A stretch of 64,000 nucleotides of DNA from Glycomyces algeriensis. GTDB taxonomy: Bacteria; Actinomycetota; Actinomycetes; Mycobacteriales; Micromonosporaceae. Location: assembly GCF_027622855.1 (NCBI RefSeq), contig NZ_JAPZVR010000017.1, positions 1 to 64,000 of the forward strand, given 5' to 3'. The first letter of the stretch is position 1. The number at the start of each line of letters is the position of its first letter. Shown one piece after another: positions 1 through 64,000 of the stretch. The position numbers and the translations under genes were made by a program. The notes under the pieces are model-generated. The model worked only from the letters and a program-made list of their open reading frames with translations. It had not been told where the DNA came from and did no database searches.

Positions 1-1
1 C

Positions 2-225
2 GGGGTGCGGGGTGCGGGGTGCGGGGTGCGGGGTGCGGGGTGCGGGGTGCGGGGTGCGGGGTGCGGGGTGCGGGGCGCGGGGCGCGGGGCGCGGGGCGCG
101 GGGCGCGGGGCGCGGGGCGCGGGGCGCGGGGCGCAAGGCGCAAGGCGCAAGGCGCAAGGCGCAAGGCGCAAGGCGCAAGGCGCAAGGCGCAAGGCGCAAG
201 GCGCAAGGCGCAAGGCGCAAGGCGC
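2..225. repeat. Three-block heptamer tandem repeat (32 units)
   Basis: Thirty-two uninterrupted 7-bp units lie in three homogeneous blocks: 10 copies of ggggtgc (2-71), 9 of ggggcgc (72-134) and 13 of aaggcgc (135-225). Adjacent blocks differ by one or two substitutions, which suggests stepwise mutation followed by slippage expansion. The array ends about 66 bp before the ATG of the BTAD regulator and is free of stop codons in all three forward frames. It is cut by the window edge, so the true copy number may be higher. Confidence 0.95.
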
Positions 226-291
226 AGCGGCGATCATCCTGAGCCGCCCTCCACTTCCGCCACTCCGCACCCGCCGGGCACACTTACTCCC

Positions 292-3200
292 ATGCGCGTA
301 CACCTGCTCGGTTCGTTCGAGATCCGCAACGGCGACGACGAACCCGTCGAGCTCCCCGGCGCACGCCTGCGCGCGCTCGTCGCCCGCCTCGCCCTCGAAC
401 CGGGCCGTGAAGTCACCGCCGACACCCTGCTCGACGCGATCTGGGAAGACGACGCGCCCTCCGCGAACGCACTGCAGGCCTTGGTGTCCCGGGTCCGGCG
501 CGCCATCGGCGCCGACCGGCTCACGCGCGGCGCCGCCGGGTACCGCCTCGCCGTCGAACCCGGCGACGTAGACGTGAAGCGGTTCGAACGACTCTCCGAG
601 ACCGGCCGCAGGCAAGCCGACCTCACCGCGCTCCGCGAAGCCGAATCGCTCTGGCGCGGAGCGGCTCTCGCCGACCTCCGCCACCTCCGGTTCGCCGAGA
701 ACGAGGCGATCCGCCTGGAGCGCCTGCGAAACGAGACCACCCGCGAGCGCCTCGCCCTCGAGATCACCACTGGCGCCGACGTACTGGCCGAACTCGAACC
801 CATCGCCGCAGCGAACCCGCTCGACGAGCGCTGGCAAGCACTCCTCATGCGCGCCCTCTACGCGACCGGCCGCCCCGCCGAGGCCCTCGACGCGTACGAA
901 CGCGCCCGCGAACACCTCGCCGACGAGCTCGGCGCCGACCCCTCCCCCGAGCTCGCCGACCTCCACCTGCAGATCCTCCGTCAGAGCGCGGCCCCGACCG
1001 CGCGGGCCGAGAAGCGCACCAACCTCAAAGCCCAGCTCACCAGTTTCGTCGGCCGCGAAGACGACCTGGACGCGCTCGCCACGGCGGTCGCCGCGTCCCG
1101 CCTGGTCACGGTCACCGGTCCCGGCGGAGCCGGCAAGACCCGGCTGGCGGTCGAAGCCGCCGCCACGCTGTCCAACGTTGCGCCCCAAGGTATCTGGCTG
1201 GTCGAGCTCGCCGCCGTGGGCGACGACTCCGACGTGGCGCCCGCCGTCCTGCGCGCCATCGGCGCCCGCGAGTCCGGGCTGCTGGAGCCGTCCGTGCACG
1301 ACGCCGCGTCCCGCCTCGAGGAGTACTTCGCGGACCAGGACGCGCTCATCATCCTCGACAACTGCGAGCACCGCATCGACGCCGCCGCGCGCCTCGCCGC
1401 GCAGCTGCTCGGCGCCTGCCCCGGCCTGCGCCTCCTGGCCACCAGCCGCGAAGCCCTCGGGATCGGCGGCGAGCGGCTGTTCCCGATCCCGCCGCTGCCG
1501 GTCTCGGACGACCGTCCGGAAGCGAGCCCGGCGGTACGGCTCTTCTGCGAACGGGCAGCCGCCGTGCGCCCGGACTTCAAGCTCGACGCGACCAATGCTG
1601 AAGCGGTCGTGGAGATCTGCCGCCGCCTCGACGGCCTCCCCCTCGCGGTCGAGCTCGCCGCCGCCCGCATGCGGGCCCTCGACGCATCCCAGATCGCCTC
1701 ACGCCTGGACGACCGGTTCGCGCTCCTCGCCGGGTCCGACCGGACCGCACCCGAGCGTCACCGCACGCTCGAAGGCGTCATCGCCTGGAGTTGGGAGCTG
1801 CTCTCCGATGCCGAACGGGCCCTTGCCATGCGCATGTCCGTCTACCCCGGCGGCGTCGGCCTCGACCGGGTCGACGACCTCGACGCACTCGCCGGCCTCG
1901 TCGACAAGTCCCTAGTGGAGCGAATGGGTGAGCGGTACCGGATGCTCGAGACCATCCGCACCTACGCCGAGGCGCAACTCGAGCCCGACCAGGCCGAGGC
2001 CGAACGGGACGTGATGGCCCACTACTGTCTCGACCTGGTCGAACGCGCCGACGACGAGATCCGGTCGGCCACCCAGTTGGAGGCGATGGCGGGCCTGGAC
2101 GCCGAGCACGACAACATCCTCGCCGTCCTCGCCCGCTCGGTCGCCATCGGGCACAAGGAGACCGGCCTTCGCATGATCGCCGCCCTGTTCTGGTTCTGGC
2201 ACTTGCGCGGGTTCCGCACCCAGCTCCAGCACTGGTACCCGGCGCTCTTGGAGCTTCCCGGCGAAGTCCCCGAACGGCTCGTGCCCGCCGTCAAGCTGCT
2301 CACCGGCATGGGCCAGTTCGAGTTCGGCGACGCCGAAGCGGCGACGCGGTCGATCGCCGAAGGCATCGCGCTGGGCCGCAACACGAACGGCCCGATCGCG
2401 GGACACTCGCTCCTGGCCATCGCGCCGGCGTTCCTCTCCGACCCGGCCGTCTCCGCCGACCGCGCCACCGCCGAAGGCTGGGAGCTCGGCGTCATCCTCC
2501 TCACCGAAGCCGCCTTCAACGAAGGCGGTACCGGCGCCGAGGGTCTTGACCAGATCGCTCGGGCCGAGGCGGAGTTCGCGAAGCTCGGCGAACGCTTCGG
2601 CCTCGCCTCGGCCCTGCGGATGCGCGCCGAATACTCTGCACGCCAAGGCGACCACGACGAGGCCAAGGACGCCCTCGCGCAGGCCGGGCGCCTCTTCGAC
2701 GAACTCGGTACCGCAGCGGACGCCGCCGAGACCTACGCCGAGCTCGCCCTGTTCACCGCTCGCAGCGGCGCGCTCCTGGGCGGTGCCGAGGCGGTCGCGC
2801 AGGCCTGGGAGCCCATGCGTCTCAGCCTGGACCGGGCCGACGCCGAACGCACCCCGAGCACCACCGCGTACGTGCGCTGGTGCCGGGCCCAGATCCTGCT
2901 GAGCGCGGGCGATCGCGAGCAGGGCCTGGCCGAACTCGCCGCGGCCGAGCACGCCATCGGCGGCACCAGGGCGGACTCGCGCCTCCAGGTCTGGGGAGCC
3001 GCGCTGCGCGCGATCGTCGCGCTCGCCGACGGCGATGCGGCACTGGCGCACCGCCATTTCGATGCACTGACGGCCGAGGGCATCGCTGGGGCGGCGGACC
3101 CGAACCTGGCCGTCGCCGTCCGCGTCCGGGCGGCGGTCACCCTCGCGGAAGGGGACGCGGTCCATGCGGCGACCCTGCTCGGCGCGGCCCTGTCGCTGCT

Positions 3201-3363
3201 CGGCACTGAGGACCGCCGGGGCTACGACGCGGCGCTGCGAACGCTGGCTCGCACCCGTGAAGCACTGGGCGACAACGCGTTCGAAGCCCACTACGGCGCC
3301 GGCGCCACCCTCGACCGCGCCGCCGCCGTCGAACTACTGCTCGCGAACCCGTCGCAAAGCTGA
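292..3363 (+). CDS. BTAD/SARP-type transcriptional regulator with NTPase and TPR regions
   Basis: A 1023-aa regulator of the SARP/AfsR large-ATPase class. Residues about 1-95 form an OmpR-like winged helix and about 100-240 the BTAD domain. An NB-ARC-type NTPase follows, with a Walker A motif GPGGAGKTR near residue 278 and a Walker B motif ALIILDNCEH near 352. The C-terminal half is helical and TPR-like. The start at ATG 292 is chosen because MRVHLLGSFEIR is the typical opening of the winged helix. The same frame stays open upstream through the heptamer repeat, so a longer product is formally possible. No Shine-Dalgarno sequence is obvious before ATG 292. Such proteins usually activate nearby metabolic genes, but no biosynthetic cluster is adjacent, so the target is unknown. 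Confidence 0.85.
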   Translation: MRVHLLGSFEIRNGDDEPVELPGARLRALVARLALEPGREVTADTLLDAIWEDDAPSANALQALVSRVRRAIGADRLTRGAAGYRLAVEPGDVDVKRFERLSETGRRQADLTALREAESLWRGAALADLRHLRFAENEAIRLERLRNETTRERLALEITTGADVLAELEPIAAANPLDERWQALLMRALYATGRPAEALDAYERAREHLADELGADPSPELADLHLQILRQSAAPTARAEKRTNLKAQLTSFVGREDDLDALATAVAASRLVTVTGPGGAGKTRLAVEAAATLSNVAPQGIWLVELAAVGDDSDVAPAVLRAIGARESGLLEPSVHDAASRLEEYFADQDALIILDNCEHRIDAAARLAAQLLGACPGLRLLATSREALGIGGERLFPIPPLPVSDDRPEASPAVRLFCERAAAVRPDFKLDATNAEAVVEICRRLDGLPLAVELAAARMRALDASQIASRLDDRFALLAGSDRTAPERHRTLEGVIAWSWELLSDAERALAMRMSVYPGGVGLDRVDDLDALAGLVDKSLVERMGERYRMLETIRTYAEAQLEPDQAEAERDVMAHYCLDLVERADDEIRSATQLEAMAGLDAEHDNILAVLARSVAIGHKETGLRMIAALFWFWHLRGFRTQLQHWYPALLELPGEVPERLVPAVKLLTGMGQFEFGDAEAATRSIAEGIALGRNTNGPIAGHSLLAIAPAFLSDPAVSADRATAEGWELGVILLTEAAFNEGGTGAEGLDQIARAEAEFAKLGERFGLASALRMRAEYSARQGDHDEAKDALAQAGRLFDELGTAADAAETYAELALFTARSGALLGGAEAVAQAWEPMRLSLDRADAERTPSTTAYVRWCRAQILLSAGDREQGLAELAAAEHAIGGTRADSRLQVWGAALRAIVALADGDAALAHRHFDALTAEGIAGAADPNLAVAVRVRAAVTLAEGDAVHAATLLGAALSLLGTEDRRGYDAALRTLARTREALGDNAFEAHYGAGATLDRAAAVELLLANPSQS

Positions 3364-3385
3364 GTTGCCGGATCATGCAACGGCC

Positions 3386-3416
3386 GGATCAGTTGCAGCC
3401 CGGGCCGCACTGATCC
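3386..3416. terminator. Stem-loop between convergent genes
   Basis: A perfect 8-bp inverted repeat, ggatcagt/actgatcc, encloses a 15-nt GC-rich loop. It sits between the end of the BTAD gene and the end of the DUF952 gene, where a bidirectional terminator is expected. There is no T-tract. Confidence 0.45.
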
Positions 3417-3429
3417 CATACTGCCCGGA

Positions 3430-3753
3430 TCAGGCCGCGGCCCAGGGCCGCACTTCCACGACCGCACTCGTCGGCAACGGCCCGTACAAGTGCGGGTACT
3501 CCGGCGCGCCGGGCGCGGGCGCCTCGTAGCGGATCGGCACGTCGACCAGCTCGGTGTCGATGACCAGGACCACGAGCGGCCCGGGATGGTCGCCGTAGAC
3601 GAGCGCGGCCACGGCTTCGAGCTGCTCGGGCAGCGAGCAGTGGATGAAGCCCTCCTCGGCGAGGGTCCTCCCGCGCGTCGACCCCTCGTACACGCCCGCG
3701 GCAAGCGCGGCCTCCCAGAGGCCCGGTTCGGTCAGGTGCAGCAGCTCGGTCAT
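3430..3753 (-). CDS. DUF952 family protein
   Basis: A 107-aa protein matching the DUF952 family pattern: an N-terminal HLTEPGLWEAA, then EGFIHCSLPEQ with the conserved His-Cys-Ser, and a C-terminal EYPHLYGPLP segment. Length is normal for the family. DUF952 proteins are small cytosolic proteins of unknown biochemical role. The gene is a single unit, convergent with the BTAD regulator and separated from the next minus-strand gene by about 77 bp. The ATG at 3753 is the only good start. The family assignment is by recognition of the motif series, and no function should be inferred. Confidence 0.8.
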   Translation of the reverse strand: MTELLHLTEPGLWEAALAAGVYEGSTRGRTLAEEGFIHCSLPEQLEAVAALVYGDHPGPLVVLVIDTELVDVPIRYEAPAPGAPEYPHLYGPLPTSAVVEVRPWAAA

Positions 3754-3830
3754 GCCCGCACGCTACCGCCAGGCCCGGCGCTGCACGGCGATCGGCCCCC
3801 CGCGTCGCGCGGGGCCGATCGGTCCTGCCT

Positions 3831-4403
3831 CTATGCCTTGCGGAAGTATTCGCGGGCCGGCCGCAGCGCCAGCAGGACCACGCCGAGGACGCAGCCGGCG
3901 GTGACCACCGCGAAGCGGACCCCTTCGAGGGCCGGGAGCCAGTCCGGATACGCGGCGAACGCGGCGTCGAGGATCGCGGCGGCGTCGAGTGACCGCACGG
4001 TCGCATCCCCGGAGGCGTCGAAGAGGGCCTGCACCTTGGCGGCGGCGGTCGCGTTGCTGGCCATGATGAGCGCGTTCCCGGCGAGCACGAGCGGCAGGAC
4101 GATGAACGAGACGAGGCGCCCGATGCGCTTGCCCGCCAAGAGGATCACACCGACCAGCGCGATGGCGGCGGCGATGGCGAACGGGGCCCAGATCGCGACG
4201 CCGTGCTCGTCGAACGCGAGCCCGTTGGCCGCCAGCAGGGCCGGGTCCTGGCCCTGCCGGGCGGTCTCGGCCTCGGCCGCGGCCTGGACGTCGGCGCCGT
4301 AGAGCAGCCCGATGACCGGGATCGAGGCGAACGCGAGGGCGATCGCGAAGTGGAGCAGCGCGGCAATGGTGACGGCGGTGGGGCGGATGCGCTCGGCGGA
4401 CAT
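3831..4403 (-). CDS. Putative four-helix membrane protein
   Basis: A 190-aa protein with about four hydrophobic segments: residues 10-32, 73-92, 98-118 and 158-180. A 45-residue polar loop lies between the first two. The start is at ATG 4403 (MSAERIRP), with the purine-rich AACGAAGGAGA just upstream on the minus strand. It lies downstream of, and co-directional with, the adhesin-like protein and the two-component genes, with a gap of about 196 bp. I do not recognise a family. The topology suggests a small integral inner-membrane protein, and its function is unknown. Confidence 0.7.
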   Translation of the reverse strand: MSAERIRPTAVTIAALLHFAIALAFASIPVIGLLYGADVQAAAEAETARQGQDPALLAANGLAFDEHGVAIWAPFAIAAAIALVGVILLAGKRIGRLVSFIVLPLVLAGNALIMASNATAAAKVQALFDASGDATVRSLDAAAILDAAFAAYPDWLPALEGVRFAVVTAGCVLGVVLLALRPAREYFRKA

Positions 4404-4599
4404 GGGAGTCTCCTTCGTTCGAGGGGTCTGCGGTCCGGGCCGTTCGTTCTCCGGGCCCGTGCCAGAACCTTCGCCGCCAACGCTGACGCCGTACTGACAG
4501 GCCGCTGACGAGCGTGAAGGTCGTTGTGCCGCTGAGCCTCTGGAGACGCCGCCGTCCGCGACCGGGAATCGGTCGCGGACGGCGGAAGAAGGATCGGGG

Positions 4600-5397
4600 T
4601 CAGTCGGCGTAGCGGACGGTGAGGTCCCCGACGCTGGTGTCGACCGAGATGACGTAGTCGGCGCGGCTGCCCGGGTCGGTGGCGATGTCGATGTCCTCGG
4701 TGCCGACGCCGGACTCGAATACCACGTCGTACGTGGTGCCGTCGTCGGGAACGATGATCTCGACGCTGCCGGTGCTGGTGATGACGTTGATGTCGCCGCG
4801 GACCTCCGCGAACTCGAGCCGGATGGAGCCGACGCTCGACTCGGCCCTGGTCTCGGTGGCGCGCAGGTTCTCGCCCTCGATGTCGCCGACGCTGGTCTCG
4901 ACGTCGATCGCGCCGTCGAGGCCGTCCATCTCGATGTTCCCCACGGAGCTCTCGGCTTCGGCGGCGGCGCCGCTGGGCAGGGCGAGGGTGTAGTTGACCT
5001 CGCAGTCGTCGCCGTCCCAGAAGACGACGAGGCGCTCGTCGCATTCGCCCTCGGCGGAGAAGACGTCGCCGTTCCAGGACTCCTCGGGCTTCGGTTCCTC
5101 ACCGCGCCAGCGGGTCTCGGTGTCGACGACGAGCGAGCCGTCAGCGGAGGCGTTGAGGTCGATCTGGCCGACCTCGACGGTGACGTCGACGCCCGAGGTG
5201 GTCTCGGTGTACGTCTCGCTGCGGTTCTCGGACTTCACGGGAGAGGCGGTGGACCAGATCCAGACGCCGGCGAATGCCACGGCTGCCAGGAGCACCAGGC
5301 CGGTGCAGGCGGCACCGACGATCCACCAGACGGTGCGGGCGGTGCGCTGAGTCTCGGTCTCCGGGGCGGGGGTCTGCTTCTCGGGGGTGTCGATCAT
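4600..5397 (-). CDS. Membrane-anchored DUF4097-like adhesin-type protein
   Basis: A 265-aa protein. A short cytosolic N-terminus is followed by one transmembrane segment (about residues 24-48, WWIVGAACTG onward). The extracytoplasmic part is rich in repeated beta-strand units such as ESSVGNIEMDG, ETSVGDIEGEN and ESSVGSIRLEF, the SSVG-x-I signature of DUF4097/DUF2807 beta-helix proteins. The start ATG overlaps the stop of the response regulator by 4 bp (5394-5397), so it is translationally coupled to it. A likely role is envelope-stress output or sensing for the linked two-component pair, which is inference from the operon. Confidence 0.75.
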   Translation of the reverse strand: MIDTPEKQTPAPETETQRTARTVWWIVGAACTGLVLLAAVAFAGVWIWSTASPVKSENRSETYTETTSGVDVTVEVGQIDLNASADGSLVVDTETRWRGEEPKPEESWNGDVFSAEGECDERLVVFWDGDDCEVNYTLALPSGAAAEAESSVGNIEMDGLDGAIDVETSVGDIEGENLRATETRAESSVGSIRLEFAEVRGDINVITSTGSVEIIVPDDGTTYDVVFESGVGTEDIDIATDPGSRADYVISVDTSVGDLTVRYAD

Positions 5398-6053
5398 GAC
5401 CGGTCCTTCGTGTTGCCTTGCAGGAACTTGAGAATGGCGAGGACGCGGCGGTTGCCGCTGTCGCTGGGCGGGAGCCCGAGCTTGGTGAAGATGGCGTTGA
5501 TGTGCTTGCTGACCGCGCCCTCGCTGAGGACGAGGACGGCGGCGATCCCGGCGTTCGAGCGGCCTTCCGCCATGTGCGACAGGACCTCCCGCTCCCTCGG
5601 GGTGAGGCGGTCGAGCTCGCTGCCGTTGCTGCGCACCAGGAGCTGGGAGACCACCTCGGGGTCGAGGGCGGTGCCGCCGTCCGCGACGCGCCGCAGCGAG
5701 TCGAGGAACTCGGCGACGTCCGCCACCCGGTCTTTGAGCAGGTAGCCGATGCCGCGCATCTGCCCGGTGAGCAGTTCGACGGCGTACCGCTCCTCGACGT
5801 ACTGGGAGAGCATGAGGATCGCGAGGTCCGGGTACTGGCGACGCAGCACCAGTGCGGCGCGCACGCCCTCGTCGCTCTGGTCCGGCGGCATCCGCACGTC
5901 GGCCACGACCAGGTCGGGGCGGTCGCGCTCGACCGAGCGCAGGAGCGCTTCGGCGTCGCCCACGGTGTCGATGACCTCGATGCCGCCGACCTCCATGAGA
6001 CGGGCCAGGCCCTCCCGCAGCAGGACCGAGTCTTCGGCGATCACGACGCGCAT
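5394..6053 (-). CDS. NarL/LuxR-family response regulator
   Basis: A 219-aa response regulator. The receiver domain (residues 1-120) has acidic residues E7 and D8, a phospho-acceptor Asp near residue 52 (DLVVADVRMP) and a conserved Lys in YLLKDRV. The C-terminal LuxR helix-turn-helix begins LTPREREVLSHMAEGRSN. Length is normal. Its start overlaps the end of the histidine kinase by 13 bp and its stop overlaps the adhesin-like gene, giving one operon of kinase, regulator and membrane protein. It should bind DNA after phosphorylation by the kinase encoded upstream. Confidence 0.93.
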   Translation of the reverse strand: MRVVIAEDSVLLREGLARLMEVGGIEVIDTVGDAEALLRSVERDRPDLVVADVRMPPDQSDEGVRAALVLRRQYPDLAILMLSQYVEERYAVELLTGQMRGIGYLLKDRVADVAEFLDSLRRVADGGTALDPEVVSQLLVRSNGSELDRLTPREREVLSHMAEGRSNAGIAAVLVLSEGAVSKHINAIFTKLGLPPSDSGNRRVLAILKFLQGNTKDRS

Positions 6054-7300
6054 GGCAGCTCCACTTCGATGACGGTGGGGCCCCCGAGGGGGCTGGTGAC
6101 CCGGAACGATCCGTCGACCGAGCGGACCCGGTCGGACAGGCCCTGGAGTCCGGTGCCGCCCTTGGAGTCCGCGCCGCCGCGACCGTCGTCGGCGATGCGC
6201 AGGCGCAACTCGCCGTCCTCCAGGTCCACTTCGACCGCTGCGTGCTCGGCCTCGGAGTGCCGGGCCACATTGGTCAGCGCTTCGGAGACGACGAAGTAGG
6301 CGACGGCTTCCACGTCGCGGGCGACGCGTCGGTCCATGTCGACCCGCAACCGCACCGGGATCGGCGAGCGGGCGGCGACCGCGGAGAGCGCCGCGTCCAG
6401 GCCGCGGTCCTCGAGCACGGCCGGGTGAAGACCGCGCACCAGGTCACGGAGGTCGGTGAGGACCTGCTTGGCCTCCTCATGGGCCTCCGCGATGGCGCGG
6501 GCGCCGCCCTCCGGGAGGTCGTCGAGGGTGGCGCGGGCGATCCCGAGGTTCATGGCGAGGGAGGTGAGCCGCTGCTGCGCACCGTCGTGGAGGTCCCGCT
6601 CGATGCGTCGCCGCTCCGCATCAGCAGCGTCCACAGTAGAGGTACGACTGGCGGCGAGATCGCTCACCCGCAGTTCGAGGGCCTCGGTCCGGCTGGTGCC
6701 CAGCAGGACCCGTGCCAGGAGCCCGTCGAGCGCGGCCAGGCCCTGCGTGATCCAGGGCGCCGCGATCGTCAGGACGATGCCCATGCCGCAGAGAATCCAG
6801 TGCCGCAGCTCCAGACCCGTGTCGCGGCCTAGCAGCGGCGCGAAGATCATGGCGGGGCCCATGGTCCACGCGGCGATCGCGATCGAGGCCGCCAGGAGGC
6901 CGTAGCACCCGGCGATCAGGTGGTAGGACAGCTGCCGCCACGTCCGCGGGCTCCGCACGAGTGCCAGCAGCGCCCGCGGGGCGAACGTCACCGGCTGCGC
7001 GAAAGGCCCTTCAGGCCATGTCGCTCCGAGGAACGCGGTGTGGCGGCTGCGCTGCACCACGGTGAGTCCGGCGCTCACGACGAGCAGGGTCCCGGCGGCG
7101 ACGATCGGGAGCACGACGGTGACGAACCCGCCGACGCCGAGGAGTACGAGCGCGAAGATAGCGGTGCCGCCGAAGAGGCCGACCACCGCTCCGGTGACCA
7201 GATGCATGAGGGAGCGCCAGGTCGACCCCGCCCAGAAGGCCCGCACCGCTGCGCGGAGGGCTCTTCGCCAGGGGATCGGCGGCGCCGCTGAAATATCCAT
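6041..7300 (-). CDS. Membrane sensor histidine kinase (HisKA_3 / NarX type)
   Basis: A 419-aa kinase with about six transmembrane segments in residues 30-200. The dimerisation/phosphoacceptor helix has ERRRIERDLHDGAQQR (His in RDLHDG), and the ATPase domain has DDGRGGADSKGGTGLQGL. This is the DesK/LiaS-like architecture common in actinobacteria. The start at ATG 7300 (MDISAAPP) is preferred over an upstream in-frame codon because the extra residues look non-coding. It is the first gene of the operon with its response regulator. The large sensor-domain membrane part lacks a recognisable ligand fold, so the signal is unknown. Confidence 0.9.
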   Translation of the reverse strand: MDISAAPPIPWRRALRAAVRAFWAGSTWRSLMHLVTGAVVGLFGGTAIFALVLLGVGGFVTVVLPIVAAGTLLVVSAGLTVVQRSRHTAFLGATWPEGPFAQPVTFAPRALLALVRSPRTWRQLSYHLIAGCYGLLAASIAIAAWTMGPAMIFAPLLGRDTGLELRHWILCGMGIVLTIAAPWITQGLAALDGLLARVLLGTSRTEALELRVSDLAASRTSTVDAADAERRRIERDLHDGAQQRLTSLAMNLGIARATLDDLPEGGARAIAEAHEEAKQVLTDLRDLVRGLHPAVLEDRGLDAALSAVAARSPIPVRLRVDMDRRVARDVEAVAYFVVSEALTNVARHSEAEHAAVEVDLEDGELRLRIADDGRGGADSKGGTGLQGLSDRVRSVDGSFRVTSPLGGPTVIEVELPCAS

Positions 7301-7394
7301 GCTTGAACAGTAGGTTCGCTCGCACCCTCGGCGCATTGCCGCTGGGACCCGATTTCAGGGTGAAGTTTTCTCCACCCCGTTCGCGGAGAAGGCC

Positions 7395-8591
7395 TCAGCC
7401 TTCGCAGCCGTCTTCGGCGCGCCGACGCAGAAAACGCTGTTCGGGAAGGCTCGCGGTCATCCGCGACGCCAGGAGGAACGCGTCCCGCGCAGCCTCACGG
7501 TCGCCCGCGCGGTCGAGCAGGAAGCCGCGCACCGCGTGGAAGCGGTGATGCCGGTCCAGTGATGGTTCCAACTGCCGCAACAGCTCCAGACCGACCTGGG
7601 GGTCTTCGCTCATGCCGAGCGCGACCGCGCGGTTCAGTGTGACGATAGGCGCGGGGTCGAGCCGATTCAGGATTCGGTACAGCACCGCGATCTGCTTCCA
7701 GTCGGTGTCGGCCGCATCGGAGGCCTCCACATGCAGGGCCGCAATGGCCGCCTGGAGCTGGTACGGGCCGAGCGCAGAGGACAGCATCGCGTCTTCCACC
7801 AGCCTGGTGCCCTCCGCGATCAAGTCGCGGTTCCACAGCGACCGATCCTGCTCCGCCAACGGGATCAGGGCCCCGTCAGGGGATTCTCGGGCCGCCGCGC
7901 GGGACTCGATGAGCAGCATCAGCGCCAGCAGGCCGGCCGCCTCACCGTCCCGGGGCACCACCTCGCGCAGCATCCGGGCCAACCGGATCGCCTCCGCGGC
8001 CAGGTCGCGGCGCTGCAGCCGCTCCCCCGCGCTGGCGGTATAGCCCTCGTTGAAGATCAGGTAGAGCACGCGCAGCACCGTGCGTATCCGCTGCGACCGC
8101 TCCTCCTCGGGTGGCGGGGCGAAGCGCGCTCCGACGAGTCTGGCCTTCGCGCGGCTGATGCGCGGACCCATCGTCGCCTCGGGGACCAGGAATGCCCGTG
8201 CGATCTCTGCGGTCGTCAGGCCGCCGACCGCCCGCAGCGTCAACGCCACCTGCGAAGCCGGCGTCAGCGCCGGATGGCAGCACAGGAACAGCAGTACCAG
8301 CGTGTCATCGTGCTCGGTCGCCTCGACGGCGAGCTCCCGCGCCGCGGCGAGCTCCTCCCTGCGCCGCCGCGCCTCGTCGCCGCGGATGCGGTCGACCATG
8401 CGGCGGGAGGCGACCCGGTAGAGCCAGCCGTTCGGATTGTCCGGCAGCCCTTCCACCGGCCACGCGCCGCTCGCTTCCAGTACGGCGTCCTGCACCGCGT
8501 CCTCGCAGGCCGCAAAGTCACCGTACCGGCGGGTCAACGCGCCGAGGACACGCGGCACTGCCGCGCGCAGCGCGTCCTCCACATCGCTCAC
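7395..8591 (-). CDS. ECF RNA polymerase sigma factor with C-terminal DUF6596-type extension
   Basis: A 398-aa sigma factor of the ECF group that carries a long TPR-like C-terminal extension (often called ECF41/42 or DUF6596). Region 2 (about residues 10-75) contains the FAACEDAVQDAVLEA segment and region 4 (about 110-165) contains LRAVGGLTTAEIARAFLV. The remaining 220 residues are helical. A GTG start at 8591 is chosen because it overlaps the stop of the upstream YCII gene (ATGTGAGC), a coupling typical of this pair. YCII proteins are known neighbours of this sigma type. An anti-sigma factor is not seen, and the C-terminal extension may replace it. Confidence 0.9.
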   Translation of the reverse strand: MSDVEDALRAAVPRVLGALTRRYGDFAACEDAVQDAVLEASGAWPVEGLPDNPNGWLYRVASRRMVDRIRGDEARRRREELAAARELAVEATEHDDTLVLLFLCCHPALTPASQVALTLRAVGGLTTAEIARAFLVPEATMGPRISRAKARLVGARFAPPPEEERSQRIRTVLRVLYLIFNEGYTASAGERLQRRDLAAEAIRLARMLREVVPRDGEAAGLLALMLLIESRAAARESPDGALIPLAEQDRSLWNRDLIAEGTRLVEDAMLSSALGPYQLQAAIAALHVEASDAADTDWKQIAVLYRILNRLDPAPIVTLNRAVALGMSEDPQVGLELLRQLEPSLDRHHRFHAVRGFLLDRAGDREAARDAFLLASRMTASLPEQRFLRRRAEDGCEG

Positions 8592-8956
8592 ATCTCCGAC
8601 CCGGACTCGAACATCACCTGGCGCACCTCGATCCCGAGTCCGGGAATCCCCGCGTCCGGGATCTTCCTCGCCAGCTCGACGGCGCGTTCCTTGCTGTCGA
8701 CGTCGACGAGGTAGTACCCGCCGATGAACTCCTTGGCCTCCACGAACGGGCCGTCGGTCGCGGTCGGCACCCCGTCGACGGACTTGACCGTGACGCTCGC
8801 GGACGGATCGGCGAGCGCCTGCGTACTGATCATCTCGCCGGAGGCGCTGATCTCCTTGATGAGATCGCCGTGCCCGGCGCCGATCGCGGCCTGCTCCTCC
8901 TCGGTCAGCGATGCGAGCACCGTCGGGTTGATGTTCATGATGAGCAGGAATTTCAT
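8588..8956 (-). CDS. YCII-related domain protein
   Basis: A 122-aa YCII/DGPF-domain protein: MKFLLIMNINP at the start, the DGPFVEAKEFIGGYYLVDVDS signature in the middle, and an IEVRQVMFE ending. The ATG at 8956 follows a strong Shine-Dalgarno AAGGAGG with good spacing. The stop overlaps the GTG of the sigma factor gene, so the two are co-translated. The family is often found with ECF sigma factors of this type. Its biochemical function is not established; a role with the sigma factor is inferred from context. Confidence 0.88.
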   Translation of the reverse strand: MKFLLIMNINPTVLASLTEEEQAAIGAGHGDLIKEISASGEMISTQALADPSASVTVKSVDGVPTATDGPFVEAKEFIGGYYLVDVDSKERAVELARKIPDAGIPGLGIEVRQVMFESGSEM

Positions 8957-9127
8957 GATGTCCTCCTTGTTGATTCCCCCCGAGTCGGAGCCACCGCCAC
9001 GATTTTGACATCCGGCGGCCGCAAATCGTCGACTCCCGGTTCGACGGCGACTCGGCAACCGCAGAACGGAGCCACGAAATTCACCGACGCCGGACAGCGG
9101 GCCGCGCATGCTGTGCGATGCCGGCGT

Positions 9128-9526
9128 TCAGTCGGCGAGCCAACTCCGGAAACGGCGGACCAGCCACGGGTCCGCTTCGGGCGGATACGAGTCGACCAGG
9201 TACTGGGCCACGATCTTTGCCCTCAGTATTGCGACGACCATCAACCCGAGGGCGATCAGCCATGTCGCGGACAGCAGCACCAGCGTGGGCTGGACATTCC
9301 CCCGGGCGGTCCACGATGCCAGCACCGTCGGCATCGCCAGGATCACGAAGAGGGCCAGCCAGATGAGGAGCAGCACTCCTGCGCCCAGGACAAGCCAGCC
9401 CTTCCAGGCATCCCGGTTCCGGTCCTTCAGCGTTCGAATGACCCATGTCAACACCACCGCCACACCGAGGATCGACGGACCGCCGACGAAGGCCAACAGG
9501 TCCTCGGCCGTCTCGATGCTCGTCAT
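9128..9526 (-). CDS. Small membrane protein, unknown
   Basis: A 132-aa protein with three hydrophobic segments (about residues 13-33, 45-70 and 80-105) and a charged C-terminus (SYPPEADPWLVRRFRSWLAD). The ATG at 9526 overlaps the stop of the upstream gene by 4 bp, which fixes this start over the longer open frame. I do not recognise a family. Co-translation with the upstream soluble protein suggests the two act together. Confidence 0.65.
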   Translation of the reverse strand: MTSIETAEDLLAFVGGPSILGVAVVLTWVIRTLKDRNRDAWKGWLVLGAGVLLLIWLALFVILAMPTVLASWTARGNVQPTLVLLSATWLIALGLMVVAILRAKIVAQYLVDSYPPEADPWLVRRFRSWLAD

Positions 9527-10074
9527 GGCCTCGTAGGCAACAGGGCGGCCGGAAAGGTGTCCCCTACGACTACCTGCCAGGGTGATGCGCTCTCGCCGTG
9601 GATCACTTCGACGGCATGGCCGCCGCGCTCGGCGTACTCCACGAAGGCGTCCCTCCGGTCTTCGCCGGTGAAGGTGATGCGCGGCCCGGTGACCGATCCG
9701 CCCTTCGTCCTGCCGGGACTGCTCGCTCCAACGAGCGACCACTGCAGCTCGAGTTCGTCGGCATCGTCACTGTGCACGGCGAGCAGTGTCGTTCGCAGGG
9801 TGCGCGCCTGGGATGCGGTGACCCTGAAGAGCGCCTGGATCTCGTAGTCCTCGATGATTCGTTCGAGCTGTCGACTGATCTCGATCAGGATCTCCGAGCG
9901 CTCCGCAGTCAGGCTCGTGGGCACGGGGCCGGATTGCACGGTACGGGCAAATGCATTGTGCGCCATCGCGTCCAGATATGCCGAGGTCAATTTCGCAGCG
10001 TCCGAGCGCGCGCCCAGGCGGCGGGCGATGGTCGCTTGGAGGACGCGCTTCTCGGAATCCGACAGATCAGCCAC
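9523..10074 (-). CDS. Hypothetical protein
   Basis: A protein of about 183 aa if it begins at GTG 10074 (VADLSDSEKRV), which has AGGAAG about 11 nt upstream. The frame is open further, to an ATG at 10197, but that part reads poorly as protein and approaches the divergent gene at 10236. The body has helical segments with ERIIEDYEIQALFRV and a C-terminal beta-rich part (GPRITFTGEDRRDAFVEYAE). No family is recognised. It is coupled by a 4-bp overlap to the downstream membrane protein. The start is uncertain. Confidence 0.55.
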   Translation of the reverse strand: MADLSDSEKRVLQATIARRLGARSDAAKLTSAYLDAMAHNAFARTVQSGPVPTSLTAERSEILIEISRQLERIIEDYEIQALFRVTASQARTLRTTLLAVHSDDADELELQWSLVGASSPGRTKGGSVTGPRITFTGEDRRDAFVEYAERGGHAVEVIHGESASPWQVVVGDTFPAALLPTRP

Positions 10075-10235
10075 AAGATCACGATACTTCCTAATACGGT
10101 CAGATCCATGTGAAGCTTTCAGAGCCCTGCATCCGAATTTCGGCCTGAAAACCGAGTCGGCCCATGCTGTACCCGTCGCCTGTCGGCGCCGTTCCACAAC
10201 TGCGGGGGGAAGCGAGGTTCCAGTAGGGTGCGCAT

Positions 10236-10805
10236 GTGGCCGAACCCCTCAGGTCCCGAATGCTCCCTGCCGCCCGGGTGCTCTTCGTCTTCGCGCTCGG
10301 CATCGTCTGGATCTGCACATTGGACGAGCTGGTGATGTCTGAGGCGGCGCTGTGCGTCGCCCCCGACTCGTCGGCGGGCTGCGCCGATTCGAATCACGCC
10401 TTGACGACTCGGAACGCACTGTGGCTCGGCCCGGTGTTCTTGGGAGGGCCGCTGATCGCCGCGGCCGCTTGGACGGCACTGACGCCGCGCGGCCGCCGGA
10501 TGGCGCCGGCCTGCGTCCTGTTCGCGGTCATCGGGCTCTGCGCCGGTCCGACACTGTTCTTCGACGCCCACTTCGGCGCCGCCTCATGCGCCGCGGAGGT
10601 CGAGCGGTACTGCGGTTCGCGAACGCCGACCGCCAGCGCGCTCAAGGAGATCGCGGCATCGGTCGGCCTCGTGGGCGGGCCGGCGGCAATCGCGGCGATC
10701 GCCTACCGCTCAGGCAGGAGCAACCTCGGACGCATGTTCGTCGCTGCCGCGATCGCCGCGGCGGTGTTCGTCCTGATCAAGACCGCTGCTGCGATCGAAT
10801 TCTGA
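10236..10805 (+). CDS. Four-helix membrane protein, unknown
   Basis: A 189-aa protein from a GTG start. It has about four hydrophobic segments (residues 10-28, 60-82, 90-108 and 160-182). The two polar loops contain six cysteines (CTLDEL, CVAPDSSAGCADSN, CAAEVERYC), which suggests extracytoplasmic disulfides. It stands alone, divergent from the gene pair ending at 9128 and convergent with the M23 peptidase, from which it is separated by about 29 bp. I do not recognise a family. Confidence 0.6.
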   Translation: MAEPLRSRMLPAARVLFVFALGIVWICTLDELVMSEAALCVAPDSSAGCADSNHALTTRNALWLGPVFLGGPLIAAAAWTALTPRGRRMAPACVLFAVIGLCAGPTLFFDAHFGAASCAAEVERYCGSRTPTASALKEIAASVGLVGGPAAIAAIAYRSGRSNLGRMFVAAAIAAAVFVLIKTAAAIEF

Positions 10806-10834
10806 GGACGACGCCCCGGCGACGGCGAGCGCCG

Positions 10835-11971
10835 CTACTCGATGCTCACACCTCGCTCGGCCATGAATTCGACCGGCGACACCGCATTCGCCGAAGTGGC
10901 GGGCGCGCTGCCGACGTGCGTCTCGAAATGCAGATGCGGGGCGCCGGAGTTCCCCGAACTCCCGAGGTATCCGATGACCTCCCCGGGCAGCACCACGTCG
11001 CCCACGGCTACCAGCGGCCGGCTCATCATGTGGCAGTAGCGGGTCACCGCATCGTCAGGGTGCTCGACGTCCACGTACCAGCCGCACCCCGACACCTCCG
11101 CCGCGCCGTCGACATCGCACGAGTAGTCCTGTTCCCCCAGTTGGGCATCGCACCGGACGCGCGCGACCACACCGGCGCTGGCGGCGACGATCTCGGCGCC
11201 CTTGCCGCCGTCCTCGGCGCCGATGTCGACGCCGTCGTGCCCGGGCCGGCCGGCGGTCCTGAACCCGCCCCAGAAGTCCCCGGTGGGAACCGGGTGGGTC
11301 CAAGCCCATTCGTCGCCGACCGGGACGCAGCGGGTGTGGTCGGTGAAGTGGCCGACGGCGCTCTCCGCATAGGCCTCCCACCGGGGGTAGGCGTCGGGGG
11401 AGGCCGAGCCCGGCACGGCCCGAGCGGCCTCGGCGGGCGTCATGTGCTCCCAGCCGTCGACGGCGACGAGCTCGTCATAGAACGCACGAGCGGCATCTTC
11501 GGGATCCATCAGGTCACTGACCGAACCCCAACCCGAACTCGGCGACCTCTGAAAGATTCCGAGGTCGTCTTGGTCGTCGCCAATCCTGTCGTGGTCGTAT
11601 TCGAGACTCTCCTCGACGTTGAAGTTCGCGTAGTTGAGCAGTCGCGATTCCTGATAGGCGGTGATGAGACCCGCGATCGCCGCCTGGTCGCCGAGCCCGC
11701 GGTCGGCGGCGGCGAGATAGACGATGGTGGCGTTGTCGATCTGGGCCTCCTCCCATCCGGAGGTGCCGAAGACGGCCGAGCGCAGAGCGCCGGGGTCGGC
11801 GACAGTGCATGCGTACTCACCGCCGCCCGCGGTCGCGGTGCCGCTGTTCAGCCAGGACGTTCCCGTCCGGGGCGAGACCGGTCCGCCGACGACCGCCAGG
11901 ACCAGCACGACCAAGGCTCCCGCCGCGGCGGGAAGCATCGTCATGACGAGGTTGCGAAGCGAGGCGTTCAA
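10835..11971 (-). CDS. M23 family metallopeptidase with N-terminal membrane anchor
   Basis: A 378-aa envelope protein. One N-terminal transmembrane or signal segment (about residues 10-30) is followed by a lysozyme/transglycosylase-like helical region with AAIAGLITAYQESRLLNY and DDLGIFQRSPSSGWG. The C-terminal M23 (lysostaphin-type) domain has the zinc motif GHDGVDIGAED near residue 240 and PHLHFE near 350. M23 enzymes cleave peptidoglycan cross-bridges or stems. The combined architecture resembles conjugative or NlpC-like wall hydrolases, but the gene lies outside the integrated element. The start at ATG 11971 gives a sensible signal anchor. Confidence 0.85.
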   Translation of the reverse strand: MNASLRNLVMTMLPAAAGALVVLVLAVVGGPVSPRTGTSWLNSGTATAGGGEYACTVADPGALRSAVFGTSGWEEAQIDNATIVYLAAADRGLGDQAAIAGLITAYQESRLLNYANFNVEESLEYDHDRIGDDQDDLGIFQRSPSSGWGSVSDLMDPEDAARAFYDELVAVDGWEHMTPAEAARAVPGSASPDAYPRWEAYAESAVGHFTDHTRCVPVGDEWAWTHPVPTGDFWGGFRTAGRPGHDGVDIGAEDGGKGAEIVAASAGVVARVRCDAQLGEQDYSCDVDGAAEVSGCGWYVDVEHPDDAVTRYCHMMSRPLVAVGDVVLPGEVIGYLGSSGNSGAPHLHFETHVGSAPATSANAVSPVEFMAERGVSIE

Positions 11972-12286
11972 GGATCTCGCGCCTCCGAAGCTGCTCGTAC
12001 TGACGCTACGACGCGGGTCCGAACCGAGTGCATCCGCATTCCGACATAGTCCGAGTCAACCTCAGATTTTAGGGCTTCGGCGAGTATCCCGCGTCCATAG
12101 CGGGACTTATCCTTGGCGAACACCCGGCACGAGGCCCACGGCACGCCCGCGCCGTTCCAGCGATGCCGGGACGGGGTCGGCCCCTCGCCGCCACTCGGCC
12201 GCGGCAACCGGCGCACTCCTCAGAGCACTCACCCGCGACTGCTAGCCCGCCGGCAAACCCAAAGGCCCCACCAGACCTGCACAACA
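11972..12286. other. Intergenic region without a supported gene
   Basis: About 315 bp between the M23 peptidase start and the tRNA terminator. Open frames here are short and unconvincing. It presumably holds the promoter of the M23 gene. Confidence 0.5.
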
Positions 12287-12321
12287 AAACAGGCCGAACC
12301 CTTTGCAGGTTCGACCTGTTT
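12287..12321 (-). terminator. Displaced terminator of tRNA-Pro
   Basis: A 14-bp inverted repeat with one mismatch (12287-12300 and 12308-12321) around the loop ctttgca. The outer bases are AAACAGG/CCTGTTT, so the stem ends in a short T-tract on either strand. It lies just beyond attL on the side where the 3' end of the minus-strand tRNA-Pro lay before insertion, so it is probably the original tRNA terminator. Confidence 0.7.
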
Positions 12322-12343
12322 CCGATGCCCTGAGACATCACAT

Positions 12344-12388
12344 GGTCGGGTTGACAGGATTTGAACCTGCGACCCCCTCGTCCCGAAC
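12344..12388. repeat. attL, 45-bp copy of the tRNA-Pro 3' half
   Basis: Forty-five bases identical to 24761-24805. The copy runs from just past the tRNA discriminator base into the anticodon loop and then diverges (tatcgg instead of gaggtg), so no tRNA is made here. Confidence 0.95.
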
Positions 12389-12468
12389 TATCGGCACGGG
12401 GGTTGATCTGCGCCATTCGCGATGCATTCTGGCCGATCACGGCCATCTGAGGCTCACTCGGACCAGGA

Positions 12469-12494
12469 CGGTTGCTGTACTCGGTTGCTGTACT
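12469..12494. repeat. Putative integrase arm-type sites (left)
   Basis: Two perfect tandem copies of cggttgctgtact (12469-12481 and 12482-12494). The 9-mer gttgctgta recurs with the same 13-bp period near attR (24680-24701), as expected for arm-type sites that flank the core in attP. Confidence 0.6.
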
Positions 12495-12521
12495 CCTCGG
12501 TCGCATGGCCGCGCCCAACCT

Positions 12522-12556
12522 CGGCACCCGGCACCCGGCACCCGGCACCCGGCACC
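12522..12556. repeat. Heptamer tandem repeat (5 units)
   Basis: Five perfect units of cggcacc. In another register the reverse complement reads cgggtgc, one base different from the ggggtgc unit at the start of the window. Confidence 0.9.
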
Positions 12557-12612
12557 CGGCGGAGAGTGTCGTACCCATCCGAGATCCTAGGAGGAGCAGG
12601 AGGCGGGGCGGC

Positions 12613-13263
12613 ATGATAGGTGGTATATTTTCGGCTATGTTTTCGTATGAGACGTACGACCGGGTGATGGCGGGCCTCGGCGACAAGGTCGTCCAGGGGC
12701 TCCTCGAGGCGACGGACATGACGCGCGCCGACCTTCACCACAACCGGACCCAGGTTCCGGTTTTCGTCGCAGAGCAGTCAGAGGGCAACCTTGCGGGATG
12801 GATCCGAGACCGGCTCTGGCGGAACTGTGTTCGCGCCCTCGGCGAGGTCGAAGAGGTTGAGGCAATGGAGAAGGGCAACGCGTGCCATCTTCGCGTTAAC
12901 GACAAATACCTCATTAGGGTCAAGCGCCACCATCCGAACGGTAAAATTGCCGCTCGCGAGCCTTTGGGACGCGGAAGAAGTTTCTGGGTGCAGGACACGG
13001 TTGCGCTACCGAACCTGCACGAAGTTCGACTTGCGGCTGGATACGAGTGGAAGCGTGACACGCGCCAGATTGGTGAGACTGTTATCTCGATGCGAGATGG
13101 CATCAATAAATTGGTTTGGTACTCTCGGTTGGCGTCAACAAATGAAATCCAGCTCCCAGGCTCGGTTCTGGTATTCCCCACCGATACTGTGAACGAGCCT
13201 ATTGCGCCCACAATCGAATTCGGTGCTATTGAGGAGCAGGAGCGTGGGCAGGAGGAATCTTAA
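12613..13263 (+). CDS. Unknown 216-aa cargo protein upstream of XRE-ImmA protease
   Basis: A 216-aa soluble protein that I do not recognise. The ATG at 12613 has AGGAGG nine bases upstream; ATG 12637 is an alternative. The N-terminal third is helical (VMAGLGDKVVQGLLEATDM) and the rest beta-rich (LIRVKRHHPNGKI, EVRLAAGYEWKRD). There are no transmembrane segments. GC content is clearly below that of its neighbours, a sign of separate acquisition. The stop lies two bases before the ATG of the XRE-ImmA gene, so the two form one operon. A partner, target or substrate relation with that regulator/protease is likely from context; toxin, effector or sensor roles cannot be told apart. Confidence 0.75.
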   Translation: MIGGIFSAMFSYETYDRVMAGLGDKVVQGLLEATDMTRADLHHNRTQVPVFVAEQSEGNLAGWIRDRLWRNCVRALGEVEEVEAMEKGNACHLRVNDKYLIRVKRHHPNGKIAAREPLGRGRSFWVQDTVALPNLHEVRLAAGYEWKRDTRQIGETVISMRDGINKLVWYSRLASTNEIQLPGSVLVFPTDTVNEPIAPTIEFGAIEEQERGQEES

Positions 13264-13265
13264 AA

Positions 13266-14321
13266 ATGTCATACCTCGGTGAAGCACTCATTACCGCACG
13301 CCGAGCACTTGGATTGACGCAAGCGGAACTCGCTTCTGCTGCAGGAATCACTCAGGCTGCACTTTCGCGCTACGAAACTGATCAGCGCGTTCCAGAATCC
13401 GAGGTTCTCACCCGCCTAGCGAAGGCACTCAAGGTAACCGAACAGTTTCTTCAAAAATCTGGAGAGCTTCGAGGCGCCATGGCAATTGATGCCCATATGC
13501 GAAGGCATGCGACCGCTAAACCGGGCGTCTGGAAGCAGCTCGAAGCTAAACTTAATATGCATCGAATGCATGCGCGATACCTGGCGGAGGAAATTATAAT
13601 CCGAGCAGGTCAGCATGTTCCGAAATTCGATCCGATTGAAGTCGAGCCGGACAAAGCGGCTCGACTTACTCGTATGCAATGGAAAATGCCGATTGGATCC
13701 GTGCGAGCACTCATCCAATGGCTCGAAGCAGCGGGCTGCATTGTCATTGAAGAAGACTTCGAAACCTCGCGCGTTTCAGGACTTTCCCAGTGGGTCGAAG
13801 ATATTCCTGTCATTCTTATCAATTCCCGTATTCCTACTTGCCGAAAGAGACTGACCCTTGCCCACGAGCTTGGTCATCTCTGCTTGCACTCAGAATTCGT
13901 GACGCAAGATATGGAGTCTGAGGCAAATTCCTTTGCCGCAGAATTTCTAATGCCCGCCGAGATCATCAAGTACCAATTGAGACAGCTATCTGTAGGCAAG
14001 CTTATTGACCTGAAGAGAGAATGGGGAGTTTCGATGCAAGCACTGATCGAGCGCGCTCATGATCTCGACCAGATTACGGATCGCCAAAGAACCAACTTTT
14101 ATAAGAATCTAAGTGCGCGAGGTTGGCGAACACAGGAGCCTATAAGCGATGAGCTTCCGCCCGAGCATCCAAGGCTCCCCCAAGCTATTGGAAACGCAAT
14201 GAGGCAGCGCGGTCTCTCATCGAAGGAAATTTCTACAATGGTCGGTTTCTCAGAAGACGGCTCTCATCCATTCATTCCTACCGTTTCGGTTGAAACTCGC
14301 TCTCTTCGAGTTGTCAGATAG
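13266..14321 (+). CDS. XRE-family regulator fused to ImmA/IrrE metallopeptidase
   Basis: A 351-aa protein. Residues 5-60 form an XRE helix-turn-helix (LTQAELASAAGITQAALSRYE). A DUF955/ImmA-IrrE zincin domain follows, with the catalytic HELGHLCLHSEF near residue 200 and the downstream acidic segment ESEANSFAAEFLMP. Proteins of this class cleave or inactivate repressors and often control mobile elements, stress responses or toxin genes. The gene follows the 216-aa unknown by two bases and shares its low GC. The C-terminus continues about 120 residues beyond the zincin without a recognised domain. It may act as antitoxin or protease switch for the partner or as the element's induction sensor. 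Confidence 0.88.
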   Translation: MSYLGEALITARRALGLTQAELASAAGITQAALSRYETDQRVPESEVLTRLAKALKVTEQFLQKSGELRGAMAIDAHMRRHATAKPGVWKQLEAKLNMHRMHARYLAEEIIIRAGQHVPKFDPIEVEPDKAARLTRMQWKMPIGSVRALIQWLEAAGCIVIEEDFETSRVSGLSQWVEDIPVILINSRIPTCRKRLTLAHELGHLCLHSEFVTQDMESEANSFAAEFLMPAEIIKYQLRQLSVGKLIDLKREWGVSMQALIERAHDLDQITDRQRTNFYKNLSARGWRTQEPISDELPPEHPRLPQAIGNAMRQRGLSSKEISTMVGFSEDGSHPFIPTVSVETRSLRVVR

Positions 14322-14456
14322 ATCAAAGGGCGGGTTCATTGGCCGGGGGCGGGCGCGCGATACGCTCGCTCAAGCGACAGGGCGGGCCCGCAGGGATCGC
14401 CCGCAATCCGGCCTGGCCGCGCGCCCGCAGGGGTCCCCGGCCAAGGGTTCCGGCCG

Positions 14457-14591
14457 GAACTTTCATCCCATCCTCAAGGCGGTCTGTCTTAGTGGGCGCC
14501 GCCGCCGGCGTCGCCCGCAGTGCGAAGCGCGAGGACGCGCCGGCGGCGTGCGTGCGGCCCTCGGGCCGCCTTGAAGATGTATAGAAAGTTC
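14457..14591. other. 135-bp imperfect palindrome (structured DNA/RNA element)
   Basis: Arms 14457-14482 and 14566-14591 match at 21 of 26 positions as inverted repeats. The intervening 83 bp contain a nested, very GC-rich inverted repeat (gccgccggcgtc facing gacgcgccggcgg). The palindrome dominates the 370-bp gap between the ImmA gene and the HD gene, where no reading frame is convincing. Candidates are a single-strand replication origin, a structured RNA or a MITE-like insertion. Confidence 0.6.
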
Positions 14592-14678
14592 TCACAGGGC
14601 CTCTTGGCCTGGGCTCCTGCCGTGGTGCGTCCGCCAACGGCGGTGCGCTGGGGTTCTTCCTCAAAGCGGTTCAGGCGT

Positions 14679-14684
14679 TATAGT
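14679..14684 (+). promoter_or_regulatory. Putative -10 box TATAGT of the HD gene
   Basis: TATAGT lies 10 nt before ATG 14695, so the transcript would have almost no leader. A matching -35 box is not clear. Confidence 0.45.
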
Positions 14685-14694
14685 GGCTGCACGT

Positions 14695-15249
14695 ATGACT
14701 ACCTATGATGAAGCTTTCGAGACATCGCGGGCGGCACTCCAAGAGGCATTGCCCCGCCGATGGGCACACGTCCAGGCGGTAGGCGCCAAAGCTCTTGCGG
14801 TCGGTCCTAAGATCCTTCCCGATCCGGATGCCGATGCACTCGCCATCGCAGCGATTCTGCATGACATCGGTTACGCCCCAAGCATTGTCGACACCGGCTT
14901 TCACCCGCTGGACGGTGCACGCTGGTTGCAACGCAATGGTGCGGATCCGCGCATCGTGAACCTCGTAGCCAACCACTCGTGTGCCTGCCTTGAGGCTGAT
15001 GAGCGCGATCTTCGGGCGGAGCTGGATGAATTCCCGAATGAGAAGACCCTCACCACCGACGCACTGTTGTACTGCGACATGACAACCGGTCCGGATGGTC
15101 AAGACTTCGAGATCGAGGAACGGCTAGCGGAGATCAAGTCGCGCTACGGCCCTGAGCACCTGGTGTTCCGGTTCATCTCGCGGGCCGAGCCTTCGCTCAT
15201 CGACGGGGTGCGAACGGTCCAGCGGGAACTGGGTCATCAGCCGATGTAG
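14695..15249 (+). CDS. HD-domain phosphohydrolase-like protein
   Basis: A 184-aa HD-superfamily protein. The metal-binding residues are visible as His in RRWAHVQAVG, the HD pair in AILHDIGYAPS, a His in NHSCACLEAD and a late Asp in LLYCDMTTG. The substrate is unknown; the family includes nucleotide phosphohydrolases. ATG 14695 is preferred because the TATAGT box would overlap the alternative GTG at 14683. The 3' end overlaps the convergent Nudix gene by 13 bp. An HD protein next to a Nudix protein and a regulator looks to me like a recurrent element module, and a nucleotide-sanitising or signalling role is inference. Confidence 0.82.
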   Translation: MTTYDEAFETSRAALQEALPRRWAHVQAVGAKALAVGPKILPDPDADALAIAAILHDIGYAPSIVDTGFHPLDGARWLQRNGADPRIVNLVANHSCACLEADERDLRAELDEFPNEKTLTTDALLYCDMTTGPDGQDFEIEERLAEIKSRYGPEHLVFRFISRAEPSLIDGVRTVQRELGHQPM

Positions 15250-15707
15250 GGCTCACGCAGACCCTGGAACCCGTGTTTGATGCGCAGCCTCATTGAGGAG
15301 TTGATCCTCACTGAGGCTGTTTCTGCTTCGCTGAACCACTGAACTTTGAGGGATTCCTCGCTGGTTTGGATCTCGCCGCCAATCGGCACAGCCCGAAAGC
15401 AAAGCGAGAACTGTTGCCGCACTTCGCCATCGCTGTACTCCGCAAGGTGTCCGGGGTCCGTGTATATCCCGATGAGGCCGGTGATCTCGATGTCGAGACC
15501 GGTCTCCTCCTTCGCCTCGCGAACGGCGGTCTGGCTGATCGTCTCTCCGAAGTCGTGGGCGCCGCCTGGCATCGCCCAATCCCCGTTGTCGCTCCGCTGG
15601 ATCAACACGATCCTTCCGGCCCCGTCTTCGATGAACGCTGTGGTCGACGGAACCACGCTATTCGGCTCGGGCGCGTTCGGATCGTTGATGTGGTCGACGC
15701 GGGTCAT
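15237..15707 (-). CDS. Nudix hydrolase, possible Pif-like transfer immunity protein
   Basis: A 156-aa protein with a complete Nudix box, GGAHDFGETISQTAVREA followed by KEETGLDI (G-x5-E-x7-REUxEExGU), near residues 55-77. The start at ATG 15707 overlaps the stop of the HTH regulator gene by 4 bp, so the two are co-translated. In pSAM2 the Nudix protein Pif gives immunity against redundant transfer (established knowledge). The same role here is inferred from the motif and from its place in an AICE, not from sequence identity that I could test. It could instead hydrolyse a nucleoside diphosphate derivative. Confidence 0.85.
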   Translation of the reverse strand: MTRVDHINDPNAPEPNSVVPSTTAFIEDGAGRIVLIQRSDNGDWAMPGGAHDFGETISQTAVREAKEETGLDIEITGLIGIYTDPGHLAEYSDGEVRQQFSLCFRAVPIGGEIQTSEESLKVQWFSEAETASVRINSSMRLRIKHGFQGLREPYIG

Positions 15708-16468
15708 GGGCGCATCGTACCTTGTTGACCAGTCCAGATATTGACCGAATTTGCGTGAACCCGCTCGAAGCACTCGGTAAAGGTGCGGAACATGCCACCG
15801 CCTGGCAGCTCTTTCAAATGCATGACCGGAGCGTGGGAGGCGTAGCACCCGAGGACGTGGGTGTTCACCAGCATCTCCGAGTCACACCAATAGATGCTGT
15901 TGTACAGGGTGGTTTTATGGAAGCCGACCCAGATTCCCGGGGTGCCCTCCAGCTGCTGGTAGAACGGCAACACGGCCTCGATACGGCGCTGCATACCTTC
16001 GCCCACGCCTTCCTCCTCACCGCGGAGCTTGACCGCGTCTGAATTGGGCCTCCCCAGAAGAATCGAGACCTTCACGCCCTCAGCAGCCTTCGCTTTGAGA
16101 AGCGGCACCAAGCCAGCGTCGCCCTCGGGGAGGAACAGCCCAGCGTAGGCCAGGACTCCGATGTGCCGCGTCGCTTGCCTGAAGATCCGAGACCACAGCT
16201 CTGCTGGGACGTCGTTTCGCTTCGCGTAGGTGTGTACCAGCTCAGATTCACTGACCAGCTTCGCCTTCTGCTCCGGCAGGGCATCCGGCCAGAGGTAGTT
16301 CTCGCTCTGCTGCAACGCAAGAGCGACCGCCGCACGGGTCTTCGCGTATGGGTTGCGCCCCTTGGTGATCCAGCGTTCGACCGACTTCGGGTCGACTCCG
16401 ATCGTCTGAGCAAGTTGAGTGGGGGTCATGCCCTGCGCATGGATCGCGCTCCGGAGCCGTTCGTTCAT
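15704..16468 (-). CDS. HTH regulator with PLD-like (DUF5919-type) C-terminal domain
   Basis: A 254-aa protein. Residues 1-60 form an XRE-type helix-turn-helix (MTPTQLAQTIGVDPKSVERWITKG). The C-terminal domain, about residues 90-250, contains GVKVSILLGRPNSDAV and FHKTTLYNSIYWCDSEML with a later VNTHVLG, resembling a degenerate phospholipase-D fold as in DUF5919. The start at ATG 16468 removes 17 doubtful upstream residues. It is transcribed divergently from the transfer operon that starts at 16654, and direct repeats of tagggacg lie upstream. It is the best candidate for the element's repressor. The C-terminal fold assignment is tentative. Confidence 0.78.
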   Translation of the reverse strand: MNERLRSAIHAQGMTPTQLAQTIGVDPKSVERWITKGRNPYAKTRAAVALALQQSENYLWPDALPEQKAKLVSESELVHTYAKRNDVPAELWSRIFRQATRHIGVLAYAGLFLPEGDAGLVPLLKAKAAEGVKVSILLGRPNSDAVKLRGEEEGVGEGMQRRIEAVLPFYQQLEGTPGIWVGFHKTTLYNSIYWCDSEMLVNTHVLGCYASHAPVMHLKELPGGGMFRTFTECFERVHANSVNIWTGQQGTMRP

Positions 16469-16491
16469 GCCGCTGTCCTTCACCTCTGAAG

Positions 16492-16533
16492 TAGGGACGT
16501 CTAGGGACGAGTCTAGCAAGGTTGAGACGTCCT
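16492..16533. promoter_or_regulatory. Candidate operator between repressor and transfer operon
   Basis: Two tagggacg copies at 16492-16499 and 16502-16509 are spaced 10 bp, one helical turn. Nearby, gggacgtct (16494-16502) is nearly the inverse of agacgtcct (16525-16533). The location suits autoregulation by the HTH protein. Confidence 0.45.
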
Positions 16534-16653
16534 GAGAAGTCCCATGAGGTGGTGAATGTGTCCTCTTTGAAGCCTCATTCTTGAGTCATCAGCCCGGATC
16601 ACCTGGGTTGGGGCCCAAGCGGGTCAAGCAAACGACAAGGAAGAGGTAGGGCT

Positions 16654-16971
16654 ATGAAGCTCAAGCTGGATGTCTCGGACGTGACTTTCATGGTGTCGCT
16701 GGCCCCCGTGGCCAAGGAGTACGACGGCAAGCACCAGACCGACAAGGACGGTTCGCTGAAGTGGACCACCGAACTCATCGCGCTCGGTTCGTCCGAGGAC
16801 GAGGGTGCGTCGGTCATCAAGGTCGTCACCACCGGCGAGAAGCCGAACCTCCCGAAGGGGCAGCCGGTCTCGGTTGTCGACCTGGAGGCGGTCCCGTGGG
16901 TCTCCAAGCAGGGCACCCTCGGCACGGCGTACCGCGCCGCTGCGATCAACCTGGCGAAAGCCGGTAAGTAG
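16654..16971 (+). CDS. Conserved small AICE-type protein
   Basis: A 105-aa soluble protein, beginning MKLKLDVSDVTFMVSLAP and ending AYRAAAINLAKAGK. The ATG has GGAAGAGG ten or so bases upstream. It is the first gene of the rightward transfer operon, after the divergent regulator. Proteins with this opening occur at the same place in related actinomycete elements as far as I recall, but I know of no assigned function. The predicted pattern is beta-rich, like a small OB-type fold, which is only an impression. Confidence 0.7.
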   Translation: MKLKLDVSDVTFMVSLAPVAKEYDGKHQTDKDGSLKWTTELIALGSSEDEGASVIKVVTTGEKPNLPKGQPVSVVDLEAVPWVSKQGTLGTAYRAAAINLAKAGK

Positions 16972-17013
16972 TCACCCTGAGGCATACGCCTCTTGATCCC
17001 GAGAGGATCTGCC

Positions 17014-17325
17014 ATGCACGACAACTTCCCGATGCGCGCATCAACAAACGTGCATCTCAACGAGGGAATGGGCCTGGAACCCAGCGTCCAGAGCTCCGGC
17101 ACCGGAGTGATGACCGTTGGCACCTGGCGTGAGGACGGCTGGTTCCTGAACTTGTTCGGGTCACCCGCCAGTCTCCGCGAGCTCGCTGAGGCGCTGCACC
17201 AGCTCGCCGATGAAACCGAGCGGAACGTCAACCGTCAACGGACGCTTGACAACGCCCCGGCCAAGAGCCGAACCAAGTTCGTCCTGGAGGGCGAAGCCAC
17301 CACCGAGATCAAACTCGCCGCTTAA
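17014..17325 (+). CDS. Small hypothetical protein of the transfer operon
   Basis: A 103-aa protein from ATG 17014, with GAGAGGA upstream. The frame stays open to 16993, but the Shine-Dalgarno favours the ATG. The middle has SPASLRELAEALHQLADETERNV, a probable amphipathic helix, and the C-terminus is charged. There is no membrane segment. The 42-bp gap before it carries a small hairpin (gaggc/gcctc). Family not recognised. Its place between the first transfer-operon gene and the membrane protein suggests an accessory transfer role. Confidence 0.65.
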   Translation: MHDNFPMRASTNVHLNEGMGLEPSVQSSGTGVMTVGTWREDGWFLNLFGSPASLRELAEALHQLADETERNVNRQRTLDNAPAKSRTKFVLEGEATTEIKLAA

Positions 17326-17333
17326 GCGGCACT

Positions 17334-17376
17334 GGGGAACCGGTCCCAAGTCGACCAAAACCGTGACCGGTTCCCC
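17334..17376 (+). other. Intercistronic hairpin 1
   Basis: A perfect 11-bp stem, ggggaaccggt/accggttcccc, with a 21-nt loop. It starts 9 nt after a stop codon and has no T-tract after it. Confidence 0.7.
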
Positions 17377-17431
17377 GGTTTCCAACAAGCAACCATCCCT
17401 TGCCCCCAAGGGGGCGGAAAGGAGTGCTGCC

Positions 17432-18400
17432 ATGCCTCGCAATGGTAGCAACCGTGCCAGCTCCGGGCGTTCCCGCTCGGGTGTTCGTGCTGGTCAGACC
17501 ATCATCGATACCTTCGAGATCGACTCGGCGAAGCGCCGGGCCAAGATCGTGGGCATCCTCGCTGGCGTCTTCGCTGGCCTGGTCGCCTTCGCGATCGCTC
17601 TGACGGTCAAGGATGGCGCTGCGGCGTTCCTCCTGGCGGTCGTCGTCGCCTTTGCCACCGGCTTCGTCGCCGCTGGTCTGGTGCTGATCTGGCCGGGGCT
17701 GCGCATGGCGTGGCACTGGGCTGGAGAGCTGGTCGTCCTGGCCCTGGTGGTCGCCGTCTGGGCGTTGCTCAACGCTTGGGCGGGCCCGCTGGTCGCCCTT
17801 GGCGCGACGCTCCTGCTGATCGGTGTGCCGTGGCTGTTCCGCCCGGTGTGCCGGTTCCTGGTCCGTTGGGCCTGGTGCATGATCGTGCGCCACCGCATCC
17901 GTGTCGCCTGCGATGCCTTCATTGAGGGCAAGGGCGTTCGCGGTTCGGTGATGCCGCTGATCCTGTGGGCTCGTCCCACGGATTCCGGTGAGCGTGTGTG
18001 GCTGTGGCTGCGCGGTGACCTCACCTTGGACGATCTGCGGGACCGTCTCACCGAACTCGCTTCGGTGTGCTGGGCTCACGAGGCATCGGCCGAAATGGCC
18101 GGGTCGAAAGCGGCCTACGTGGTCGTGGACATCCGTCGTCGTGACGTCCTCGCTGAGGGCGTGGCCATGCCGGTCACCGAGATGCTCGAAGGCATCGATC
18201 CCGATTCCTACCCGGTCGAATACCGCCGGGTGGACGACTCCGAAGGCGTCGACCTGACACCGGAGTCGGTGAACGCCGAACTGGATGCCCTGCTGGGCAA
18301 CAAGGGCGGTCGCAAACCGCGTCAGCGCAAGGCCGATGACGGCCAGACCACCGCACCCGATGAGAACCCGGACGAGGGCGACATGCCCGCCTGGGTCTAA
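17432..18400 (+). CDS. Membrane protein partner of the FtsK-like translocase
   Basis: A 322-aa protein. A basic, Ser/Arg-rich N-terminus precedes four hydrophobic segments (about residues 38-58, 60-85, 93-112 and 115-135). A soluble part follows (RVWLWLRGDLTLDDLRDRL, TPESVNAELDALLG), with a charged tail ending EGDMPAWV. The ATG at 17432 follows GGAAAGGAG. It directly precedes the short ATPase gene. In canonical TraB/TraSA proteins, membrane and motor parts are in one chain. Here this gene probably supplies the membrane-anchor and pore-side half, an inference from order and topology. Confidence 0.72.
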   Translation: MPRNGSNRASSGRSRSGVRAGQTIIDTFEIDSAKRRAKIVGILAGVFAGLVAFAIALTVKDGAAAFLLAVVVAFATGFVAAGLVLIWPGLRMAWHWAGELVVLALVVAVWALLNAWAGPLVALGATLLLIGVPWLFRPVCRFLVRWAWCMIVRHRIRVACDAFIEGKGVRGSVMPLILWARPTDSGERVWLWLRGDLTLDDLRDRLTELASVCWAHEASAEMAGSKAAYVVVDIRRRDVLAEGVAMPVTEMLEGIDPDSYPVEYRRVDDSEGVDLTPESVNAELDALLGNKGGRKPRQRKADDGQTTAPDENPDEGDMPAWV

Positions 18401-18431
18401 CCCAAAAAGCTCCGCAACTGGGGCTGCTCAC

Positions 18432-18476
18432 GGTGGGAGCCGTGGAAGCCAACTAGGCCAAGTACCGGCTCCCACC
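18432..18476 (+). other. Intercistronic hairpin 2
   Basis: A perfect 11-bp stem, ggtgggagccg/cggctcccacc, with a 23-nt loop. It lies 32 nt after the stop of the membrane protein gene and has no T-tract. Confidence 0.7.
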
Positions 18477-18525
18477 AAGACTCACGCATCGATAGATGCA
18501 CCGATTTCACTAAGGAGATTGCACG

Positions 18526-19329
18526 ATGAACATCGCACTGGGACCGGTCATGTCGATCAAAGACCCCATCTACCTGGGCCGGTCGGCTTCGAACGAGGCC
18601 GTCAACGTCACCATGTACGGCAAGAACATGATGCTCAACGGCGAACCCGGTTCGGGCAAGTCGGGGCTGATGAACAACATGATCGCGCAGGTCTCACTGA
18701 TGCCGGACGCGCGAATGCTCGGCTTCGACGCCAAGTTGGTCGAGCTGATGCCCTGGGCCGATGTCATGGACGTGTTCGTGGGCCCGGAAATGCGCAAGGC
18801 GCTCCAGACGATGCTGTGGATCCAGAAGCTCATGGACCGCCGCTACGACTGGATGTCGCGCAACCGGATCCGCAAGCTCGTCCCGTCGCCGGCCGAACCG
18901 GCGTGGGTGCTCTTCCTCGATGAGGTCGCGTACTACACCTCGGTCGCGGGAACCAAGGTCGAGCAGGAGCTGTTCTCCGCGCTCTTCCGTGACGTGGTTG
19001 CCCGGGGACGTGCAGCGGCGATCATCCCGATCATGGGCACGCAGCGTGCCTCGTTCGACATCCTGCCGACCGCACTGCGGGACCTGTTCGCCTACCGGTG
19101 GACCGGCCGCGCGACTACGCCCGGCTCCTCGGATGTCGCCCTCGGGGCCGGTTGGGCCGAGGCGGGCTACAACGCCATGAGCCTGGACCCCAAGAAGCCC
19201 GGGGACTCCTTCCTCCTCGCCGAGGGCAATGCGCCGCAACGGATGCGGGCGGCCTGGATGACCGACGAAGAGATTCAGACTGTCGCGGCCTTCGCTGCGC
19301 AGCTTCGGGGCCACAGGGCCTCTGCCTAG
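18526..19329 (+). CDS. FtsK/SpoIIIE-type DNA translocase (short TraB-like ATPase)
   Basis: A 267-aa ATPase. Walker A is GEPGSGKS (residues 39-46) and Walker B is WVLFLDEVAYY (near 127-137); an RGRAAAIIPIMGTQRAS sensor-like segment and the FAYRWTG region follow. These are FtsK/SpoIIIE/TraB motifs. It lacks the N-terminal membrane region and a clear C-terminal gamma winged helix, so it is only the motor. In actinomycete elements such hexameric motors move double-stranded DNA between mycelial cells. The ATG at 18526 has AAGGAG upstream. The preceding membrane protein is the likely partner. Confidence 0.87.
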   Translation: MNIALGPVMSIKDPIYLGRSASNEAVNVTMYGKNMMLNGEPGSGKSGLMNNMIAQVSLMPDARMLGFDAKLVELMPWADVMDVFVGPEMRKALQTMLWIQKLMDRRYDWMSRNRIRKLVPSPAEPAWVLFLDEVAYYTSVAGTKVEQELFSALFRDVVARGRAAAIIPIMGTQRASFDILPTALRDLFAYRWTGRATTPGSSDVALGAGWAEAGYNAMSLDPKKPGDSFLLAEGNAPQRMRAAWMTDEEIQTVAAFAAQLRGHRASA

Positions 19330-19332
19330 AGC

Positions 19333-19379
19333 GAGTGCCGTCAGCGCCAACCAATGTCAACGAGCAGTTGACGGCACTC
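19333..19379 (+). other. Intercistronic hairpin 3
   Basis: A perfect 11-bp stem, gagtgccgtca/tgacggcactc, with a 25-nt loop. It starts 4 nt after the translocase stop and is followed directly by the first tRNA-like stem-loop. Confidence 0.7.
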
Positions 19380-19381
19380 CA

Positions 19382-19420
19382 GGGCGAACGGTTCACCCGG
19401 GGTTCGATTCCCCGGCGTCC
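19382..19420 (+). ncRNA. tRNA-top-half-like stem-loop 1
   Basis: Outer stem gggcg/cgtcc (19382-19386 with 19416-19420, one G-U pair), a 10-nt bulge, inner stem ccgggg/ccccgg, and the T-loop-like heptaloop ttcgatt. It resembles an acceptor/T-arm minihelix. No D arm or anticodon arm forms a normal tRNA upstream. It aligns with the copy at 19748-19787. Confidence 0.5.
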
Positions 19421-19511
19421 ACGACGCAAGGAATTCCCAGCACCAATCGCACACGGGCTAGTACTGCGTCCTGCTGATGAGGCATTGAGAACAAAGGAAA
19501 GAGGGCAAGAA

Positions 19512-19727
19512 ATGAAGCACCTCAAAGTGACGCACGACGGTGAGGACAAGAACGTCAATCACTACGTCACCACTGACGAGAACGCCGCAGCCGTCATTGC
19601 GGACTTCAAGGAAGGCGACATGATCGCCATCGACAACCACACCTTCCGGGGTGACGAAACGGTCAAGGACTCGACCACGCTCATCCGGGTGCACCGGATT
19701 GTGGAAATCGAGATCAAGAACAGGTAA
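19512..19727 (+). CDS. Small hypothetical protein
   Basis: A 71-aa protein (MKHLKVTHDGEDKNVNHYVT to VEIEIKNR). The ATG at 19512 has AGGAAAGAGG upstream. It is acidic, probably beta-rich, and has no membrane segment. It sits between the two tRNA-like stem-loops, and its stop codon lies inside the following hairpin. Family not recognised. Confidence 0.65.
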   Translation: MKHLKVTHDGEDKNVNHYVTTDENAAAVIADFKEGDMIAIDNHTFRGDETVKDSTTLIRVHRIVEIEIKNR

Positions 19728-19742
19728 GCCGTAGCGGCTTAC
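19724..19742 (+). other. Short hairpin containing a stop codon
   Basis: A perfect 8-bp stem, gtaagccg/cggcttac, with a 3-nt loop. The TAA stop of the 71-aa gene is inside its left arm. It is followed by the second tRNA-like element rather than a T-tract. Confidence 0.6.
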
Positions 19743-19747
19743 TGGTA

Positions 19748-19787
19748 GAGCGATCGGCAATCTTCGGGGTTCGAGGCCCCGACGCTC
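19748..19787 (+). ncRNA. tRNA-top-half-like stem-loop 2
   Basis: Outer stem gagcg/cgctc, an 11-nt bulge, inner stem tcgggg/ccccga and heptaloop ttcgagg. It matches copy 1 in layout. Outer pair 2 is A-T instead of G-C, outer pair 3 is G-C instead of G-U, and the first inner pair is T-A instead of C-G. Pairing is therefore kept despite base changes. The upstream ctggtagagc resembles a tRNA D-arm, but the anticodon arm is absent. Confidence 0.5.
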
Positions 19788-19830
19788 ACGCAGCAATAAC
19801 CACGAATGACACAGAGAGGAGGAGTGTGCA

Positions 19831-20190
19831 TTGTTCCGGACCGAATTCGATGACCCTGAAGGCATCCGCCACGGCGGATTGCCGACGTTCAACTACCGCT
19901 GCGCGCCGGTCGGACTGTACACCCGCCGACAACTCGCCGCTGAAGGTCTTACGCCTGGGCGGCAACCCATCGCAGGCCAGATCTTCTGGCGTCGCGGTAA
20001 CCGAGTCGCCTACCTCTATAGGCGTGACCTGGCCGTGCCCAAGCGCCCGGCTACCGACGCCCAACTGCGGGCCCTGATGAAAGCGTGGGTCGCTCTGTCG
20101 ACCTGCCCGTCATGCCAGACGGAATACGGCTACTACATCCCCAAGCGCTACGGCGAATGCCTCGCCTGCTTCGAAGGCGGCACGCGATGA
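19831..20190 (+). CDS. RRQRL-motif zinc-binding protein
   Basis: A 119-aa protein from a TTG start at 19831, which has GAGAGGAGG eight bases upstream; no ATG or GTG fits the frame. It has the TRRQLAAEGLTPGRQPIAGQ segment of the RRQRL-motif family and a C-terminal zinc ribbon with CPSC (CPSCQTEYGYY) and CLAC. It is common in actinomycete elements, and its function is not established. Its stop overlaps the next ATG by 4 bp, the first of a chain of coupled genes. Confidence 0.8.
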   Translation: MFRTEFDDPEGIRHGGLPTFNYRCAPVGLYTRRQLAAEGLTPGRQPIAGQIFWRRGNRVAYLYRRDLAVPKRPATDAQLRALMKAWVALSTCPSCQTEYGYYIPKRYGECLACFEGGTR

Positions 20191-20504
20191 CCGATCTCCT
20201 CGCCGCGTTCGCCATCTTCCGCGAAGCGATGCCACTGCATCGCGTCAAGCAGATCGACTCGCTTCCCCCGTGGGAGCCCGATCTTTCCCGCATGCGGTTC
20301 CTCTGCGTCATCTGCGACGTGCACATGACCGGAACCCAACTCGCCGACGACGACCGGCACCTCCTCGTATCCCTGCCCTTCGAGGGCTGGGAAATGCGGG
20401 CGTGCGAGGTCTGCGGCGAAGAGACCGTGCCAACGGTCGAGCACTCCAAGAAATGCGACTACTGCACCGGCGTGCAGTGGCAGAAGTCAAGGAGCCAGAA
20501 ATGA
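20187..20504 (+). CDS. Small zinc-ribbon protein
   Basis: A 105-aa protein with three CxxC pairs: CVIC (FLCVICDVH), CEVC (ACEVCGEE) and CDYC (KCDYCTG), a probable zinc ribbon. The ATG at 20187 lies in the 4-bp ATGA overlap with the RRQRL gene, and its own stop overlaps the following DUF2637 gene the same way. It is soluble, with no membrane segment. Its function is unknown; translation coupling suggests stoichiometric action with its neighbours. Confidence 0.7.
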   Translation: MTDLLAAFAIFREAMPLHRVKQIDSLPPWEPDLSRMRFLCVICDVHMTGTQLADDDRHLLVSLPFEGWEMRACEVCGEETVPTVEHSKKCDYCTGVQWQKSRSQK

Positions 20505-21052
20505 AACTCGAAGACGGCGTGCAAACCGTCATCATGCTGTCCATGGGTGTGGCCGCTGGCGCGGTCTCCTTCACCCACGTCCACGACGCCACCGTCGCGG
20601 CCGGTCAACCCTCCTGGGTCGGCTGGGTCAACGCGGTGACCATCGAACTGATGGTGATCGCCCTCGGTCTCGAGGTGCGACGCCGCCGCCGCAACGGCGG
20701 CCACAAGGTCAAGTCCGTGATGGCGATGATGATGTTCTTCATCGCTCTCTCGCTTGGGGCCCAAGTCCTCGACGCCGAACCGACCGTTGTCGGCTGGCTC
20801 GCCGCTTCGGCCTCGGCCCTGGGGTTCTTGACCTTGGTCAAGGTCGTGCTCTCGCGGCCCGCTGAGGCACAACCGGCCGAATCGCCGGTGGCCTCATTTG
20901 CGGAACCGGATTGGACGGAGTCGGCCCCGGTCGCCTCCTCGGATCCGATCGACGTTCCGAGCCTCCAAGCCGAGCGCTCTGCCGTCACCGCTGAGCCTGC
21001 TCAGCCGGACTGGGCCAACGCCTTCGCCAACCTCGGCAACGGGGACCGGTGA
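20501..21052 (+). CDS. DUF2637 domain membrane protein
   Basis: A 183-aa protein with four hydrophobic segments: residues 8-26, 40-58, 72-90 and 95-113. The SFTHVHDATVAAGQPSWVGW part between the first two is typical of DUF2637 proteins of actinomycete conjugative elements. The C-terminal 70 residues are Pro/Ala/Glu-rich and probably disordered in the cytosol. The start and stop overlap the neighbouring genes by 4 bp each (ATGA and GTGA). A role in intramycelial spread or as a membrane adaptor of transfer is possible but unproven. Confidence 0.82.
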   Translation: MKLEDGVQTVIMLSMGVAAGAVSFTHVHDATVAAGQPSWVGWVNAVTIELMVIALGLEVRRRRRNGGHKVKSVMAMMMFFIALSLGAQVLDAEPTVVGWLAASASALGFLTLVKVVLSRPAEAQPAESPVASFAEPDWTESAPVASSDPIDVPSLQAERSAVTAEPAQPDWANAFANLGNGDR

Positions 21053-21330
21053 TCGCGATGGTCGAGAATCGCGAGTTCAACGCCTTCGCCAAGCGGATCA
21101 TCCGCGCCTATGGGCGCCGGGTCGCTGAGGGTGACGTGGACGCACTCCCCGAGCTCCTTGAGCTCTCCGCCTCACTCGATGAGGCCATCACCAACGCCGT
21201 CAAGGGCCTTCGCGCCTTTGGCTACTCCTGGGCTGAGATCGCCGAACGTATCGGCATGTCCAGGCAGGCCGCCCAGCAGCGCTGGGGCAAGGCCATCCCC
21301 GATCAACGGGACACCGAAACCAACACCTGA
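21049..21330 (+). CDS. Small helix-turn-helix protein
   Basis: A 93-aa protein from a GTG start in a GTGA overlap with the DUF2637 gene. The C-terminal half has the helix-turn-helix YSWAEIAERIGMSRQAAQQRWG, and the N-terminal half is helical (LPELLELSASLDEAITNAV). It could regulate the transfer operon or rep. It is the last gene of the tightly coupled series 19831-21330. Confidence 0.8.
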   Translation: MIAMVENREFNAFAKRIIRAYGRRVAEGDVDALPELLELSASLDEAITNAVKGLRAFGYSWAEIAERIGMSRQAAQQRWGKAIPDQRDTETNT

Positions 21331-21336
21331 CGCCGA

Positions 21337-21369
21337 GGGCGCGGACAAACTTCCACATCCGCCGCGCCC
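21337..21369 (+). other. Intercistronic hairpin 4
   Basis: A perfect 8-bp stem, gggcgcgg/ccgcgccc, with a 17-nt loop. It begins 7 nt after the stop codon of the HTH gene. No T-tract follows. Confidence 0.55.
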
Positions 21370-21417
21370 CGGCTCCAAACCACCTGACAACCGTTCCGAT
21401 TGAAAGGCGAAACCAGT

Positions 21418-21741
21418 ATGACAACTCAGGAGCCTGTCCTGGCTTACCACTGGCGAAAGCTCATCTTCGGTGACCTCACCGGGCAGCCGTCCGAATGCCA
21501 GTTCCCCGAACCGATCGAACCGCCGCGACTCGGCGACGAAGTGTTCTACAAGGTCTACAAGTGCGCTGAGTGCGGCATGGTCCTCCACATCAATGGCGGC
21601 GACCTCGACCAACGCCACACCCTCGACATCATCTTGGTGGTCTGTGGCCACTGCTCCCATCCCGAGATCGTTCGAGATCTCTCCTACCCCGAGTACCTCT
21701 GCCGTTGCTTCGGCTGGGTCTACCTCGACGACGAGGACTAA
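21418..21741 (+). CDS. Small cysteine-rich hypothetical protein
   Basis: A 107-aa soluble protein with CAEC (YKCAECGMVLH) and CGHC (VVCGHCSHPE) pairs, which could bind one zinc, and a C-terminal LCRCFGWVYLDDED. The ATG at 21418 has GAAAGGCG upstream. It is flanked by long-loop hairpins on both sides and precedes the replication initiator gene. Family not recognised. Confidence 0.68.
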   Translation: MTTQEPVLAYHWRKLIFGDLTGQPSECQFPEPIEPPRLGDEVFYKVYKCAECGMVLHINGGDLDQRHTLDIILVVCGHCSHPEIVRDLSYPEYLCRCFGWVYLDDED

Positions 21742-21746
21742 CCAAC

Positions 21747-21794
21747 GCCCTGCCCCGGCCGCTCCTGATTACGCACGAGCCGCCCGGGCAGGGC
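21747..21794 (+). other. Intercistronic hairpin 5
   Basis: A 12-bp stem with one mismatch (21747-21758 and 21783-21794) and a 24-nt loop. It starts 6 nt after a stop codon, just upstream of the rep ribosome binding site. Confidence 0.65.
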
Positions 21795-21830
21795 CCCAAT
21801 ACGACTGCCCGCATCTGGAAGGAGGACACC

Positions 21831-23246
21831 ATGGCTACAGACACCATTCCGCCCGGCTTCGCCGCCGACATCATCGCCCGATCCGAGTCGACCGGTTGGG
21901 AACCGTGGCTCTCACACGTCGCCGGTGCCGCCGGATGCTCCAACCCGGTGCGCCTTCGCGGTGAAATTAACGCCGTTAATGAGACCACCGGGCAAGTCCT
22001 CTCCGCCCGGTCCACCGCCTCCATGCCCGACGGCATCATCTACAAGGCCTGTGGCACTCGTCGCGCCTCCCTCTGCCCCACCTGCGCCAAGACCTACCAG
22101 CACGACGCGTTCCATCTCGTGCGCTCCGGCATGACCGGCGGCAAAGGCGTCCCCACCTCTGTCAGCGCTCACCCGGCCCTGTTCGTCACCCTCACAGCCC
22201 CCGCCTTCGGCCCGGTCCACACGCGGACCCTCACCGCCTCGGGCAAGGTCCGACCCTGCCGCGCGCGTCGTGACGCCGAAACCTGCCCCCACGGCGTCCG
22301 CCTGGCCTGCCACACCCGACATGACGAAAGCGCCGGCCAAATCGGCCAGCCGCTGTGCCTGGACTGCTACGACCATGACGCCCAAGTCGTCTGGAACGTC
22401 GCCTCCGGCGAACTGTGGCGGCGGACCCGCATCAACATCGACCGCGGATTGTCGCGCCTCGCCAAGGCCCACGGCATTGACCCGGCCTCGGTGCGGCTGC
22501 GCTACGTCAAGGTCGCGGAGTTCCAGCGGCGCGGTGCCGTTCACTTCCATGCGCTCATCCGCCTCGACGGCCGCGTGCCCGGTAGTGATGCGATCCTGCC
22601 GCCGCCTGCTGCCCTCGACGCCGAGGCCATCGCTGCCATCGTCGCCGATGCCGCCGCCTCGACCCGCTTCCGCACCGAGGAACACGATGAGCGCCTTGAA
22701 GGCTGGCTTATCCGCTGGGGCGCGCAAGTCGATGTCCGCCAGGTCGAACTCGGCGACGACGAGTTGAGCGAGAACCATGCGGCGGGCTACCTCGCCAAGT
22801 ACGCCACCAAAGCCACCGAGGACACCGGCCACCTGTCCGGCCGCCTCACCGAGGCCACCGTCTCCGTCTATGCCGATCCTGAAGGCAACCACATCGCCCG
22901 CCTCATCGCCGCGTGCTGGCGTCTCGGTTCCGAAGGCGGGGAATGGATCAGGCTCCGCAAGTGGGCGCACATGCTCGGCTTTGGCGGCCACTTCATGACC
23001 AAAGCGCGCGCCTGGTCGACCACCTTCGGCGCCCTCAGAGATGCACGCGCGCAATGGATTCGCTGTCAACACGAGGTTGACACCGATCCGACTGAAACGG
23101 TCGTGCTCGTCAACTACCTCCGCTATGACGGCACCGGCTGGCACACCGAGGCTGACGCCCTTATGGCGTCCTCCGCTGCCGCTCGTGCCCGGGAGCAACG
23201 GCAGCTTGCCCGTGAAGCTCTGGATGAACTCGCCACTATGGATTGA
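21831..23246 (+). CDS. RepSA-like replication initiator (HUH endonuclease type)
   Basis: A 471-aa protein. The N-terminal part has a zinc-like cysteine cluster (CGTRRASLCPTCAK) and PALFVTLTAPAFGPVH. The HUH motif is VHFHALIRLDG, near residue 238, and a candidate catalytic tyrosine lies in AGYLAKYATK, near 322. This is the RepSA/plasmid replication initiator layout, which nicks one strand for rolling-circle replication of the excised element. The ATG at 21831 follows a perfect GGAGG. The excisionase and integrase genes follow directly, as in pSAM2. Confidence 0.9.
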   Translation: MATDTIPPGFAADIIARSESTGWEPWLSHVAGAAGCSNPVRLRGEINAVNETTGQVLSARSTASMPDGIIYKACGTRRASLCPTCAKTYQHDAFHLVRSGMTGGKGVPTSVSAHPALFVTLTAPAFGPVHTRTLTASGKVRPCRARRDAETCPHGVRLACHTRHDESAGQIGQPLCLDCYDHDAQVVWNVASGELWRRTRINIDRGLSRLAKAHGIDPASVRLRYVKVAEFQRRGAVHFHALIRLDGRVPGSDAILPPPAALDAEAIAAIVADAAASTRFRTEEHDERLEGWLIRWGAQVDVRQVELGDDELSENHAAGYLAKYATKATEDTGHLSGRLTEATVSVYADPEGNHIARLIAACWRLGSEGGEWIRLRKWAHMLGFGGHFMTKARAWSTTFGALRDARAQWIRCQHEVDTDPTETVVLVNYLRYDGTGWHTEADALMASSAAARAREQRQLAREALDELATMD

Positions 23247-23260
23247 TTGGATTGATTGCG

Positions 23261-23473
23261 ATGGAAGGAAGCACGGTACTCAAACCGCGTTGGTACGACA
23301 CCAGGCAGACTGCCGAGGTCCTCGGCTTCGGCGTCTCGAAGGTCAAGATGCTCATCGCCTCCGGCGAGCTGCGCTCGGTCAAGGTCGGCGGCCACCGCCG
23401 TGTCCTGCCCGAATGGATCGAGGAATACGTCGAGCGCTTCGCCCGCCAGGACGACTATGTGGGGGCGGCATGA
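23261..23473 (+). CDS. xis: Excisionase (MerR-like helix-turn-helix)
   Basis: A 70-aa protein with a MerR/excisionase-type winged helix: DTRQTAEVLGFGVSKVKMLI followed by KVGGHRRVLPEWIEEYV. ATG 23261 is preferred over a TTG at 23243 that overlaps the rep stop. It ends in a 4-bp ATGA overlap with the integrase gene. Small proteins of this class direct the integrase toward excision. A tandem gattgattg repeat lies in front of it. Confidence 0.88.
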   Translation: MEGSTVLKPRWYDTRQTAEVLGFGVSKVKMLIASGELRSVKVGGHRRVLPEWIEEYVERFARQDDYVGAA

Positions 23474-24678
23474 GCAAGCGGGGCAACGGGGAAGGCTCGA
23501 TCTACCCGCATGGCAACGGTTACGCCGCCTACGTGTGGGTCACGACCCCTGCGGGTGTGAAGAAACGGAAGTACGTCTACGGTCCGACCCGTGAAGCGGT
23601 CCACGGCAAGTGGCTCGATCTCCACCAGGCCGCCGCGCGCGGTGCTGTCGAGACCAAGTCCAAAACCGTCGAGCAGTACTTGCACGCCTGGCTCGCAGAG
23701 GTCATCAGGCCCAACCGGGAACCGAAGACCTACGACGGGTACGAGCGGTTCATTCGGCTGCACATCGTGCCGTGGCTCGGGAAGAAGAAGCTCGATCGGT
23801 TGTCGGCGCGGGATATCCAGCAGTGGGCGAACAAGCTCGCGACGGTGTGTCAGTGCTGCCAACAGGGCGTCGATGAGCTGCGGACGCCGCACAAGTGCTG
23901 CGCGAAGGGCACGTGCTGTCGAAAGGTGTTGTCCGCCAGGTCGATCAGTGATGCCCGGACGGTGCTGCGCTCGGCGCTGTCGCAGGCGGTCACTGATGAG
24001 TTGGTGTCGGTGAACCGGGCAATGCAGATTCGTCTGCCCAGTGGGCGCAAGCGGCGCAAGAAGTCGTGGGGCACCGATGAGGCGCGGCGGTTCCTCGAAC
24101 ACGTGCGGCCTGATCCGCACTATGCGGCGTACCTGCTGGTGCTCGCGATGGGATTGCGCAAGGGCGAAGTCCTCGGCTTGACCTGGGACAGCCTCGACCT
24201 GGACGAGGGCGTTCTTGAGCCGCAGTGGCAGCTCCAGAGGGTCATGGGCGAACTGATCCACAAGAGGAAGGCCAAAACCGAGGAGTCCGAGAACGCCCTG
24301 CCGATGCCTGATCTGTGCGTCAAGGCGCTGCGGGAGCGTCGGGAGCGGCAGCTTCGGGACCGGGCGAAGGCCGATGTCTGGCATGACTCGGATCTGGTCT
24401 TCACCACTCGGTACGGGACGGCGATCGAGCCGCGCAACTTTCACCGGTACTTCGTCAACCATCTCGAGGCAGCCGGCCTCCCCCGGATCTCGGTGCACGA
24501 CGCCCGGCGGACCTGTAGCTCGCTGCTCGTGGATCTCGACGTTCACCCTCGGGTGATCATGGCGATCATGCGGCACTCGGACTTCAAGATGACCATGGAG
24601 GTCTACGCGCAGGCCTCCGACAAGGCCACCAGGGAGGCGCTGCGGAAGCTGAGCGAGAGTTTTGAGTCCGAGGACTAG
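23470..24678 (+). CDS. int: Tyrosine site-specific integrase
   Basis: A 402-aa tyrosine recombinase. The N-terminal AP2-like arm-binding domain (residues 1-60, GSIYPHGNGYAAYVW) is followed by a SAM-like core-binding domain (about 65-190). The catalytic domain has Arg in GLRKGEVLGL near 230, HDARRT near 343, RHSD, and the nucleophile in MEVYAQ near 378. The core-binding domain carries an unusual Cys-rich insertion (CQCCQQ, HKCCAKGTCCRK). It is next to attR in tRNA-Pro, the normal place for an enzyme that recombines the 45-bp core. Confidence 0.95.
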   Translation: MSKRGNGEGSIYPHGNGYAAYVWVTTPAGVKKRKYVYGPTREAVHGKWLDLHQAAARGAVETKSKTVEQYLHAWLAEVIRPNREPKTYDGYERFIRLHIVPWLGKKKLDRLSARDIQQWANKLATVCQCCQQGVDELRTPHKCCAKGTCCRKVLSARSISDARTVLRSALSQAVTDELVSVNRAMQIRLPSGRKRRKKSWGTDEARRFLEHVRPDPHYAAYLLVLAMGLRKGEVLGLTWDSLDLDEGVLEPQWQLQRVMGELIHKRKAKTEESENALPMPDLCVKALRERRERQLRDRAKADVWHDSDLVFTTRYGTAIEPRNFHRYFVNHLEAAGLPRISVHDARRTCSSLLVDLDVHPRVIMAIMRHSDFKMTMEVYAQASDKATREALRKLSESFESED

Positions 24679-24679
24679 C

Positions 24680-24701
24680 GTTGCTGTAAACCGCTGCTGT
24701 A
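24680..24701. repeat. Putative integrase arm-type sites (right)
   Basis: gttgctgta (24680-24688) and gctgctgta (24693-24701) are spaced 13 bp apart. This is the same 9-mer, period and orientation as the tandem pair at 12469-12494. Confidence 0.55.
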
Positions 24702-24709
24702 GACACAGT

Positions 24710-24755
24710 CAGGGCCGGAATCCCGAAGATGGGAGACCGGCCCTGAACTGCTTTT
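24710..24755 (+). terminator. Rho-independent terminator after int
   Basis: A perfect 9-bp stem, cagggccgg/ccggccctg, with an inner tccc/ggga pairing, followed by aactgcttttt. The T-tract serves the plus strand; the stem may also stop tRNA-Pro transcription from the other side. Confidence 0.8.
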
Positions 24756-24760
24756 TCATC

Positions 24761-24805
24761 GGTCGGGTTGACAGGATTTGAACCTGCGACCCCCTCGTCC
24801 CGAAC
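24761..24805. repeat. attR, 45-bp copy in tRNA-Pro
   Basis: Identical to 12344-12388. It spans the tRNA 3' end through the anticodon loop, so the element restored the tRNA on integration. Confidence 0.95.
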
Positions 24806-24836
24806 GAGGTGCGCTACCAAGCTGCGCCACAACCCG
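24763..24836 (-). tRNA. tRNA-Pro(CGG)
   Basis: A 74-nt tRNA. The acceptor stem is CGGGTTG/CAACCCG with discriminator A. The D arm includes GCGCAGCTTGGTAGCGC. The anticodon loop TTCGGGA has anticodon CGG at 24800-24802. The T arm is GCAGGTTCAAATCCTGT. CC follows the discriminator, but a full CCA is not encoded. The 3' half comes from the integrated element. Confidence 0.95.
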
Positions 24837-24897
24837 ATGTTCTATTTTCACGCACGCTGGGCGTTCGTGTCGATTGGAAATGCTACCTGAGGGTGCC

Positions 24898-25068
24898 GAC
24901 CCCCGGCGAGCGGGGGCGGGGGCGGGGGGGGGGCCGGGCCCCCGGGGGGGCCGGCGCGCCGCGGGGGGGGCGCGGCGGGGGCGACCGGAGGGCCGGGGCG
25001 GCCCCCCCCGGGGGGGGGGGGGGGGGGGGGGGGCGGGCCCCCCCCCCCCCCCCCCCCCCCCCCGCGCC
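24898..25068. other. Poly-G/poly-C low-complexity stretch, probable assembly artefact
   Basis: About 170 bases are almost pure G/C runs, ending in an uninterrupted run of about 24 G (25010-25033) and about 26 C (25038-25063). The block lies exactly between the tRNA-Pro 5' side and the stop of the metallophosphoesterase. Such palindromic homopolymers are typical of poly-G sequencing or assembly errors; the real sequence here is unknown. Confidence 0.8.
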
Positions 25069-25071
25069 TCG

Positions 25072-25968
25072 CTAGAAGGCCTTCGGGACGAACGTCAGGA
25101 GGCTGGCCTCCGGGGCGCACGCGAAGCGCACCGGCGCGTACGGGCTCGTGCCCAGGCCGGCCGAGACGTGCAGCCAGGTGTCCTCCCACGGGTGGAGGCC
25201 CTTCACGCGCTCGCGGTCGATGCCGCAGTTGGTGACGAGCGCCCCGTAGCCGGGCACGCAGACCTGGCCGCCATGCGTGTGGCCGGCGGCGATGAAGTCG
25301 TAGCCGTCGCGCGCGAACTCGTCGAGCACGCGCGGCTCCGGCGAGTGCGTGAGCCCGATCGACAGGTCGGCGCTCGCGGGCACGGGCCCGGAGACGAGCT
25401 CGTAGTCGTCCAGGTCGAAGTGCGGGTCGTCGACGCCCGCGAAGTGGACGTTGAGGCCGGAAACGACCTTGTCGGCGGCGGCGTTGTTCAGGTCGAGCCA
25501 CCCGCCGTCGACGAGCACCTTGCGCAGCTCCTCGGTGGGCAGCGGCTCGCCGTACTTGTGCTCGTGGTTCGGGTTGAAGTACTGCAGCGGGTTCTTGAAC
25601 ACCGGCGCGTAGTAGTCGTTGGAGCCGAACACGAACGCGCCGGGCGCGCTGAACAGCGGCCGGAGCGTCTTGGTGACGAGGTCGATCGCGTCCGGGTGGG
25701 CGAGGTTGTCGCCCGTGAGGAGCACCAGGTCCGGGTCGAGCGCCGCGAGGGACGCGACCCAGTGGGCCTTGCGCACCTGCCCGGGCGTCATGTGCAGGTC
25801 GGAGATGTGCAGCACCCGGATCGGCTCGGCGCCCTCGGGCAGTGCGGGCACCGCGAAATGGCGGAGCGTGTACTGGACGCGCTCGTAAAGAGAGGCGTAG
25901 GCGAGTGCCAGCGCCCCGGCGCCGACCCCGATCCCGGCTGCTGCGGCTAGTCCACGGCTGATCTTCAT
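25072..25968 (-). CDS. Membrane-anchored metallophosphoesterase
   Basis: A 298-aa calcineurin-like phosphoesterase. One N-terminal hydrophobic anchor (residues 5-25) is followed by the metal motifs DLHM (HISDLHMTPGQ), GDN (LLTGDNLAH), GSND (FVFGSNDYYAP) and GHTHGGQV. The architecture resembles YaeI/YkuE-type envelope phosphoesterases. The stop codon lies three bases beyond the poly-C artefact, so its C-terminus VPKAF is credible but should be checked. It is divergent from the YqeY gene with only 24 bp between. Confidence 0.88.
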   Translation of the reverse strand: MKISRGLAAAAGIGVGAGALALAYASLYERVQYTLRHFAVPALPEGAEPIRVLHISDLHMTPGQVRKAHWVASLAALDPDLVLLTGDNLAHPDAIDLVTKTLRPLFSAPGAFVFGSNDYYAPVFKNPLQYFNPNHEHKYGEPLPTEELRKVLVDGGWLDLNNAAADKVVSGLNVHFAGVDDPHFDLDDYELVSGPVPASADLSIGLTHSPEPRVLDEFARDGYDFIAAGHTHGGQVCVPGYGALVTNCGIDRERVKGLHPWEDTWLHVSAGLGTSPYAPVRFACAPEASLLTFVPKAF

Positions 25969-25992
25969 ACCCCAACGGTAGATTGTCGAGAT

Positions 25993-26448
25993 ATGAGCGA
26001 GCTAAAGACCCAGTTGGAAACCGATATGCGAGCGGCCCTCAAGGCGCAGGACAAGGTGACGCTGGGCACCCTGAGGATGGTGCTCACGGCGGTCCGGAAC
26101 GAGGAGATCGCAGGTAAGACCCCTCGTGAGCTCGATGACGCGGACGTCGTGAAGGTCCTGGTCAAGCAGGCGAAGCAGCGTCGTGAGGCGGCCGAGGGGT
26201 TCCGTTCGGGGGGTCGTGAGGAGTCGGCTCGGGCGGAGCTGGAGGAGGAGGCCGTGATCAAGCGGTACCTGCCGACCGAGCTCACTGAGGCCGAAGTCAC
26301 GCAGCTGGTGCGCGAGGCGATCCGTGAGGGCGGTTTCGCCGGTCCGAGGGACATGGGCAAGGTCATGAAGGCGATCGGCCCGAAGACGGCGGGGCGCGCG
26401 GACGGGAAGCTCGTGTCCGGGATCGTGAAGGCCGAGCTCGCGGGGTAG
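25993..26448 (+). CDS. GatB/YqeY domain protein
   Basis: A 151-aa YqeY-family protein: MSELKTQLETDMRAALKAQDKVTLGTLRM, RYLPTELTEAEVTQLV in the middle and GRADGKLVSGIVK at the end. It resembles the tRNA-binding tail domain of GatB, and its exact role is unclear. TAGATT lies eight bases before the ATG, so the transcript may be leaderless, with the promoter squeezed into the 24-bp divergent gap. Confidence 0.92.
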   Translation: MSELKTQLETDMRAALKAQDKVTLGTLRMVLTAVRNEEIAGKTPRELDDADVVKVLVKQAKQRREAAEGFRSGGREESARAELEEEAVIKRYLPTELTEAEVTQLVREAIREGGFAGPRDMGKVMKAIGPKTAGRADGKLVSGIVKAELAG

Positions 26449-26526
26449 CGCAGCCGGGTCGTGTCGCCGTTCACGGCTATCGTTGAGGGTCGGGCCCGCT
26501 TCGCTTTTCGAAACCTTGAGGAATCC

Positions 26527-28158
26527 ATGTCCAGCCATATCGCGGCCGAGGCCGCGCGCCGCCGCACCTTCGCGGTGATCTCGCACCCCGACGCCGGAAA
26601 GTCGACGATCACCGAGGCCCTGGCCCTGTACGGGCGGGCGATCTCGTCGGCCGGCGCCGTCCACGGCAAGGGCGACCGCAAGGGCGTGGTCTCCGACTGG
26701 ATGTCGATGGAGCAGGACCGCGGGATCTCGATCACCTCGGCGGCGCTGCAGTTCGAGTACCGCGACTGCGTCGTGAACCTGCTGGACACGCCCGGCCACG
26801 CCGACTTCTCCGAGGACACGTACCGGGTCCTCACCGCCGTTGACGCGGCGGTGATGCTCCTGGACGCCGCGAAGGGCCTGGAGCCGCAGACCCTCAAGCT
26901 GTTCGAGGTGTGCCGGGCCCGGCGCATCCCGGTGATCACGTTCATCAACAAGTGGGACCGCCCGGCGAAGGACGCCCTGGAGCTCATCGAGGAGATCGAG
27001 ACCCGGATCGGCATCAAGCCGACGCCGGTGACGTGGCCGGTGGGCGTCGGCGGCGAGTTCCGCGGCGTCATCGAGCGCGTGGGGTTCGGCGAGGAGTCCG
27101 GCGGGCGCCGGGCCACGGGGCCGCAGGTCCCGGGCATGGTCCGCTACGAGCGTTCGCCCGGCGGGCAGCAGCTCGCTACCGCGGAGTTCCTCGACGAGGC
27201 CGCGGCGATGGCCCAGTTCGGGCCCGATTACGAACGCGCCCAGGAGGAGTCGGAGCTCCTGAGCGAGGTCGAGGCGGACTTCGACCCGAAGACCTTCGAG
27301 TCCGGGCAGACCACGCCGACCCTGTTCGGGGCGGCGCTCGTGCACTTCGGTGTGGGGCAGCTCCTCGACCTGCTCGTTGACATCGCGCCGTCGCCGTTCT
27401 CGCGTGAGGACGCGAAGGGCAGCCCGCGCGACCTGGAGGACGGCTTCTCCGGGTTCGTGTTCAAGTCGCAGGCGAACATGAACGCGTCGCACCGCGACCA
27501 GCTGGCGTTCATCCGCGTCTGTTCGGGCCACTTCGAGCGCGGCATGCAGGTCACGCAGGCGCAGGGCAAGCGCACCATGTCGACCAAGTACGCCCAGACG
27601 CTGTTCGGCTCGGCCCGGGACACTGTGGACGAAGCCTGGCCGGGCGACATCGTGGGCCTGGTGAACGCCACGGGCCTCTCGGTGGGCGACACGATCTACG
27701 CGGGCAAGGCCGTGGAGTACCCGCCGCTGCCGGCGTTCGCGCCCGAGCACTTCGGGGCGCTCCAGATGCACGACACGTCGAAGGCGAAGCGGTTCCGCCG
27801 CGGCATCGCCCAGCTCGACGCCGAGGGCGTCGTGCAGGTGCTGTACTCCGAGCGCCGCGGCGAGGCCACGCCCGTCCTCGCAGCGGTCGGCCCGCTCCAG
27901 TTCGAGGTGACCGTGGCGCGGCTGCAGGCCGAGTTCGACGTCCCCGCGACGATCAACAACCTGCCGTTCAAGCTCGCGCGCCTCACCGATGCCGAAGGCG
28001 CGCAGCGGCTTCGCACCGCCCCCGGCGTCGAGGTCTTCACCCGGCCGCGGGACGGCGCGCACCTGGTGGCGCTGCCGAACAAGTACCGCATCCAGACGAT
28101 CGTGAACGACTACCCCGGGCTCGTGCTCGAGCCGCTGCTCGCCGGAGGCCAGGGCTGA
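26527..28158 (+). CDS. prfC: Peptide chain release factor 3
   Basis: A 543-aa translational GTPase. G1 is SHPDAGKST (near residue 18), the switch II segment is [12 protein letters not shown] (near 87) and G4 is NKWDRP (near 141). The RF3 C-terminal region has [27 protein letters not shown]3 recycles RF1/RF2 from the ribosome after termination. ATG 26527 follows TTGAGGAA. The frame is open 22 codons upstream to a GTG, but [20 protein letters not shown] is the family-like start. The stop overlaps the rsmA start (TGATG). Confidence 0.95.
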
Positions 28159-29024
28159 TGGCGAAGCTGCTGACCTCGAGCGCCATCCGGTCGCTCTCGC
28201 GCGGCCTGCAGATCTCGCCGACGAAGAAGTGGGGCCAGAACTTCGTCGTCGACGCGAACACGGTGCGCCGCATCGTCAACGTCGCCAAGCTCGACGCGGA
28301 CGACGTGGTGATGGAGGTCGGTCCCGGTCTCGGTTCGCTCACCTTGGCGCTCATCGAGGTCGCGCGGCATGTGATCGCCGTCGAGATCGACCCGAAGCTG
28401 GCGCTGGCGCTGCCGACCACTGTGGCGCACCGCGCTCCGGAGGAGCACACGCGGCTCACCGTCATCGAGACGGACGCCGCCCGCATCAAACCCGAGCAGA
28501 TGCCCGAGCCGCCCACGGCGCTCGTGGCGAACCTGCCGTACAACGTGGCCGTGCCGGTGGTCCTGCACGCCCTGGAGAACTTCCCGAGCCTCCAGAAGGG
28601 GCTCGTGATGGTCCAGGCCGAGGTCGGCGACCGGCTCACGGCCGGGCCGGGCTCGAAGATCTACGGCTCCCCGAGCGTCAAGATGGCCTGGTACGCGAAG
28701 GCCAGACGGGCCGGCTCGGTCTCGCCGAACGTGTTCTGGCCGGTCCCGAACGTCGCGAGCGGCCTCGTCGCGTTCGAGCGCATCGAGAGCCCCGACGCGA
28801 ACCGGGTCGAGGTGTTCGCCGCCGTGGACGCCGCGTTCGGGCAGCGGCGCAAGATGCTGCGCCAGTCGCTGAAGGCCTGGGTGGGCGCGGACGTGGACGC
28901 CGTGCTCGATCGGGCGGGGATCGAACCCACCAGGCGGGGTGAATCGTTGGACATTGCGGAGTTCATCGCCCTCGCCGACGCCAAGGAGGCGCTGGGCGCG
29001 ACCGCACCGTCCCAGGAGGCCTGA
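28158..29024 (+). CDS. rsmA: 16S rRNA adenine-dimethyltransferase
   Basis: A 288-aa KsgA/RsmA. The SAM-binding motif is [15 protein letters not shown] (near residue 48), the acidic motif is [11 protein letters not shown], and the catalytic motif is [10 protein letters not shown] (near 123). The family [13 protein letters not shown] opening is present. It dimethylates two adenines near the 3' end of 16S rRNA and is a late check in 30S assembly. It is coupled to prfC by a TGATG overlap and followed by ispE two bases after its stop, the usual actinobacterial rsmA-ispE order. Confidence 0.95.
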
Positions 29025-29025
29025 A

Positions 29026-29958
29026 ATGACCGGACAGACCGCGCCAGCCCAGCCGGGCGCCCAGATCAGCGTCGACGTGCCCGCGAAGATCAACCCGCAC
29101 CTCGGTGTGGGCGACCCCCGCGCGGACGGCTACCACGCGCTGTCCACTGTGTACCAGGCGATCAGCCTGCACGACACCGTGACCGCCGAGCGGCGCGGTG
29201 AGCCGGGCATCGAGATCACCATCTCCGGGGAGGGCGCGGCGACGCTGCCCACCGGCGAGGCGAACCTGGCGCACAAGGCCGCGAAGCTCGTCGCCCTGTA
29301 CGCGGGGATCGAACCGGACGTGAAGCTGCACTTGAACAAACGCATTCCCGTGGCCGGCGGCCTCGCCGGCGGCTCGGCGGACGCGGCCGGGGCGCTCATC
29401 GCCTGCGCGCGCCTGTGGGAGGTCGAGATCGGCGACGCCGAGCTGGAGCGCCTCGCCGCAGGGCTCGGCTCGGACGTGCCGTTCTGCCTCAAGGGCGGCA
29501 CGGCGATCGGCAGCGGGCGCGGCGAGCAGCTGACCCCGGTGACCGCCAAGGGCACCTGGCACTGGGTGGTCGCCACGACGGACACGCAGATCTCGACCCC
29601 GGAGTGCTACAAGGAGGTCGACCGCCTCCGCGAGGACGGCATCGGCCGCTACTCCTCCGATGTGGACCCACTGGTGAAGGCGTTCGAGTCCGGCGCGAGC
29701 GCCGACGACCTCGCACGGCTGCTCATCAACGACATGGAGGCCGCCGCCGTCAGCCTGCGCCCCCAGCTGGCCTCACTCATGCACGGCGGCCTCGAAGAAG
29801 GCGCCCTCGCAGCGCACGTCTCCGGCTCGGGCCCCACGGTCCTGTTCCTCGCCACGGACGTCAAGCACGCCGTCGCCCTGGCCCGCCGCATCCGCATGCG
29901 CGGCGGCGCGAAGAGCGTCCACCTCGCGCACGGCCCGGTGAGCGGCCCGGCCGCCTAG
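29026..29958 (+). CDS. ispE: 4-diphosphocytidyl-2-C-methyl-D-erythritol kinase
   Basis: A 310-aa GHMP kinase. The N-terminal motif is VPAKINPHLGVG, the phosphate-binding loop is PVAGGLAGGSADAAGAL (near residue 107), and the C-terminal motif is AAHVSGSGPTVLFLA. It phosphorylates CDP-ME in the MEP pathway to isoprenoids. The ATG at 29026 sits just after the rsmA stop with CAGGAGG upstream. The frame extends upstream inside rsmA but has no reason to start there. Confidence 0.95.
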   Translation: MTGQTAPAQPGAQISVDVPAKINPHLGVGDPRADGYHALSTVYQAISLHDTVTAERRGEPGIEITISGEGAATLPTGEANLAHKAAKLVALYAGIEPDVKLHLNKRIPVAGGLAGGSADAAGALIACARLWEVEIGDAELERLAAGLGSDVPFCLKGGTAIGSGRGEQLTPVTAKGTWHWVVATTDTQISTPECYKEVDRLREDGIGRYSSDVDPLVKAFESGASADDLARLLINDMEAAAVSLRPQLASLMHGGLEEGALAAHVSGSGPTVLFLATDVKHAVALARRIRMRGGAKSVHLAHGPVSGPAA

Positions 29959-30003
29959 GGCCTCAGGGTTCGCAGGGCGCTCAAGCCGCCTAGGTCGCGG
30001 CGC

Positions 30004-31554
30004 TCAAACCGACTCGACGCCGGACCGCAGCTCCGGGCCTCCGGGCCGGAGCTGCAGCTCCGCGTCCCCGGGCCGGCGTTGCGGAACGACCGGTTCACTG
30101 CCGTCGCGTTTGACCGTCCACAAGAACCGGAAGCCCTTCGAGGTCTCCACCGGGCGGTACCGGCCCGGCAGCGACTGGTCGTGCAGCAACTGGCGGAGCA
30201 GGGCCCCGTTCAGCGAGACGTCGTCGAGGAACGCCGAACCCTCGAAGTCGACGGTGGCGTTGAAGTGCACCATGAGGAAGCTCGCGCGCCAGTTCCACGC
30301 CGATTCGCGGAACACCGTGCTCTCCTTGAAGACCGAATGCTCGAAGGAGGCGCTCGACCGGAAGGTCGACCGCGCGAAGCTCGTCCATCCGCCGAACGAG
30401 ACGGTCTCGAAATCGGCGTGCGCTTCGAAGGCGACCTCTTCGAAGATCGTCACGCCCGCGAACCGCGCGAGCTCGAAGTCGGCTCCGCCCGCGAACACCG
30501 ACTTGCTGAAGTTCGCGTAGCTGTGAAACACCGTTCCCGAGCAGTTCGCGTACCCGTCGACGGCGACGCCGGTGAACCCCAGGTACTCGCGGAACTCGGC
30601 CAGCGAGCAGTTCACCTCGTGGGCGAACCGCGCTTTCGTAAACCAGGCCGCGCCGGAGAACGATGCGCGGCTGAGGTCGGCGACGGAGCTGAACGCGGCC
30701 TCCTTGAAATCGACCTGGTCGTCGAACCTCGCATCAAAGAATGACACCAGCTGCTCGAATACGACACCGGTGAACGACGTCGGCCCCTCGAAGGAGGTGC
30801 CGTGAAACTTCGCGGGGCCGTTGAATCGGACTCTGGTGAAATTGACGTTCCGGAGGCGGCAGTCGCTGAAGTCGACCACGCCCAATGCGGCGTCGGTGAG
30901 GTCGAGGCGGTTGTGGCTCCAGTAGTTCCGGCGCCCGATCCGACGCTTCAGCCGCCGCTGCAGGATCTCCTGCGCGAAGGCGCGCACTTCCCGTTCGGGA
31001 TCCGCGGGCGGACTCGTCACCAGGTCGAACGGACGGCGCAGGTACGAGCAGATCTCGTCAAGCACAAGCTGCCGCAGCTCCTCGTGCTGCTCGCCGAGGC
31101 GCTCGAGGTTGTAGAGTCCGCCGATGCGGATGGTCGCGTTGTCCGACGAGAGCTGCTCCACCGCTTGGATGCGCAGTTCGGTGATCCGCTGCTGCGTGCT
31201 GTGGAACTCGTCGTGCTGCTGCCGTCTGAAGCTCAGCACGAGCGCGGAGGCAGCGCCGATGCCCGCGGCCACGGTCAGCGTGGCCCTGACGGTCTCCAGC
31301 CGCATCTTCGCGATCTCCAGGTCGGCCTTGGCGTCTCCGGGGACGCGCAGTGACTCGATCTCGGCCATCTGCAGGTCGTAGTACCACCAGCCGCCGAGCA
31401 GGATGAGGGCGAAGACGACCAGTAGCACCCAACTTCGGATCGGGCGAGGCCGCCACGGCGGCTTGGGCACAGGGTCCTCGGAGCGACGGCTCCGCGCGTC
31501 ACCGCGTCGCATGAGGGCCCGAAGCATCCAGAAGACGAGGGGGCGCAAGGGCAT
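30004..31554 (-). CDS. Pentapeptide-repeat membrane protein
   Basis: A 516-aa protein with two transmembrane segments (about residues 40-60 and 88-108). A helical linker and then a long pentapeptide-repeat region from about 200 to 450 follow, with Phe at every fifth position (for example FNGPAKFHGTSFEGPTSF). The repeats should form a right-handed quadrilateral beta-helix on one side of the membrane. The C-terminal tail is polar. Function is unknown; soluble relatives include gyrase-protecting proteins, but the membrane anchoring argues against a DNA-mimic role. Confidence 0.87.
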   Translation of the reverse strand: MPLRPLVFWMLRALMRRGDARSRRSEDPVPKPPWRPRPIRSWVLLVVFALILLGGWWYYDLQMAEIESLRVPGDAKADLEIAKMRLETVRATLTVAAGIGAASALVLSFRRQQHDEFHSTQQRITELRIQAVEQLSSDNATIRIGGLYNLERLGEQHEELRQLVLDEICSYLRRPFDLVTSPPADPEREVRAFAQEILQRRLKRRIGRRNYWSHNRLDLTDAALGVVDFSDCRLRNVNFTRVRFNGPAKFHGTSFEGPTSFTGVVFEQLVSFFDARFDDQVDFKEAAFSSVADLSRASFSGAAWFTKARFAHEVNCSLAEFREYLGFTGVAVDGYANCSGTVFHSYANFSKSVFAGGADFELARFAGVTIFEEVAFEAHADFETVSFGGWTSFARSTFRSSASFEHSVFKESTVFRESAWNWRASFLMVHFNATVDFEGSAFLDDVSLNGALLRQLLHDQSLPGRYRPVETSKGFRFLWTVKRDGSEPVVPQRRPGDAELQLRPGGPELRSGVESV

Positions 31555-31809
31555 GCCCCAAGCCTACGAACCCGCCGCATCGCCTGGGGTTCACCCGGGA
31601 ACAACGTCGACGACTCCGACGCACCTGCGGATTGCACGCAATCGTGATCCCTTGTTGCAGTTCGATAAAGAAATCTAAATGGAGCGGTCCAGATAGACCC
31701 GGCGCGGCACCCGCAGCCTCCTCTGGAACGCCCGCGAAGCGCACCAACCTGTAACCATGGGCGGTTACGTTCACGCCGTCGCAAGCCCGTTTCGAGAAAG
31801 GCGTGGACC

Positions 31810-32169
31810 ATGCCCTCCGTGTTCGAGGATCCAGAAGGCTTCATGCGGGACTTCGAGAGCCGCATAGCCACCATGGTCGAGAAGTCGTCCTCACTGGACG
31901 AGGCGCTGGGGGCGGCCGCGGCCACCGCCAGATCCGCGGACGGCGAAGTGCGCATCACCGTCGGCCTCGGCGGCGTCCTCCAGGAGATCCACCTCAGCAG
32001 CAAAGCGCAGACCCTGACCCCGAGGACCCTCGCCGCCATGATCAAGGAGACCTACGACCAGGCCGCGATCCAAGCCGGCGACAACTCGACCCGCGCGCTC
32101 GCCGACGTGTTCGGCGAGGACAGCGCGATCGTCCAGCAGGCCAGAGCGAACCGTCGCCCCGAGGAGTAG
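31810..32169 (+). CDS. YbaB/EbfC-family protein of a type VII-like locus
   Basis: A 119-aa YbaB/EbfC-fold protein. It begins MPSVFEDPEGFMRDFESRI, with a beta hairpin ADGEVRITVGLGGVLQEIHLS and a C-terminal helix. The canonical nucleoid-associated YbaB lies beside dnaX/recR. This copy instead leads an operon with EspC-like and WXG-like genes, an arrangement seen with actinobacterial type VII substrates. It ends 3 bp before the next ATG. A chaperone-like role for the secreted partners is inferred from position. Confidence 0.8.
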   Translation: MPSVFEDPEGFMRDFESRIATMVEKSSSLDEALGAAAATARSADGEVRITVGLGGVLQEIHLSSKAQTLTPRTLAAMIKETYDQAAIQAGDNSTRALADVFGEDSAIVQQARANRRPEE

Positions 32170-32172
32170 CGC

Positions 32173-32505
32173 ATGCAGGACCGCAACGAGATCCCGTCCG
32201 CGGACGCGTTCGAAGCACACGCCGCCGGCGTGAGATCCAAAGTGGTCGATCCCGTGGCGCAGGCCTTCGACGCCGCCCAGCAGAAGGGGTTCGGCGAACT
32301 CCTCGACTTCGGCATCGTCAACCTGCCGTTCGCCGGCGGCGCCGCCGACCTGGCGAACAAGGCCACCGAGGCCATCGGCAAGGCCCGGGAGGGCACCGAG
32401 GAACTCGCCAACCGGATCAAGGAGACCGGCGAGGCCTACCACGAGAACGACGCGGAGGTCGCTGCCATATTCGACCAGTTCACCAGCGAGACGGAGCAAA
32501 AATGA
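32173..32505 (+). CDS. EspC-like small type VII secretion-associated protein
   Basis: A 110-aa, mostly helical, acidic protein with a glycine-rich turn (GIVNLPFAGGAADLANKATEAI) and the C-terminal pattern YHENDAEVAAIFDQF. This resembles EspC/type VII secretion target proteins (Y-x3-D/E-x-like end). The stop overlaps the next ATG by 4 bp. The assignment rests on length, helical hairpin shape, motif and neighbours, not on a database match. Confidence 0.68.
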   Translation: MQDRNEIPSADAFEAHAAGVRSKVVDPVAQAFDAAQQKGFGELLDFGIVNLPFAGGAADLANKATEAIGKAREGTEELANRIKETGEAYHENDAEVAAIFDQFTSETEQK

Positions 32506-33650
32506 ACGACCTCATCGTCAATCCCGACAAGTCCGTCCCCGGCGCGGGCACCTTCACCGGCGCGAAGGCCCTGCACAGTGCCCAGCTCCTCGCGAACTCC
32601 GAGACCGACCTGGAGAAGGGCCTCAACGGCACGGTCATGGCGCTGGACGTCCTCGGCATGGTCCTCAACCCGCTCATGGGATTCGCCAAAGCCGGCGTCG
32701 GATTCCTCATCGAGCACGTCGGGCCGCTCCGGGACTTCCTCGAAGTGCTGGCCGGCGACCCCACCTCGATCAACGCCACCAAGGACACCTGGAAGAACAT
32801 CGAGGCCGCGCTCGACCAGGCCGCCACCGACCTCATCGGCGACGCGGGCACGGTGGGCGACTGGGTCGGCGACGCCGCCGACGCCTACCGGGACAGGATC
32901 ACCGACTTCGAGGCCGCGATCCGGGCCGGAAGCTCCGCCGCCGGGAGCCTCGCGAAGTACATGGAGGTCATGGGCATCTGGACCGCGGTCACCCGCGCGC
33001 TGGTGCTCGAGCTCATCTGCGAGTTCGTGGCCCGGGCGATCATGTACGCGCTCGCTGCGCTGGCCGCTTCGTGGTTCACCTTCGGCGGGTCGTTCGCGGC
33101 CATGATCTCGGGGGTCATCGCGGACGCGATGGTCCTCATCGCCAAGATCTCGACGCACTTCGCCAAGCTCGGCAACGCCATGTCGAAGCTCGCGGGCCGC
33201 TTCCCCAAGCTCGCCGGGTCGCTCGACGACGCCGGCAAGGCGGTGACGGACTTCGGGATGAAGGGGTACGTGAAGAGCGCCGGCAAGAACCTCTCACAGC
33301 ACAACAAGATGCTCGACCAGCAGGAGGCCGCGATCAGCGCGGGCAAGAACGTCACCGGGCTCGGCGGCAGGATGCCGCACACGCAGGCCGCCAACCAGAA
33401 GACGATCTACGACACGCTGCGGAGCCCGTTCGGCTCCGGCAACCTCCCCGGCACCGGCGTCCTCAAGCCGATCTACAAGGACAAGGTGATCCCCCCGACG
33501 TCCCTCGGCGGGCACTCGGTCACCGGCGGCAGGAGCGTCTCCGAGATCATCGGCGGCTACCCGATGACCGGCATCAAGGGCGGCATGAAGGGCGCCCCCG
33601 CCGCGACGCAGGACCCGCAGCCGCCGCAGGAGGAGCAGCCGCAGCAGTGA
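32502..33650 (+). CDS. WXG/LXG-like putative type VII secretion substrate
   Basis: A 382-aa protein. The helical N-terminal region includes a DWVGDAADAYRDRITDFEAAI segment that matches the WxG...helix pattern of WXG100/PPE-like proteins. Hydrophobic helices follow (ALVLELICEFVARAIMYALAAL and the glycine-rich stretch after it, about residues 165-210). The rest is polar and ends in a Pro/Gln-rich tail (PQPPQEEQPQQ). No toxin domain is recognised. It is coupled to the EspC-like gene. No EccC or other export-machine gene is nearby, so the secretion system would be encoded elsewhere. Confidence 0.7.
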   Translation: MNDLIVNPDKSVPGAGTFTGAKALHSAQLLANSETDLEKGLNGTVMALDVLGMVLNPLMGFAKAGVGFLIEHVGPLRDFLEVLAGDPTSINATKDTWKNIEAALDQAATDLIGDAGTVGDWVGDAADAYRDRITDFEAAIRAGSSAAGSLAKYMEVMGIWTAVTRALVLELICEFVARAIMYALAALAASWFTFGGSFAAMISGVIADAMVLIAKISTHFAKLGNAMSKLAGRFPKLAGSLDDAGKAVTDFGMKGYVKSAGKNLSQHNKMLDQQEAAISAGKNVTGLGGRMPHTQAANQKTIYDTLRSPFGSGNLPGTGVLKPIYKDKVIPPTSLGGHSVTGGRSVSEIIGGYPMTGIKGGMKGAPAATQDPQPPQEEQPQQ

Positions 33651-33695
33651 CGCCCGGTCGAGCGGTGCGGGTCCGGAGCCCCGGTCACGCCCGAA

Positions 33696-34457
33696 TCAGA
33701 CGTTGCGGTCCCAGATCATGCGGAGGCCGTGCAGGGTCAGGTTCGGTTCGTAGTGGGTCACGGTCTCGCACTGCTCGATCACGACGGGTGCGAGGCCGCC
33801 GGTGGCGACGACCGCGGTCGGGGTGGTGCCGAGCTCCTCGGTGATGCGGCGGACGAGACCGTCCACTTGCGCCGCAGTGCCGTAGACCATGCCCGACTGT
33901 AGACACTCCACAGTGTTCTTGCCGATGACGCTGCGGGGCTTCACGAGCGGGATCTTGAGCAGGTTCGCGGCGCGGGAGGCGAGGGCGTCGATCGAGATCT
34001 CGATGCCGGGTGCGAACGCGCCGCCGAGGAAGTCGCCCGTGGCCGAGATGACGTCGATGTTCGTCGAGGTCCCGAAGTCCACGGTGATGCACGGCCCGCC
34101 GTAGAGGTGGAACGCCGCGTGCGTGTTCGCGATCCGGTCCGGGCCGGCCTCGCGCGGGTTGTCGATGCTCAGGCGCACACCGGTCTTGATGCCCGGCGCG
34201 ATCTGCACGAGGTGCGCGTGCGGGTAGTACCGCTGCACCATCTTGGCCACCTCCGCGCCCTGCTGGGGCACAGTGGACGACAGGGCGATCCCGCTCAGGT
34301 CGACGCCGTCGCCGTCGAGGAGCGCCCGGAAGGTGAGCCCCAGCTCGTCGGCGGTCGCGTGCGGGTCCGTGCGGATCCGCCACGAGTGCTTGAGGGTCTC
34401 GCCCTCGAACACGGCGAGCACCGTGTTGGTGTTCCCGATGTCGACGCAGAGCAGCAC
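33696..34457 (-). CDS. coaX: Type III pantothenate kinase
   Basis: A 253-aa CoaX. The N-terminal ATP motif is LLCVDIGNTNTVLAVFEG, the substrate segment is AGPDRIANTHAAF, the active-site region is TVDFGTSTNIDVIS, and GGAFAPGIEIS follows. It phosphorylates pantothenate in the first step of CoA synthesis. It follows nadC in the minus-strand nadBC series, and the pantothenate genes panC/panD lie a few kb upstream, so NAD and CoA synthesis are grouped here. Confidence 0.95.
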   Translation of the reverse strand: MLLCVDIGNTNTVLAVFEGETLKHSWRIRTDPHATADELGLTFRALLDGDGVDLSGIALSSTVPQQGAEVAKMVQRYYPHAHLVQIAPGIKTGVRLSIDNPREAGPDRIANTHAAFHLYGGPCITVDFGTSTNIDVISATGDFLGGAFAPGIEISIDALASRAANLLKIPLVKPRSVIGKNTVECLQSGMVYGTAAQVDGLVRRITEELGTTPTAVVATGGLAPVVIEQCETVTHYEPNLTLHGLRMIWDRNV

Positions 34458-34465
34458 GGTCGTTC

Positions 34466-34500
34466 CCCGATTCCTATACCATATATCCTATACGATTTTC
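34466..34500. other. AT-rich patch between nadC and coaX
   Basis: A tract reading attcctataccatatatcc and continuing tatacgattttctatt, in a genome of about 70% GC. cctatac occurs twice around catatat. It lies between two co-directional genes; the tract could be an internal promoter or a residue of an insertion. Confidence 0.5.
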
Positions 34501-35399
34501 TATTCCTCGAAGTCGAGTCCGATGTCCAGGATCGGCGAGGAGTGGGTGAGCGCGCCGACGGAGATGTAGTCGACGCCGGTGGCGGCGTAGTCGACCACGC
34601 TGTCGAGGCTGATGCGCCCGGTCGCCTCGAGCTCGGCCCGGTCGCCCACGGACTCCACGACCTCGGCGAGCTCCTTGGGGCTCATGTTGTCGCACAGGAG
34701 GAACACGGCCCCGGCCGCGACCGCCTCGAGCGCCTCGTCGAGGGTCTCGACCTCGACCTGGATGTCGATCTCGGGCTCGGCGGAGCGGACGGCGGCGAAG
34801 GCCTCGCTGATCGAGCCGGCGGCCTCCTTGTGGTTGTCCTTGATCATGGCCACGTCGTACAAGCCCATGCGCTTGTTGTCGCCGCCGCCGGCGCGCACCG
34901 CGTACTTCTCCAGGGCGCGCAGGCCGGGCGTGGTCTTGCGGGTGTCGAGGACGGTGGTGTGCCAGTCGGCCAGCACGTCCGCGAAGCGGCGGGTGTGGGT
35001 GGCGACGCCGCACATGCGGCACAGCAGGTTCAGCGCGGTGCGCTCGGCCGCGAGCAGCGAGCGGGTGGGACCGGAGACGCGGGCGAGGACCTGCCCGGCG
35101 CGGATCCGCGCGCCCTCCTTGGCGAGGTACGCGAACTCGACGTCCCCGGGCATGGCGTGGAAGACCGCGTGCGCGATCGGGAGCCCCGCGAGGAGGCCGT
35201 CCGCGCGCGCCGTTACGGCCACAGTGGACTTGTGCTCGGGTCCGAAGATCGACTCGGAGGTGACATCGCGGCGGGCGTGCGAGAGGTCCTCGTCCAGGTA
35301 GTCCTGGACGGCGACGTACACGTCTTCGGGGTCGAGGCGGAGGGCGAGCAGGCGCTCGTCCAGTCCGGCCCCGCCGGGCGCTGCGGCGAATCGGCTCAT
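34500..35399 (-). CDS. nadC: Nicotinate-nucleotide pyrophosphorylase (carboxylating)
   Basis: A 299-aa quinolinate phosphoribosyltransferase. The QPRTase signatures are TRKTTPGLRALEKYAVRAGGG (near residues 152-172) and the Lys of MIKDNHKEAAG; IQVEVETLDEAL and SVGALTHS follow. It converts quinolinate and PRPP to nicotinate mononucleotide. Its start overlaps the stop of nadB by 4 bp. Confidence 0.95.
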   Translation of the reverse strand: MSRFAAAPGGAGLDERLLALRLDPEDVYVAVQDYLDEDLSHARRDVTSESIFGPEHKSTVAVTARADGLLAGLPIAHAVFHAMPGDVEFAYLAKEGARIRAGQVLARVSGPTRSLLAAERTALNLLCRMCGVATHTRRFADVLADWHTTVLDTRKTTPGLRALEKYAVRAGGGDNKRMGLYDVAMIKDNHKEAAGSISEAFAAVRSAEPEIDIQVEVETLDEALEAVAAGAVFLLCDNMSPKELAEVVESVGDRAELEATGRISLDSVVDYAATGVDYISVGALTHSSPILDIGLDFEE

Positions 35400-37051
35400 G
35401 CGATGGGCTCCCAGGTGGTTTCGAGCTCCCCGTCGGCGCTGATGGAGAGACTGAGGTGGCCGAGCCAGTCGGCTTCGGCCTCGGGGTGGTCCTCGCGCCA
35501 GTGGCTGCCTCGGGTCTCACGCCGCCGGTGGGCGGCGGCGGTGACCGCGGTGGCGACGGTGAGGAGGTTGGTGGCCTCCCATGTGGCCGGTCGAGGACGT
35601 CCGGACACATTGTCCCCCAAAGCCGTCAGCGACTCAGCGGTGCCCTCCAGTGACGCCTCGGACCGGAGCACCCCGGCGCCGGCGGTCATCGCCTCCTGGA
35701 TCGGCGCGCGGGAGGTCGTGGAGCAGACGTCGCCCTCGCCCTCGGGCGCCTCGGCTGCGCCGGGGCTCGGCTTGTGCTCGGCGAGGTCGTCCGCGATGCG
35801 CTGCGCGAACACGAGCGCCTCGAGCAGCGAGTTGGAGGCGAGGCGGTTCGCGCCGTGCAGGCCCGTGCAGGCGGCCTCGCCGGCAGCGTAGAGCCCGGGA
35901 ACACTGGTGCGGCCGAACAGGTCCGTGCGCACCCCGCCCGAGGAGTAGTGCGCGGCGGGCGCGACCGGGATCATGTCGACCACCGGATCGATGCCCAGCG
36001 CGCGGCAGGACGACGTGACGGTGGGGAAGCGCGTCTCCAGCATGTCCTTGCCGAGGTGGCGGGCGTCCAGCCACACGTGCGACTGCCCCTCGGCCCGCAT
36101 GCGGGCGGTGGCGGCCTTCGCGACGACGTCGCGCGGGGCGAGCTCGGCGAGCTCGTGCGCGCCGACCATGAACCGGTCGCCCGAGAAGTCGCGCAGGTGG
36201 GCGCCCTCGCCGCGGATCGCCTCGGTGATCAGGGGCTGTCGGTCCCCGCCGATACCCTCGAGGAACAAGGCCGTCGGATGGAACTGGACGAACTCAAGGT
36301 CGGTCACCGTCGCCCCGGCCCTGAGGGCCAGCGCCACGCCGTCGCCGATGGACACCGAGGGGTTGGTGGTGGACTGGAAGATCTGGCCGAGGCCGCCGGT
36401 GGCGAGGACGACCGCGCGGGCCTCGACGCCGCCCACGCCGTGCTCGACGCCTTCGCCGAGGATGTGGAGGCTGACGCCGGCCGTGTGGCCTTTGGCGTCG
36501 GTGAGCAGGTCGAGGACCATGGCGTGTTCGATGATGCGGATCCAGGGGTCGCGGAGGACCGCGGCGTGGAGGGCGCGCTGGATCTCGGCGCCGGTGGCGT
36601 CGCCGCCGGCGTGCACGATGCGGCGGGCGCGGTGGCCGCCTTCGCGGGTGAGCTGGAGTGAGCCGTCGGGGTGCCGGTCGAACTCGGTGCCGAGGTGGAT
36701 GAGGTCGGCGATGCGGGCGGGGCCTTCGGTGACGGTGACGTCGACCGCGGCCGGGTCGCAGAGGCCGACGCCGGCGATCTGGGTGTCGCGGGCGTGCGCT
36801 TCGGGGGTGTCGACCGGGTCGAGGACGGCGGCGACGCCGCCTTGGGCCCAGCGGGTGGAGCCGTCGTCGATGCGGACTTTGGTGACGACGGTGACGTGGA
36901 AGCCGGCCCGGCGCAGGTTGAGGGCGCAGGTGAGGCCGGCGACGCCGGAGCCGATGACGCACACGTCGGTGGTCTCGGTCCAGGTCGGGGCCGCGGCGCG
37001 CAGCCGCCGCGGCAGGCGCGGCAGGTCCGGCAGTGGCACTGAGTGAGGCAT
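35396..37051 (-). CDS. nadB: L-aspartate oxidase
   Basis: A 551-aa flavoprotein. The FAD Rossmann motif is DVCVIGSGVAGLTCALNL near residue 30; the family motifs STRWAQGGVAAVLDP, EFVQFHPTALF and HYSSGGVRTDLFGRTSVPGLYAAGE are present. It oxidises aspartate to iminoaspartate for quinolinate synthesis. The ATG at 37051 (MPHSVPLP) is chosen; GTG 37066 is an alternative. It is coupled to nadC, but nadA is not in this window. Confidence 0.93.
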   Translation of the reverse strand: MPHSVPLPDLPRLPRRLRAAAPTWTETTDVCVIGSGVAGLTCALNLRRAGFHVTVVTKVRIDDGSTRWAQGGVAAVLDPVDTPEAHARDTQIAGVGLCDPAAVDVTVTEGPARIADLIHLGTEFDRHPDGSLQLTREGGHRARRIVHAGGDATGAEIQRALHAAVLRDPWIRIIEHAMVLDLLTDAKGHTAGVSLHILGEGVEHGVGGVEARAVVLATGGLGQIFQSTTNPSVSIGDGVALALRAGATVTDLEFVQFHPTALFLEGIGGDRQPLITEAIRGEGAHLRDFSGDRFMVGAHELAELAPRDVVAKAATARMRAEGQSHVWLDARHLGKDMLETRFPTVTSSCRALGIDPVVDMIPVAPAAHYSSGGVRTDLFGRTSVPGLYAAGEAACTGLHGANRLASNSLLEALVFAQRIADDLAEHKPSPGAAEAPEGEGDVCSTTSRAPIQEAMTAGAGVLRSEASLEGTAESLTALGDNVSGRPRPATWEATNLLTVATAVTAAAHRRRETRGSHWREDHPEAEADWLGHLSLSISADGELETTWEPIA

Positions 37052-37066
37052 GGTCGCGGGTGACAC

Positions 37067-37434
37067 GTGCCGTTGCCCTTCTAGCGGTGGGCGCCCGGTG
37101 GCCCGGGTGCCCGTTCGATGGGTGCGCCGCCGATGGGCACGGCGGTCGGCTCAACTGTGCCCCTGCGGGCACGGTGGGTGCCAAGCGGGTGTGACGTGGG
37201 TCCCGCAAATGGGACGGGCGAGGCGGGAGCACGGCGGATCGCGACGGGTCGGCTCGCGCCGCGGCTGCGCTCGCGCGGCTCGTTTCGGTGGACCGCCGAC
37301 GCGGTTCGGGCGGTGGCGGCGCCGGACTCCGGGCACGCCGCAGGCTCGCCGCGCCGCTGGGAAAGGGCCCCCGGTTGCAACGCTAGCGGGGCGAACCTGA
37401 AGGGGAGCTGAAGCGGGCCGGTCGTCAATGTGCA
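37067..37434. other. GC-rich intergenic region before nadB
   Basis: About 370 bp between nadB and the S10 peptidase terminator. Open frames on both strands are low-complexity and not convincing. It probably contains the nadBC-coaX promoter, but no clear boxes are seen. Confidence 0.5.
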
Positions 37435-37482
37435 CGGCCGGGCCCGGCGTTCGCCGCTTGCGGCGGCATCGGCCGGGCCCGG
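37435..37482 (-). terminator. Large hairpin after the S10 peptidase gene
   Basis: Two copies of the self-complementary core ccgggcccgg (37439-37447 region and 37474-37482) face each other across an inner gccg-cttg-cggc stem. It sits 20 bp beyond the peptidase stop on the minus strand. Confidence 0.6.
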
Positions 37483-37501
37483 ATACGCGTGCATCTTGGT
37501 G

Positions 37502-38986
37502 CTAGCCCCGGTTCGTCGAACGCCGAATGAAGTCGGCGAGGTCGGCGGACTGCTGGACGCGCGACTCCTCGTGGACGTACATCATGTGTCCGGCGGGGTA
37601 GGTCTTCGTCTCGATCCGCTCGCGGTCGGCGAGGGGGATCTCGAGGTGGTCGAGGGTGTACTCGATGGCCTCGATCGGGACGCCGCCGTCGTAGCGGCCC
37701 ATCGCGATGTGGACCTGGAGGAACGGGTTGAGGCGCATGACGTTGCCGAGCTTGCCGATGACGTCGACGGCCTCGCCCTCGAACTCCTTGTACGACCAGG
37801 GGTGCACTGCGCGGGAGAGCCGCTCGTAGACGTGGTCGTTCTCGTATTCGAGTTCGGTGCGCACGTAGTACTGGAGCGCGGCCGAGTAGGGGCCGTCGGT
37901 GCCGACCAGGAACGGGTCGTACGGCATCCGCTCGTGGGTGTAGTGGTCGGCGGGCCCGGTGAAGCGGGTGTCGAGACGGCCGGTGATGAGGCGCTTGTGG
38001 CGCAGCAGTTCGGCGTAGAACCGGGTGTGCTCCAGGCGCAGGTTGGCGCGGTCGACGTAGTCCTCACTGACGCCGGTGAGGGAGGCGATCTTGGCGACGG
38101 CGGCGGCGCGCACCTCAGGCTCGAGGTTCTGGCCCTTGGCGAGGATGCCGCGGAACTCGTCGCCGTAGGCGCGGGCCTCGGCGACGACGTCTTCGAGGGT
38201 GCGGTCGGGGTGGAGGCCGTGGTAGTGGGCGGTGGCCGCGTACGTCGGGAGGAACAGCGGGTCGGGCAGCTCGGAGCGGCTCGCGTGGTAGAGGGTCTCG
38301 GTGTTGAACGCGGGGGCGATGAACATGACGCCGTTGAGCGCCATGCCGAACCGGGACTGGAGGTATTCGGCGATGCCGGCGCCGCGGGTGCCGCCGTAGG
38401 ACTCGCCGATGAGGAACTTCGGGGAGAGCCAGCGGTTGTTGCGGGTGGTCCAGAGCCGGATGAGCTCGCTGATGGACTCGATGTCCTTGGAGAAGCCGTG
38501 GTAGTCCTTGGCCTTCTCGCCTTCGACGGCCCGGGAGTAGCCGGTGGAGACCGGGTCGATGAAGACCAGGTCGGTGTGGCGCAGGAGGGTCTCCTCGTTG
38601 TCGAGGAGGCCGAAGGGCGGCGGGGTGAGGTTCCCGGCGTCGCCGGAGTCGACGCGGCGGGGGCCGAGGAGGCCCATGTGCAGCCAGATCGAGGAGGAGC
38701 CGGGGCCGCCGTTGAACGCGAAGGTGACGGGGCGTTCGGTGACGTCGGCGTCGTCGAGGGTGTACCAGGTGATGGAGACCTCGGCCTTGGGCTTGCGGCC
38801 GTTGAACTTGTCGTCCTCGGTGATCTCCTCGTGGAGGACGATGCGGCCGGTGGTGGCGGTGTAGGCGAGGTCGCCGAGGGTGTGCTGGGTGGTTTTGAGG
38901 TCGTCGGCGGGCAAGGGCTTGTCGGCCTGCTTCGCGTCCTTCTCGGCCCCGTTGTCGGCGGCCTCGGTCTTCGGTTCGTCGGTCAT
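37502..38986 (-). CDS. S10 family serine carboxypeptidase-like protein
   Basis: A 494-aa protein of the S10/alpha-beta hydrolase class. Motifs are FNGGPGSSSIWLHMGLLGP, the nucleophile GESYGGTRG, an Asp in MGRYDGGVP and the His in YPAGHMMYVHEE. There is no signal peptide; the N-terminus is highly charged (EAADNGAEKDAKQADKP), so it is probably cytosolic. ATG 38986 lies 12 bp downstream of the panD stop, so it is co-transcribed with pan genes although no metabolic link is known. The longer frame reaching into panD is not used. Confidence 0.88.
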   Translation of the reverse strand: MTDEPKTEAADNGAEKDAKQADKPLPADDLKTTQHTLGDLAYTATTGRIVLHEEITEDDKFNGRKPKAEVSITWYTLDDADVTERPVTFAFNGGPGSSSIWLHMGLLGPRRVDSGDAGNLTPPPFGLLDNEETLLRHTDLVFIDPVSTGYSRAVEGEKAKDYHGFSKDIESISELIRLWTTRNNRWLSPKFLIGESYGGTRGAGIAEYLQSRFGMALNGVMFIAPAFNTETLYHASRSELPDPLFLPTYAATAHYHGLHPDRTLEDVVAEARAYGDEFRGILAKGQNLEPEVRAAAVAKIASLTGVSEDYVDRANLRLEHTRFYAELLRHKRLITGRLDTRFTGPADHYTHERMPYDPFLVGTDGPYSAALQYYVRTELEYENDHVYERLSRAVHPWSYKEFEGEAVDVIGKLGNVMRLNPFLQVHIAMGRYDGGVPIEAIEYTLDHLEIPLADRERIETKTYPAGHMMYVHEESRVQQSADLADFIRRSTNRG

Positions 38987-38997
38987 GAAAACAGAAC

Positions 38998-39420
38998 TTA
39001 CCGCGCGGCTAGTGGCGACGCCACAGGGTTGCCGGCGGTGCCGGGCGCGGGGTGCGCCTTGTCCGCGTTGACCTCGATGATCTCGTTGCGCTCGTTCACG
39101 TGGACCACGGTGGGCTTGAACGCGCGCGCCTCGGCGTCCTCCATCTGCGCGTAGGAGATGAGGATCACCAGATCGCCCGGTTGGACGAGGCGGGCGGCGG
39201 CGCCGTTGATGCCGATGACGCCGGTGCCGCGCTCGCCGGCGATCGTGTAGGTCTCCAGGCGGGCGCCGTTGGTGATGTCGACGATGGCGACGAGTTCGCC
39301 GTCGAGGATGTCGGCGGCGTCGAGCAGGTCCGCGTCCACGGTGACCGAGCCCACGTAGTGGAGGTCGGCCTGGGTGACGGTGGCGCGGTGGATCTTGGAC
39401 TTGAACATGGTCCGGATCAT
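38998..39420 (-). CDS. panD: Aspartate 1-decarboxylase
   Basis: A 140-aa pyruvoyl enzyme precursor. The self-cleavage site is the Gly-Ser pair in [10 protein letters not shown] (near residues 24-25); [21 protein letters not shown] and [11 protein letters not shown] follow. It makes beta-alanine for pantothenate. Its start overlaps the panC stop by 4 bp. An in-frame ATG at codon 5 (MFKSKIHRA) is an equally plausible start. Confidence 0.95.
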
Positions 39421-40244
39421 CGGGCGTCTCCAATAACTACGGGGGCGTTGTCGATCAGGCGGGTCGTGCCCGCCTTAGCGGCGATGAGCAGCCTCGCGGG
39501 TCCCTGTGCGGGGGCCTCACCGAGGTCGGTGGCGCGGACGACGACGTAGTCGACGTCCAGGCCGGGCTCGGCGGACAGGGTCTTCTGCGCCGCGGCGAGC
39601 GGATCGGGCGAGGCCTGCGCCGCCTCGACGGCGCGCGGGATGGCAAGGGCGGCAGCGCGTTCGGCCTCGGAGAGGAACACGTTGCGGCTGGAGCGGGCGA
39701 GCCCGTCGGGCTCGCGGTCGGTCGCGACGGCGACGACGTCGATGCCCATGTCGAGGTCGCGCACCATGCGGCGGACCATCGCGAGCTGCTGGAAGTCCTT
39801 CTCCCCGAACAGGGCCGCGTCGGGCCGGGTGAGGTGGAAGAGCTTCGAGACCACGGTGAGCACGCCGGTGAAGAACCCCGGTCGCGATGCGCCCTCGAGG
39901 ATCTCGCCGTCCGGTCCGGCGTGGACGGTGGTGAGGCCGTCGCGGCCGTCGGGGTACATCTCGTTGACGCTCGGCGCGAACACCAGGTCCACGCCCTCGG
40001 CCCCGCACATGGCGAGGTCGGCCTCGAGCGTGCGCGGGTACGTGTCCAGGTCCTCGTTCGGCCTGAACTGCAACGGGTTCACGAACACCGTCACCACGAC
40101 CGAGTCGGCGACCTCCTTGGCGCGCTTGATGAGCGCCCGGTGGCCGTCGTGGAGCGCCCCCATCGTGGGGACGACGGCGACGCGCCCCGGCAGGGCCGCG
40201 CGGGCCTTTGCCAGGTCCGCCTTGGTGTGGACCGCGACCGTCAC
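39417..40244 (-). CDS. panC: Pantothenate synthetase
   Basis: A 275-aa PanC. The ATP-binding motifs are [19 protein letters not shown] (near residues 24-42) and [18 protein letters not shown]; the KMSKS-like region is [13 protein letters not shown]. It condenses pantoate and beta-alanine. Its start overlaps the DUF2520 stop by 4 bp and its stop overlaps panD, so the three are translationally coupled. Confidence 0.96.
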
Positions 40245-41143
40245 GGCGTCTCCTCCTTCTCGGGTTGCGCCAGGACCTCGAGCAGCCCTTCGGCGTCGGC
40301 GCTCTTGAGGCGGCCGGACGCGAGGGCGCGCTCGGCGGTGCGGCGGGCCATCGTCCGGTACACGTCCTCGATCCCCGTGCCCGCCAGCGCGTCCAGGTGG
40401 CGGGCGACGGTGCCGGCGTCGCCGCGTGAGACCGGGCCGGTGAGCCCGGCGTCGCCGTGGCGCAGCGCGTTGTCGAGCGAGGCCGAGACGAGCGGCGAGA
40501 GGAGCCGCTGCGGGTTGGCGACGCCGATGGCGCGCAGCTGCTCGGCGGCGTCGTTCACGAGGGTCTGGAGGTGGTTGGCGGCGTAGACGAGTGCCGCGTG
40601 GTAGCGGGCGCGGTCGGCTTCGTCGACGTGCTCGGGGTCGCCGCCCATCTCGAGGACGAGCGCTTCGCCGACGAACCGGGCCTCGGCCTCACCGGTGATC
40701 GCCCAGGAGATGCCCGCGAGGCGTTCGAGGTCCTCGTCGCGGCCGGTGAAGGTCATGGCAGGGGCGAGTGCGGCGGTGAGCGCGCCGGCGTCGCGGGCGG
40801 ACCGCAGCACGTCGGCGCCGAGGGCGCCTGAGGTGTGGACCCAGATCTGGCCGGGCCTGACGGGCAGGGAGGCCACCAGCGGGGCGATGGCGTCGTCCGG
40901 GACGGCGATGAGCACGAGCTCGGCGGCGGCGGCCACGTCAGGGGCGGGGAGGATCTCGGCGCCGGGGAGGTGGCGGGCGGCGCGGGCGCGGGAGGCGTCG
41001 GATACGGCGGAGGCGGCGACGACCCGGTGGCCGGCGCGGGTGAGGGCCGCTCCGACGACGGAGCCGACCCTGCCTGCGGAGACGACCCCGACGGCGAGCC
41101 GTGAGGCGGGCCGCTGCGGGGCTGCGCTGCGCTGCTGATCCAT
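40241..41143 (-). CDS. Rossmann-fold DUF2520 protein in the pan operon
   Basis: A 300-aa protein. The N-terminal NAD(P)-binding Rossmann motif is VGVVSAGRVGSVVGAAL (near residue 18), followed by LVLIAVPDDAIAPL. The C-terminal helical dimerisation domain (DUF2520) has AALVYAANHLQTLVNDAAEQL. The fold resembles ketopantoate reductase and F420-dependent reductases. Since it leads panC-panD and no panE is seen, it may supply an alternative ketopantoate reductase activity; this is inference. ATG 41143 is the only early start. Confidence 0.87.
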   Translation of the reverse strand: MDQQRSAAPQRPASRLAVGVVSAGRVGSVVGAALTRAGHRVVAASAVSDASRARAARHLPGAEILPAPDVAAAAELVLIAVPDDAIAPLVASLPVRPGQIWVHTSGALGADVLRSARDAGALTAALAPAMTFTGRDEDLERLAGISWAITGEAEARFVGEALVLEMGGDPEHVDEADRARYHAALVYAANHLQTLVNDAAEQLRAIGVANPQRLLSPLVSASLDNALRHGDAGLTGPVSRGDAGTVARHLDALAGTGIEDVYRTMARRTAERALASGRLKSADAEGLLEVLAQPEKEETP

Positions 41144-41270
41144 GATGCTGATCCAGTCCTGGTAGAGGTACCGGTCATTGCTTACGCGTTAATTGTGCTT
41201 CGCAGGAATGCTAACGACAGCCTGGGAGGCTCTGAGTGGCAATTCTCACTCGCCCATTAGGGTCGGGGCC

Positions 41271-42215
41271 ATGACGGGGTTCGAGCGCTGGGGCGCGGCG
41301 ATGGCTCGGGCCCTGTACGGGCCTGGCGGGTTCTACCGGCGCGAGCTGCCGGGGCGCCACTTCGCGACCAGTGCGCAGACCCCTGCGTTCGCGGGGGCGA
41401 TCGCGACGCTCGCCGACCAGGTCGACGAAGGCCTGGGGCGCCCTGCGGGCTTCACCGTGGTGGACGTGGGCGCCGGTGGCGGTGAGCTCTTGGAGCGCCT
41501 TTCCGGGCTCCTCGACGAGCGCGTCCGCCTGGTCGCGGTGGACCTGCGGCCCAGGCCCGCGTACCTGCCGGGCCGCGTCGAATGGCTCGCGGAGCCCCCT
41601 GAGCGGATCGAGGGGCTCCTGATCGCGTGCGAGCTGCTCGACAACGTGCCGTGCGACGTCGCGGTGGTCGACGCCCGCGGCCGCGCCCGGTACGAGGAGG
41701 TCAGCGCGGCGGGCGAGACCCGCCTGGGCGACCGGGTCACGAAGGAGGACGACGCCTGGCTCGCCGAGTGGTGGCCGATCATCTCGGAGGGCGAGCGCGC
41801 CGAGATCGGCGCACCCCGTGAAGCGCTGTGGCGCAACCTGACCGCGCGCCTGGTCCGGGGCACGGCCCTGGCGATCGACTACGGCCACGTGCGGGACGAC
41901 CGGCCGAAGGCCGGCACGATGACCGGGTTCAAGGACGGGCGCGAGACCCCGCCGGTCCCGGACGGCACGAGGGACGTCACCGCGCACGTCGCGGTCGACG
42001 CCGTCGCCTGCGACCGCCTGGAACCGCAGCGGGACGCCCTGCTGCGGCTCGGCCTCGACGCGACCCTGCCGCCGCTCCCGATGGCCTTCCAGGACCCTGT
42101 CGGCTACGCCCAGGCGCTGGCCCATGCAAGCGCGGCCGCGCGTCTCACCGATCCGGCGGGGCTCGGCGCCCACTGGTGGCTCCGCACCGACCGCTGGGTG
42201 GCGCCGCGGCGATGA
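41271..42215 (+). CDS. SAM-dependent methyltransferase, MidA/DUF185-like
   Basis: A 314-aa protein. The opening FERWGAAMARALYGPGGFYRR and HFATSAQTPAF are typical of the MidA/NDUFAF7 family. The SAM motif is FTVVDVGAGGGELLERL near residue 62, and GLLIACELLDNVPCDV and LAIDYGH follow. In eukaryotes the relative methylates a complex I arginine; in actinobacteria the target is unknown. It is divergent from the DUF2520-pan operon and convergent with the phosphatase gene, 16 bp away. Confidence 0.87.
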   Translation: MTGFERWGAAMARALYGPGGFYRRELPGRHFATSAQTPAFAGAIATLADQVDEGLGRPAGFTVVDVGAGGGELLERLSGLLDERVRLVAVDLRPRPAYLPGRVEWLAEPPERIEGLLIACELLDNVPCDVAVVDARGRARYEEVSAAGETRLGDRVTKEDDAWLAEWWPIISEGERAEIGAPREALWRNLTARLVRGTALAIDYGHVRDDRPKAGTMTGFKDGRETPPVPDGTRDVTAHVAVDAVACDRLEPQRDALLRLGLDATLPPLPMAFQDPVGYAQALAHASAAARLTDPAGLGAHWWLRTDRWVAPRR

Positions 42216-42231
42216 CGCCGCGCCCGGCCGT

Positions 42232-43452
42232 TCAGAGCCGGGCGATGATGAGGGAGATGTCGTCGGGCGCGCCGCCCGCCACGCCGAGCTCGTCGAGCAC
42301 CACGTCGGCCATCTGCCGCGGGGGGAGGTCGCAGTGGCGGGTCAGGGTCTCGCACAACCGGTTCAGGCCCGCGTCGATGTCCTCGTCGCGGCGTTCGATC
42401 AGGCCGTCCGTGTAGAGCACGAGGGTGTCCCCCGCGGCGTAGGGCTGGCCTGCCTGCGAGCAGGGGACGTGCTGCGGGCGGGCGCCGAGCGGGGGGTCGA
42501 GGGCCTGGCTGAGGAGGTCGCATCGGCCGTCCGGGTGCACGAGCGCCGGGGGCGGGTGGCCGGAGTTGCTGTAGATGATGAGTCCGCTCGCGGGGTCAAC
42601 CAGTGCCTCGACGGAGGTGGAGTTCAGTGCGCCCTCCATCGAGCGGGCGTACAGGGCGAGGACTTCGAGGGCGTGGGCGGGCCGTTCGAGGGCGCGGATG
42701 GCGGCGTTCAGCACGCTGCGGAGCATGCCCATGACCGCGGCGGCCTCGAGCCCGTGGCCGACGACGTCGCCGACGCCCACGGCGAAGCGGCCGTCCGAGA
42801 GGTCGATCACGTCGTACCAGTCGCCGCAGACGTTCAGGCTCTCGGTGGCGGGCAGGTACCGCACGGCGATGTCGGCGTGCTTCTCGAGGTCCGGGGTCAG
42901 CAGCATGGCCTTCTGGAGCGTGACGGCGACCTGGTGGTCGCGCACGCTGGCCTGGCTCAGCTCCACATTGTGGTTCTGGAGCTCGCGGGCGCGTTCGAAG
43001 AGCTCGGCCTCCCGTGCCATCGCCGCGGAGGGGGCCTCGGCCTGCGGGTGGCGGGCGTCGTGGGCTTGGACGAACGCCGTCACGTCCTCCGCGCGGATGA
43101 GGATCCATTCGACCGGGTCGTGCGGACCGGCGACCGGTGAGTTGATGAGCGACCACCAGCGCTCCTCGAACGCGGGGGTCCCGCCGGTGGGGACGTCGTA
43201 GTGGAGCAGGGCCATGCTGTGCCGCCGCCCGGTCTCCATGACCCAGTTCAGCGAGGTCCTGACGTTCCGCTCGCCGCTGGCCTCGGGATCGGGGAACACT
43301 TCGAAGATGGGGCGCCCGATCAGGTCGTCGCGGCCCATGCCGGTGGCCTCCATGTAGGCCGGGTTGGCGGCGACGACCACGAAGTCCCGGGAGACGACCA
43401 CGCAAGGGGTCGGTGTCGCCGCGAACAGTGCAACGTAGTCCAGATCCGTCAT
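42232..43452 (-). CDS. PAS-domain PP2C (SpoIIE-type) serine phosphatase
   Basis: A 406-aa protein. The N-terminal PAS domain is about residues 1-130 (CVVVSRDFVVVAANPAYMEATG), with a helical linker to about 170. The PP2C/SpoIIE phosphatase domain has GDWYDVIDLSDGRFAVGVGDVVGHGLEAA and ends with LGVAGGAPDDISLIIARL. Such enzymes dephosphorylate anti-anti-sigma factors in stress pathways. ATG 43452 is chosen over a TTG three codons earlier. No anti-sigma partner lies next to it. Confidence 0.9.
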   Translation of the reverse strand: MTDLDYVALFAATPTPCVVVSRDFVVVAANPAYMEATGMGRDDLIGRPIFEVFPDPEASGERNVRTSLNWVMETGRRHSMALLHYDVPTGGTPAFEERWWSLINSPVAGPHDPVEWILIRAEDVTAFVQAHDARHPQAEAPSAAMAREAELFERARELQNHNVELSQASVRDHQVAVTLQKAMLLTPDLEKHADIAVRYLPATESLNVCGDWYDVIDLSDGRFAVGVGDVVGHGLEAAAVMGMLRSVLNAAIRALERPAHALEVLALYARSMEGALNSTSVEALVDPASGLIIYSNSGHPPPALVHPDGRCDLLSQALDPPLGARPQHVPCSQAGQPYAAGDTLVLYTDGLIERRDEDIDAGLNRLCETLTRHCDLPPRQMADVVLDELGVAGGAPDDISLIIARL

Positions 43453-43649
43453 TTCAGACAACCCCTGCGTCCCGGGCGGTGCAGCCGTGCCCTTCGGTCC
43501 CTCCCGCCACTGTATACGCCGGTGGGAGGGTGCAAGGGGAACATGGAAATGCCTCCCGCCTCGAGCCCCGCCGACGGCTCCGCGCCTGTTGGATCATGAA
43601 AACCGTTAGCGGTAGGCGGCCTCTCGGGTTTCGGTCTCGCCTGCCGCCC

Positions 43650-44585
43650 TCAGACCGCGGCGGGGGTCTTCTCGATCTTCCGGTATTCGCTGGGGCTCTT
43701 GCCTTTCCGGCGCTTGAAGGCGTTGCTGAAGCCGAACTGGTCGGCGTAGCCGATCCTGCGGGCGACCTGGGCGACGGTGAGGTCGGGGTCGGCGAGGAGT
43801 TCCTCGGCGAGCTGCATGCGCCATTCGGTGAGGTAGGTCAGGGGCGGTTCGCCCATGATCTCGTTGAAGCGCTTGGCGAGCAGCGCGCGGGAGACGCCCG
43901 CCTCCCCCGCGAGGTCGGCCACGGTCCAGGGGTTCTCGGGCCGGGTGTGGATGGCCTCGAGCGCGGGTCCCGCGACGGGGTCGGAGAAGCCGCGGTACCA
44001 GACCGGGGCCGAGCGTCCCTGCTGGTCGAACCAGGTGCGGAGGGTGCAGACGAGGCCCCAGTCGAAGAGGCGGTCGATGAACGCCTGCGTGCCGGGCTTG
44101 CGGCTGCTGATGTCGATCACGCAGGCGTCGAGCCACACGCAGATGTCGGAGTCGTCGTCGACCACCAGGACGGGCGGGAGGGCGCGCAGCAGGCGTTCGT
44201 GGCGGCGGCCCGAGGCGCGGTACGCGCCCACGAACAGGGCCGTGGCCTCCCCGTCCTCGTTGAGCGGCTTGGGCATCGGCATTTCGGCGCACTCTTCGGG
44301 GTGGAAGCAGGTGAGCCAGTAGTCGAGGTGCGGGCGGTCGACGGACGCGGCCTCGTCGGCCATCCTGAACGGCTCGCCGCCGCTCACGATCGCGGTCTGG
44401 CCGGCCTTCAGCGCGACGCGCGTGCCGTCGGCCAGCATGATCACGCCGCCGCCGCGCGCCACCGTGACCATGGTGAGCGGGGCCGCGTCGTCGAAGCTGA
44501 CCACCCACGGGGCCTTGAGGATCGCGTCGCTGAGGATCGCGCCTTCAGCGCGGATGCCACCGAGGAGTTCACTGAGCGGGTCCAT
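43650..44585 (-). CDS. AraC-family regulator, copy 1
   Basis: A 311-aa AraC regulator with an N-terminal cupin-like sensor domain and a C-terminal double helix-turn-helix: WTVADLAGEAGVSRALLAKRF and LTVAQVARRIGYADQFGFSNAFKRRKGKSPSEYR. It is divergent from the quinone-reductase gene at 44694 and probably controls it. A second, clearly paralogous pair lies at 46939-48542. A TACGAT box ends six bases before the ATG, suggesting a leaderless transcript. Confidence 0.93.
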   Translation of the reverse strand: MDPLSELLGGIRAEGAILSDAILKAPWVVSFDDAAPLTMVTVARGGGVIMLADGTRVALKAGQTAIVSGGEPFRMADEAASVDRPHLDYWLTCFHPEECAEMPMPKPLNEDGEATALFVGAYRASGRRHERLLRALPPVLVVDDDSDICVWLDACVIDISSRKPGTQAFIDRLFDWGLVCTLRTWFDQQGRSAPVWYRGFSDPVAGPALEAIHTRPENPWTVADLAGEAGVSRALLAKRFNEIMGEPPLTYLTEWRMQLAEELLADPDLTVAQVARRIGYADQFGFSNAFKRRKGKSPSEYRKIEKTPAAV

Positions 44586-44591
44586 GCGCCA

Positions 44592-44597
44592 ATCGTA
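44592..44597 (-). promoter_or_regulatory. -10 box TACGAT of AraC copy 1 (leaderless)
   Basis: TACGAT is followed by six bases and the ATG. The 17 bases before this ATG resemble those before AraC copy 2. The tagacga/tcgtcta pair (44596-44602 and 44635-44641) may be a regulator site. Confidence 0.5.
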
Positions 44598-44693
44598 GAC
44601 GAACTCGCATGGATCGGAGCGTCACGGCCATCGCTCGTCTAGGCGATTCCGGCTGTACTGGAGACCAGGCACCGAGACCACCTGGAGCACACC

Positions 44694-45341
44694 ATGACCG
44701 CAAAGACCGCCCTCGTCGTCGTCGCGCACCACCGCGCCGACTCCCTCACCGCCCGCATCGGCGACGTCGTCGCCGCCCGCCTCAAGGAGGCCGGGTACGC
44801 GATCGACCTGCTCAACCTGCAGGCCGAGGGGTTCGACCCCCGCATGACCGTGGCGGACCAGCCCGACTGGGACGACCGCGACAAGGCCTACTCCCCCGAA
44901 GTGCAGTCCCATATGGACAGAATCACGGCCGCCGACCTGATCGTCCCGGTCTTCCCGGTCTACTGGAACGCCCCGCCCGCCCTCCTCAAGGGCTGGATCG
45001 ACCGGGTGTGGAACTACGGCTTCTCCTACGGCCGCAGCAAGCCCCGCCTCGCCGGGCGGCGCATGCTGTGGATCGGCACCGCCGGCGCCGCGGAGGGCGA
45101 CGAGTACTGGGCCTCGCTCCAGAACATCCTCGACCTCACACTGCGCGACGGCATCTCGTACTACAACGGGATCGCCGAAGCCGCCGTCGAGGTCCTGCCC
45201 GACGCCGAGGGCGAGCCGCAGATCGTCGACGGCACCGGCAACTTCACCAAGGGCGAGGCCCTCACCGGCGAGCAGCGCACCGCCCACTACCGGGCGCTCG
45301 AGCAGCGGGCCATCGAACGCGTCGAGAAGTTCCTGGCCTAG
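44694..45341 (+). CDS. Flavodoxin-fold NAD(P)H dehydrogenase (quinone), copy 1
   Basis: A 215-aa protein of the NQO/MdaB-like flavodoxin family. TALVVVAHHRADSLTARIGDVVA is the FMN-phosphate region, followed by ADLIVPVFPVYWNAPPALLKGWIDRVWNYGFSY and GRRMLWIGTAGA. It should reduce quinones or related substrates with NAD(P)H. It is divergent from AraC copy 1. A paralogue at 46939-47547 shares the HHRADSLTA and GWIDRVWNYG segments. Confidence 0.88.
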   Translation: MTAKTALVVVAHHRADSLTARIGDVVAARLKEAGYAIDLLNLQAEGFDPRMTVADQPDWDDRDKAYSPEVQSHMDRITAADLIVPVFPVYWNAPPALLKGWIDRVWNYGFSYGRSKPRLAGRRMLWIGTAGAAEGDEYWASLQNILDLTLRDGISYYNGIAEAAVEVLPDAEGEPQIVDGTGNFTKGEALTGEQRTAHYRALEQRAIERVEKFLA

Positions 45342-45348
45342 ACGGAGC

Positions 45349-45383
45349 GGCCGGTACCCCTTGTCTCCCAAGGGGTACCGGCC
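45349..45383. terminator. Bidirectional terminator
   Basis: A perfect 14-bp stem (45349-45362 with 45370-45383) and a 7-nt loop gtctccc, between the convergent quinone-reductase and ferredoxin genes. Confidence 0.85.
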
Positions 45384-45387
45384 CTGC

Positions 45388-45579
45388 TCATTCCAGCCGC
45401 AGCGCACCGGCGGGGCACAGGCGCACCGCGTCGGCCACCTCGTCGTCGCAGTCCTCCGCCTCATCGGCGAGGAGCACGACCCGGCCGTCCTCGTCGTCCT
45501 GGTCGAAGTGCCCGGGTGCGGTCAGCGCGCACATGCCCGAACTCGCGCACGCCTCCGTATCGGCGATGATCCTCACCAT
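45388..45579 (-). CDS. Small ferredoxin of the P450-partner type
   Basis: A 63-aa protein, typical of [3Fe-4S]-type actinobacterial P450 ferredoxins. The ligands are C11 and C17 in EACASSGMCAL and the later Cys in RLCPAGAL. The middle cysteine of a full 4Fe-4S set is replaced, as is common. It follows the P450 gene on the same strand by 9 bp and should pass electrons to it. Confidence 0.9.
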   Translation of the reverse strand: MVRIIADTEACASSGMCALTAPGHFDQDDEDGRVVLLADEAEDCDDEVADAVRLCPAGALRLE

Positions 45580-45588
45580 GACTCCTCC

Positions 45589-46848
45589 CTACCAGGTCAC
45601 CGGCAGTTCGGCGACGCCGTAGAAGCTCTGCCCGGTCACCAGCGGCACCTCCGCGACCGGGACGGCCAGCCGCAGGCCCGGGAACCGCTCGATGAGCCCC
45701 GCGAACGCGATGCGCATCTCCATGCGCGCCAGCTGCTGCCCCAGGCACTGGTGCACGCCGTGCCCGAACGTCAAGTGTCCCTTGGCGTCACCGGTCACGT
45801 CCAGCTTCTCGGGCTCGATGAAGTGCGCCTCGTCCCGGTTCGCGGTCTGCACCGAGACCGTGACGTACTCGCGCGCCTTGATCTGGTGCCCCTCGAACTC
45901 GAAGTCCTCCTTGACCTGCCGGATCAGTCCGGTGTGGATGATCGTGAGGTAGCGCAGCAGCTCCTCGACCCCGCCGGCCATCAGCTCGGGCCGCGCCCGC
46001 AGCAGCTCCCACTGGTCGCGGTTCTCCAAGAGCGCCATCGTGCCCAGGGCGAGCATCTTCGCGGTCGTCTCGTGCCCGGCGACGAGCAGCAGGATCGCCA
46101 TGCCCGCGACCTCCTCGTCGGCCAGCTCCGGGTCGGCGGCGAGGTCGGAGAGCAGGTCGTCCGTGGGATTCGCCCGCTTCGCCGCGACCAGCTCGCCGAT
46201 GAACGCGAAGAGGTTCAGCATGGCGGCCTGCTTGCCCTCGCCGGTCTCGTCGGTGGTGAAGATCGCCCGGCTGTCCGCCTCGAACCGCTCGCGCTGGTCG
46301 TAGGGGACGCCGAGCAGTTCGCAGATCATCATGGCGGGCACGGGGACCGCGAACTCGGCGACGAGGTCGGCGGGGTTCGGCCCGGCGGCGAGGGCGTCGA
46401 GCCGATCCTGCACATGCGCGGCGATACGCGGTTCGAGCTGCTTCATGCGCTTGACGGTGAAGACACCGGTGAGCTTGCGCCGCAGGCGGGTGTGGTCGGG
46501 CGGGTCCATCTCGATGAACATGCCCGGGGTGAGCGGGAAGTCGCCCTCGAAGTCGAGGTAGGCCTCCAGGGCGGGCATCGGGATCGGCACCTGGGCCGGG
46601 CTGCCGAGTGTGGAGCTGAACCGGGTGTCGGCCAGGACCTTGCGGGCGAGGCGGTGGCTGGTGACGAGCCAGCCCAGGCGGCCTTCGGGGTAGTACCGCA
46701 TCCGCCGCATCTCGGCCCCGCGGTGCAGGGCCATGACGGCGGCGGGCGGGTCGAACGGGTGGTCGCGTTCGAGCGGGATGCCGTAGGGCGCTTCCGCTGC
46801 GGCGGTTTCAGAAGCAGTGATCTCAGGAGTTCTGTCGGGTGCTGACAC
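45589..46848 (-). CDS. Cytochrome P450, copy 1
   Basis: A 419-aa bacterial class I P450. The I-helix motif is LLVAGHETTAKML, the K-helix ExxR is EELLRYL, and the heme loop is FGHGVHQCLGQQLARME with the axial Cys. It is soluble, without a membrane anchor. It forms an operon with the ferredoxin that follows. It is a paralogue of the P450 at 50598-51824. The substrate is unknown. Regulation may involve the AT-rich palindrome at 46892-46918. Confidence 0.95.
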   Translation of the reverse strand: MSAPDRTPEITASETAAAEAPYGIPLERDHPFDPPAAVMALHRGAEMRRMRYYPEGRLGWLVTSHRLARKVLADTRFSSTLGSPAQVPIPMPALEAYLDFEGDFPLTPGMFIEMDPPDHTRLRRKLTGVFTVKRMKQLEPRIAAHVQDRLDALAAGPNPADLVAEFAVPVPAMMICELLGVPYDQRERFEADSRAIFTTDETGEGKQAAMLNLFAFIGELVAAKRANPTDDLLSDLAADPELADEEVAGMAILLLVAGHETTAKMLALGTMALLENRDQWELLRARPELMAGGVEELLRYLTIIHTGLIRQVKEDFEFEGHQIKAREYVTVSVQTANRDEAHFIEPEKLDVTGDAKGHLTFGHGVHQCLGQQLARMEMRIAFAGLIERFPGLRLAVPVAEVPLVTGQSFYGVAELPVTW

Positions 46849-46891
46849 GGGTGCCTCCTCGGTGGTGTTCGATCGCGGCTCGCACGATCTA

Positions 46892-46918
46892 CGTATATAT
46901 AGGCTATACGTATATACG
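46892..46918. promoter_or_regulatory. AT-rich palindromic promoter/operator of the P450 operon
   Basis: cgtatata (46892-46899) is the inverse of tatatacg (46911-46918), and tatacgtata (46905-46914) is a perfect palindrome. It lies about 45 bp before the P450 ATG, in a GC-rich background. Confidence 0.6.
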
Positions 46919-46938
46919 CGAATCGCGCAAGCCGCCCC

Positions 46939-47547
46939 TCAACCGGCGAGCAGCTTGTCGACCGCCACGTCCGCGCGGGCGAGCAGCGCCGCATAGTGGC
47001 GCTCGCGGTCCGCGCCCTCCAGGCCCTTGGCCTCGCTGTCGAACAGGGCCTCGGTGTGCACGTCCGTGACGTCGCAGAACTCGCTGATGCCTCGCCGCAG
47101 CGCCCCGTCGAGCAGCGCTCGGGTGAGGTCCGAGTTGGGGTCGTCCTCGGCGAGCCCGGCCAGCCCGAGCCACAGCATCCGCTTGCCCGCCATGGGCTTC
47201 TCGCGCCTCCCGTAGGTCAGCCCGTAGTTCCAGACCCGGTCGATCCAGCCCTTCAGCAGGGCGGGCAGGCCGAACCACCACACCGGGAACACGGCGGCGA
47301 CGAGATCGGCGGCCAGCAGCCGCTCGGCGTGGGCGTGCACCTCCGGCGAGTACCGCTTGTCGCGGTCGCCGTAGTCGGGCTCGTCCTCGACCCGGTTGCG
47401 CGGGTCGAACCCCTCGGCGTGCAGGTCCAGCAGGTCGACGCGGTACCCGGCGGCCTCGAGTCGGTCGGCCGTGCGGCGCGCGAGGACCGCCGTCAGCGAA
47501 TCGGCGCGGTGATGGGCGAAGACGACGAGGGCGGTGGGCTTGTCCAT
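46939..47547 (-). CDS. Flavodoxin-fold NAD(P)H dehydrogenase (quinone), copy 2
   Basis: A 202-aa paralogue of the protein at 44694-45341, with ALVVFAHHRADSLTAVLARRTADRL, FPVWWFGLPALLKGWIDRVWNYG and GKRMLWLGLAGLA. ATG 47547 (MDKPTALVV) has AAGGACA upstream. It is divergent from AraC copy 2, mirroring the first pair. Substrate and inducer are unknown. Confidence 0.87.
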   Translation of the reverse strand: MDKPTALVVFAHHRADSLTAVLARRTADRLEAAGYRVDLLDLHAEGFDPRNRVEDEPDYGDRDKRYSPEVHAHAERLLAADLVAAVFPVWWFGLPALLKGWIDRVWNYGLTYGRREKPMAGKRMLWLGLAGLAEDDPNSDLTRALLDGALRRGISEFCDVTDVHTEALFDSEAKGLEGADRERHYAALLARADVAVDKLLAG

Positions 47548-47654
47548 GCGGGTGTCCTTCCGGTGGTGCCGCCCCTGCGGCGGCGCCCCTTCAGTACAAC
47601 TCGAACGCCGTGGACGGACCATGGTCGAGAGCGGCCGAAACCTTCGCGGTCGTC

Positions 47655-47660
47655 TACCGT
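47655..47660 (+). promoter_or_regulatory. -10 box TACCGT of AraC copy 2 (leaderless)
   Basis: TACCGT followed by six bases and ATG 47667, the same spacing as in copy 1. The shared upstream tcgtctac precedes it. Confidence 0.5.
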
Positions 47661-47666
47661 TGCGGC

Positions 47667-48542
47667 ATGGACCCGCTCAGCGACATGCTCGCCGACATCC
47701 GCGCCGAGGGCGCCGCCGTGCACCAGGCCGCGCTCGATCCGCCGTGGCGCCTCAGCTTCGGCAGCGATGCGCCGCTGACGATGGTCACCCTCGTCGCCGG
47801 GAGCGCCGAGCTCGTCCTGGGCGACGGCACGATCCGACCGCTCACCGCGGGATCCACCGCGATCGTCCGCGAGCCCTTCGACCTCGTCGACAATGGATCC
47901 ACACTGGACCAGCCGATCCTGGCCATTCCGATAAGTGAAGCGCCGCAAGGAGGCCGGGACGTGCTCATCGCCGGGACCTACCGTCCCGCGAGCGCCCGGC
48001 ATCAGCGGCTGCTGCGCGCGCTCCCCGCCGCGCTCGTCCTCGACGAGGAGGTGGAGGACGTGCTCTGGCTCCACTCCATGCGCGACGCCCTCACCCGGGC
48101 GAAGGCGCCCGGCGGGCAGGCCATGCTCGACCGCATCCTCGACTGGGGGCTCGTGTGCACCCTCGGCTGCTGGTTCGAGCGCCAGGAGGCGGCCGCGCCC
48201 GGCTGGTACCGGGGCGCGCTCGACCCCGTCACCGGCCCCGCGCTCGAGGCGATCCACCGCCACCCCGACCGGGCGTGGACCGTGGAGAACCTCGCCGCGC
48301 GCGCGAACGTCTCACGCGCGCACTTCGCCAAGCGCTTCACCGAGGTCATGGCGCAGCCCCCGCTGCGCTACGTCGCCGAGCGCCGCATGGAGCTCGCCGC
48401 CGACCTGCTCGCCGATCCGGAGGTCCCGGTGGCCGCGGCCGCCGCCGCGGTCGGCTACCGCGACCCGTTCGCGTTCTCCACCGCGTTCAAACGCCACCGG
48501 GGCCTGAGCCCCCGCGACTACCGGTCGCAGCGGCGCCGGTGA
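47667..48542 (+). CDS. AraC-family regulator, copy 2
   Basis: A 291-aa paralogue of the regulator at 43650-44585. Both begin MDPLS, share the LSFGSDAPLTMVT-type cupin start and WTVENLAARANVSRAHFAKRF, and end with an FAFSTAFKRHRGLSPRDYR helix-turn-helix. ATG 47667 is preferred over an upstream ATG at 47610 because of the leaderless promoter and the paralogue. It probably controls the divergent quinone reductase. Confidence 0.92.
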   Translation: MDPLSDMLADIRAEGAAVHQAALDPPWRLSFGSDAPLTMVTLVAGSAELVLGDGTIRPLTAGSTAIVREPFDLVDNGSTLDQPILAIPISEAPQGGRDVLIAGTYRPASARHQRLLRALPAALVLDEEVEDVLWLHSMRDALTRAKAPGGQAMLDRILDWGLVCTLGCWFERQEAAAPGWYRGALDPVTGPALEAIHRHPDRAWTVENLAARANVSRAHFAKRFTEVMAQPPLRYVAERRMELAADLLADPEVPVAAAAAAVGYRDPFAFSTAFKRHRGLSPRDYRSQRRR

Positions 48543-48555
48543 ACATCGAAGCCGA

Positions 48556-48711
48556 TCACAGTCGCGCCACGAGCCAGCCGACGCCGGCCAGCAGTGCGAT
48601 GAGGCCGAAGAAGACGTAGATCGCCAGCTCGACCCATTCGCTCGCCGAGCTCGGGCGCCAGAAGCGCCTGCGCTGCCGCCCGGGTTCGTTCCGGTCAGGG
48701 GTGTCGTTCAT
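48556..48711 (-). CDS. Small single-span membrane protein
   Basis: A 51-aa protein. A charged N-terminus (MNDTPDRNEPGRQRRRFW) is followed by one hydrophobic helix (about residues 27-49, ELAIYVFFGLIALLAGVGWL). It is convergent with AraC copy 2, 13 bp away, and divergent from the ABC-F gene. Function unknown; coding is supported by the clear basic-then-hydrophobic pattern. Confidence 0.6.
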   Translation of the reverse strand: MNDTPDRNEPGRQRRRFWRPSSASEWVELAIYVFFGLIALLAGVGWLVARL

Positions 48712-48796
48712 GGGTCCAGGGTAGGCAGTGGACCCCACCGGATCCAACACGGCAAATGACTTTGACGCAGTGCTGTTGACCGCAGAGAATCCTCCC

Positions 48797-50440
48797 ATGG
48801 GATTCGTAGACCTCTCGGGCGTGCGGTACGGCCTCAGCGATGGCACCACATTGTTCGATGAGGTGTCGTTCCGTGTCGGCGAAGGGGCGAAAGTCGCACT
48901 CATCGGCGCGAACGGCGCGGGCAAGACCACCCTGCTCAACATCGTCACCGGCATGCTGGCGCCGGACGCGGGCACGGTCGCGCACTCGGGCGGACTGGGC
49001 GTCATGCGCCAGCTCGTGGGCATGCGCGAAGGCGAACGGCCGCTGCGTCACCTCGCGGTGGACCTGGCGCCGCCGCCGGTGCGCGCCGTCGCCGCGCGGC
49101 TCGCGAAGGCCGAGGTCCGCATGGCCACCGCGGACGAGAAGGACCAGCTCGCGTACGCGCAGGCCCTCGCCGACTGGGGCGAGGCGGGCGGCTACGAGTT
49201 CGACGTGCTCTGCGACACAGTCGCGGTCGCGATTCTCGGCCAGTCCTGGGAAGCGGTCAAGAACCGTCCCCTCAGGACGCTCTCAGGCGGCGAGCAGAAG
49301 CGGTTCGCGCTCCAGCTGCTCCTGCAGGGCCGCGACGAGGTGCTGGTGCTCGACGAGCCGGACAACTTCCTCGACGTGCCCGCGAAACGCGAACTGGAGC
49401 AGGCGATCCGCGAGTCGGACAAGTCGATCCTGTTCGTCTCGCACGACCGCGAGGTGCTCGCGAACGCCGCGAGCTCGATCGTGACGCTCGAGGCCGGCAC
49501 GACCTGGACGCACGGCGGCGGGTTCGCGACCTGGCACGACGCCCGCGCGGCGCGCCACGAGCGGTTCGAGGAGCTGCGGCGGCGCTGGGACGAGGAGCAC
49601 AAGAAGCTGCGCGAGCTCATGCTCATGTACAAGAACAAGGCCGCGTACAACTCCGACATGGCCTCCCGGTACCGGGCCGCGCAGACGCGCCTCCAGAAGT
49701 TCGAGGAGGCCGGACCGCCGCCGGCGCCCCCGCGCGAGCAGGACATCCGCGTGAAGCTCGAGGGCGGGCGCACGGGCAAGCGGGCCGTGATCTGCGAGCA
49801 GCTGGAGCTGGAGGACCTGACGTTCCCGTTCGACCTGGAGGTCTGGTACGGCGACCGCGTGGCGGTGCTGGGCGCCAACGGGACCGGGAAGAGCCACTTC
49901 CTGCGACTGCTCGCGCAGGGCGGCTCCGACCCGGAAGCCGGGCTCGCCGCCAAGCGCAGCCTGGAGCCGGTGCGGCACAACGGGATCGCCCGGCTCGGCG
50001 CCCGCGTCTACCCCGGTCACTTCTCGCAGACCCATGAGCATCCGGAGTTCGACGGCCGCACCCTGCGCGAGATCCTCTGGGAGGGCGACGAGGACCGGCC
50101 CTCGCTCGACCGCTCGAAGGCCATGAGCGCGCTCAACCGCTATGAGCTCACTGCACAGTCCGAACAGGACTTCAAGACGCTCTCGGGCGGGCAGCAGGCG
50201 CGGTTCATGGTGCTCATGCTGGAGCTCTCGGGCGCGACCTGCCTGCTCCTGGACGAGCCCACCGACAACCTCGACCTCGCTTCGGCCGAGGCCCTCGAGC
50301 AGGGCCTGAAGGCCTTCGACGGCACCGTCCTCGCCGTCACCCACGACCGCTGGTTCACGCGCGGCTTCGACCGCTTCGTGCTGTTCCAGAACGACGGTGA
50401 AGTGATCGAGTCGGACGAGCCGGTCTGGGACGTGCGCTGA
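48797..50440 (+). CDS. ABC-F family ATPase
   Basis: A 547-aa soluble protein with two ABC ATPase domains and no membrane part. Domain 1 has IGANGAGKTTL, LSGGEQKRFAL and VLVLDEPDNFLDV; the linker has helical EELRRRWDEEHKKLREL; domain 2 has LGANGTGKSHF, LSGGQQARFMV and LLLDEPTDNLDL. ABC-F proteins act on the ribosome, some giving antibiotic resistance. The subgroup cannot be told without alignment. ATG 48797 is the family-like start (MGFVDLSGVRYGL). Confidence 0.92.
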   Translation: MGFVDLSGVRYGLSDGTTLFDEVSFRVGEGAKVALIGANGAGKTTLLNIVTGMLAPDAGTVAHSGGLGVMRQLVGMREGERPLRHLAVDLAPPPVRAVAARLAKAEVRMATADEKDQLAYAQALADWGEAGGYEFDVLCDTVAVAILGQSWEAVKNRPLRTLSGGEQKRFALQLLLQGRDEVLVLDEPDNFLDVPAKRELEQAIRESDKSILFVSHDREVLANAASSIVTLEAGTTWTHGGGFATWHDARAARHERFEELRRRWDEEHKKLRELMLMYKNKAAYNSDMASRYRAAQTRLQKFEEAGPPPAPPREQDIRVKLEGGRTGKRAVICEQLELEDLTFPFDLEVWYGDRVAVLGANGTGKSHFLRLLAQGGSDPEAGLAAKRSLEPVRHNGIARLGARVYPGHFSQTHEHPEFDGRTLREILWEGDEDRPSLDRSKAMSALNRYELTAQSEQDFKTLSGGQQARFMVLMLELSGATCLLLDEPTDNLDLASAEALEQGLKAFDGTVLAVTHDRWFTRGFDRFVLFQNDGEVIESDEPVWDVR

Positions 50441-50444
50441 TTAA

Positions 50445-50487
50445 GCGCGACCGGGACGCCGCTGGTGGAACGGCGACCCGGCCGCGC
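50445..50487 (+). terminator. Terminator of the ABC-F gene
   Basis: A 17-position stem with two mismatches (50445-50461 with 50471-50487) around ctggtggaa, starting 4 nt after the stop codon. No T-tract, as is common at this GC content. Confidence 0.7.
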
Positions 50488-50597
50488 GACTGTGCCCCCC
50501 GAAGACCGTGCCCCCTGAGGACCGTGCCCCGTGGGGGGGAACTGGACTGCGGCCCGGCAAGGGCACTGGCGTAGCAGCCCAGTACGAGCGGTGTGCG

Positions 50598-51824
50598 CTA
50601 CCAGTTGACGGGCAGCGTGTGGACCCCGTAGACGGCCATGTCGCTGCGCATCGGGATCTCCTCGGACGGCACGGCCAGCCGCAGCTCCGGGAACGCCTCG
50701 ATGAGCTTCGCGAACCCGATGCGCATCTCCACGCGCGCGAGCTGCTGGCCCACGCACTGGTGGACGCCGTGCCCGAAGGCCATGTGCCCCTGGGCGTCCC
50801 GGCCGAGGTCGAGCTCGCCGGGCCGCTCGTACTTGTGGGGGTCGCGGTTGGCGGCCTGGAGTACCACCGTGACGTGCTGGCCCGCCCGGATCAGCCGGCC
50901 GTCGATCTCGGCGTCCTCCTTCGCGATGCGCATGATCCCGTTGTGCGCCACCGAGAGGTACCGGAGCAGCTCCTCGACGGCGGCGGGCATGAGCTCGGGC
51001 TCGACCCGCAGCCGGGCCAGTTGGGCCGGGTGCTCGAGGAGCGCGAAGGTGCCCAGGGCGAGCATGTTCGCGGTGGTCTCGTGCCCGGCGACCAGGAGGA
51101 TCAGGGCGATCCCGGCGGCTTCGACCTCGTGGATGTCGGGGTCGGCGGCCAGGGCGCTGAGCATGTCGTCGCCCGGGTCGGCGCGCTTGGCCGGGACGAG
51201 CGACATGAGGTACCCGAACAGCTCGGCCATCGACTTGTTGCGCTCCTCGACCGAGCGGGAGAGGTCGAGCATGTCGGCCGAGTTCCGCTGGAACGCCTCC
51301 CGGTCGCCGTACGGGACACCGAGCATCTCGCAGATGACGAGCGACGGCACGGGGAGCGCGAACTCGCGCACCAGATCGGCGCCGGGCCCGGCCGCGCGCA
51401 GGGCATTGATGCGTTCGTCGACGATGTCCGCGATGCGCGGCTCCAGGTCCTTCATGCGCTTTACGGTGAAGACGCCGGTGACCTTGCGGCGCAGGCGGGT
51501 GTGCTCGGGCGGGTCGAAGAACAGGAAGAACCCGGGCGGGACCTGCTCGGAGATCGAGACGAACACGTGCGGGAGCTCGGTGGGCGAGTGGGTGAACCGC
51601 TCGCCGGTGGCGAAGCGCGGGTCGGCGAGGACCTTGCGGCCCTCGGCGTGCCCGGTGACGAGCCAGCCCTCGACGCCGTCGGGGTAGTACCTCATGGGGC
51701 GCAGCGGCTGCGCCTGCATGTCCATCAGCGCGGTGGGCGGGTCGTAGCGGGTCTCCCGCCGGTACGGCATGCCGTAGGGCGGGTCTTGCTCCGTTGCGAG
51801 GTCTTCTGAGCCTTCGACGGACAT
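50598..51824 (-). CDS. Cytochrome P450, copy 2
   Basis: A 408-aa class I P450, paralogue of the one at 45589-46848. The I-helix motif is LLVAGHETTANML, ExxR is EELLRYL, and the heme loop is FGHGVHQCVGQQLARVE. ATG 51824 (MSVEGSEDL) is chosen; a longer frame upstream is unlikely coding. No ferredoxin gene is adjacent, so it may share the one at 45388 or use another. It has no close regulator. Confidence 0.94.
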   Translation of the reverse strand: MSVEGSEDLATEQDPPYGMPYRRETRYDPPTALMDMQAQPLRPMRYYPDGVEGWLVTGHAEGRKVLADPRFATGERFTHSPTELPHVFVSISEQVPPGFFLFFDPPEHTRLRRKVTGVFTVKRMKDLEPRIADIVDERINALRAAGPGADLVREFALPVPSLVICEMLGVPYGDREAFQRNSADMLDLSRSVEERNKSMAELFGYLMSLVPAKRADPGDDMLSALAADPDIHEVEAAGIALILLVAGHETTANMLALGTFALLEHPAQLARLRVEPELMPAAVEELLRYLSVAHNGIMRIAKEDAEIDGRLIRAGQHVTVVLQAANRDPHKYERPGELDLGRDAQGHMAFGHGVHQCVGQQLARVEMRIGFAKLIEAFPELRLAVPSEEIPMRSDMAVYGVHTLPVNW

Positions 51825-52026
51825 GGGAACTCCAGGGAGTGCGGCAGCACGGTCGCCGAAGCCCCGACCGGTTGCGGCGCAGAGCATTCCCTTTGCGACG
51901 CCGCCGACCATGGCTTCGTGGTCCCCACCACATCGGAGCTTAAGGTCCAGCGCACCGGAACGCAACGGCTCCACCCGTTCCTGTCAGTAACCCGACACGG
52001 ATCGTGCGCACGCTTGTACCCGTGCC

Positions 52027-52854
52027 CTACGGGAGTTCGAGGAGCGCCTCGATGTACTGCGCGACCCCGTCGTCGTTGTTGCCCGCGGGGGCGATCTCGG
52101 ACGCGGCGGCCTGGACCCACGGGTGGCCGTTGGGCATCGCGACGGAGTGGCCGGCGGCCTCCATCATGCTCAGGTCGTTCGTGGCGTCACCGAAGACGAG
52201 CACGTCCGACCAGTCGATGCCGAACTTGTCGAGCACGACCTGGATCCCGGCGGCCTTGGTGACGCCTACCGGGCAGACCTCGAGCATGCCCACGCCGGAC
52301 TCGGTGACCGTGACGAGCGAGGGATCGATGACGTCCTTCGCGGCGACCAGCAGCTCAGGCCCGGTGTACTCGTCGGACACGAAGTAGCCCTTGACCATCG
52401 GCCCGGTGAAGGCGATCTCGCGAGGCGCGGTCTCCAGGGTCACGGCCGTCCACGGCCAGTCGGGCATGGGGTCGCCGGTGATGTGACGGGCGGGGTCGGC
52501 GGGCTCGGCGAGCGCCCGCACGGGTCCGACCTCGGCTTCGATCAGGCGCAGCGCCTCCAGGAGCACCGAGCCCTCGACGGAGCGGTCGGCGAGCTCGACG
52601 ACGGTGTCGTCGTAGCGGCATTCGTAGACGAACGCGCCCTGGCCGAGCACCAGGAAGTCGGCAGACGGGATGTCGTTGCGGCACAGATCGATGAGCCGCG
52701 GTCCGCGGCCGGTGGCTCCTACGAGGATGACGCCCGCGGCGGCGAGCCGCTTAAGCGCGGCCATGGTGCGCGGCGAGACCGTCTCGTCAGAGCGGACGAC
52801 GGTCCCGTCGAGGTCCGTCGCCACGAGCCGGGGTGCCCGGTCCAGTTGGATCAT
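52027..52854 (-). CDS. HAD-superfamily hydrolase (Cof type), copy 1
   Basis: A 275-aa Cof/IIB-type HAD phosphatase. The catalytic motif is VATDLDGTVVRSD near residue 12, motif II is ILVGATGRG, a Lys follows in VTKAAGIQVVL, and motif IV is VLVFGDATNDLSMM. The cap is of the C2b kind. The substrate is probably a sugar or cofactor phosphate. A related enzyme (52979-53866) lies just upstream on the same strand, so the two look like a tandem pair. Confidence 0.9.
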   Translation of the reverse strand: MIQLDRAPRLVATDLDGTVVRSDETVSPRTMAALKRLAAAGVILVGATGRGPRLIDLCRNDIPSADFLVLGQGAFVYECRYDDTVVELADRSVEGSVLLEALRLIEAEVGPVRALAEPADPARHITGDPMPDWPWTAVTLETAPREIAFTGPMVKGYFVSDEYTGPELLVAAKDVIDPSLVTVTESGVGMLEVCPVGVTKAAGIQVVLDKFGIDWSDVLVFGDATNDLSMMEAAGHSVAMPNGHPWVQAAASEIAPAGNNDDGVAQYIEALLELP

Positions 52855-52978
52855 GCGTCCTCCTTGGTCGTCTCGCTGCGGTCCGCCGTGCCGAGGGGCG
52901 CCGCCCGTGGGAATGACACTGCCACATCGGTCGATGCGGAGTCGCCGGCCCGCTTGGGCTCGCGCGGCGCGGCGGCCG

Positions 52979-53866
52979 TCAGAACCACCGCGACAGCACC
53001 TTCGCCACCCCGTCCTCCCACACCGAGGGGGCGACCTCGTCGGCTGCGGCCCGCACGTCCGGGGCCGCCTGACCCATCGCCACGGCCCAGCCCGCCCACG
53101 CGAACATCGTGAGGTCGTTGTGGGCGTCGCCGAAGACGACGGTGTCGGACGATGATACGCCGTAGTGGGCCGCGATACGGGCAATGCCGGTCGCCTTGCT
53201 GATCCCGGGGGGTCCGATGTCGACCCAGCCGTTGTAGCCGACCTCGACGTGGTAGTCGGCGGCGTCGAGGGACGCGCCGGCCGCGAGGCGCATCGCCTGC
53301 GGGCAGCGCACGGGCCCGCCGTAGGCGTTGGTGGAGTCGACGCGGGCGACCAGGCGCGGGGCCGGGCGCGAGACGAGCTCCTCGACGGTGATCTCCCCGG
53401 CCCAGCGGGCGGGGAAGTCGCGGCGGAAGCCCTTCGTGTGCCACCAGCCCTCGAGGTCCCACTCGACCGCGAACTCGACGGACGGGTTGGAATCGATGAG
53501 CGCTTCGACCGCGACGGCGGCGTCGACCGTGGCCTGGTGCGAGATCGCGCGGGCGCCGAGGTCGTACTCGCCGGCGCCGTGCGAGGCCGAGGCGAAGCCC
53601 TCGTCGAGCCCCAGGTCGTCGGCGGTGCGGACCGCGCCCCAGATGGCGCGGCCGGTGACGACGGCGACGGGCACTCCGGCGTCGCGCACGGCCTGGAGGG
53701 CGTCGATCACCGCGCGGCTGGGCCTGGTCGACGGCGTGCCGCCGCCGGGCTTGATGCTCTTGGTCTCGTGGTAGTCCACCACGGTGCCGTCGAGGTCGAC
53801 CGCCACCAGCTTCGGCGGCGTCCGGCGGGGCTCGGCGGGGGCGGGGGTCAGGGCGGTGTCTGGCAC
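52979..53866 (-). CDS. HAD-superfamily hydrolase (Cof type), copy 2
   Basis: A 295-aa Cof-type HAD phosphatase. The catalytic motif is LVAVDLDGTVVDYHETKS near residue 22, followed by VAVVTGRAIWG, a Lys in ISKATGIARIA and TVVFGDAHNDLTMFAWAG. It resembles copy 1 downstream in motif order, but the sequences between the motifs differ. The first 18 residues are Pro/Ala-rich and may be flexible. The substrate is unknown. Confidence 0.9.
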   Translation of the reverse strand: MPDTALTPAPAEPRRTPPKLVAVDLDGTVVDYHETKSIKPGGGTPSTRPSRAVIDALQAVRDAGVPVAVVTGRAIWGAVRTADDLGLDEGFASASHGAGEYDLGARAISHQATVDAAVAVEALIDSNPSVEFAVEWDLEGWWHTKGFRRDFPARWAGEITVEELVSRPAPRLVARVDSTNAYGGPVRCPQAMRLAAGASLDAADYHVEVGYNGWVDIGPPGISKATGIARIAAHYGVSSSDTVVFGDAHNDLTMFAWAGWAVAMGQAAPDVRAAADEVAPSVWEDGVAKVLSRWF

Positions 53867-53995
53867 GTCTCAACCGTATCCCCGCTTGGGTGAACGGCGG
53901 GGTACCGAGGGTTTGAACTCACGCCGCCGCGCTCATGAAAGCTGCAATCACACCAAACCCACCCACCGGGGCGGCTTGCGGCATACGGTTCGTCC

Positions 53996-54367
53996 ATGGG
54001 CGAGATCACGATCGAACGCGTCTACGACTACCGCGCGGACCCGCAGCGGGCCGGAGCGGTCTTCCTCGTCGACCGGCTGTGGCCGCGCGGCGTCAGCAAG
54101 GAGGACCTCGACGGGGTCACCTGGGCGCAGGACGCCGCGCCGTCGCCGAACCTGCGGATCTGGTTCGGCCACATGGCCGACCGCTTCGAGGAGTTCACCA
54201 GCCGCTACCGCAGCGAGCTCGACGGCCACCCCGAGCGCGCCGAACCCCTCCTGGAGGCGGCGAGGTCGGGCCCGGTGACCCTCCTCTACGCCGCCAAGGA
54301 CCCGGAAGTGAACCACGCCCTGGTCCTCAAGGCGTGGCTCGAAGAGCAGCAGTCCGAACCCGAATAG
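53996..54367 (+). CDS. DUF488 family protein
   Basis: A 123-aa protein with the DUF488 signatures ERVYDYRADPQRAGAVFLVDRLWPRGVSKEDL, LRIWFGHMADRFEEFTSRYR and VTLLYAAKDPEVNHALVLK. The length fits the short family form. The function is unknown. It is a single gene, divergent from the HAD pair and convergent with serS over a 250-bp gap. Confidence 0.9.
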   Translation: MGEITIERVYDYRADPQRAGAVFLVDRLWPRGVSKEDLDGVTWAQDAAPSPNLRIWFGHMADRFEEFTSRYRSELDGHPERAEPLLEAARSGPVTLLYAAKDPEVNHALVLKAWLEEQQSEPE

Positions 54368-54576
54368 CCTTCGATCCTGCCGGACCCCCGTGCCAGGGTT
54401 ATTGGCCGCGCCAATTGACGGCTCGCAAGCTTCGCCGAGACCGGGCCCGCAAGTTCGTAGGGGCTCCCGGCGAAAACCGACACTCCGAGGCTGTCGTACC
54501 CGTATGTCAGGGTTAATGACCGGGGGCCCGAAAATTGGTCGGGTCGCCAAAACAACCGGAAACTCCCGAAAGCACA

Positions 54577-54605
54577 CGGCCCGCCGGTCACAGACCGGCG
54601 GGCCG
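54577..54605 (-). terminator. Terminator of serS
   Basis: A perfect 12-bp stem, cggcccgccggt/accggcgggccg, with loop cacag, 16 bp beyond the serS stop. The gap from 54368 to 54576 shows no gene, only a degenerate repeat (cagggttattggccg and cagggttaatgaccg). Confidence 0.85.
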
Positions 54606-54621
54606 CTCACGTATCGCGCCG

Positions 54622-55878
54622 CTACTTCGGCTCGAGCACGTCCTTGCCGAGGAACGGCTGCAGCGCCTTCGGCACCGCCACCGAACCGTCCGGCCGCTGG
54701 TGGTTCTCGAGGATCGCCACGAGCCAGCGCGTGGTCGCCAGCGTCCCGTTCAGGGTCGCCGCCACCGCGTTCTTGCCCTGCTCGTCGCGGTACTTCACGT
54801 TGAGGCGCCGCGCCTGGAACGTGGTGCAGTTCGAGGTCGAGGTCAGCTCCCGGTAGCGGCCCTGGGTGGGCACCCACGCCTCGCAGTCGAACTTGCGCGA
54901 GGCCGAGGTGCCGAGGTCGCCGGCGGCGACGTCGATGACCCGGTAGGGCAGCTCCATCTTCTGCAGCATCTGCTCCTCATAGGACAGCAGCTTCTCGTGC
55001 TCGGCCGCGGCGTCCTCGGGCTTGCAGAACGAGAACATCTCGACCTTGTCGAACTGGTGCACCCGGATGATGCCCTTGGTGTCCTTGCCGTACGAACCGG
55101 CCTCGCGCCGGAAGCACGACGACCAGCCCGCGTACCGGCGCGGCGCGGTGAGCTCGCCGAGGTTCTCCCCCGAGTGGTACGCCGCGAGCGGCACCTCCGA
55201 GGTGCCCACGAGGTACATCTCGTCGCGTTCGAGGTAGTAGATCTCGTCGGCGTGCTCGCCGAGGAAACCGGTGCCCTCCATGGCCTCCGGGCGCACGAGC
55301 ACCGGCGGGATCATCGGGGTGAAGCCGGTCTCGACCGCCTGCTGGATGGCGAGGTTGAGCATGGCGAGCTGGAGCAGCGCGCCGTCGCCGGTGAGGTAGT
55401 AGAAGCGGGCGCCGGAGGTCTTCGCGCCCCGCTCGGTGTCGAGGAGGCCGAGGGCCGTGCCGATCTCGAGGTGGTCCTTCGGGTCCTCGAGCTCGGGCTT
55501 TTCGCCGACCTCGCGCAGCACGATGTAGTCGTCCTCGCCGCCGGCGGGGGCGCCCTCGGCGACCAGGTTGGGGATGGACTTCCCGGCCGCGTCGAACGCG
55601 GCGGCGGTCGCGGTCACCTTGAGCTCGGCGGCCTTGACCTCCTCCGAGAGGGTCTTGGTGCGGTCGAGCAGCGCCTGGCGCTCCTCGGCGGCGGCGCCGG
55701 CGATCCGCTTGCCGAGGCCCTTCTGCTCGGCGCGGAGCGTCTCGAAGGACTGGAGGGCACTGCGGTGGTCGGCGTCGGCGGAGAGGAGGGCGTCGACGGC
55801 CTCGACGGAGGCACCCCTCTTGCGCTGGCTGTCGCGGTAGGCGTCCGGGTCGTCTCGCAGTGCACGCAGATCAATCAC
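54622..55878 (-). CDS. serS: Seryl-tRNA synthetase
   Basis: A 418-aa class II synthetase. The N-terminal coiled-coil arm (about residues 10-100) binds tRNA-Ser. Motif 2 is [31 protein letters not shown] and motif 3 is [30 protein letters not shown]. Length is normal. It is divergent from the zincin gene with a gap of about 53 bp. No T-box-like leader is seen. Confidence 0.97.
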
Positions 55879-55931
55879 GTGACCAGATTACCGGCCAGCT
55901 CACCGCGGCCCCGAGCGCATATTGTGGGCGT

Positions 55932-56285
55932 GTGGCAGTCGATATGGGCGAGGCGGAATTCGAGGCGGCGGTGTCCGACGCGCTGGACGCGGTGCCGCAG
56001 GAGCTGATGGCGATGCTCGACAACGTCGTGATCCTGGTGGAGGAGGAGCCCGAGGGGCCCGAGAAGGAGCTGCTGGGGCTGTACCAGGGGACGGCGCTGA
56101 CGGACCGCGGCTGGGAGTACGGCGGGGTCCTGCCCGACACGATCACGATCTACCGGGGGCCGACGCTGCGGATGTGCGCGTCGGAGGAGGAAGTGGTCGA
56201 CGAGGTGGCTGTGACGGTGGTGCACGAGATCGCCCACCACTTCGGGATCGAGGAGGCCCGCCTCCACGAGCTCGGCTGGGGCTAG
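55932..56285 (+). CDS. Zincin-like metallopeptidase family protein
   Basis: A 117-aa protein of the small actinobacterial zincin family. The metal motif is VVHEIAHHFGIEEARLHELGW (HExxH plus distal His/Glu) near residue 96. The opening VAVDMGEAEFEAAVSDALDAVPQEL and LDNVVILVEEEP are typical. GTG 55932 is chosen to match family openings; ATG 55944 is an alternative. The substrate is unknown. It is commonly beside serS in actinobacteria, as far as I recall. Confidence 0.88.
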   Translation: MAVDMGEAEFEAAVSDALDAVPQELMAMLDNVVILVEEEPEGPEKELLGLYQGTALTDRGWEYGGVLPDTITIYRGPTLRMCASEEEVVDEVAVTVVHEIAHHFGIEEARLHELGWG

Positions 56286-56377
56286 AATCGCATCTGCGCC
56301 GATCCACTCGTAACAGCCGCGTAAATACGAGCCGCGAGGGCTCCTACACCTCGCATCCGCAAGGCTAGACTCACCGT

Positions 56378-56773
56378 GTGACGACGTTTCGCATCGGAGA
56401 GGCCGCCGAACTGCTCGGGGTCTCCGCCGACACGGTCAGGCGCTGGATCGACTCCGGCCGCCTCGCCGCCACCCGCGACGAGCAGGGGCAGCGGTCGATC
56501 CCGGGCGCCGACCTCGCCGCGTTCGCGCGCGAACGGGCCGCCGCCCCCGACACGGGAGCCGGATCGTCCTCAGCCCGGAACCGCCTGCGCGGCATCGTCA
56601 CCGCGATCACCAAAGACCAGGTCATGGCGCAAGTCGACCTGCAGGTCGGGCCGTTCCGGGTGGTCTCGCTGATGAGCCGCGAGGCGGTGGACGAACTCGG
56701 GCTCGAGGTCGGTTCGCTGGGAACCGCGGTCGTCAAGTCCACGAACGTGGTCGTCGAACGACCCGACCACTGA
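56378..56773 (+). CDS. HTH/TOBE molybdate-binding regulator
   Basis: A 131-aa protein. A MerR/excisionase-like helix-turn-helix (RIGEAAELLGVSADTVRRWIDSGRL) occupies residues 4-50, and a TOBE/Mop domain is in the C-terminal half (RNRLRGIVTAITKDQVMAQVDLQVGP). GTG 56378 is the start. It precedes modA by 14 bp and is co-directional with modABC, so it is likely a molybdate-responsive regulator or storage protein. Confidence 0.9.
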   Translation: MTTFRIGEAAELLGVSADTVRRWIDSGRLAATRDEQGQRSIPGADLAAFARERAAAPDTGAGSSSARNRLRGIVTAITKDQVMAQVDLQVGPFRVVSLMSREAVDELGLEVGSLGTAVVKSTNVVVERPDH

Positions 56774-56787
56774 GCCCAGGAGTCCGA

Positions 56788-57549
56788 TTGCGCACCGCCA
56801 CCGTCCGCCGCCCCCTCGCCGCCATCGCGGCACTCACCACCGCGCTCCTCACCCTCACCGCGTGCAGCCCGGAAGAGGACAAGGACAACGTCCTCACCGT
56901 CTTCGCCGCCGCCTCGCTCACCAAGGCCTTCAATCTGATCGCCGACCAGTTCGAGGAGGAGCACCCCGACAGCGGCATCGTGTTCAACTTCGCCGGGAGC
57001 TCCGCACTCGCAGCCCAGATCGCCGAAGGCGCACCCGGCGACGTCTTCGCCGCCGCCGATGAGACCACGATGGCCGCCGCGGTCGACGCGGGCACCGTCG
57101 CCGACCCCGAGGTCTTCGCCCGCAACCAGCTCGTCATCGCCGTCCCCGAGGGCAATCCGGACGGCGTCACCGGCCTCCAAGACCTCGCCGACCTCTCGGT
57201 CGCGGTCTGCGCCGAGGAGGTCCCCTGCGGCGCCGCCGCCCAGACCGTGATCGCGGCCTCCGGCGCTTCGATAACCCCGTCCACCTACGAGCCTGACGTC
57301 AAGGCCACGCTGGCGAAACTCGCGATGGGCGAAGCCGACGCCGCGCTGGTCTACCGCACCGATGTCAAAGCGGCCTGGGGCGGCGTCGACGGCGTCGAGT
57401 TCCCCGAGTCCGACTCAGCCGTCAACAACTACCCGATCGCGGTGCTGGACGAGGCCGAGAACCCCAACCTCGCGGCCGAGTTCATCGCCTACGTCCAGTC
57501 CGACGCCGGCCAGACGGTACTCGAGACCGCCGGGTTCCAGCACCCATGA
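56788..57549 (+). CDS. modA: Molybdate ABC transporter substrate-binding lipoprotein
   Basis: A 253-aa lipoprotein. The signal has lipobox LTAC at residues 23-26. The ModA motifs are VFAAASLTKAFNLI, FNFAGSSALAAQI and GAPGDVFAAADETTM; YPIAVL occurs late. It starts at TTG 56788, with CAGGAG upstream. It binds molybdate or tungstate outside the membrane. Its stop overlaps modB by 4 bp. Confidence 0.95.
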   Translation: MRTATVRRPLAAIAALTTALLTLTACSPEEDKDNVLTVFAAASLTKAFNLIADQFEEEHPDSGIVFNFAGSSALAAQIAEGAPGDVFAAADETTMAAAVDAGTVADPEVFARNQLVIAVPEGNPDGVTGLQDLADLSVAVCAEEVPCGAAAQTVIAASGASITPSTYEPDVKATLAKLAMGEADAALVYRTDVKAAWGGVDGVEFPESDSAVNNYPIAVLDEAENPNLAAEFIAYVQSDAGQTVLETAGFQHP

Positions 57550-58364
57550 CGCCGAGGAACGCCATGCCCGCCAAGCGAGCCCGCCGCCGCCGCGTCCCGG
57601 CCGCGCTGCTGGCACCCGCCGTGGTCGGCCTGGCGTTCCTCATCCTGCCGCTCCTGGGCCTGCTCGCCCGCGCCCCGTGGGCCGAGCTCCCCGCCCGCCT
57701 CGCCGAACCGGAAATGCTTGCGGCCCTGCAGCTCTCACTGTTCACCGCGACCGCCGCGACCGTGCTCTCACTGCTGTTCGGCATCCCGATCGCGTGGCTG
57801 CTCGCCCGCGGCGAGTTCCCCGGCCGCAGCATCCTGCGCGCCCTGGTGACCGTCCCACTCGTGCTCCCGCCGGTGGTGGGCGGCGTCGCGCTGCTGCTCG
57901 TGTTCGGCCGCAACGGGATCATCGGGTCGTGGCTCTACGAGCGGTTCGACATCACGATCCCGTTCACCACCACCGCAGTCGTGCTGGCGATGACCTTCGT
58001 GTCGATGCCCTTCCTGATCGTCTCGGTCGAAGGCGCCCTGCGCGGCGCCGACATCCGCTTCGAGGAGGCCGCCGCGACCCTCGGGGCGGGCCGGTGGACC
58101 GTGTTCACGCACGTCACCCTGCCGATGGTCGCGCCGGGCGTGCTCGCCGGCGCGGTCCTGTGCTGGGCGCGGGCGCTCGGCGAGTTCGGCGCGACGATCA
58201 CGTTCGCCGGGAACTTCTCGGGCCGCACCCAGACCATGCCCCTCGCGGTCTACCTTGCGCTGCAGACGGACCTGGAGGCCGCCATCGTGCTCAGCCTGAT
58301 CCTGCTCGCGGTGTCGGTGATCGTGCTGGCGTCGCTGCGCGACCGCTGGACGGCGGCCCCGTGA
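57546..58364 (+). CDS. modB: Molybdate ABC transporter permease
   Basis: A 272-aa permease with about six transmembrane helices. The EAA loop is RFEEAAATLGAGRWTVFTHVTLPMVAPGVLAG, near residues 168-200, and ARALGEFGATITFAGN follows, as in ModB. The ATG at 57546 overlaps the modA stop, and its own stop overlaps the modC GTG by 4 bp. Together they form the molybdate importer. Confidence 0.95.
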   Translation: MTPRNAMPAKRARRRRVPAALLAPAVVGLAFLILPLLGLLARAPWAELPARLAEPEMLAALQLSLFTATAATVLSLLFGIPIAWLLARGEFPGRSILRALVTVPLVLPPVVGGVALLLVFGRNGIIGSWLYERFDITIPFTTTAVVLAMTFVSMPFLIVSVEGALRGADIRFEEAAATLGAGRWTVFTHVTLPMVAPGVLAGAVLCWARALGEFGATITFAGNFSGRTQTMPLAVYLALQTDLEAAIVLSLILLAVSVIVLASLRDRWTAAP

Positions 58365-59434
58365 GCGGCGTGAAAGCGGAGGGCCTGAGCGCGCACCTGG
58401 TCGTGGACCGCGGCGGGTTCCGCCTCGACCTGCAGCTGCGCGTCGCCCCCGGCGAGACCGTGGCCCTGCTGGGCCCCAACGGCGCCGGAAAGACCACGGC
58501 ACTGCGGGCCCTGGCCGGGCTCGAGCAGCTGACGGACGGACACATCGCCCTGAACGGCGAGGTCCTCGACCGGCGCGGGCAGCGGTGGGTGCCGCCGGAG
58601 GAGCGGCGGATCGGGGTGGTCTTCCAGGACTACCTGCTGTTCCCGCACCTCACGGCGATCGACAACATCGCGTTCGGACCCCGCCGGCGCGGCCTCGGCC
58701 GGGCCGAGTCCCGTGCGCTCGCCGCGGGATGGCTCGACCGGGTCGGCCTGCAGGAGTTCGGGAAGCGCCGCCCGAAGCAGCTCTCAGGCGGGCAGGCGCA
58801 GCGGGTGGCGCTGGCCCGGGCGCTCGCGACAGAACCGGCGCTGCTGCTCCTCGACGAGCCGCTGGCGGCCCTGGACGCCCGCACCCGGCTCGACACCAGG
58901 GCGGAGCTCCACCGGCACCTGACGGGCCACACGGGCCCGGCGATCGTGGTGACGCACGATCCGGTGGACGCGCTCATGCTCGCCGACCGGCTCGTCGTGG
59001 TCGAGGACGGCCGCGCGGTCCAAGAGGGCGACGCCGAATCGGTCACCGCCCGCCCGCGCACGGACTACATCGCGAGACTCGTCGGCCTGAACCTGTACCG
59101 GGGTGTGGCCGAAGGGAACCAGGTCGTCCTCGACGATGCCGGCCCCATGATCCTCGTCGCGGCCGATCCGCTGAACGGCCCGGCATTCGCAGCATTCGCG
59201 CCGAGCGCCGTCGCGCTGTATCCGGAGCGGTCCGAGGGCAGCCCCCGGAACACTTGGCGGGCAATCGTTTCGGGCGTCCACCGCCACGGCGACAACCTGC
59301 GCGTCCAGCTCGACGGCCCGCTCAAGGCCGCCGCAGACGTGACGCCCGCGGCGGCCGCCCAGCTCCGCCTCGAGCCTGGCCGCCGCGTCTGGGCGACGGT
59401 GAAGGCCTCCGAGATCCGCACCTACCCCGCCTGA
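58361..59434 (+). CDS. modC: Molybdate ABC transporter ATPase
   Basis: A 357-aa ATPase. Walker A is LLGPNGAGKTTAL near residue 37, the signature is QLSGGQAQRVALARAL, Walker B is LLLLDEPLAALDA, and the switch His is in VTHDPVDA. The C-terminal 120 residues include a TOBE-like domain. GTG 58361 overlaps the modB stop. It powers molybdate uptake. Confidence 0.95.
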   Translation: MSGVKAEGLSAHLVVDRGGFRLDLQLRVAPGETVALLGPNGAGKTTALRALAGLEQLTDGHIALNGEVLDRRGQRWVPPEERRIGVVFQDYLLFPHLTAIDNIAFGPRRRGLGRAESRALAAGWLDRVGLQEFGKRRPKQLSGGQAQRVALARALATEPALLLLDEPLAALDARTRLDTRAELHRHLTGHTGPAIVVTHDPVDALMLADRLVVVEDGRAVQEGDAESVTARPRTDYIARLVGLNLYRGVAEGNQVVLDDAGPMILVAADPLNGPAFAAFAPSAVALYPERSEGSPRNTWRAIVSGVHRHGDNLRVQLDGPLKAAADVTPAAAAQLRLEPGRRVWATVKASEIRTYPA

Positions 59435-59457
59435 TCGGCTCACCACGCGCTCGGCGC

Positions 59458-60726
59458 TCAGGCCGCCGCGGCTGCGAGTTCGCGCTTCGGCGCCTGAGCC
59501 TGCGGCGTGCCGGCCTCGTCGTCGCGGGCCGCTCTGCGGATGGCCGGCAGGCAGGCGATCACGATCGCGATCGAGAGGAGGCCGACCGCCGCGAAGGCGA
59601 CCTGCACGTCCATCACCACCGACATCGCCCCGCCCAGCAGGAACCCGATGAGCTGCGCGGCGGCCAGGCGCCCGTGGACCGCAGCGTTCGCGCGCCCCAG
59701 GAACGCCTCGGGCACCCGGCGCGCCACCGCGATGCCCAGCGCCGAGTTCTCCCCCGCGTTGAACATCCCGCCGAGCAGGTTGAGCGGCACCATGAGCAGC
59801 ACCGTGAACAGCGGCATCCCCTGCCCGAAGCACACCAGCCCGACCCCGGCCAGGCACGCCATGACCATCCACGCCAGCTGCACATCACGGTCGAGCCGCC
59901 GGATCACCGCGGCCGCGATCCACGCGCCCACGACCATCCCCGCGGTCCAGCAGGCCTTGATGAGCCCGTACATGCTCTCGGTCGCGTCGTAGACCTCGCG
60001 CACCAGGAAGACGCTGAGCACGTTCACCGCGCAGAGCGCCGCGATCACCGCACTGAACGCCACGACGACCACCGTGAGCAGCCGGTCGCCGCCCAGGCTC
60101 CAGCCCGCACCGACGAGCGCCTCCTTCGCCGCGACGGGCCGGCGCATCCCACCTCGCCGCGTGCGGATGTCGCAGCACAGCAGCACCCGTGCCATCGCGC
60201 ACGCCGCCGCGAGGGCGAGTGCGGCGCCGACACCGTTGGCGCCGATGAGGAACCCGGCCGCGGCGGGCCCGGCCGCCAGGCCGACGAGCGTGCCGGTCTG
60301 GACCAGCGCGACCGCTCGCGGCAGGTCCTCGCGGCTCGCCATGGTCGGGACGAGCGCGCTCACGACCGGCTGCAGGACCGCCGTCCCGGCGGCGTTCACG
60401 ATGACCAGTCCGTACAGGCCGTACAGGTTGTCGGTGAACGCCATCGCGACGATCGCGGCGGTCTGCACGAGGCCGGAGACGGCCATGAGCGCGCGGCTGT
60501 CGAAGCGGTCGGCCATGCGCCCGGTGAACGGCGCGAGGAGGACCAGGGGCAGGGTCGCGCAGATGATGAGCGCGGCGATGGCGATGCCGCCGTAGCCCTC
60601 CGTCTGGAGGCGGAGGGTGAGGGCGAAGTCGGCCGTGAACATGGCGGTTCCGGCGAGGAACGCGCAGGTCGCGGCGGTGTAGACGTCCGACCAGCGGGTC
60701 CCGTCCAGGAAGGATGTGAAAGACAT
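59458..60726 (-). CDS. MFS transporter
   Basis: A 422-aa major facilitator with about 12 hydrophobic segments. The loop 2-3 motif is APFTGRMADRFDSRALM. The start at ATG 60726 (MSFTSFLDG) is preferred; the frame extends seven codons upstream. It follows the ArsR-like regulator gene on the same strand, with an AT-rich operator-like region between. The efflux substrate is unknown. Confidence 0.87.
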   Translation of the reverse strand: MSFTSFLDGTRWSDVYTAATCAFLAGTAMFTADFALTLRLQTEGYGGIAIAALIICATLPLVLLAPFTGRMADRFDSRALMAVSGLVQTAAIVAMAFTDNLYGLYGLVIVNAAGTAVLQPVVSALVPTMASREDLPRAVALVQTGTLVGLAAGPAAAGFLIGANGVGAALALAAACAMARVLLCCDIRTRRGGMRRPVAAKEALVGAGWSLGGDRLLTVVVVAFSAVIAALCAVNVLSVFLVREVYDATESMYGLIKACWTAGMVVGAWIAAAVIRRLDRDVQLAWMVMACLAGVGLVCFGQGMPLFTVLLMVPLNLLGGMFNAGENSALGIAVARRVPEAFLGRANAAVHGRLAAAQLIGFLLGGAMSVVMDVQVAFAAVGLLSIAIVIACLPAIRRAARDDEAGTPQAQAPKRELAAAAA

Positions 60727-60738
60727 ATTTCGAAGATA

Positions 60739-60764
60739 CTCTTTCACACTTCGATGCGAAAGAG
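60739..60764. promoter_or_regulatory. Candidate operator in front of the MFS gene
   Basis: ctctttc (60739-60745) is the perfect inverse of gaaagag (60758-60764), in a 100-bp AT-rich region between regulator and transporter that also repeats ttcgaa. It is a plausible site for the ArsR-like protein. Confidence 0.5.
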
Positions 60765-60845
60765 GTTTTTCAGATTTTTCGAAGGATTTCTTTTACATCT
60801 TCAACGGCGCTGCTCCCGATGCCTCCCAAGCAGACCCGCGTCGCC

Positions 60846-61562
60846 TCAGATCTTCGGGAAGAACCGGAACAGCGTGTTGAACACGTAGGTGCCGTCGCCC
60901 TCGTCGACGCCTTGCATCGCCCGCTCCGACGTGCGGTCGGCGTACTCCTGCTCCAGCTCCTGGTAGCGGCGGCTGAACTCGGCCGCCTCCTCGATCGTGA
61001 GCCGCAGGTGCGCCTGCTGCGTCAATGAGGCCTCGCGCAGCGCCGGGTCGACCTCGAACCGCTGGTCGAGCCAGCGGAGGAGGTTGCGGTCGTGCTGCTC
61101 CATGAAGACTTCGCCCATGGTCCGCTCGATGACCTTGTGGCTCTCCGGGGCGTCGTCCTCCGCGCGGATCGAGAAGCTCTGGATCTTCATGCGCCACAAG
61201 CGCTCGCGCGCGTCGCCGCGGCTGGGCGCCTCCTCGATGAACCCGGCCTTCGCGAGGGTCCGGAGGTGGTAGCTCATCGCGCTCGGCGTCATGCCCGCGA
61301 CCTCGGCGATCTCGGTGGCCGTGGCCCCGTCGAACCCCGCGACCCGGCGCCCGGCCAGGAAGTCGAAGACCGCCATCCGCGCCGGGTGGGCGAGCGCCTT
61401 CATTCGCTCGGGGTCGGTGATCTTCACGTGCTCCTTGCCCATGAAGCGCGGCTTGGCCGGCGGCTCGGGCGGCAGCGGCGGTGTCGGCGGGGCCGGCACC
61501 GCGGGCCCCGCCGTCGCGCCCGGCGTGGTGCCCTCAGGACGCGAAGCAGGTGTTTCAGACAT
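60846..61562 (-). CDS. ArsR-like winged-helix regulator
   Basis: A 238-aa regulator with an N-terminal disordered Pro-rich part (residues 1-38). The winged helix is ITDPERMKALAHPARMAVFDFLAG, TATEIAEVAGMTPSAMSYHLRTLAKAGFIEEA and the following wing. The C-terminal 110 residues are helical and do not show ArsR cysteine metal sites. It is followed by the MFS gene on the same strand, so it probably controls efflux by sensing a small molecule. Confidence 0.87.
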   Translation of the reverse strand: MSETPASRPEGTTPGATAGPAVPAPPTPPLPPEPPAKPRFMGKEHVKITDPERMKALAHPARMAVFDFLAGRRVAGFDGATATEIAEVAGMTPSAMSYHLRTLAKAGFIEEAPSRGDARERLWRMKIQSFSIRAEDDAPESHKVIERTMGEVFMEQHDRNLLRWLDQRFEVDPALREASLTQQAHLRLTIEEAAEFSRRYQELEQEYADRTSERAMQGVDEGDGTYVFNTLFRFFPKI

Positions 61563-61617
61563 GGGTCAAGCTAACCACGCCCCGCCGCGGGGTGCGGCGA
61601 CGACCGCTCGGGAAGGC

Positions 61618-62241
61618 CTAACCGGAGGAGGCCGCGGCGGCGTTGGCGCCGTCGCGGTTGCTCACCGCCTTGCGCGTGGCCGCGCCGGCCCAGTGGGCTT
61701 CGGCGAAGGCCTTGAGCTCCTTGCGGGACGGCCGGGTCTGGCGGTCGGGGAAGATCGTCTTCTCCAGGCGGATGGCGGCCATGAGCGACAGGAGCGCCTG
61801 CGTGCGCTCGTCGAAGGCGCGGCCGTGGCGGACGGCGGAGGCGAGCCGGGTGCGGGCGTCGGCCGTCATGCCCCGGTCGCGCGGGTGGTACCGGTTGACG
61901 GGGAAGATCCCGAGGGCTTTGCCGCGTTCGTGGCGCAGCGCGCCGGAGGCGACGAGCCCTTCGCGCACCGCCGGGACGAGGCCTTTGGAGGCCCGCTCGA
62001 GCACGCTGTGGGGCGCGCGCGGCTTGTCGGCGGCGATGGCGGCGAGGCGGGAGTCGACGACGGGGTCGCCGGTGGGGGTGGTGTCGAGGACGCGGACCTT
62101 CTTGCCGTCCACGCCGATGCGTCCGGCGAGCGCGAGCTCGTACAAGACCGCGCCGCCGAGGCCGAGGTCGAGGTAGCCGCCGGCCCGGCCGTTCGCGCCT
62201 TCGTGCGAGAGCAGCGCCAGCTCTTCGAGCAGTGTCGACAT
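61618..62241 (-). CDS. GPP34/GOLPH3-family protein
   Basis: A 207-aa protein with the GPP34 opening LLEELALLSHEGANGR and GLGGAVLYELALAGRIGVDGKKVRVLD, then SKGLVPAVREGLVASGALRHERGK. It is the bacterial relative of the Golgi PI4P-binding GOLPH3/VPS74. The family is frequent in actinomycetes and its role there is unclear. ATG 62241 is chosen over an upstream in-frame start. It is co-directional with pheA. Confidence 0.88.
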   Translation of the reverse strand: MSTLLEELALLSHEGANGRAGGYLDLGLGGAVLYELALAGRIGVDGKKVRVLDTTPTGDPVVDSRLAAIAADKPRAPHSVLERASKGLVPAVREGLVASGALRHERGKALGIFPVNRYHPRDRGMTADARTRLASAVRHGRAFDERTQALLSLMAAIRLEKTIFPDRQTRPSRKELKAFAEAHWAGAATRKAVSNRDGANAAAASSG

Positions 62242-62310
62242 GCTTTCAGCGTAAGCCGGGTGCGCTCGCCGCGCGACAGCGTAAGCCGGTCGTCGCGCCT
62301 GCGGCACGAC

Positions 62311-63225
62311 TCATGCGCCTTCGCGGCGGAGGCGGTCGAGCCAGGCGGCGGCGTCGGCGAAGTCGGCGTCGCTGAGGCCGGCGGGCGGCGGGACGGGCTT
62401 GTCGGAGTGGTCGCGCGGGTAGGAGCCGAGGTAGCGGACGTCGGCGCAGATGCGGCGCAGGCCCGTGAGCGCCTCGCCCATGCGGGCGTCGGCGAGGTGG
62501 CCGGTGCAGTCGAGGAAGAACGCGTACCGGCCCAGGCCCTCGCCGGTGGGGCGGGACTCGATGCGGGTGAGGTTGATGCCGCGGATGGCGAACTCGGTGA
62601 GCACGCCCAGGAGCGCGCCGACCCGGTCGTAGTCGATGTAGACGACCAGGGAGGTGATGTCGTTCCCGCTCGGATCGGGCGGGCTGGTGGGGCGCACGAC
62701 GTGGACGAAGCGGGTCGCGGCGTTCGGGTTGTCGCCGATGTCGAAGGCCTGCACGGGGAGTCCGACGGCCTCGGCGGCGAACGGCGGGCACACGGCGGCG
62801 TCGAACTCGCCGCCAGCGGCGCGCTGGGCGGCCTGGGCGGTCGAGAGGGCCTGGTGGACGACGGCGTCCGGCAGCTCGCGGCGCAGGTACTTGCGGACCT
62901 GGGCGAGGGCGACGGGCATCGAGGCGACTGTGGTGATCTCGCCGACGGGCTTCTCGGAGGCGAGCACGAAGGTGACCGGGAGGACGACCTCGCCGACGAT
63001 GACGAGCGGGTCGCCGCCCACGAGCTCGTCCACCGTGACGGTGACGGTGCCCTCCTGAGAGTTCTCGATCGGCACGAAGCCCGCGTCGACCTCGCCGCGG
63101 CGCACGGCGTCGAGGACCTCGAAGATCGAGGACATCGGTGTGGCGGTGGCGGTCTTGGCGGCGGGCAGTCGGCGGAGCGCGGCCTCGGTGAAGGTCCCGC
63201 GCGGCCCGAGATAGGCGAACTCCAT
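62311..63225 (-). CDS. pheA: Prephenate dehydratase
   Basis: A 304-aa monofunctional PheA. It has the PBP-like catalytic domain with EFAYLGPRGTFTEAALR, PIENSQEGTVTVTVDEL and the Thr-Arg-Phe region NPNAATRFVHV. The C-terminal ACT domain has GALLGVLTEFAIRGINLTRIESRP and YAFFLDCTGH. It makes phenylpyruvate, and the ACT domain gives Phe feedback control. There is no chorismate mutase domain. The upstream 216 bp to tRNA-Glu hold no clear gene. Confidence 0.96.
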   Translation of the reverse strand: MEFAYLGPRGTFTEAALRRLPAAKTATATPMSSIFEVLDAVRRGEVDAGFVPIENSQEGTVTVTVDELVGGDPLVIVGEVVLPVTFVLASEKPVGEITTVASMPVALAQVRKYLRRELPDAVVHQALSTAQAAQRAAGGEFDAAVCPPFAAEAVGLPVQAFDIGDNPNAATRFVHVVRPTSPPDPSGNDITSLVVYIDYDRVGALLGVLTEFAIRGINLTRIESRPTGEGLGRYAFFLDCTGHLADARMGEALTGLRRICADVRYLGSYPRDHSDKPVPPPAGLSDADFADAAAWLDRLRREGA

Positions 63226-63441
63226 GGGGCAACGCTAGCAAGGCGGGCCGGGCAGGGGCCGCGAGCTGCGCTTCTGCCCGGGCGGTCGCGGCAGCAATGA
63301 GACGGCGATCTCAACCGCGACCCGCCGTAGACGGGCTTCCCGCTGTCCCGTATGCTTGTCGAGCCCAAGCGGAATTCCGCGGTGGTAAGCACAGGGAAAT
63401 CGAAGTGCGGCTCTCAAGGCCGTATGACAGGATCACTGAGC

Positions 63442-63514
63442 GCCCCCATCGTCTAGCGGCCTAGGACGCCGCCCTTTCAAGGCGGTAGCACGGGTTCGAA
63501 TCCCGTTGGGGGTA
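63442..63514 (+). tRNA. tRNA-Glu(TTC)
   Basis: A 73-nt cloverleaf: acceptor GCCCCCA/TGGGGGT, anticodon loop CTTTCAA with anticodon TTC, T arm CGGGTTCGAATCCCG, discriminator A, no encoded CCA. Confidence 0.96.
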
Positions 63515-63605
63515 CGGCCCAGACGCGGCTCCGGTCACACGGAGAGCGCCTGGTATAAATATAGAGGTCTTAACGGCCTTGTAGGACACGCAAGTGTTCG
63601 ACCAA

Positions 63606-63680
63606 GGTCCCGTAGAGCAGCTAGGAGTGCTCGCCACCCTGTCAAGGTGGAGGTCGCGGGTTCAAATCCCGTCGGGACCG
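63606..63680 (+). tRNA. tRNA-Asp(GTC)
   Basis: A 75-nt cloverleaf: acceptor GGTCCCG/CGGGACC, anticodon loop CTGTCAA with anticodon GTC, T arm GCGGGTTCAAATCCCGT, discriminator G, no encoded CCA. An AT-rich tataaatatag about 50 bp upstream may be its -10 box. Confidence 0.96.
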
Positions 63681-63690
63681 CAGTACAGAA

Positions 63691-63718
63691 AGCCCGCCGA
63701 TTCGTCGGCGGGCTTTTT
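63691..63718 (+). terminator. Rho-independent terminator after tRNA-Asp
   Basis: A perfect 10-bp stem, agcccgccga/tcggcgggct, with loop ttcg and a following T-tract. The classical form. Confidence 0.95.
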
Positions 63719-63923
63719 CGTGCCCTGTACAGCTCGGGATTCACCGGGATGTCGCCCTCGAACGGCAGGGCGAGCGAGGTCGACGGAGGTCGCGGGCGCT
63801 CGGCAACCTGGTGGACACTTCGGACCGAGAGCCGTGCCGGGCCGGTTCGCCAGGGCCTCGCTGGGCTTCGGCAGGAGCGGCGGCCGATGGTGATCCCGGG
63901 ATCATGAGCGGATTTCAAGGCGC

Positions 63924-63955
63924 GTTCACCGTGGGTTCATTTTCTTCGTTAACCT
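63924..63955 (+). promoter_or_regulatory. PHO-box-like direct repeats
   Basis: gttcaccgtgg (63924-63934) and gttcattttct (63935-63945) are adjacent 11-bp repeats; a looser gttaacc follows. This matches the GTTCA-type 11-bp units bound by PhoP in streptomycetes. It lies just before the gene at 63964. Confidence 0.6.
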
Positions 63956-63963
63956 TGTGATGT

Positions 63964-64000
63964 ATGACGAATAGTGACCCTGTTCCGCTCGTTGACACCG
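63964..64000 (+). CDS. N-terminal fragment of a gene cut by the window end
   Basis: An open frame MTNSDPVPLVDT runs off the window. The PHO-box-like repeats before it suggest a phosphate-regulated gene. A polyphosphate kinase would fit, but twelve residues cannot identify it. Confidence 0.4.
   Translation, partial: MTNSDPVPLVDT

Follow-up and report, generated by a model that had tools for sequence, protein, structure and literature searches.

Mini-tRNA-like RNA elements between the genes of an actinomycete integrative element and of phages: candidate sites of mRNA cutting by tRNA-processing enzymes

In animal mitochondria, polycistronic transcripts are punctuated by tRNAs. The elements described here are likewise tRNA-shaped RNAs between genes, for which cutting by tRNA-processing enzymes is proposed; they differ in being ∼40 nt long and without an anticodon arm (bar a few three-arm variants), and cutting is in their case a prediction. 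The mascRNA/menRNA family (Rfam RF01684), a eukaryotic long noncoding RNA, joins an acceptor stem and a T-arm to a reduced D side, as our elements do. Viral tRNA-like structures are best known from RNA virus genomes, and the yjdF riboswitch family is included in Rfam.

The yjdF riboswitch resembles our elements as a tRNA-like cis element of a bacterial mRNA leader with a contact between D-loop and T-loop at the elbow, as passages of PMC9142559 describe it, but it is a ligand-binding four-helix junction, and the stretches that we scanned gave no yjdF match above the Rfam gathering threshold. Parts of PMC4810234 describe viral tRNA mimicry that recruits host tRNA-binding molecules, whereas the elements here are serial and intergenic and belong to DNA phages and an integrative element. 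The stoperators of Cluster A mycobacteriophages are also repeated, mainly intergenic and in one orientation, but they are 13-bp asymmetric DNA repressor sites (both according to portions of PMC3029335). Mimicry of tRNA is already known; searches of the open-access literature gave no account of a form that is 40 nt long, recurs serially and marks gene boundaries of DNA phages and integrative elements.

The carrier element and its two copies

The window, a 64-kb stretch of Glycomyces algeriensis DNA, contains two copies of the element, both between the genes of a carrier of ∼12.4 kb that is bounded by a perfect 23-bp direct repeat (12347–12369 and 24764–24786, + strand; an exact match, with 0 expected). 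The left repeat is the att core, and the right repeat lies inside a tRNA-Pro gene (24761–24836, − strand). Because it encodes, all on the + strand, an FtsK/SpoIIIE-like transfer ATPase upstream of copy 1 (18526–19329; Pfam PF01580, E 1.6e-10), a DUF2637 protein in the same gene run (20501–21052; PF10935, E 6.1e-7), a pSAM2-type RepSA replication initiator (21672–23246; PF20199, E 4.1e-147) and a tyrosine integrase (23461–24678; PF00589, E 1.7e-17), the carrier is a pSAM2-type actinomycete integrative element; the last two coordinate pairs are frame extents with approximate start codons. All the hallmarks of that type are present: RepSA-type Rep, FtsK-like ATPase, tyrosine integrase and tRNA att repeats. 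Two small + strand genes accompany the copies, one between them (19512–19727, no Pfam family above cut-off) and one downstream of copy 2 (19831–20190, no Pfam family, conserved in three sister elements). Beside the carrier's right end, at 24902–25070, is a long G and C homopolymer stretch that looks like a sequencing or assembly artefact.

Copy 1 (19382–19420, +) reads GGGCG / AACGGTTCAC / CCGGGG / TTCGATT / CCCCGG / CGTCC, that is, an outer stem (19382–19386 with 19416–19420), a bulge of class AACGGTT (19387–19396), a T-stem (19397–19402 with 19410–19415) and a T-loop TTCGATT (19403–19409). Copy 2 (19748–19787, +) reads GAGCG / ATCGGCAATCT / TCGGGG / TTCGAGG / CCCCGA / CGCTC, with its outer stem at 19748–19752 and 19783–19787, a bulge of class GGCAnNC at 19753–19763, a T-stem at 19764–19769 and 19777–19782, and a T-loop of type TTCGAGN' at 19770–19776; covariation within its class points to a pseudoknot of one U-G and one C-G pair between 19761–19762 and 19775–19776. 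A sequence-only reading had described two stem-loops with a 5-bp outer stem, a bulge of 10 or 11 nt, a 6-bp inner stem and a heptaloop beginning TTCGA, and the sequence bears this out exactly, together with the pair changes listed there: outer pair 2 from G-C to A-T, outer pair 3 from G-U to G-C, and inner pair 1 from C-G to T-A. The two are nonetheless not one diverged pair, since they belong to different bulge classes.

Alone, copy 1 folds as claimed with ordinary energy (z −0.73), and copy 2 has a minimum-free-energy fold other than the claimed one (z −1.16); the evidence for the structure is therefore comparative, not thermodynamic. A strong hairpin is predicted between the FtsK-like gene and copy 1 (19333–19379, +), and the stretch 19330–19425 as a whole folds with z −3.03; hairpins like that at 19333–19379 were not generally seen among phage copies. 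Directly 3′ of copy 1 lies a predicted hairpin (GACGCA ... TGCGTC; 19423–19470, +) at the position of the second hairpin of phage copies. The predicted hairpin GGTAAGCC...GGCTTACT (19723–19743, +) overlaps the last part of the 19512 gene and lies a short way upstream of copy 2; downstream of this copy, folding found no convincing hairpin.

Under a strict descriptor (TTC-R-A loop, inner stem of at least 6 bp, outer stem of at least 5 bp, (C/T)GG in the bulge), copies 1 and 2 are the sole matches in the window, and 100 dinucleotide shuffles gave none. A looser descriptor adds two matches, a chance site at 29959 and one at 63474 inside a tRNA-Glu gene (shuffles of the window: mean 0.10, maximum 2). 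Three elements of the same genus (in loci L003, L004 and L005) hold 2, 3 and 3 copies beside a homologous FtsK-like gene, all intergenic, and orthologues of copy 1 occur in all three loci. The 19512 gene is kept in L003 and replaced or multiplied in L004 and L005; compared with these loci, window 19329–19831 is a region where RNA elements persist while small genes turn over in cassette-like fashion. Matches were found in 4 of 22 genomes of the genus, our own included. The FtsK-like gene was rejected as the carrier of elements, 26 of 30 FtsK loci having a best match of only E 0.1 to R1, the covariance model built from the ten copies of the own and three same-genus elements; in a T-arm scan of the 30 loci, elements appeared at the remaining four, one being the own locus and three of the same genus.

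An RNA family with several bulge classes

Judged by sequence comparison, both copies belong to a wider RNA family of ∼40 nt with a 5-bp outer stem, a bulge, a 6-bp T-stem and a T-loop. R1 finds copy 2 with E 1.7e-13 (copy 2 being in the model), and the model R3 finds copies 1 and 2 in the own genome with E 1.1e-7 and 2.2e-8 (both being in the model). R2, a model of the copy 2 class (class A), gives copy 1 only 20.8 bits (E 0.12). The core of copy 1 from bulge to loop recurs, but for two bulge bases, in an element of mycobacteriophage Cuke that has a different but paired outer stem, and the L005 orthologue of copy 1 has a core identical to that of the Cuke element.

Pairing is kept while bases change. 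Among 18 gap-free rows the covariation score is 0.690 (shuffles, 0.178; slid partners, no higher than 0.167), and 10 of 13 pairs change on both sides; the L072, L073 and L076 rows and some of those from L090, L092 and L096 were found by R1, which favours pairing, and the L107 and L110 rows came from a pattern fixing neither outer stem nor pseudoknot. For 37 rows of all classes the score is 0.763 (0.170 in shuffles, 0.177 with slid partners). The proposal that the copies are an acceptor/T-arm minihelix selected as a nucleic-acid structure is thus supported well beyond two copies: covariation is far above both controls, and the further copies that were sought turned up in sister elements, genomes of the family and phages.

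Larger numbers come from the looser descriptor, which demands both stems and a GG in a bulge of 8–14 nt, so that stem pairing in its matches is no independent evidence. Among the matches listed there are 493 distinct sequences, of which 252 are of the copy 2 class, 112 combine GGTT with TTCGATT as copy 1 does, 63 combine GGTCG with TTCGACT, and 66 fit none of these. Removed before this count were the window sites 29959 (chance) and 63474 (tRNA-Glu), loci L052, L061, L089 and L091 (tRNA or chance matches), rows with 3′ gaps, and repeats. The bulge measures 10–11 nt in 466 of the 493 listed, within the span of 8–14 that the descriptor allows, and contains (C/T)GG in 434, GG and the T-loop being required. 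The bulge and the T-loop vary less than the stems do.

One contact belongs to the copy 2 class. In all 252 class A sequences among the matches listed, the last base of the T-loop is paired with a base of the bulge (AU 189, GC 34, CG 19, UA 5, UG 3, GU 2), part of the 189 AU cases having been selected because one fetching pattern fixed A and T at the pseudoknot. Outside the loci first fetched by that pattern the pair is present in 62 of 62 class A sequences, 24 of them with a pair other than A-U, and it is intact in all 18 gap-free rows. With a looser definition of class A it is found in 259 of 260 sequences among the matches listed, where the neighbouring column pairs in 37%. When all classes are pooled, the bulge-to-loop pairs are broken in 9 and 11 of 36 distinct rows, and copy 1 is without the contact, so it is the property of one class. 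Different classes can be neighbours: one IMG/VR phage contig (L086 1696–2000) has two bulge classes within ∼300 nt.

The common form has a continuous helix of 11 bp (5+6), versus the 12 bp (7+5) of tRNA, and thus differs from the 12-bp acceptor/T helix of RNase P and RNase Z substrates; nor is there a cloverleaf with an anticodon arm. It agrees with RNase Z substrates in that, as a rule, no CCA is encoded after the discriminator: a CC at that place, as in an encoded CCA, occurs in 23 of the 493 sequences among the matches listed and is absent in 470, and 322 of the 493 listed have R-C directly 3′ of the outer stem, a full R-C-C being rare. The sequence-only reading had the copies lacking both D and anticodon arms. 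The second part stands for the common form, and the first is only partly right, as the bulge carries a D-loop-like GG. By eye, three-arm variants with an acceptor stem, a T-arm and an inserted middle arm occur in Cuke (L164 9474–9596 and 6027–6225) and MrMiyagi (L165 4242–4363 and 8412–8531), the middle arm lying where tRNA has its anticodon arm.

ARAGORN and Rfam recognise no tRNA or other family at the window copies. Against the 4227 families of Rfam 15 the window gave three tRNAs above gathering, none at the copies; 19 loci gave one tRNA and one hammerhead, neither at copies, and 9 further loci nothing above gathering. A permissive threshold returned sub-gathering matches only, the best structured neighbour of copy 1 being mascRNA-menRNA (RF01684; 16.1 bits against a gathering value of 42.5, E 3.5). 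Neither ARAGORN nor Rfam called a tRNA at the copies in L072–L076, nor ARAGORN at those in the regions of eight phages; in viral loci, 12 of 713 descriptor matches among those listed overlapped tRNAs called by ARAGORN and were excluded. Of 48 host tRNA matches, 30 yielded 42 predictions (some repeated), none resembling the copies by eye. The match in L077 (R1, 35.7 bits) was rejected as a family member, being by eye a tRNA remnant, and was excluded from later models.

Distribution and position at gene boundaries

Relatives occur in phages of Streptomyces, Mycobacterium, Gordonia and Arthrobacter, in a haloarchaeal virus, and in contigs binned as Bacteroidota and Planctomycetota. Genome counts are lower bounds, because strict filters apply whenever more than 40 genomes are searched. 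Among 354 genomes of the family, R1 found matches in at least 10, including the own genome and L077, and R3 in at least 12, the own included; five other genomes new with R1 have different stems and keep the (C/T)GGCAG bulge and T-loop. Another search gave at least 2 of 396 genomes (own included), and one of a Bacteroidota class at least 1 of 247, the copies in the Bacteroidota bin L102, two in number and each between small genes, not being re-found at its threshold. In a genome of that class (G942, L485), a 227-aa frame ends at 1497, the element follows ∼6 nt on, and the next ATG lies ∼30 nt behind it. Pattern and model together added IMG/VR contigs, a Kribbella sindirgiensis prophage, a Planctomycetaceae bin and a Rikenellaceae bin; 7 of 19 viral pattern stretches (L078, L083, L086, L088, L090, L092, L096) and 6 of 14 genome pattern stretches (L100, L102, L106, L107, L108, L110) were kept, the others being false matches. 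Metagenome bins are among the Planctomycetota and Bacteroidota records, whose host assignment rests on the classification of others. An array in Actinocatenispora rupis (NZ_BOMB01000029; L143 6638–9821) packs 12 elements into 3.2 kb among very small genes, and three of the elements come in succession without an intervening gene.

Among the matches listed, at least 701 elements lie outside ARAGORN tRNAs, in 271 of 292 pattern-selected viral loci (122 with two or more); in the other 21 no descriptor match outside tRNAs was listed. A blastn search with one 42-nt element (E ≤ 1) hit 184 phage records, most as sequence matches only; by organism name, 113 are Streptomyces, 28 Mycobacterium, 19 Halorubrum and 10 Gordonia phages. 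In a plasmid search, a single 43-nt query had no record matching over 80% of its length. By model or descriptor, regions of Endor1, Joe, Danzina, Werner, Konstantine, Send513, Cuke, MrMiyagi, Trax (model only, 30.7 bits), Morgana, Pitbull and Halorubrum tailed phage 8 (two elements) contain the element, and the annotation tables of these twelve records have no RNA feature there. The descriptor found no element in phiC31, whose early terminators were reportedly the subject of a 1995 NAR paper.

Regions of eight annotated phages contain 99 same-strand gaps of at least 75 nt; the descriptor finds an element in 62 of these and none in the other 37. Of the 25 gaps measuring 20–74 nt, 0 have one. 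The stop codon lies a median of 9 nt before the outer stem (6–18 nt in 50 of 62), and the next start a median of 45 nt after its end (33–58 nt in 59 of 62). A second hairpin usually follows on the 3′ side (mean z −2.03; below −1 in 46 of 62 and above 1 in none), its first paired base 1–5 nt after the element in 59 of 62. By manual count, 14 of 18 tails in Cuke and MrMiyagi have a hairpin of at least 7 consecutive pairs, typically after ACGA, whose sequence varies by copy. For 565 distinct viral copies among the matches listed, mean z is −1.44 for the downstream 36 nt and −0.75 for the upstream 36 nt, so the upstream side also folds somewhat better than shuffles.

Searched on both strands, the complete genome of Endor1 has 9 matches, all intergenic, and that of Cuke 10, of which 8 are intergenic; 30 shuffles of each genome gave a mean of 0.03. 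All 19 are on the strand of the adjoining genes and in one part of each genome, Endor1 1–35999 and Cuke 1–28499 and 42001–68869 having no descriptor match. One Endor1 copy (L157 12560–12600) precedes the first gene of its run, in the leader. The two remaining Cuke elements (L164 3937–3976 and 4220–4259) overlap annotated genes (3930–4211 and 4162–4494), close behind annotated starts or ends of neighbouring genes; because the element falls within the annotated gene, the two start codons are probably misplaced. With one in Pitbull, three phage copies are inside annotated genes in all.

The Kribbella sindirgiensis prophage, which carries mini-tRNA elements, also has a Type II hammerhead ribozyme (L107 6634–6717, − strand, equal to L144 11578–11661; 38.6 bits, gathering 37); the preceding stop codon is 11 nt away and the following start 14 nt. 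This is a single case, and an Rfam scan of nine other element-bearing loci found no ribozyme.

Possible functions

The reading that we tentatively prefer, giving it slightly less than an even chance, is that host tRNA-processing enzymes cut polycistronic mRNA at the elements. The enzymes, the cut and the stabilisation in this paragraph are what we infer. The ∼40-nt cis-acting RNA would copy the top half of a pre-tRNA, with an acceptor-like stem, a T-arm and a bulge whose GG, to judge from its company with a T-loop, may take the place of the D-loop G18-G19 that docks in the T-loop. Within the gene runs of phages and integrative elements, the RNA typically comes immediately after a stop codon, with the ribosome-binding site of the next gene still to follow. 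There, RNase Z would cut on the 3′ side, and RNase P possibly on the 5′ side, both reading acceptor, T-arm and elbow. The mini-tRNA would then remain on the upstream message as its compact 3′ end, ∼9 nt after the stop codon, and the new 5′ end of the downstream message would lie a few nt ahead of the second hairpin and be shielded by it; structures at 5′ ends can block 5′-end-dependent decay. Recognition of the tRNA elbow by RNase P, RNase Z and the CCA-adding enzyme is described in parts of PMC4810234, and 5′ roadblocks are mentioned in a passage of PMC3997798.

Several points count against cutting. The 11-bp helix may shift or weaken RNase P cleavage, R-C-C is rare, the bulge-to-loop contact is not universal and is absent from copy 1, copy 2 has no convincing downstream hairpin, and three Actinocatenispora elements follow each other directly; moreover, 37 of 99 long gaps are empty, some copies are inside genes, the upstream side folds too, and phiC31 is without an element. 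The Endor1 copy in a first-gene leader also speaks against it, there being no upstream message to separate. A point in favour of cutting is the Kribbella hammerhead, a single case in the same kind of slot: a hammerhead ribozyme cleaves itself.

The nearly constant distance to start codons and the Endor1 leader copy would suit the main rival, that the elements are translation enhancers of the downstream gene. This is rather unlikely, in our estimate, although tRNAs upstream of a Shine-Dalgarno sequence raised in vitro translation 2- to 6.3-fold and mutation of the D-loop-like GG in a yjdF leader brought translation near background (both according to passages of PMC9142559): enhancement does not predict a separate hairpin 1–5 nt after the element and leaves the tight distance to the preceding stop codon unexplained. 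Cutting and enhancement could both hold. That bulge and T-loop are better conserved than the stems, and that outer-stem sequence tends to be common to the copies of one element (L110, L107), would also fit a site for an RNA-binding protein, of the host or encoded by the element, which regulates or stabilises each message without cutting. Such a protein appears distinctly improbable; the same architecture is found in unrelated Actinomycetota phages, Bacteroidota and Planctomycetota bins and a haloarchaeal virus, and a universal tRNA-binding partner is the simpler choice.

Among the roles considered in the sequence-only reading, RNase P/Z processing and translation control match the two readings placed first here; protein docking during transfer and decayed tRNAs are both disfavoured because the same elements sit between tailed-phage genes. 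Decay of tRNA genes, or of the tRNA 3′ fragments that integrases with tRNA att sites leave behind, has some appeal: the att cores of tRNAs contain the T-arm and the 3′ acceptor half, the carrier integrates in tRNA-Pro, and L077 does look like a tRNA remnant. When this origin was checked, however, the copies were not recognised as tRNA genes and none of the 42 host tRNA predictions resembled them by eye; the att core is elsewhere in the carrier, the outer stem and the bulge-to-loop pairs are kept by compensatory change, and decay predicts loss of pairing in unselected relatives, the opposite of what was found. We regard it as close to negligible. An element acting as DNA (a repressor operator, a single-strand transfer signal or the end of a recombination cassette) is very improbable too, if marginally less so. 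Two of the three sister elements have different small genes between copies, as cassettes would, and stoperators, which are repressor-bound, share the intergenic and one-directional placement (portions of PMC3029335); against this, what is conserved is an RNA-like tertiary fold, G-U pairs and T-loop included, rather than a linear site, and all 19 matches in two whole phage genomes are on the strand of the adjoining genes.

Returning to cutting by tRNA-processing enzymes, we put forward, with more reserve still, a general gene-boundary system of mobile DNA, in which serial mini-tRNA elbows and 5′-protecting hairpins would let host tRNA maturation enzymes cut messages into single-gene units in phages of Actinomycetota, in phage-like contigs binned as Bacteroidota or Planctomycetota, in a haloarchaeal virus and in integrative elements. 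The elements aid phage annotation, as with the two Cuke starts. If they are translation enhancers, they would be a natural, portable translation element of 40 nt; either way, they would offer a minimal natural system for asking which tRNA parts processing enzymes need. If they are cut, phages would exploit the tRNA maturation of the host to fix the stoichiometry of single-gene messages and their stability, and the tRNA punctuation of mitochondria would have a counterpart in bacteria and archaeal viruses.
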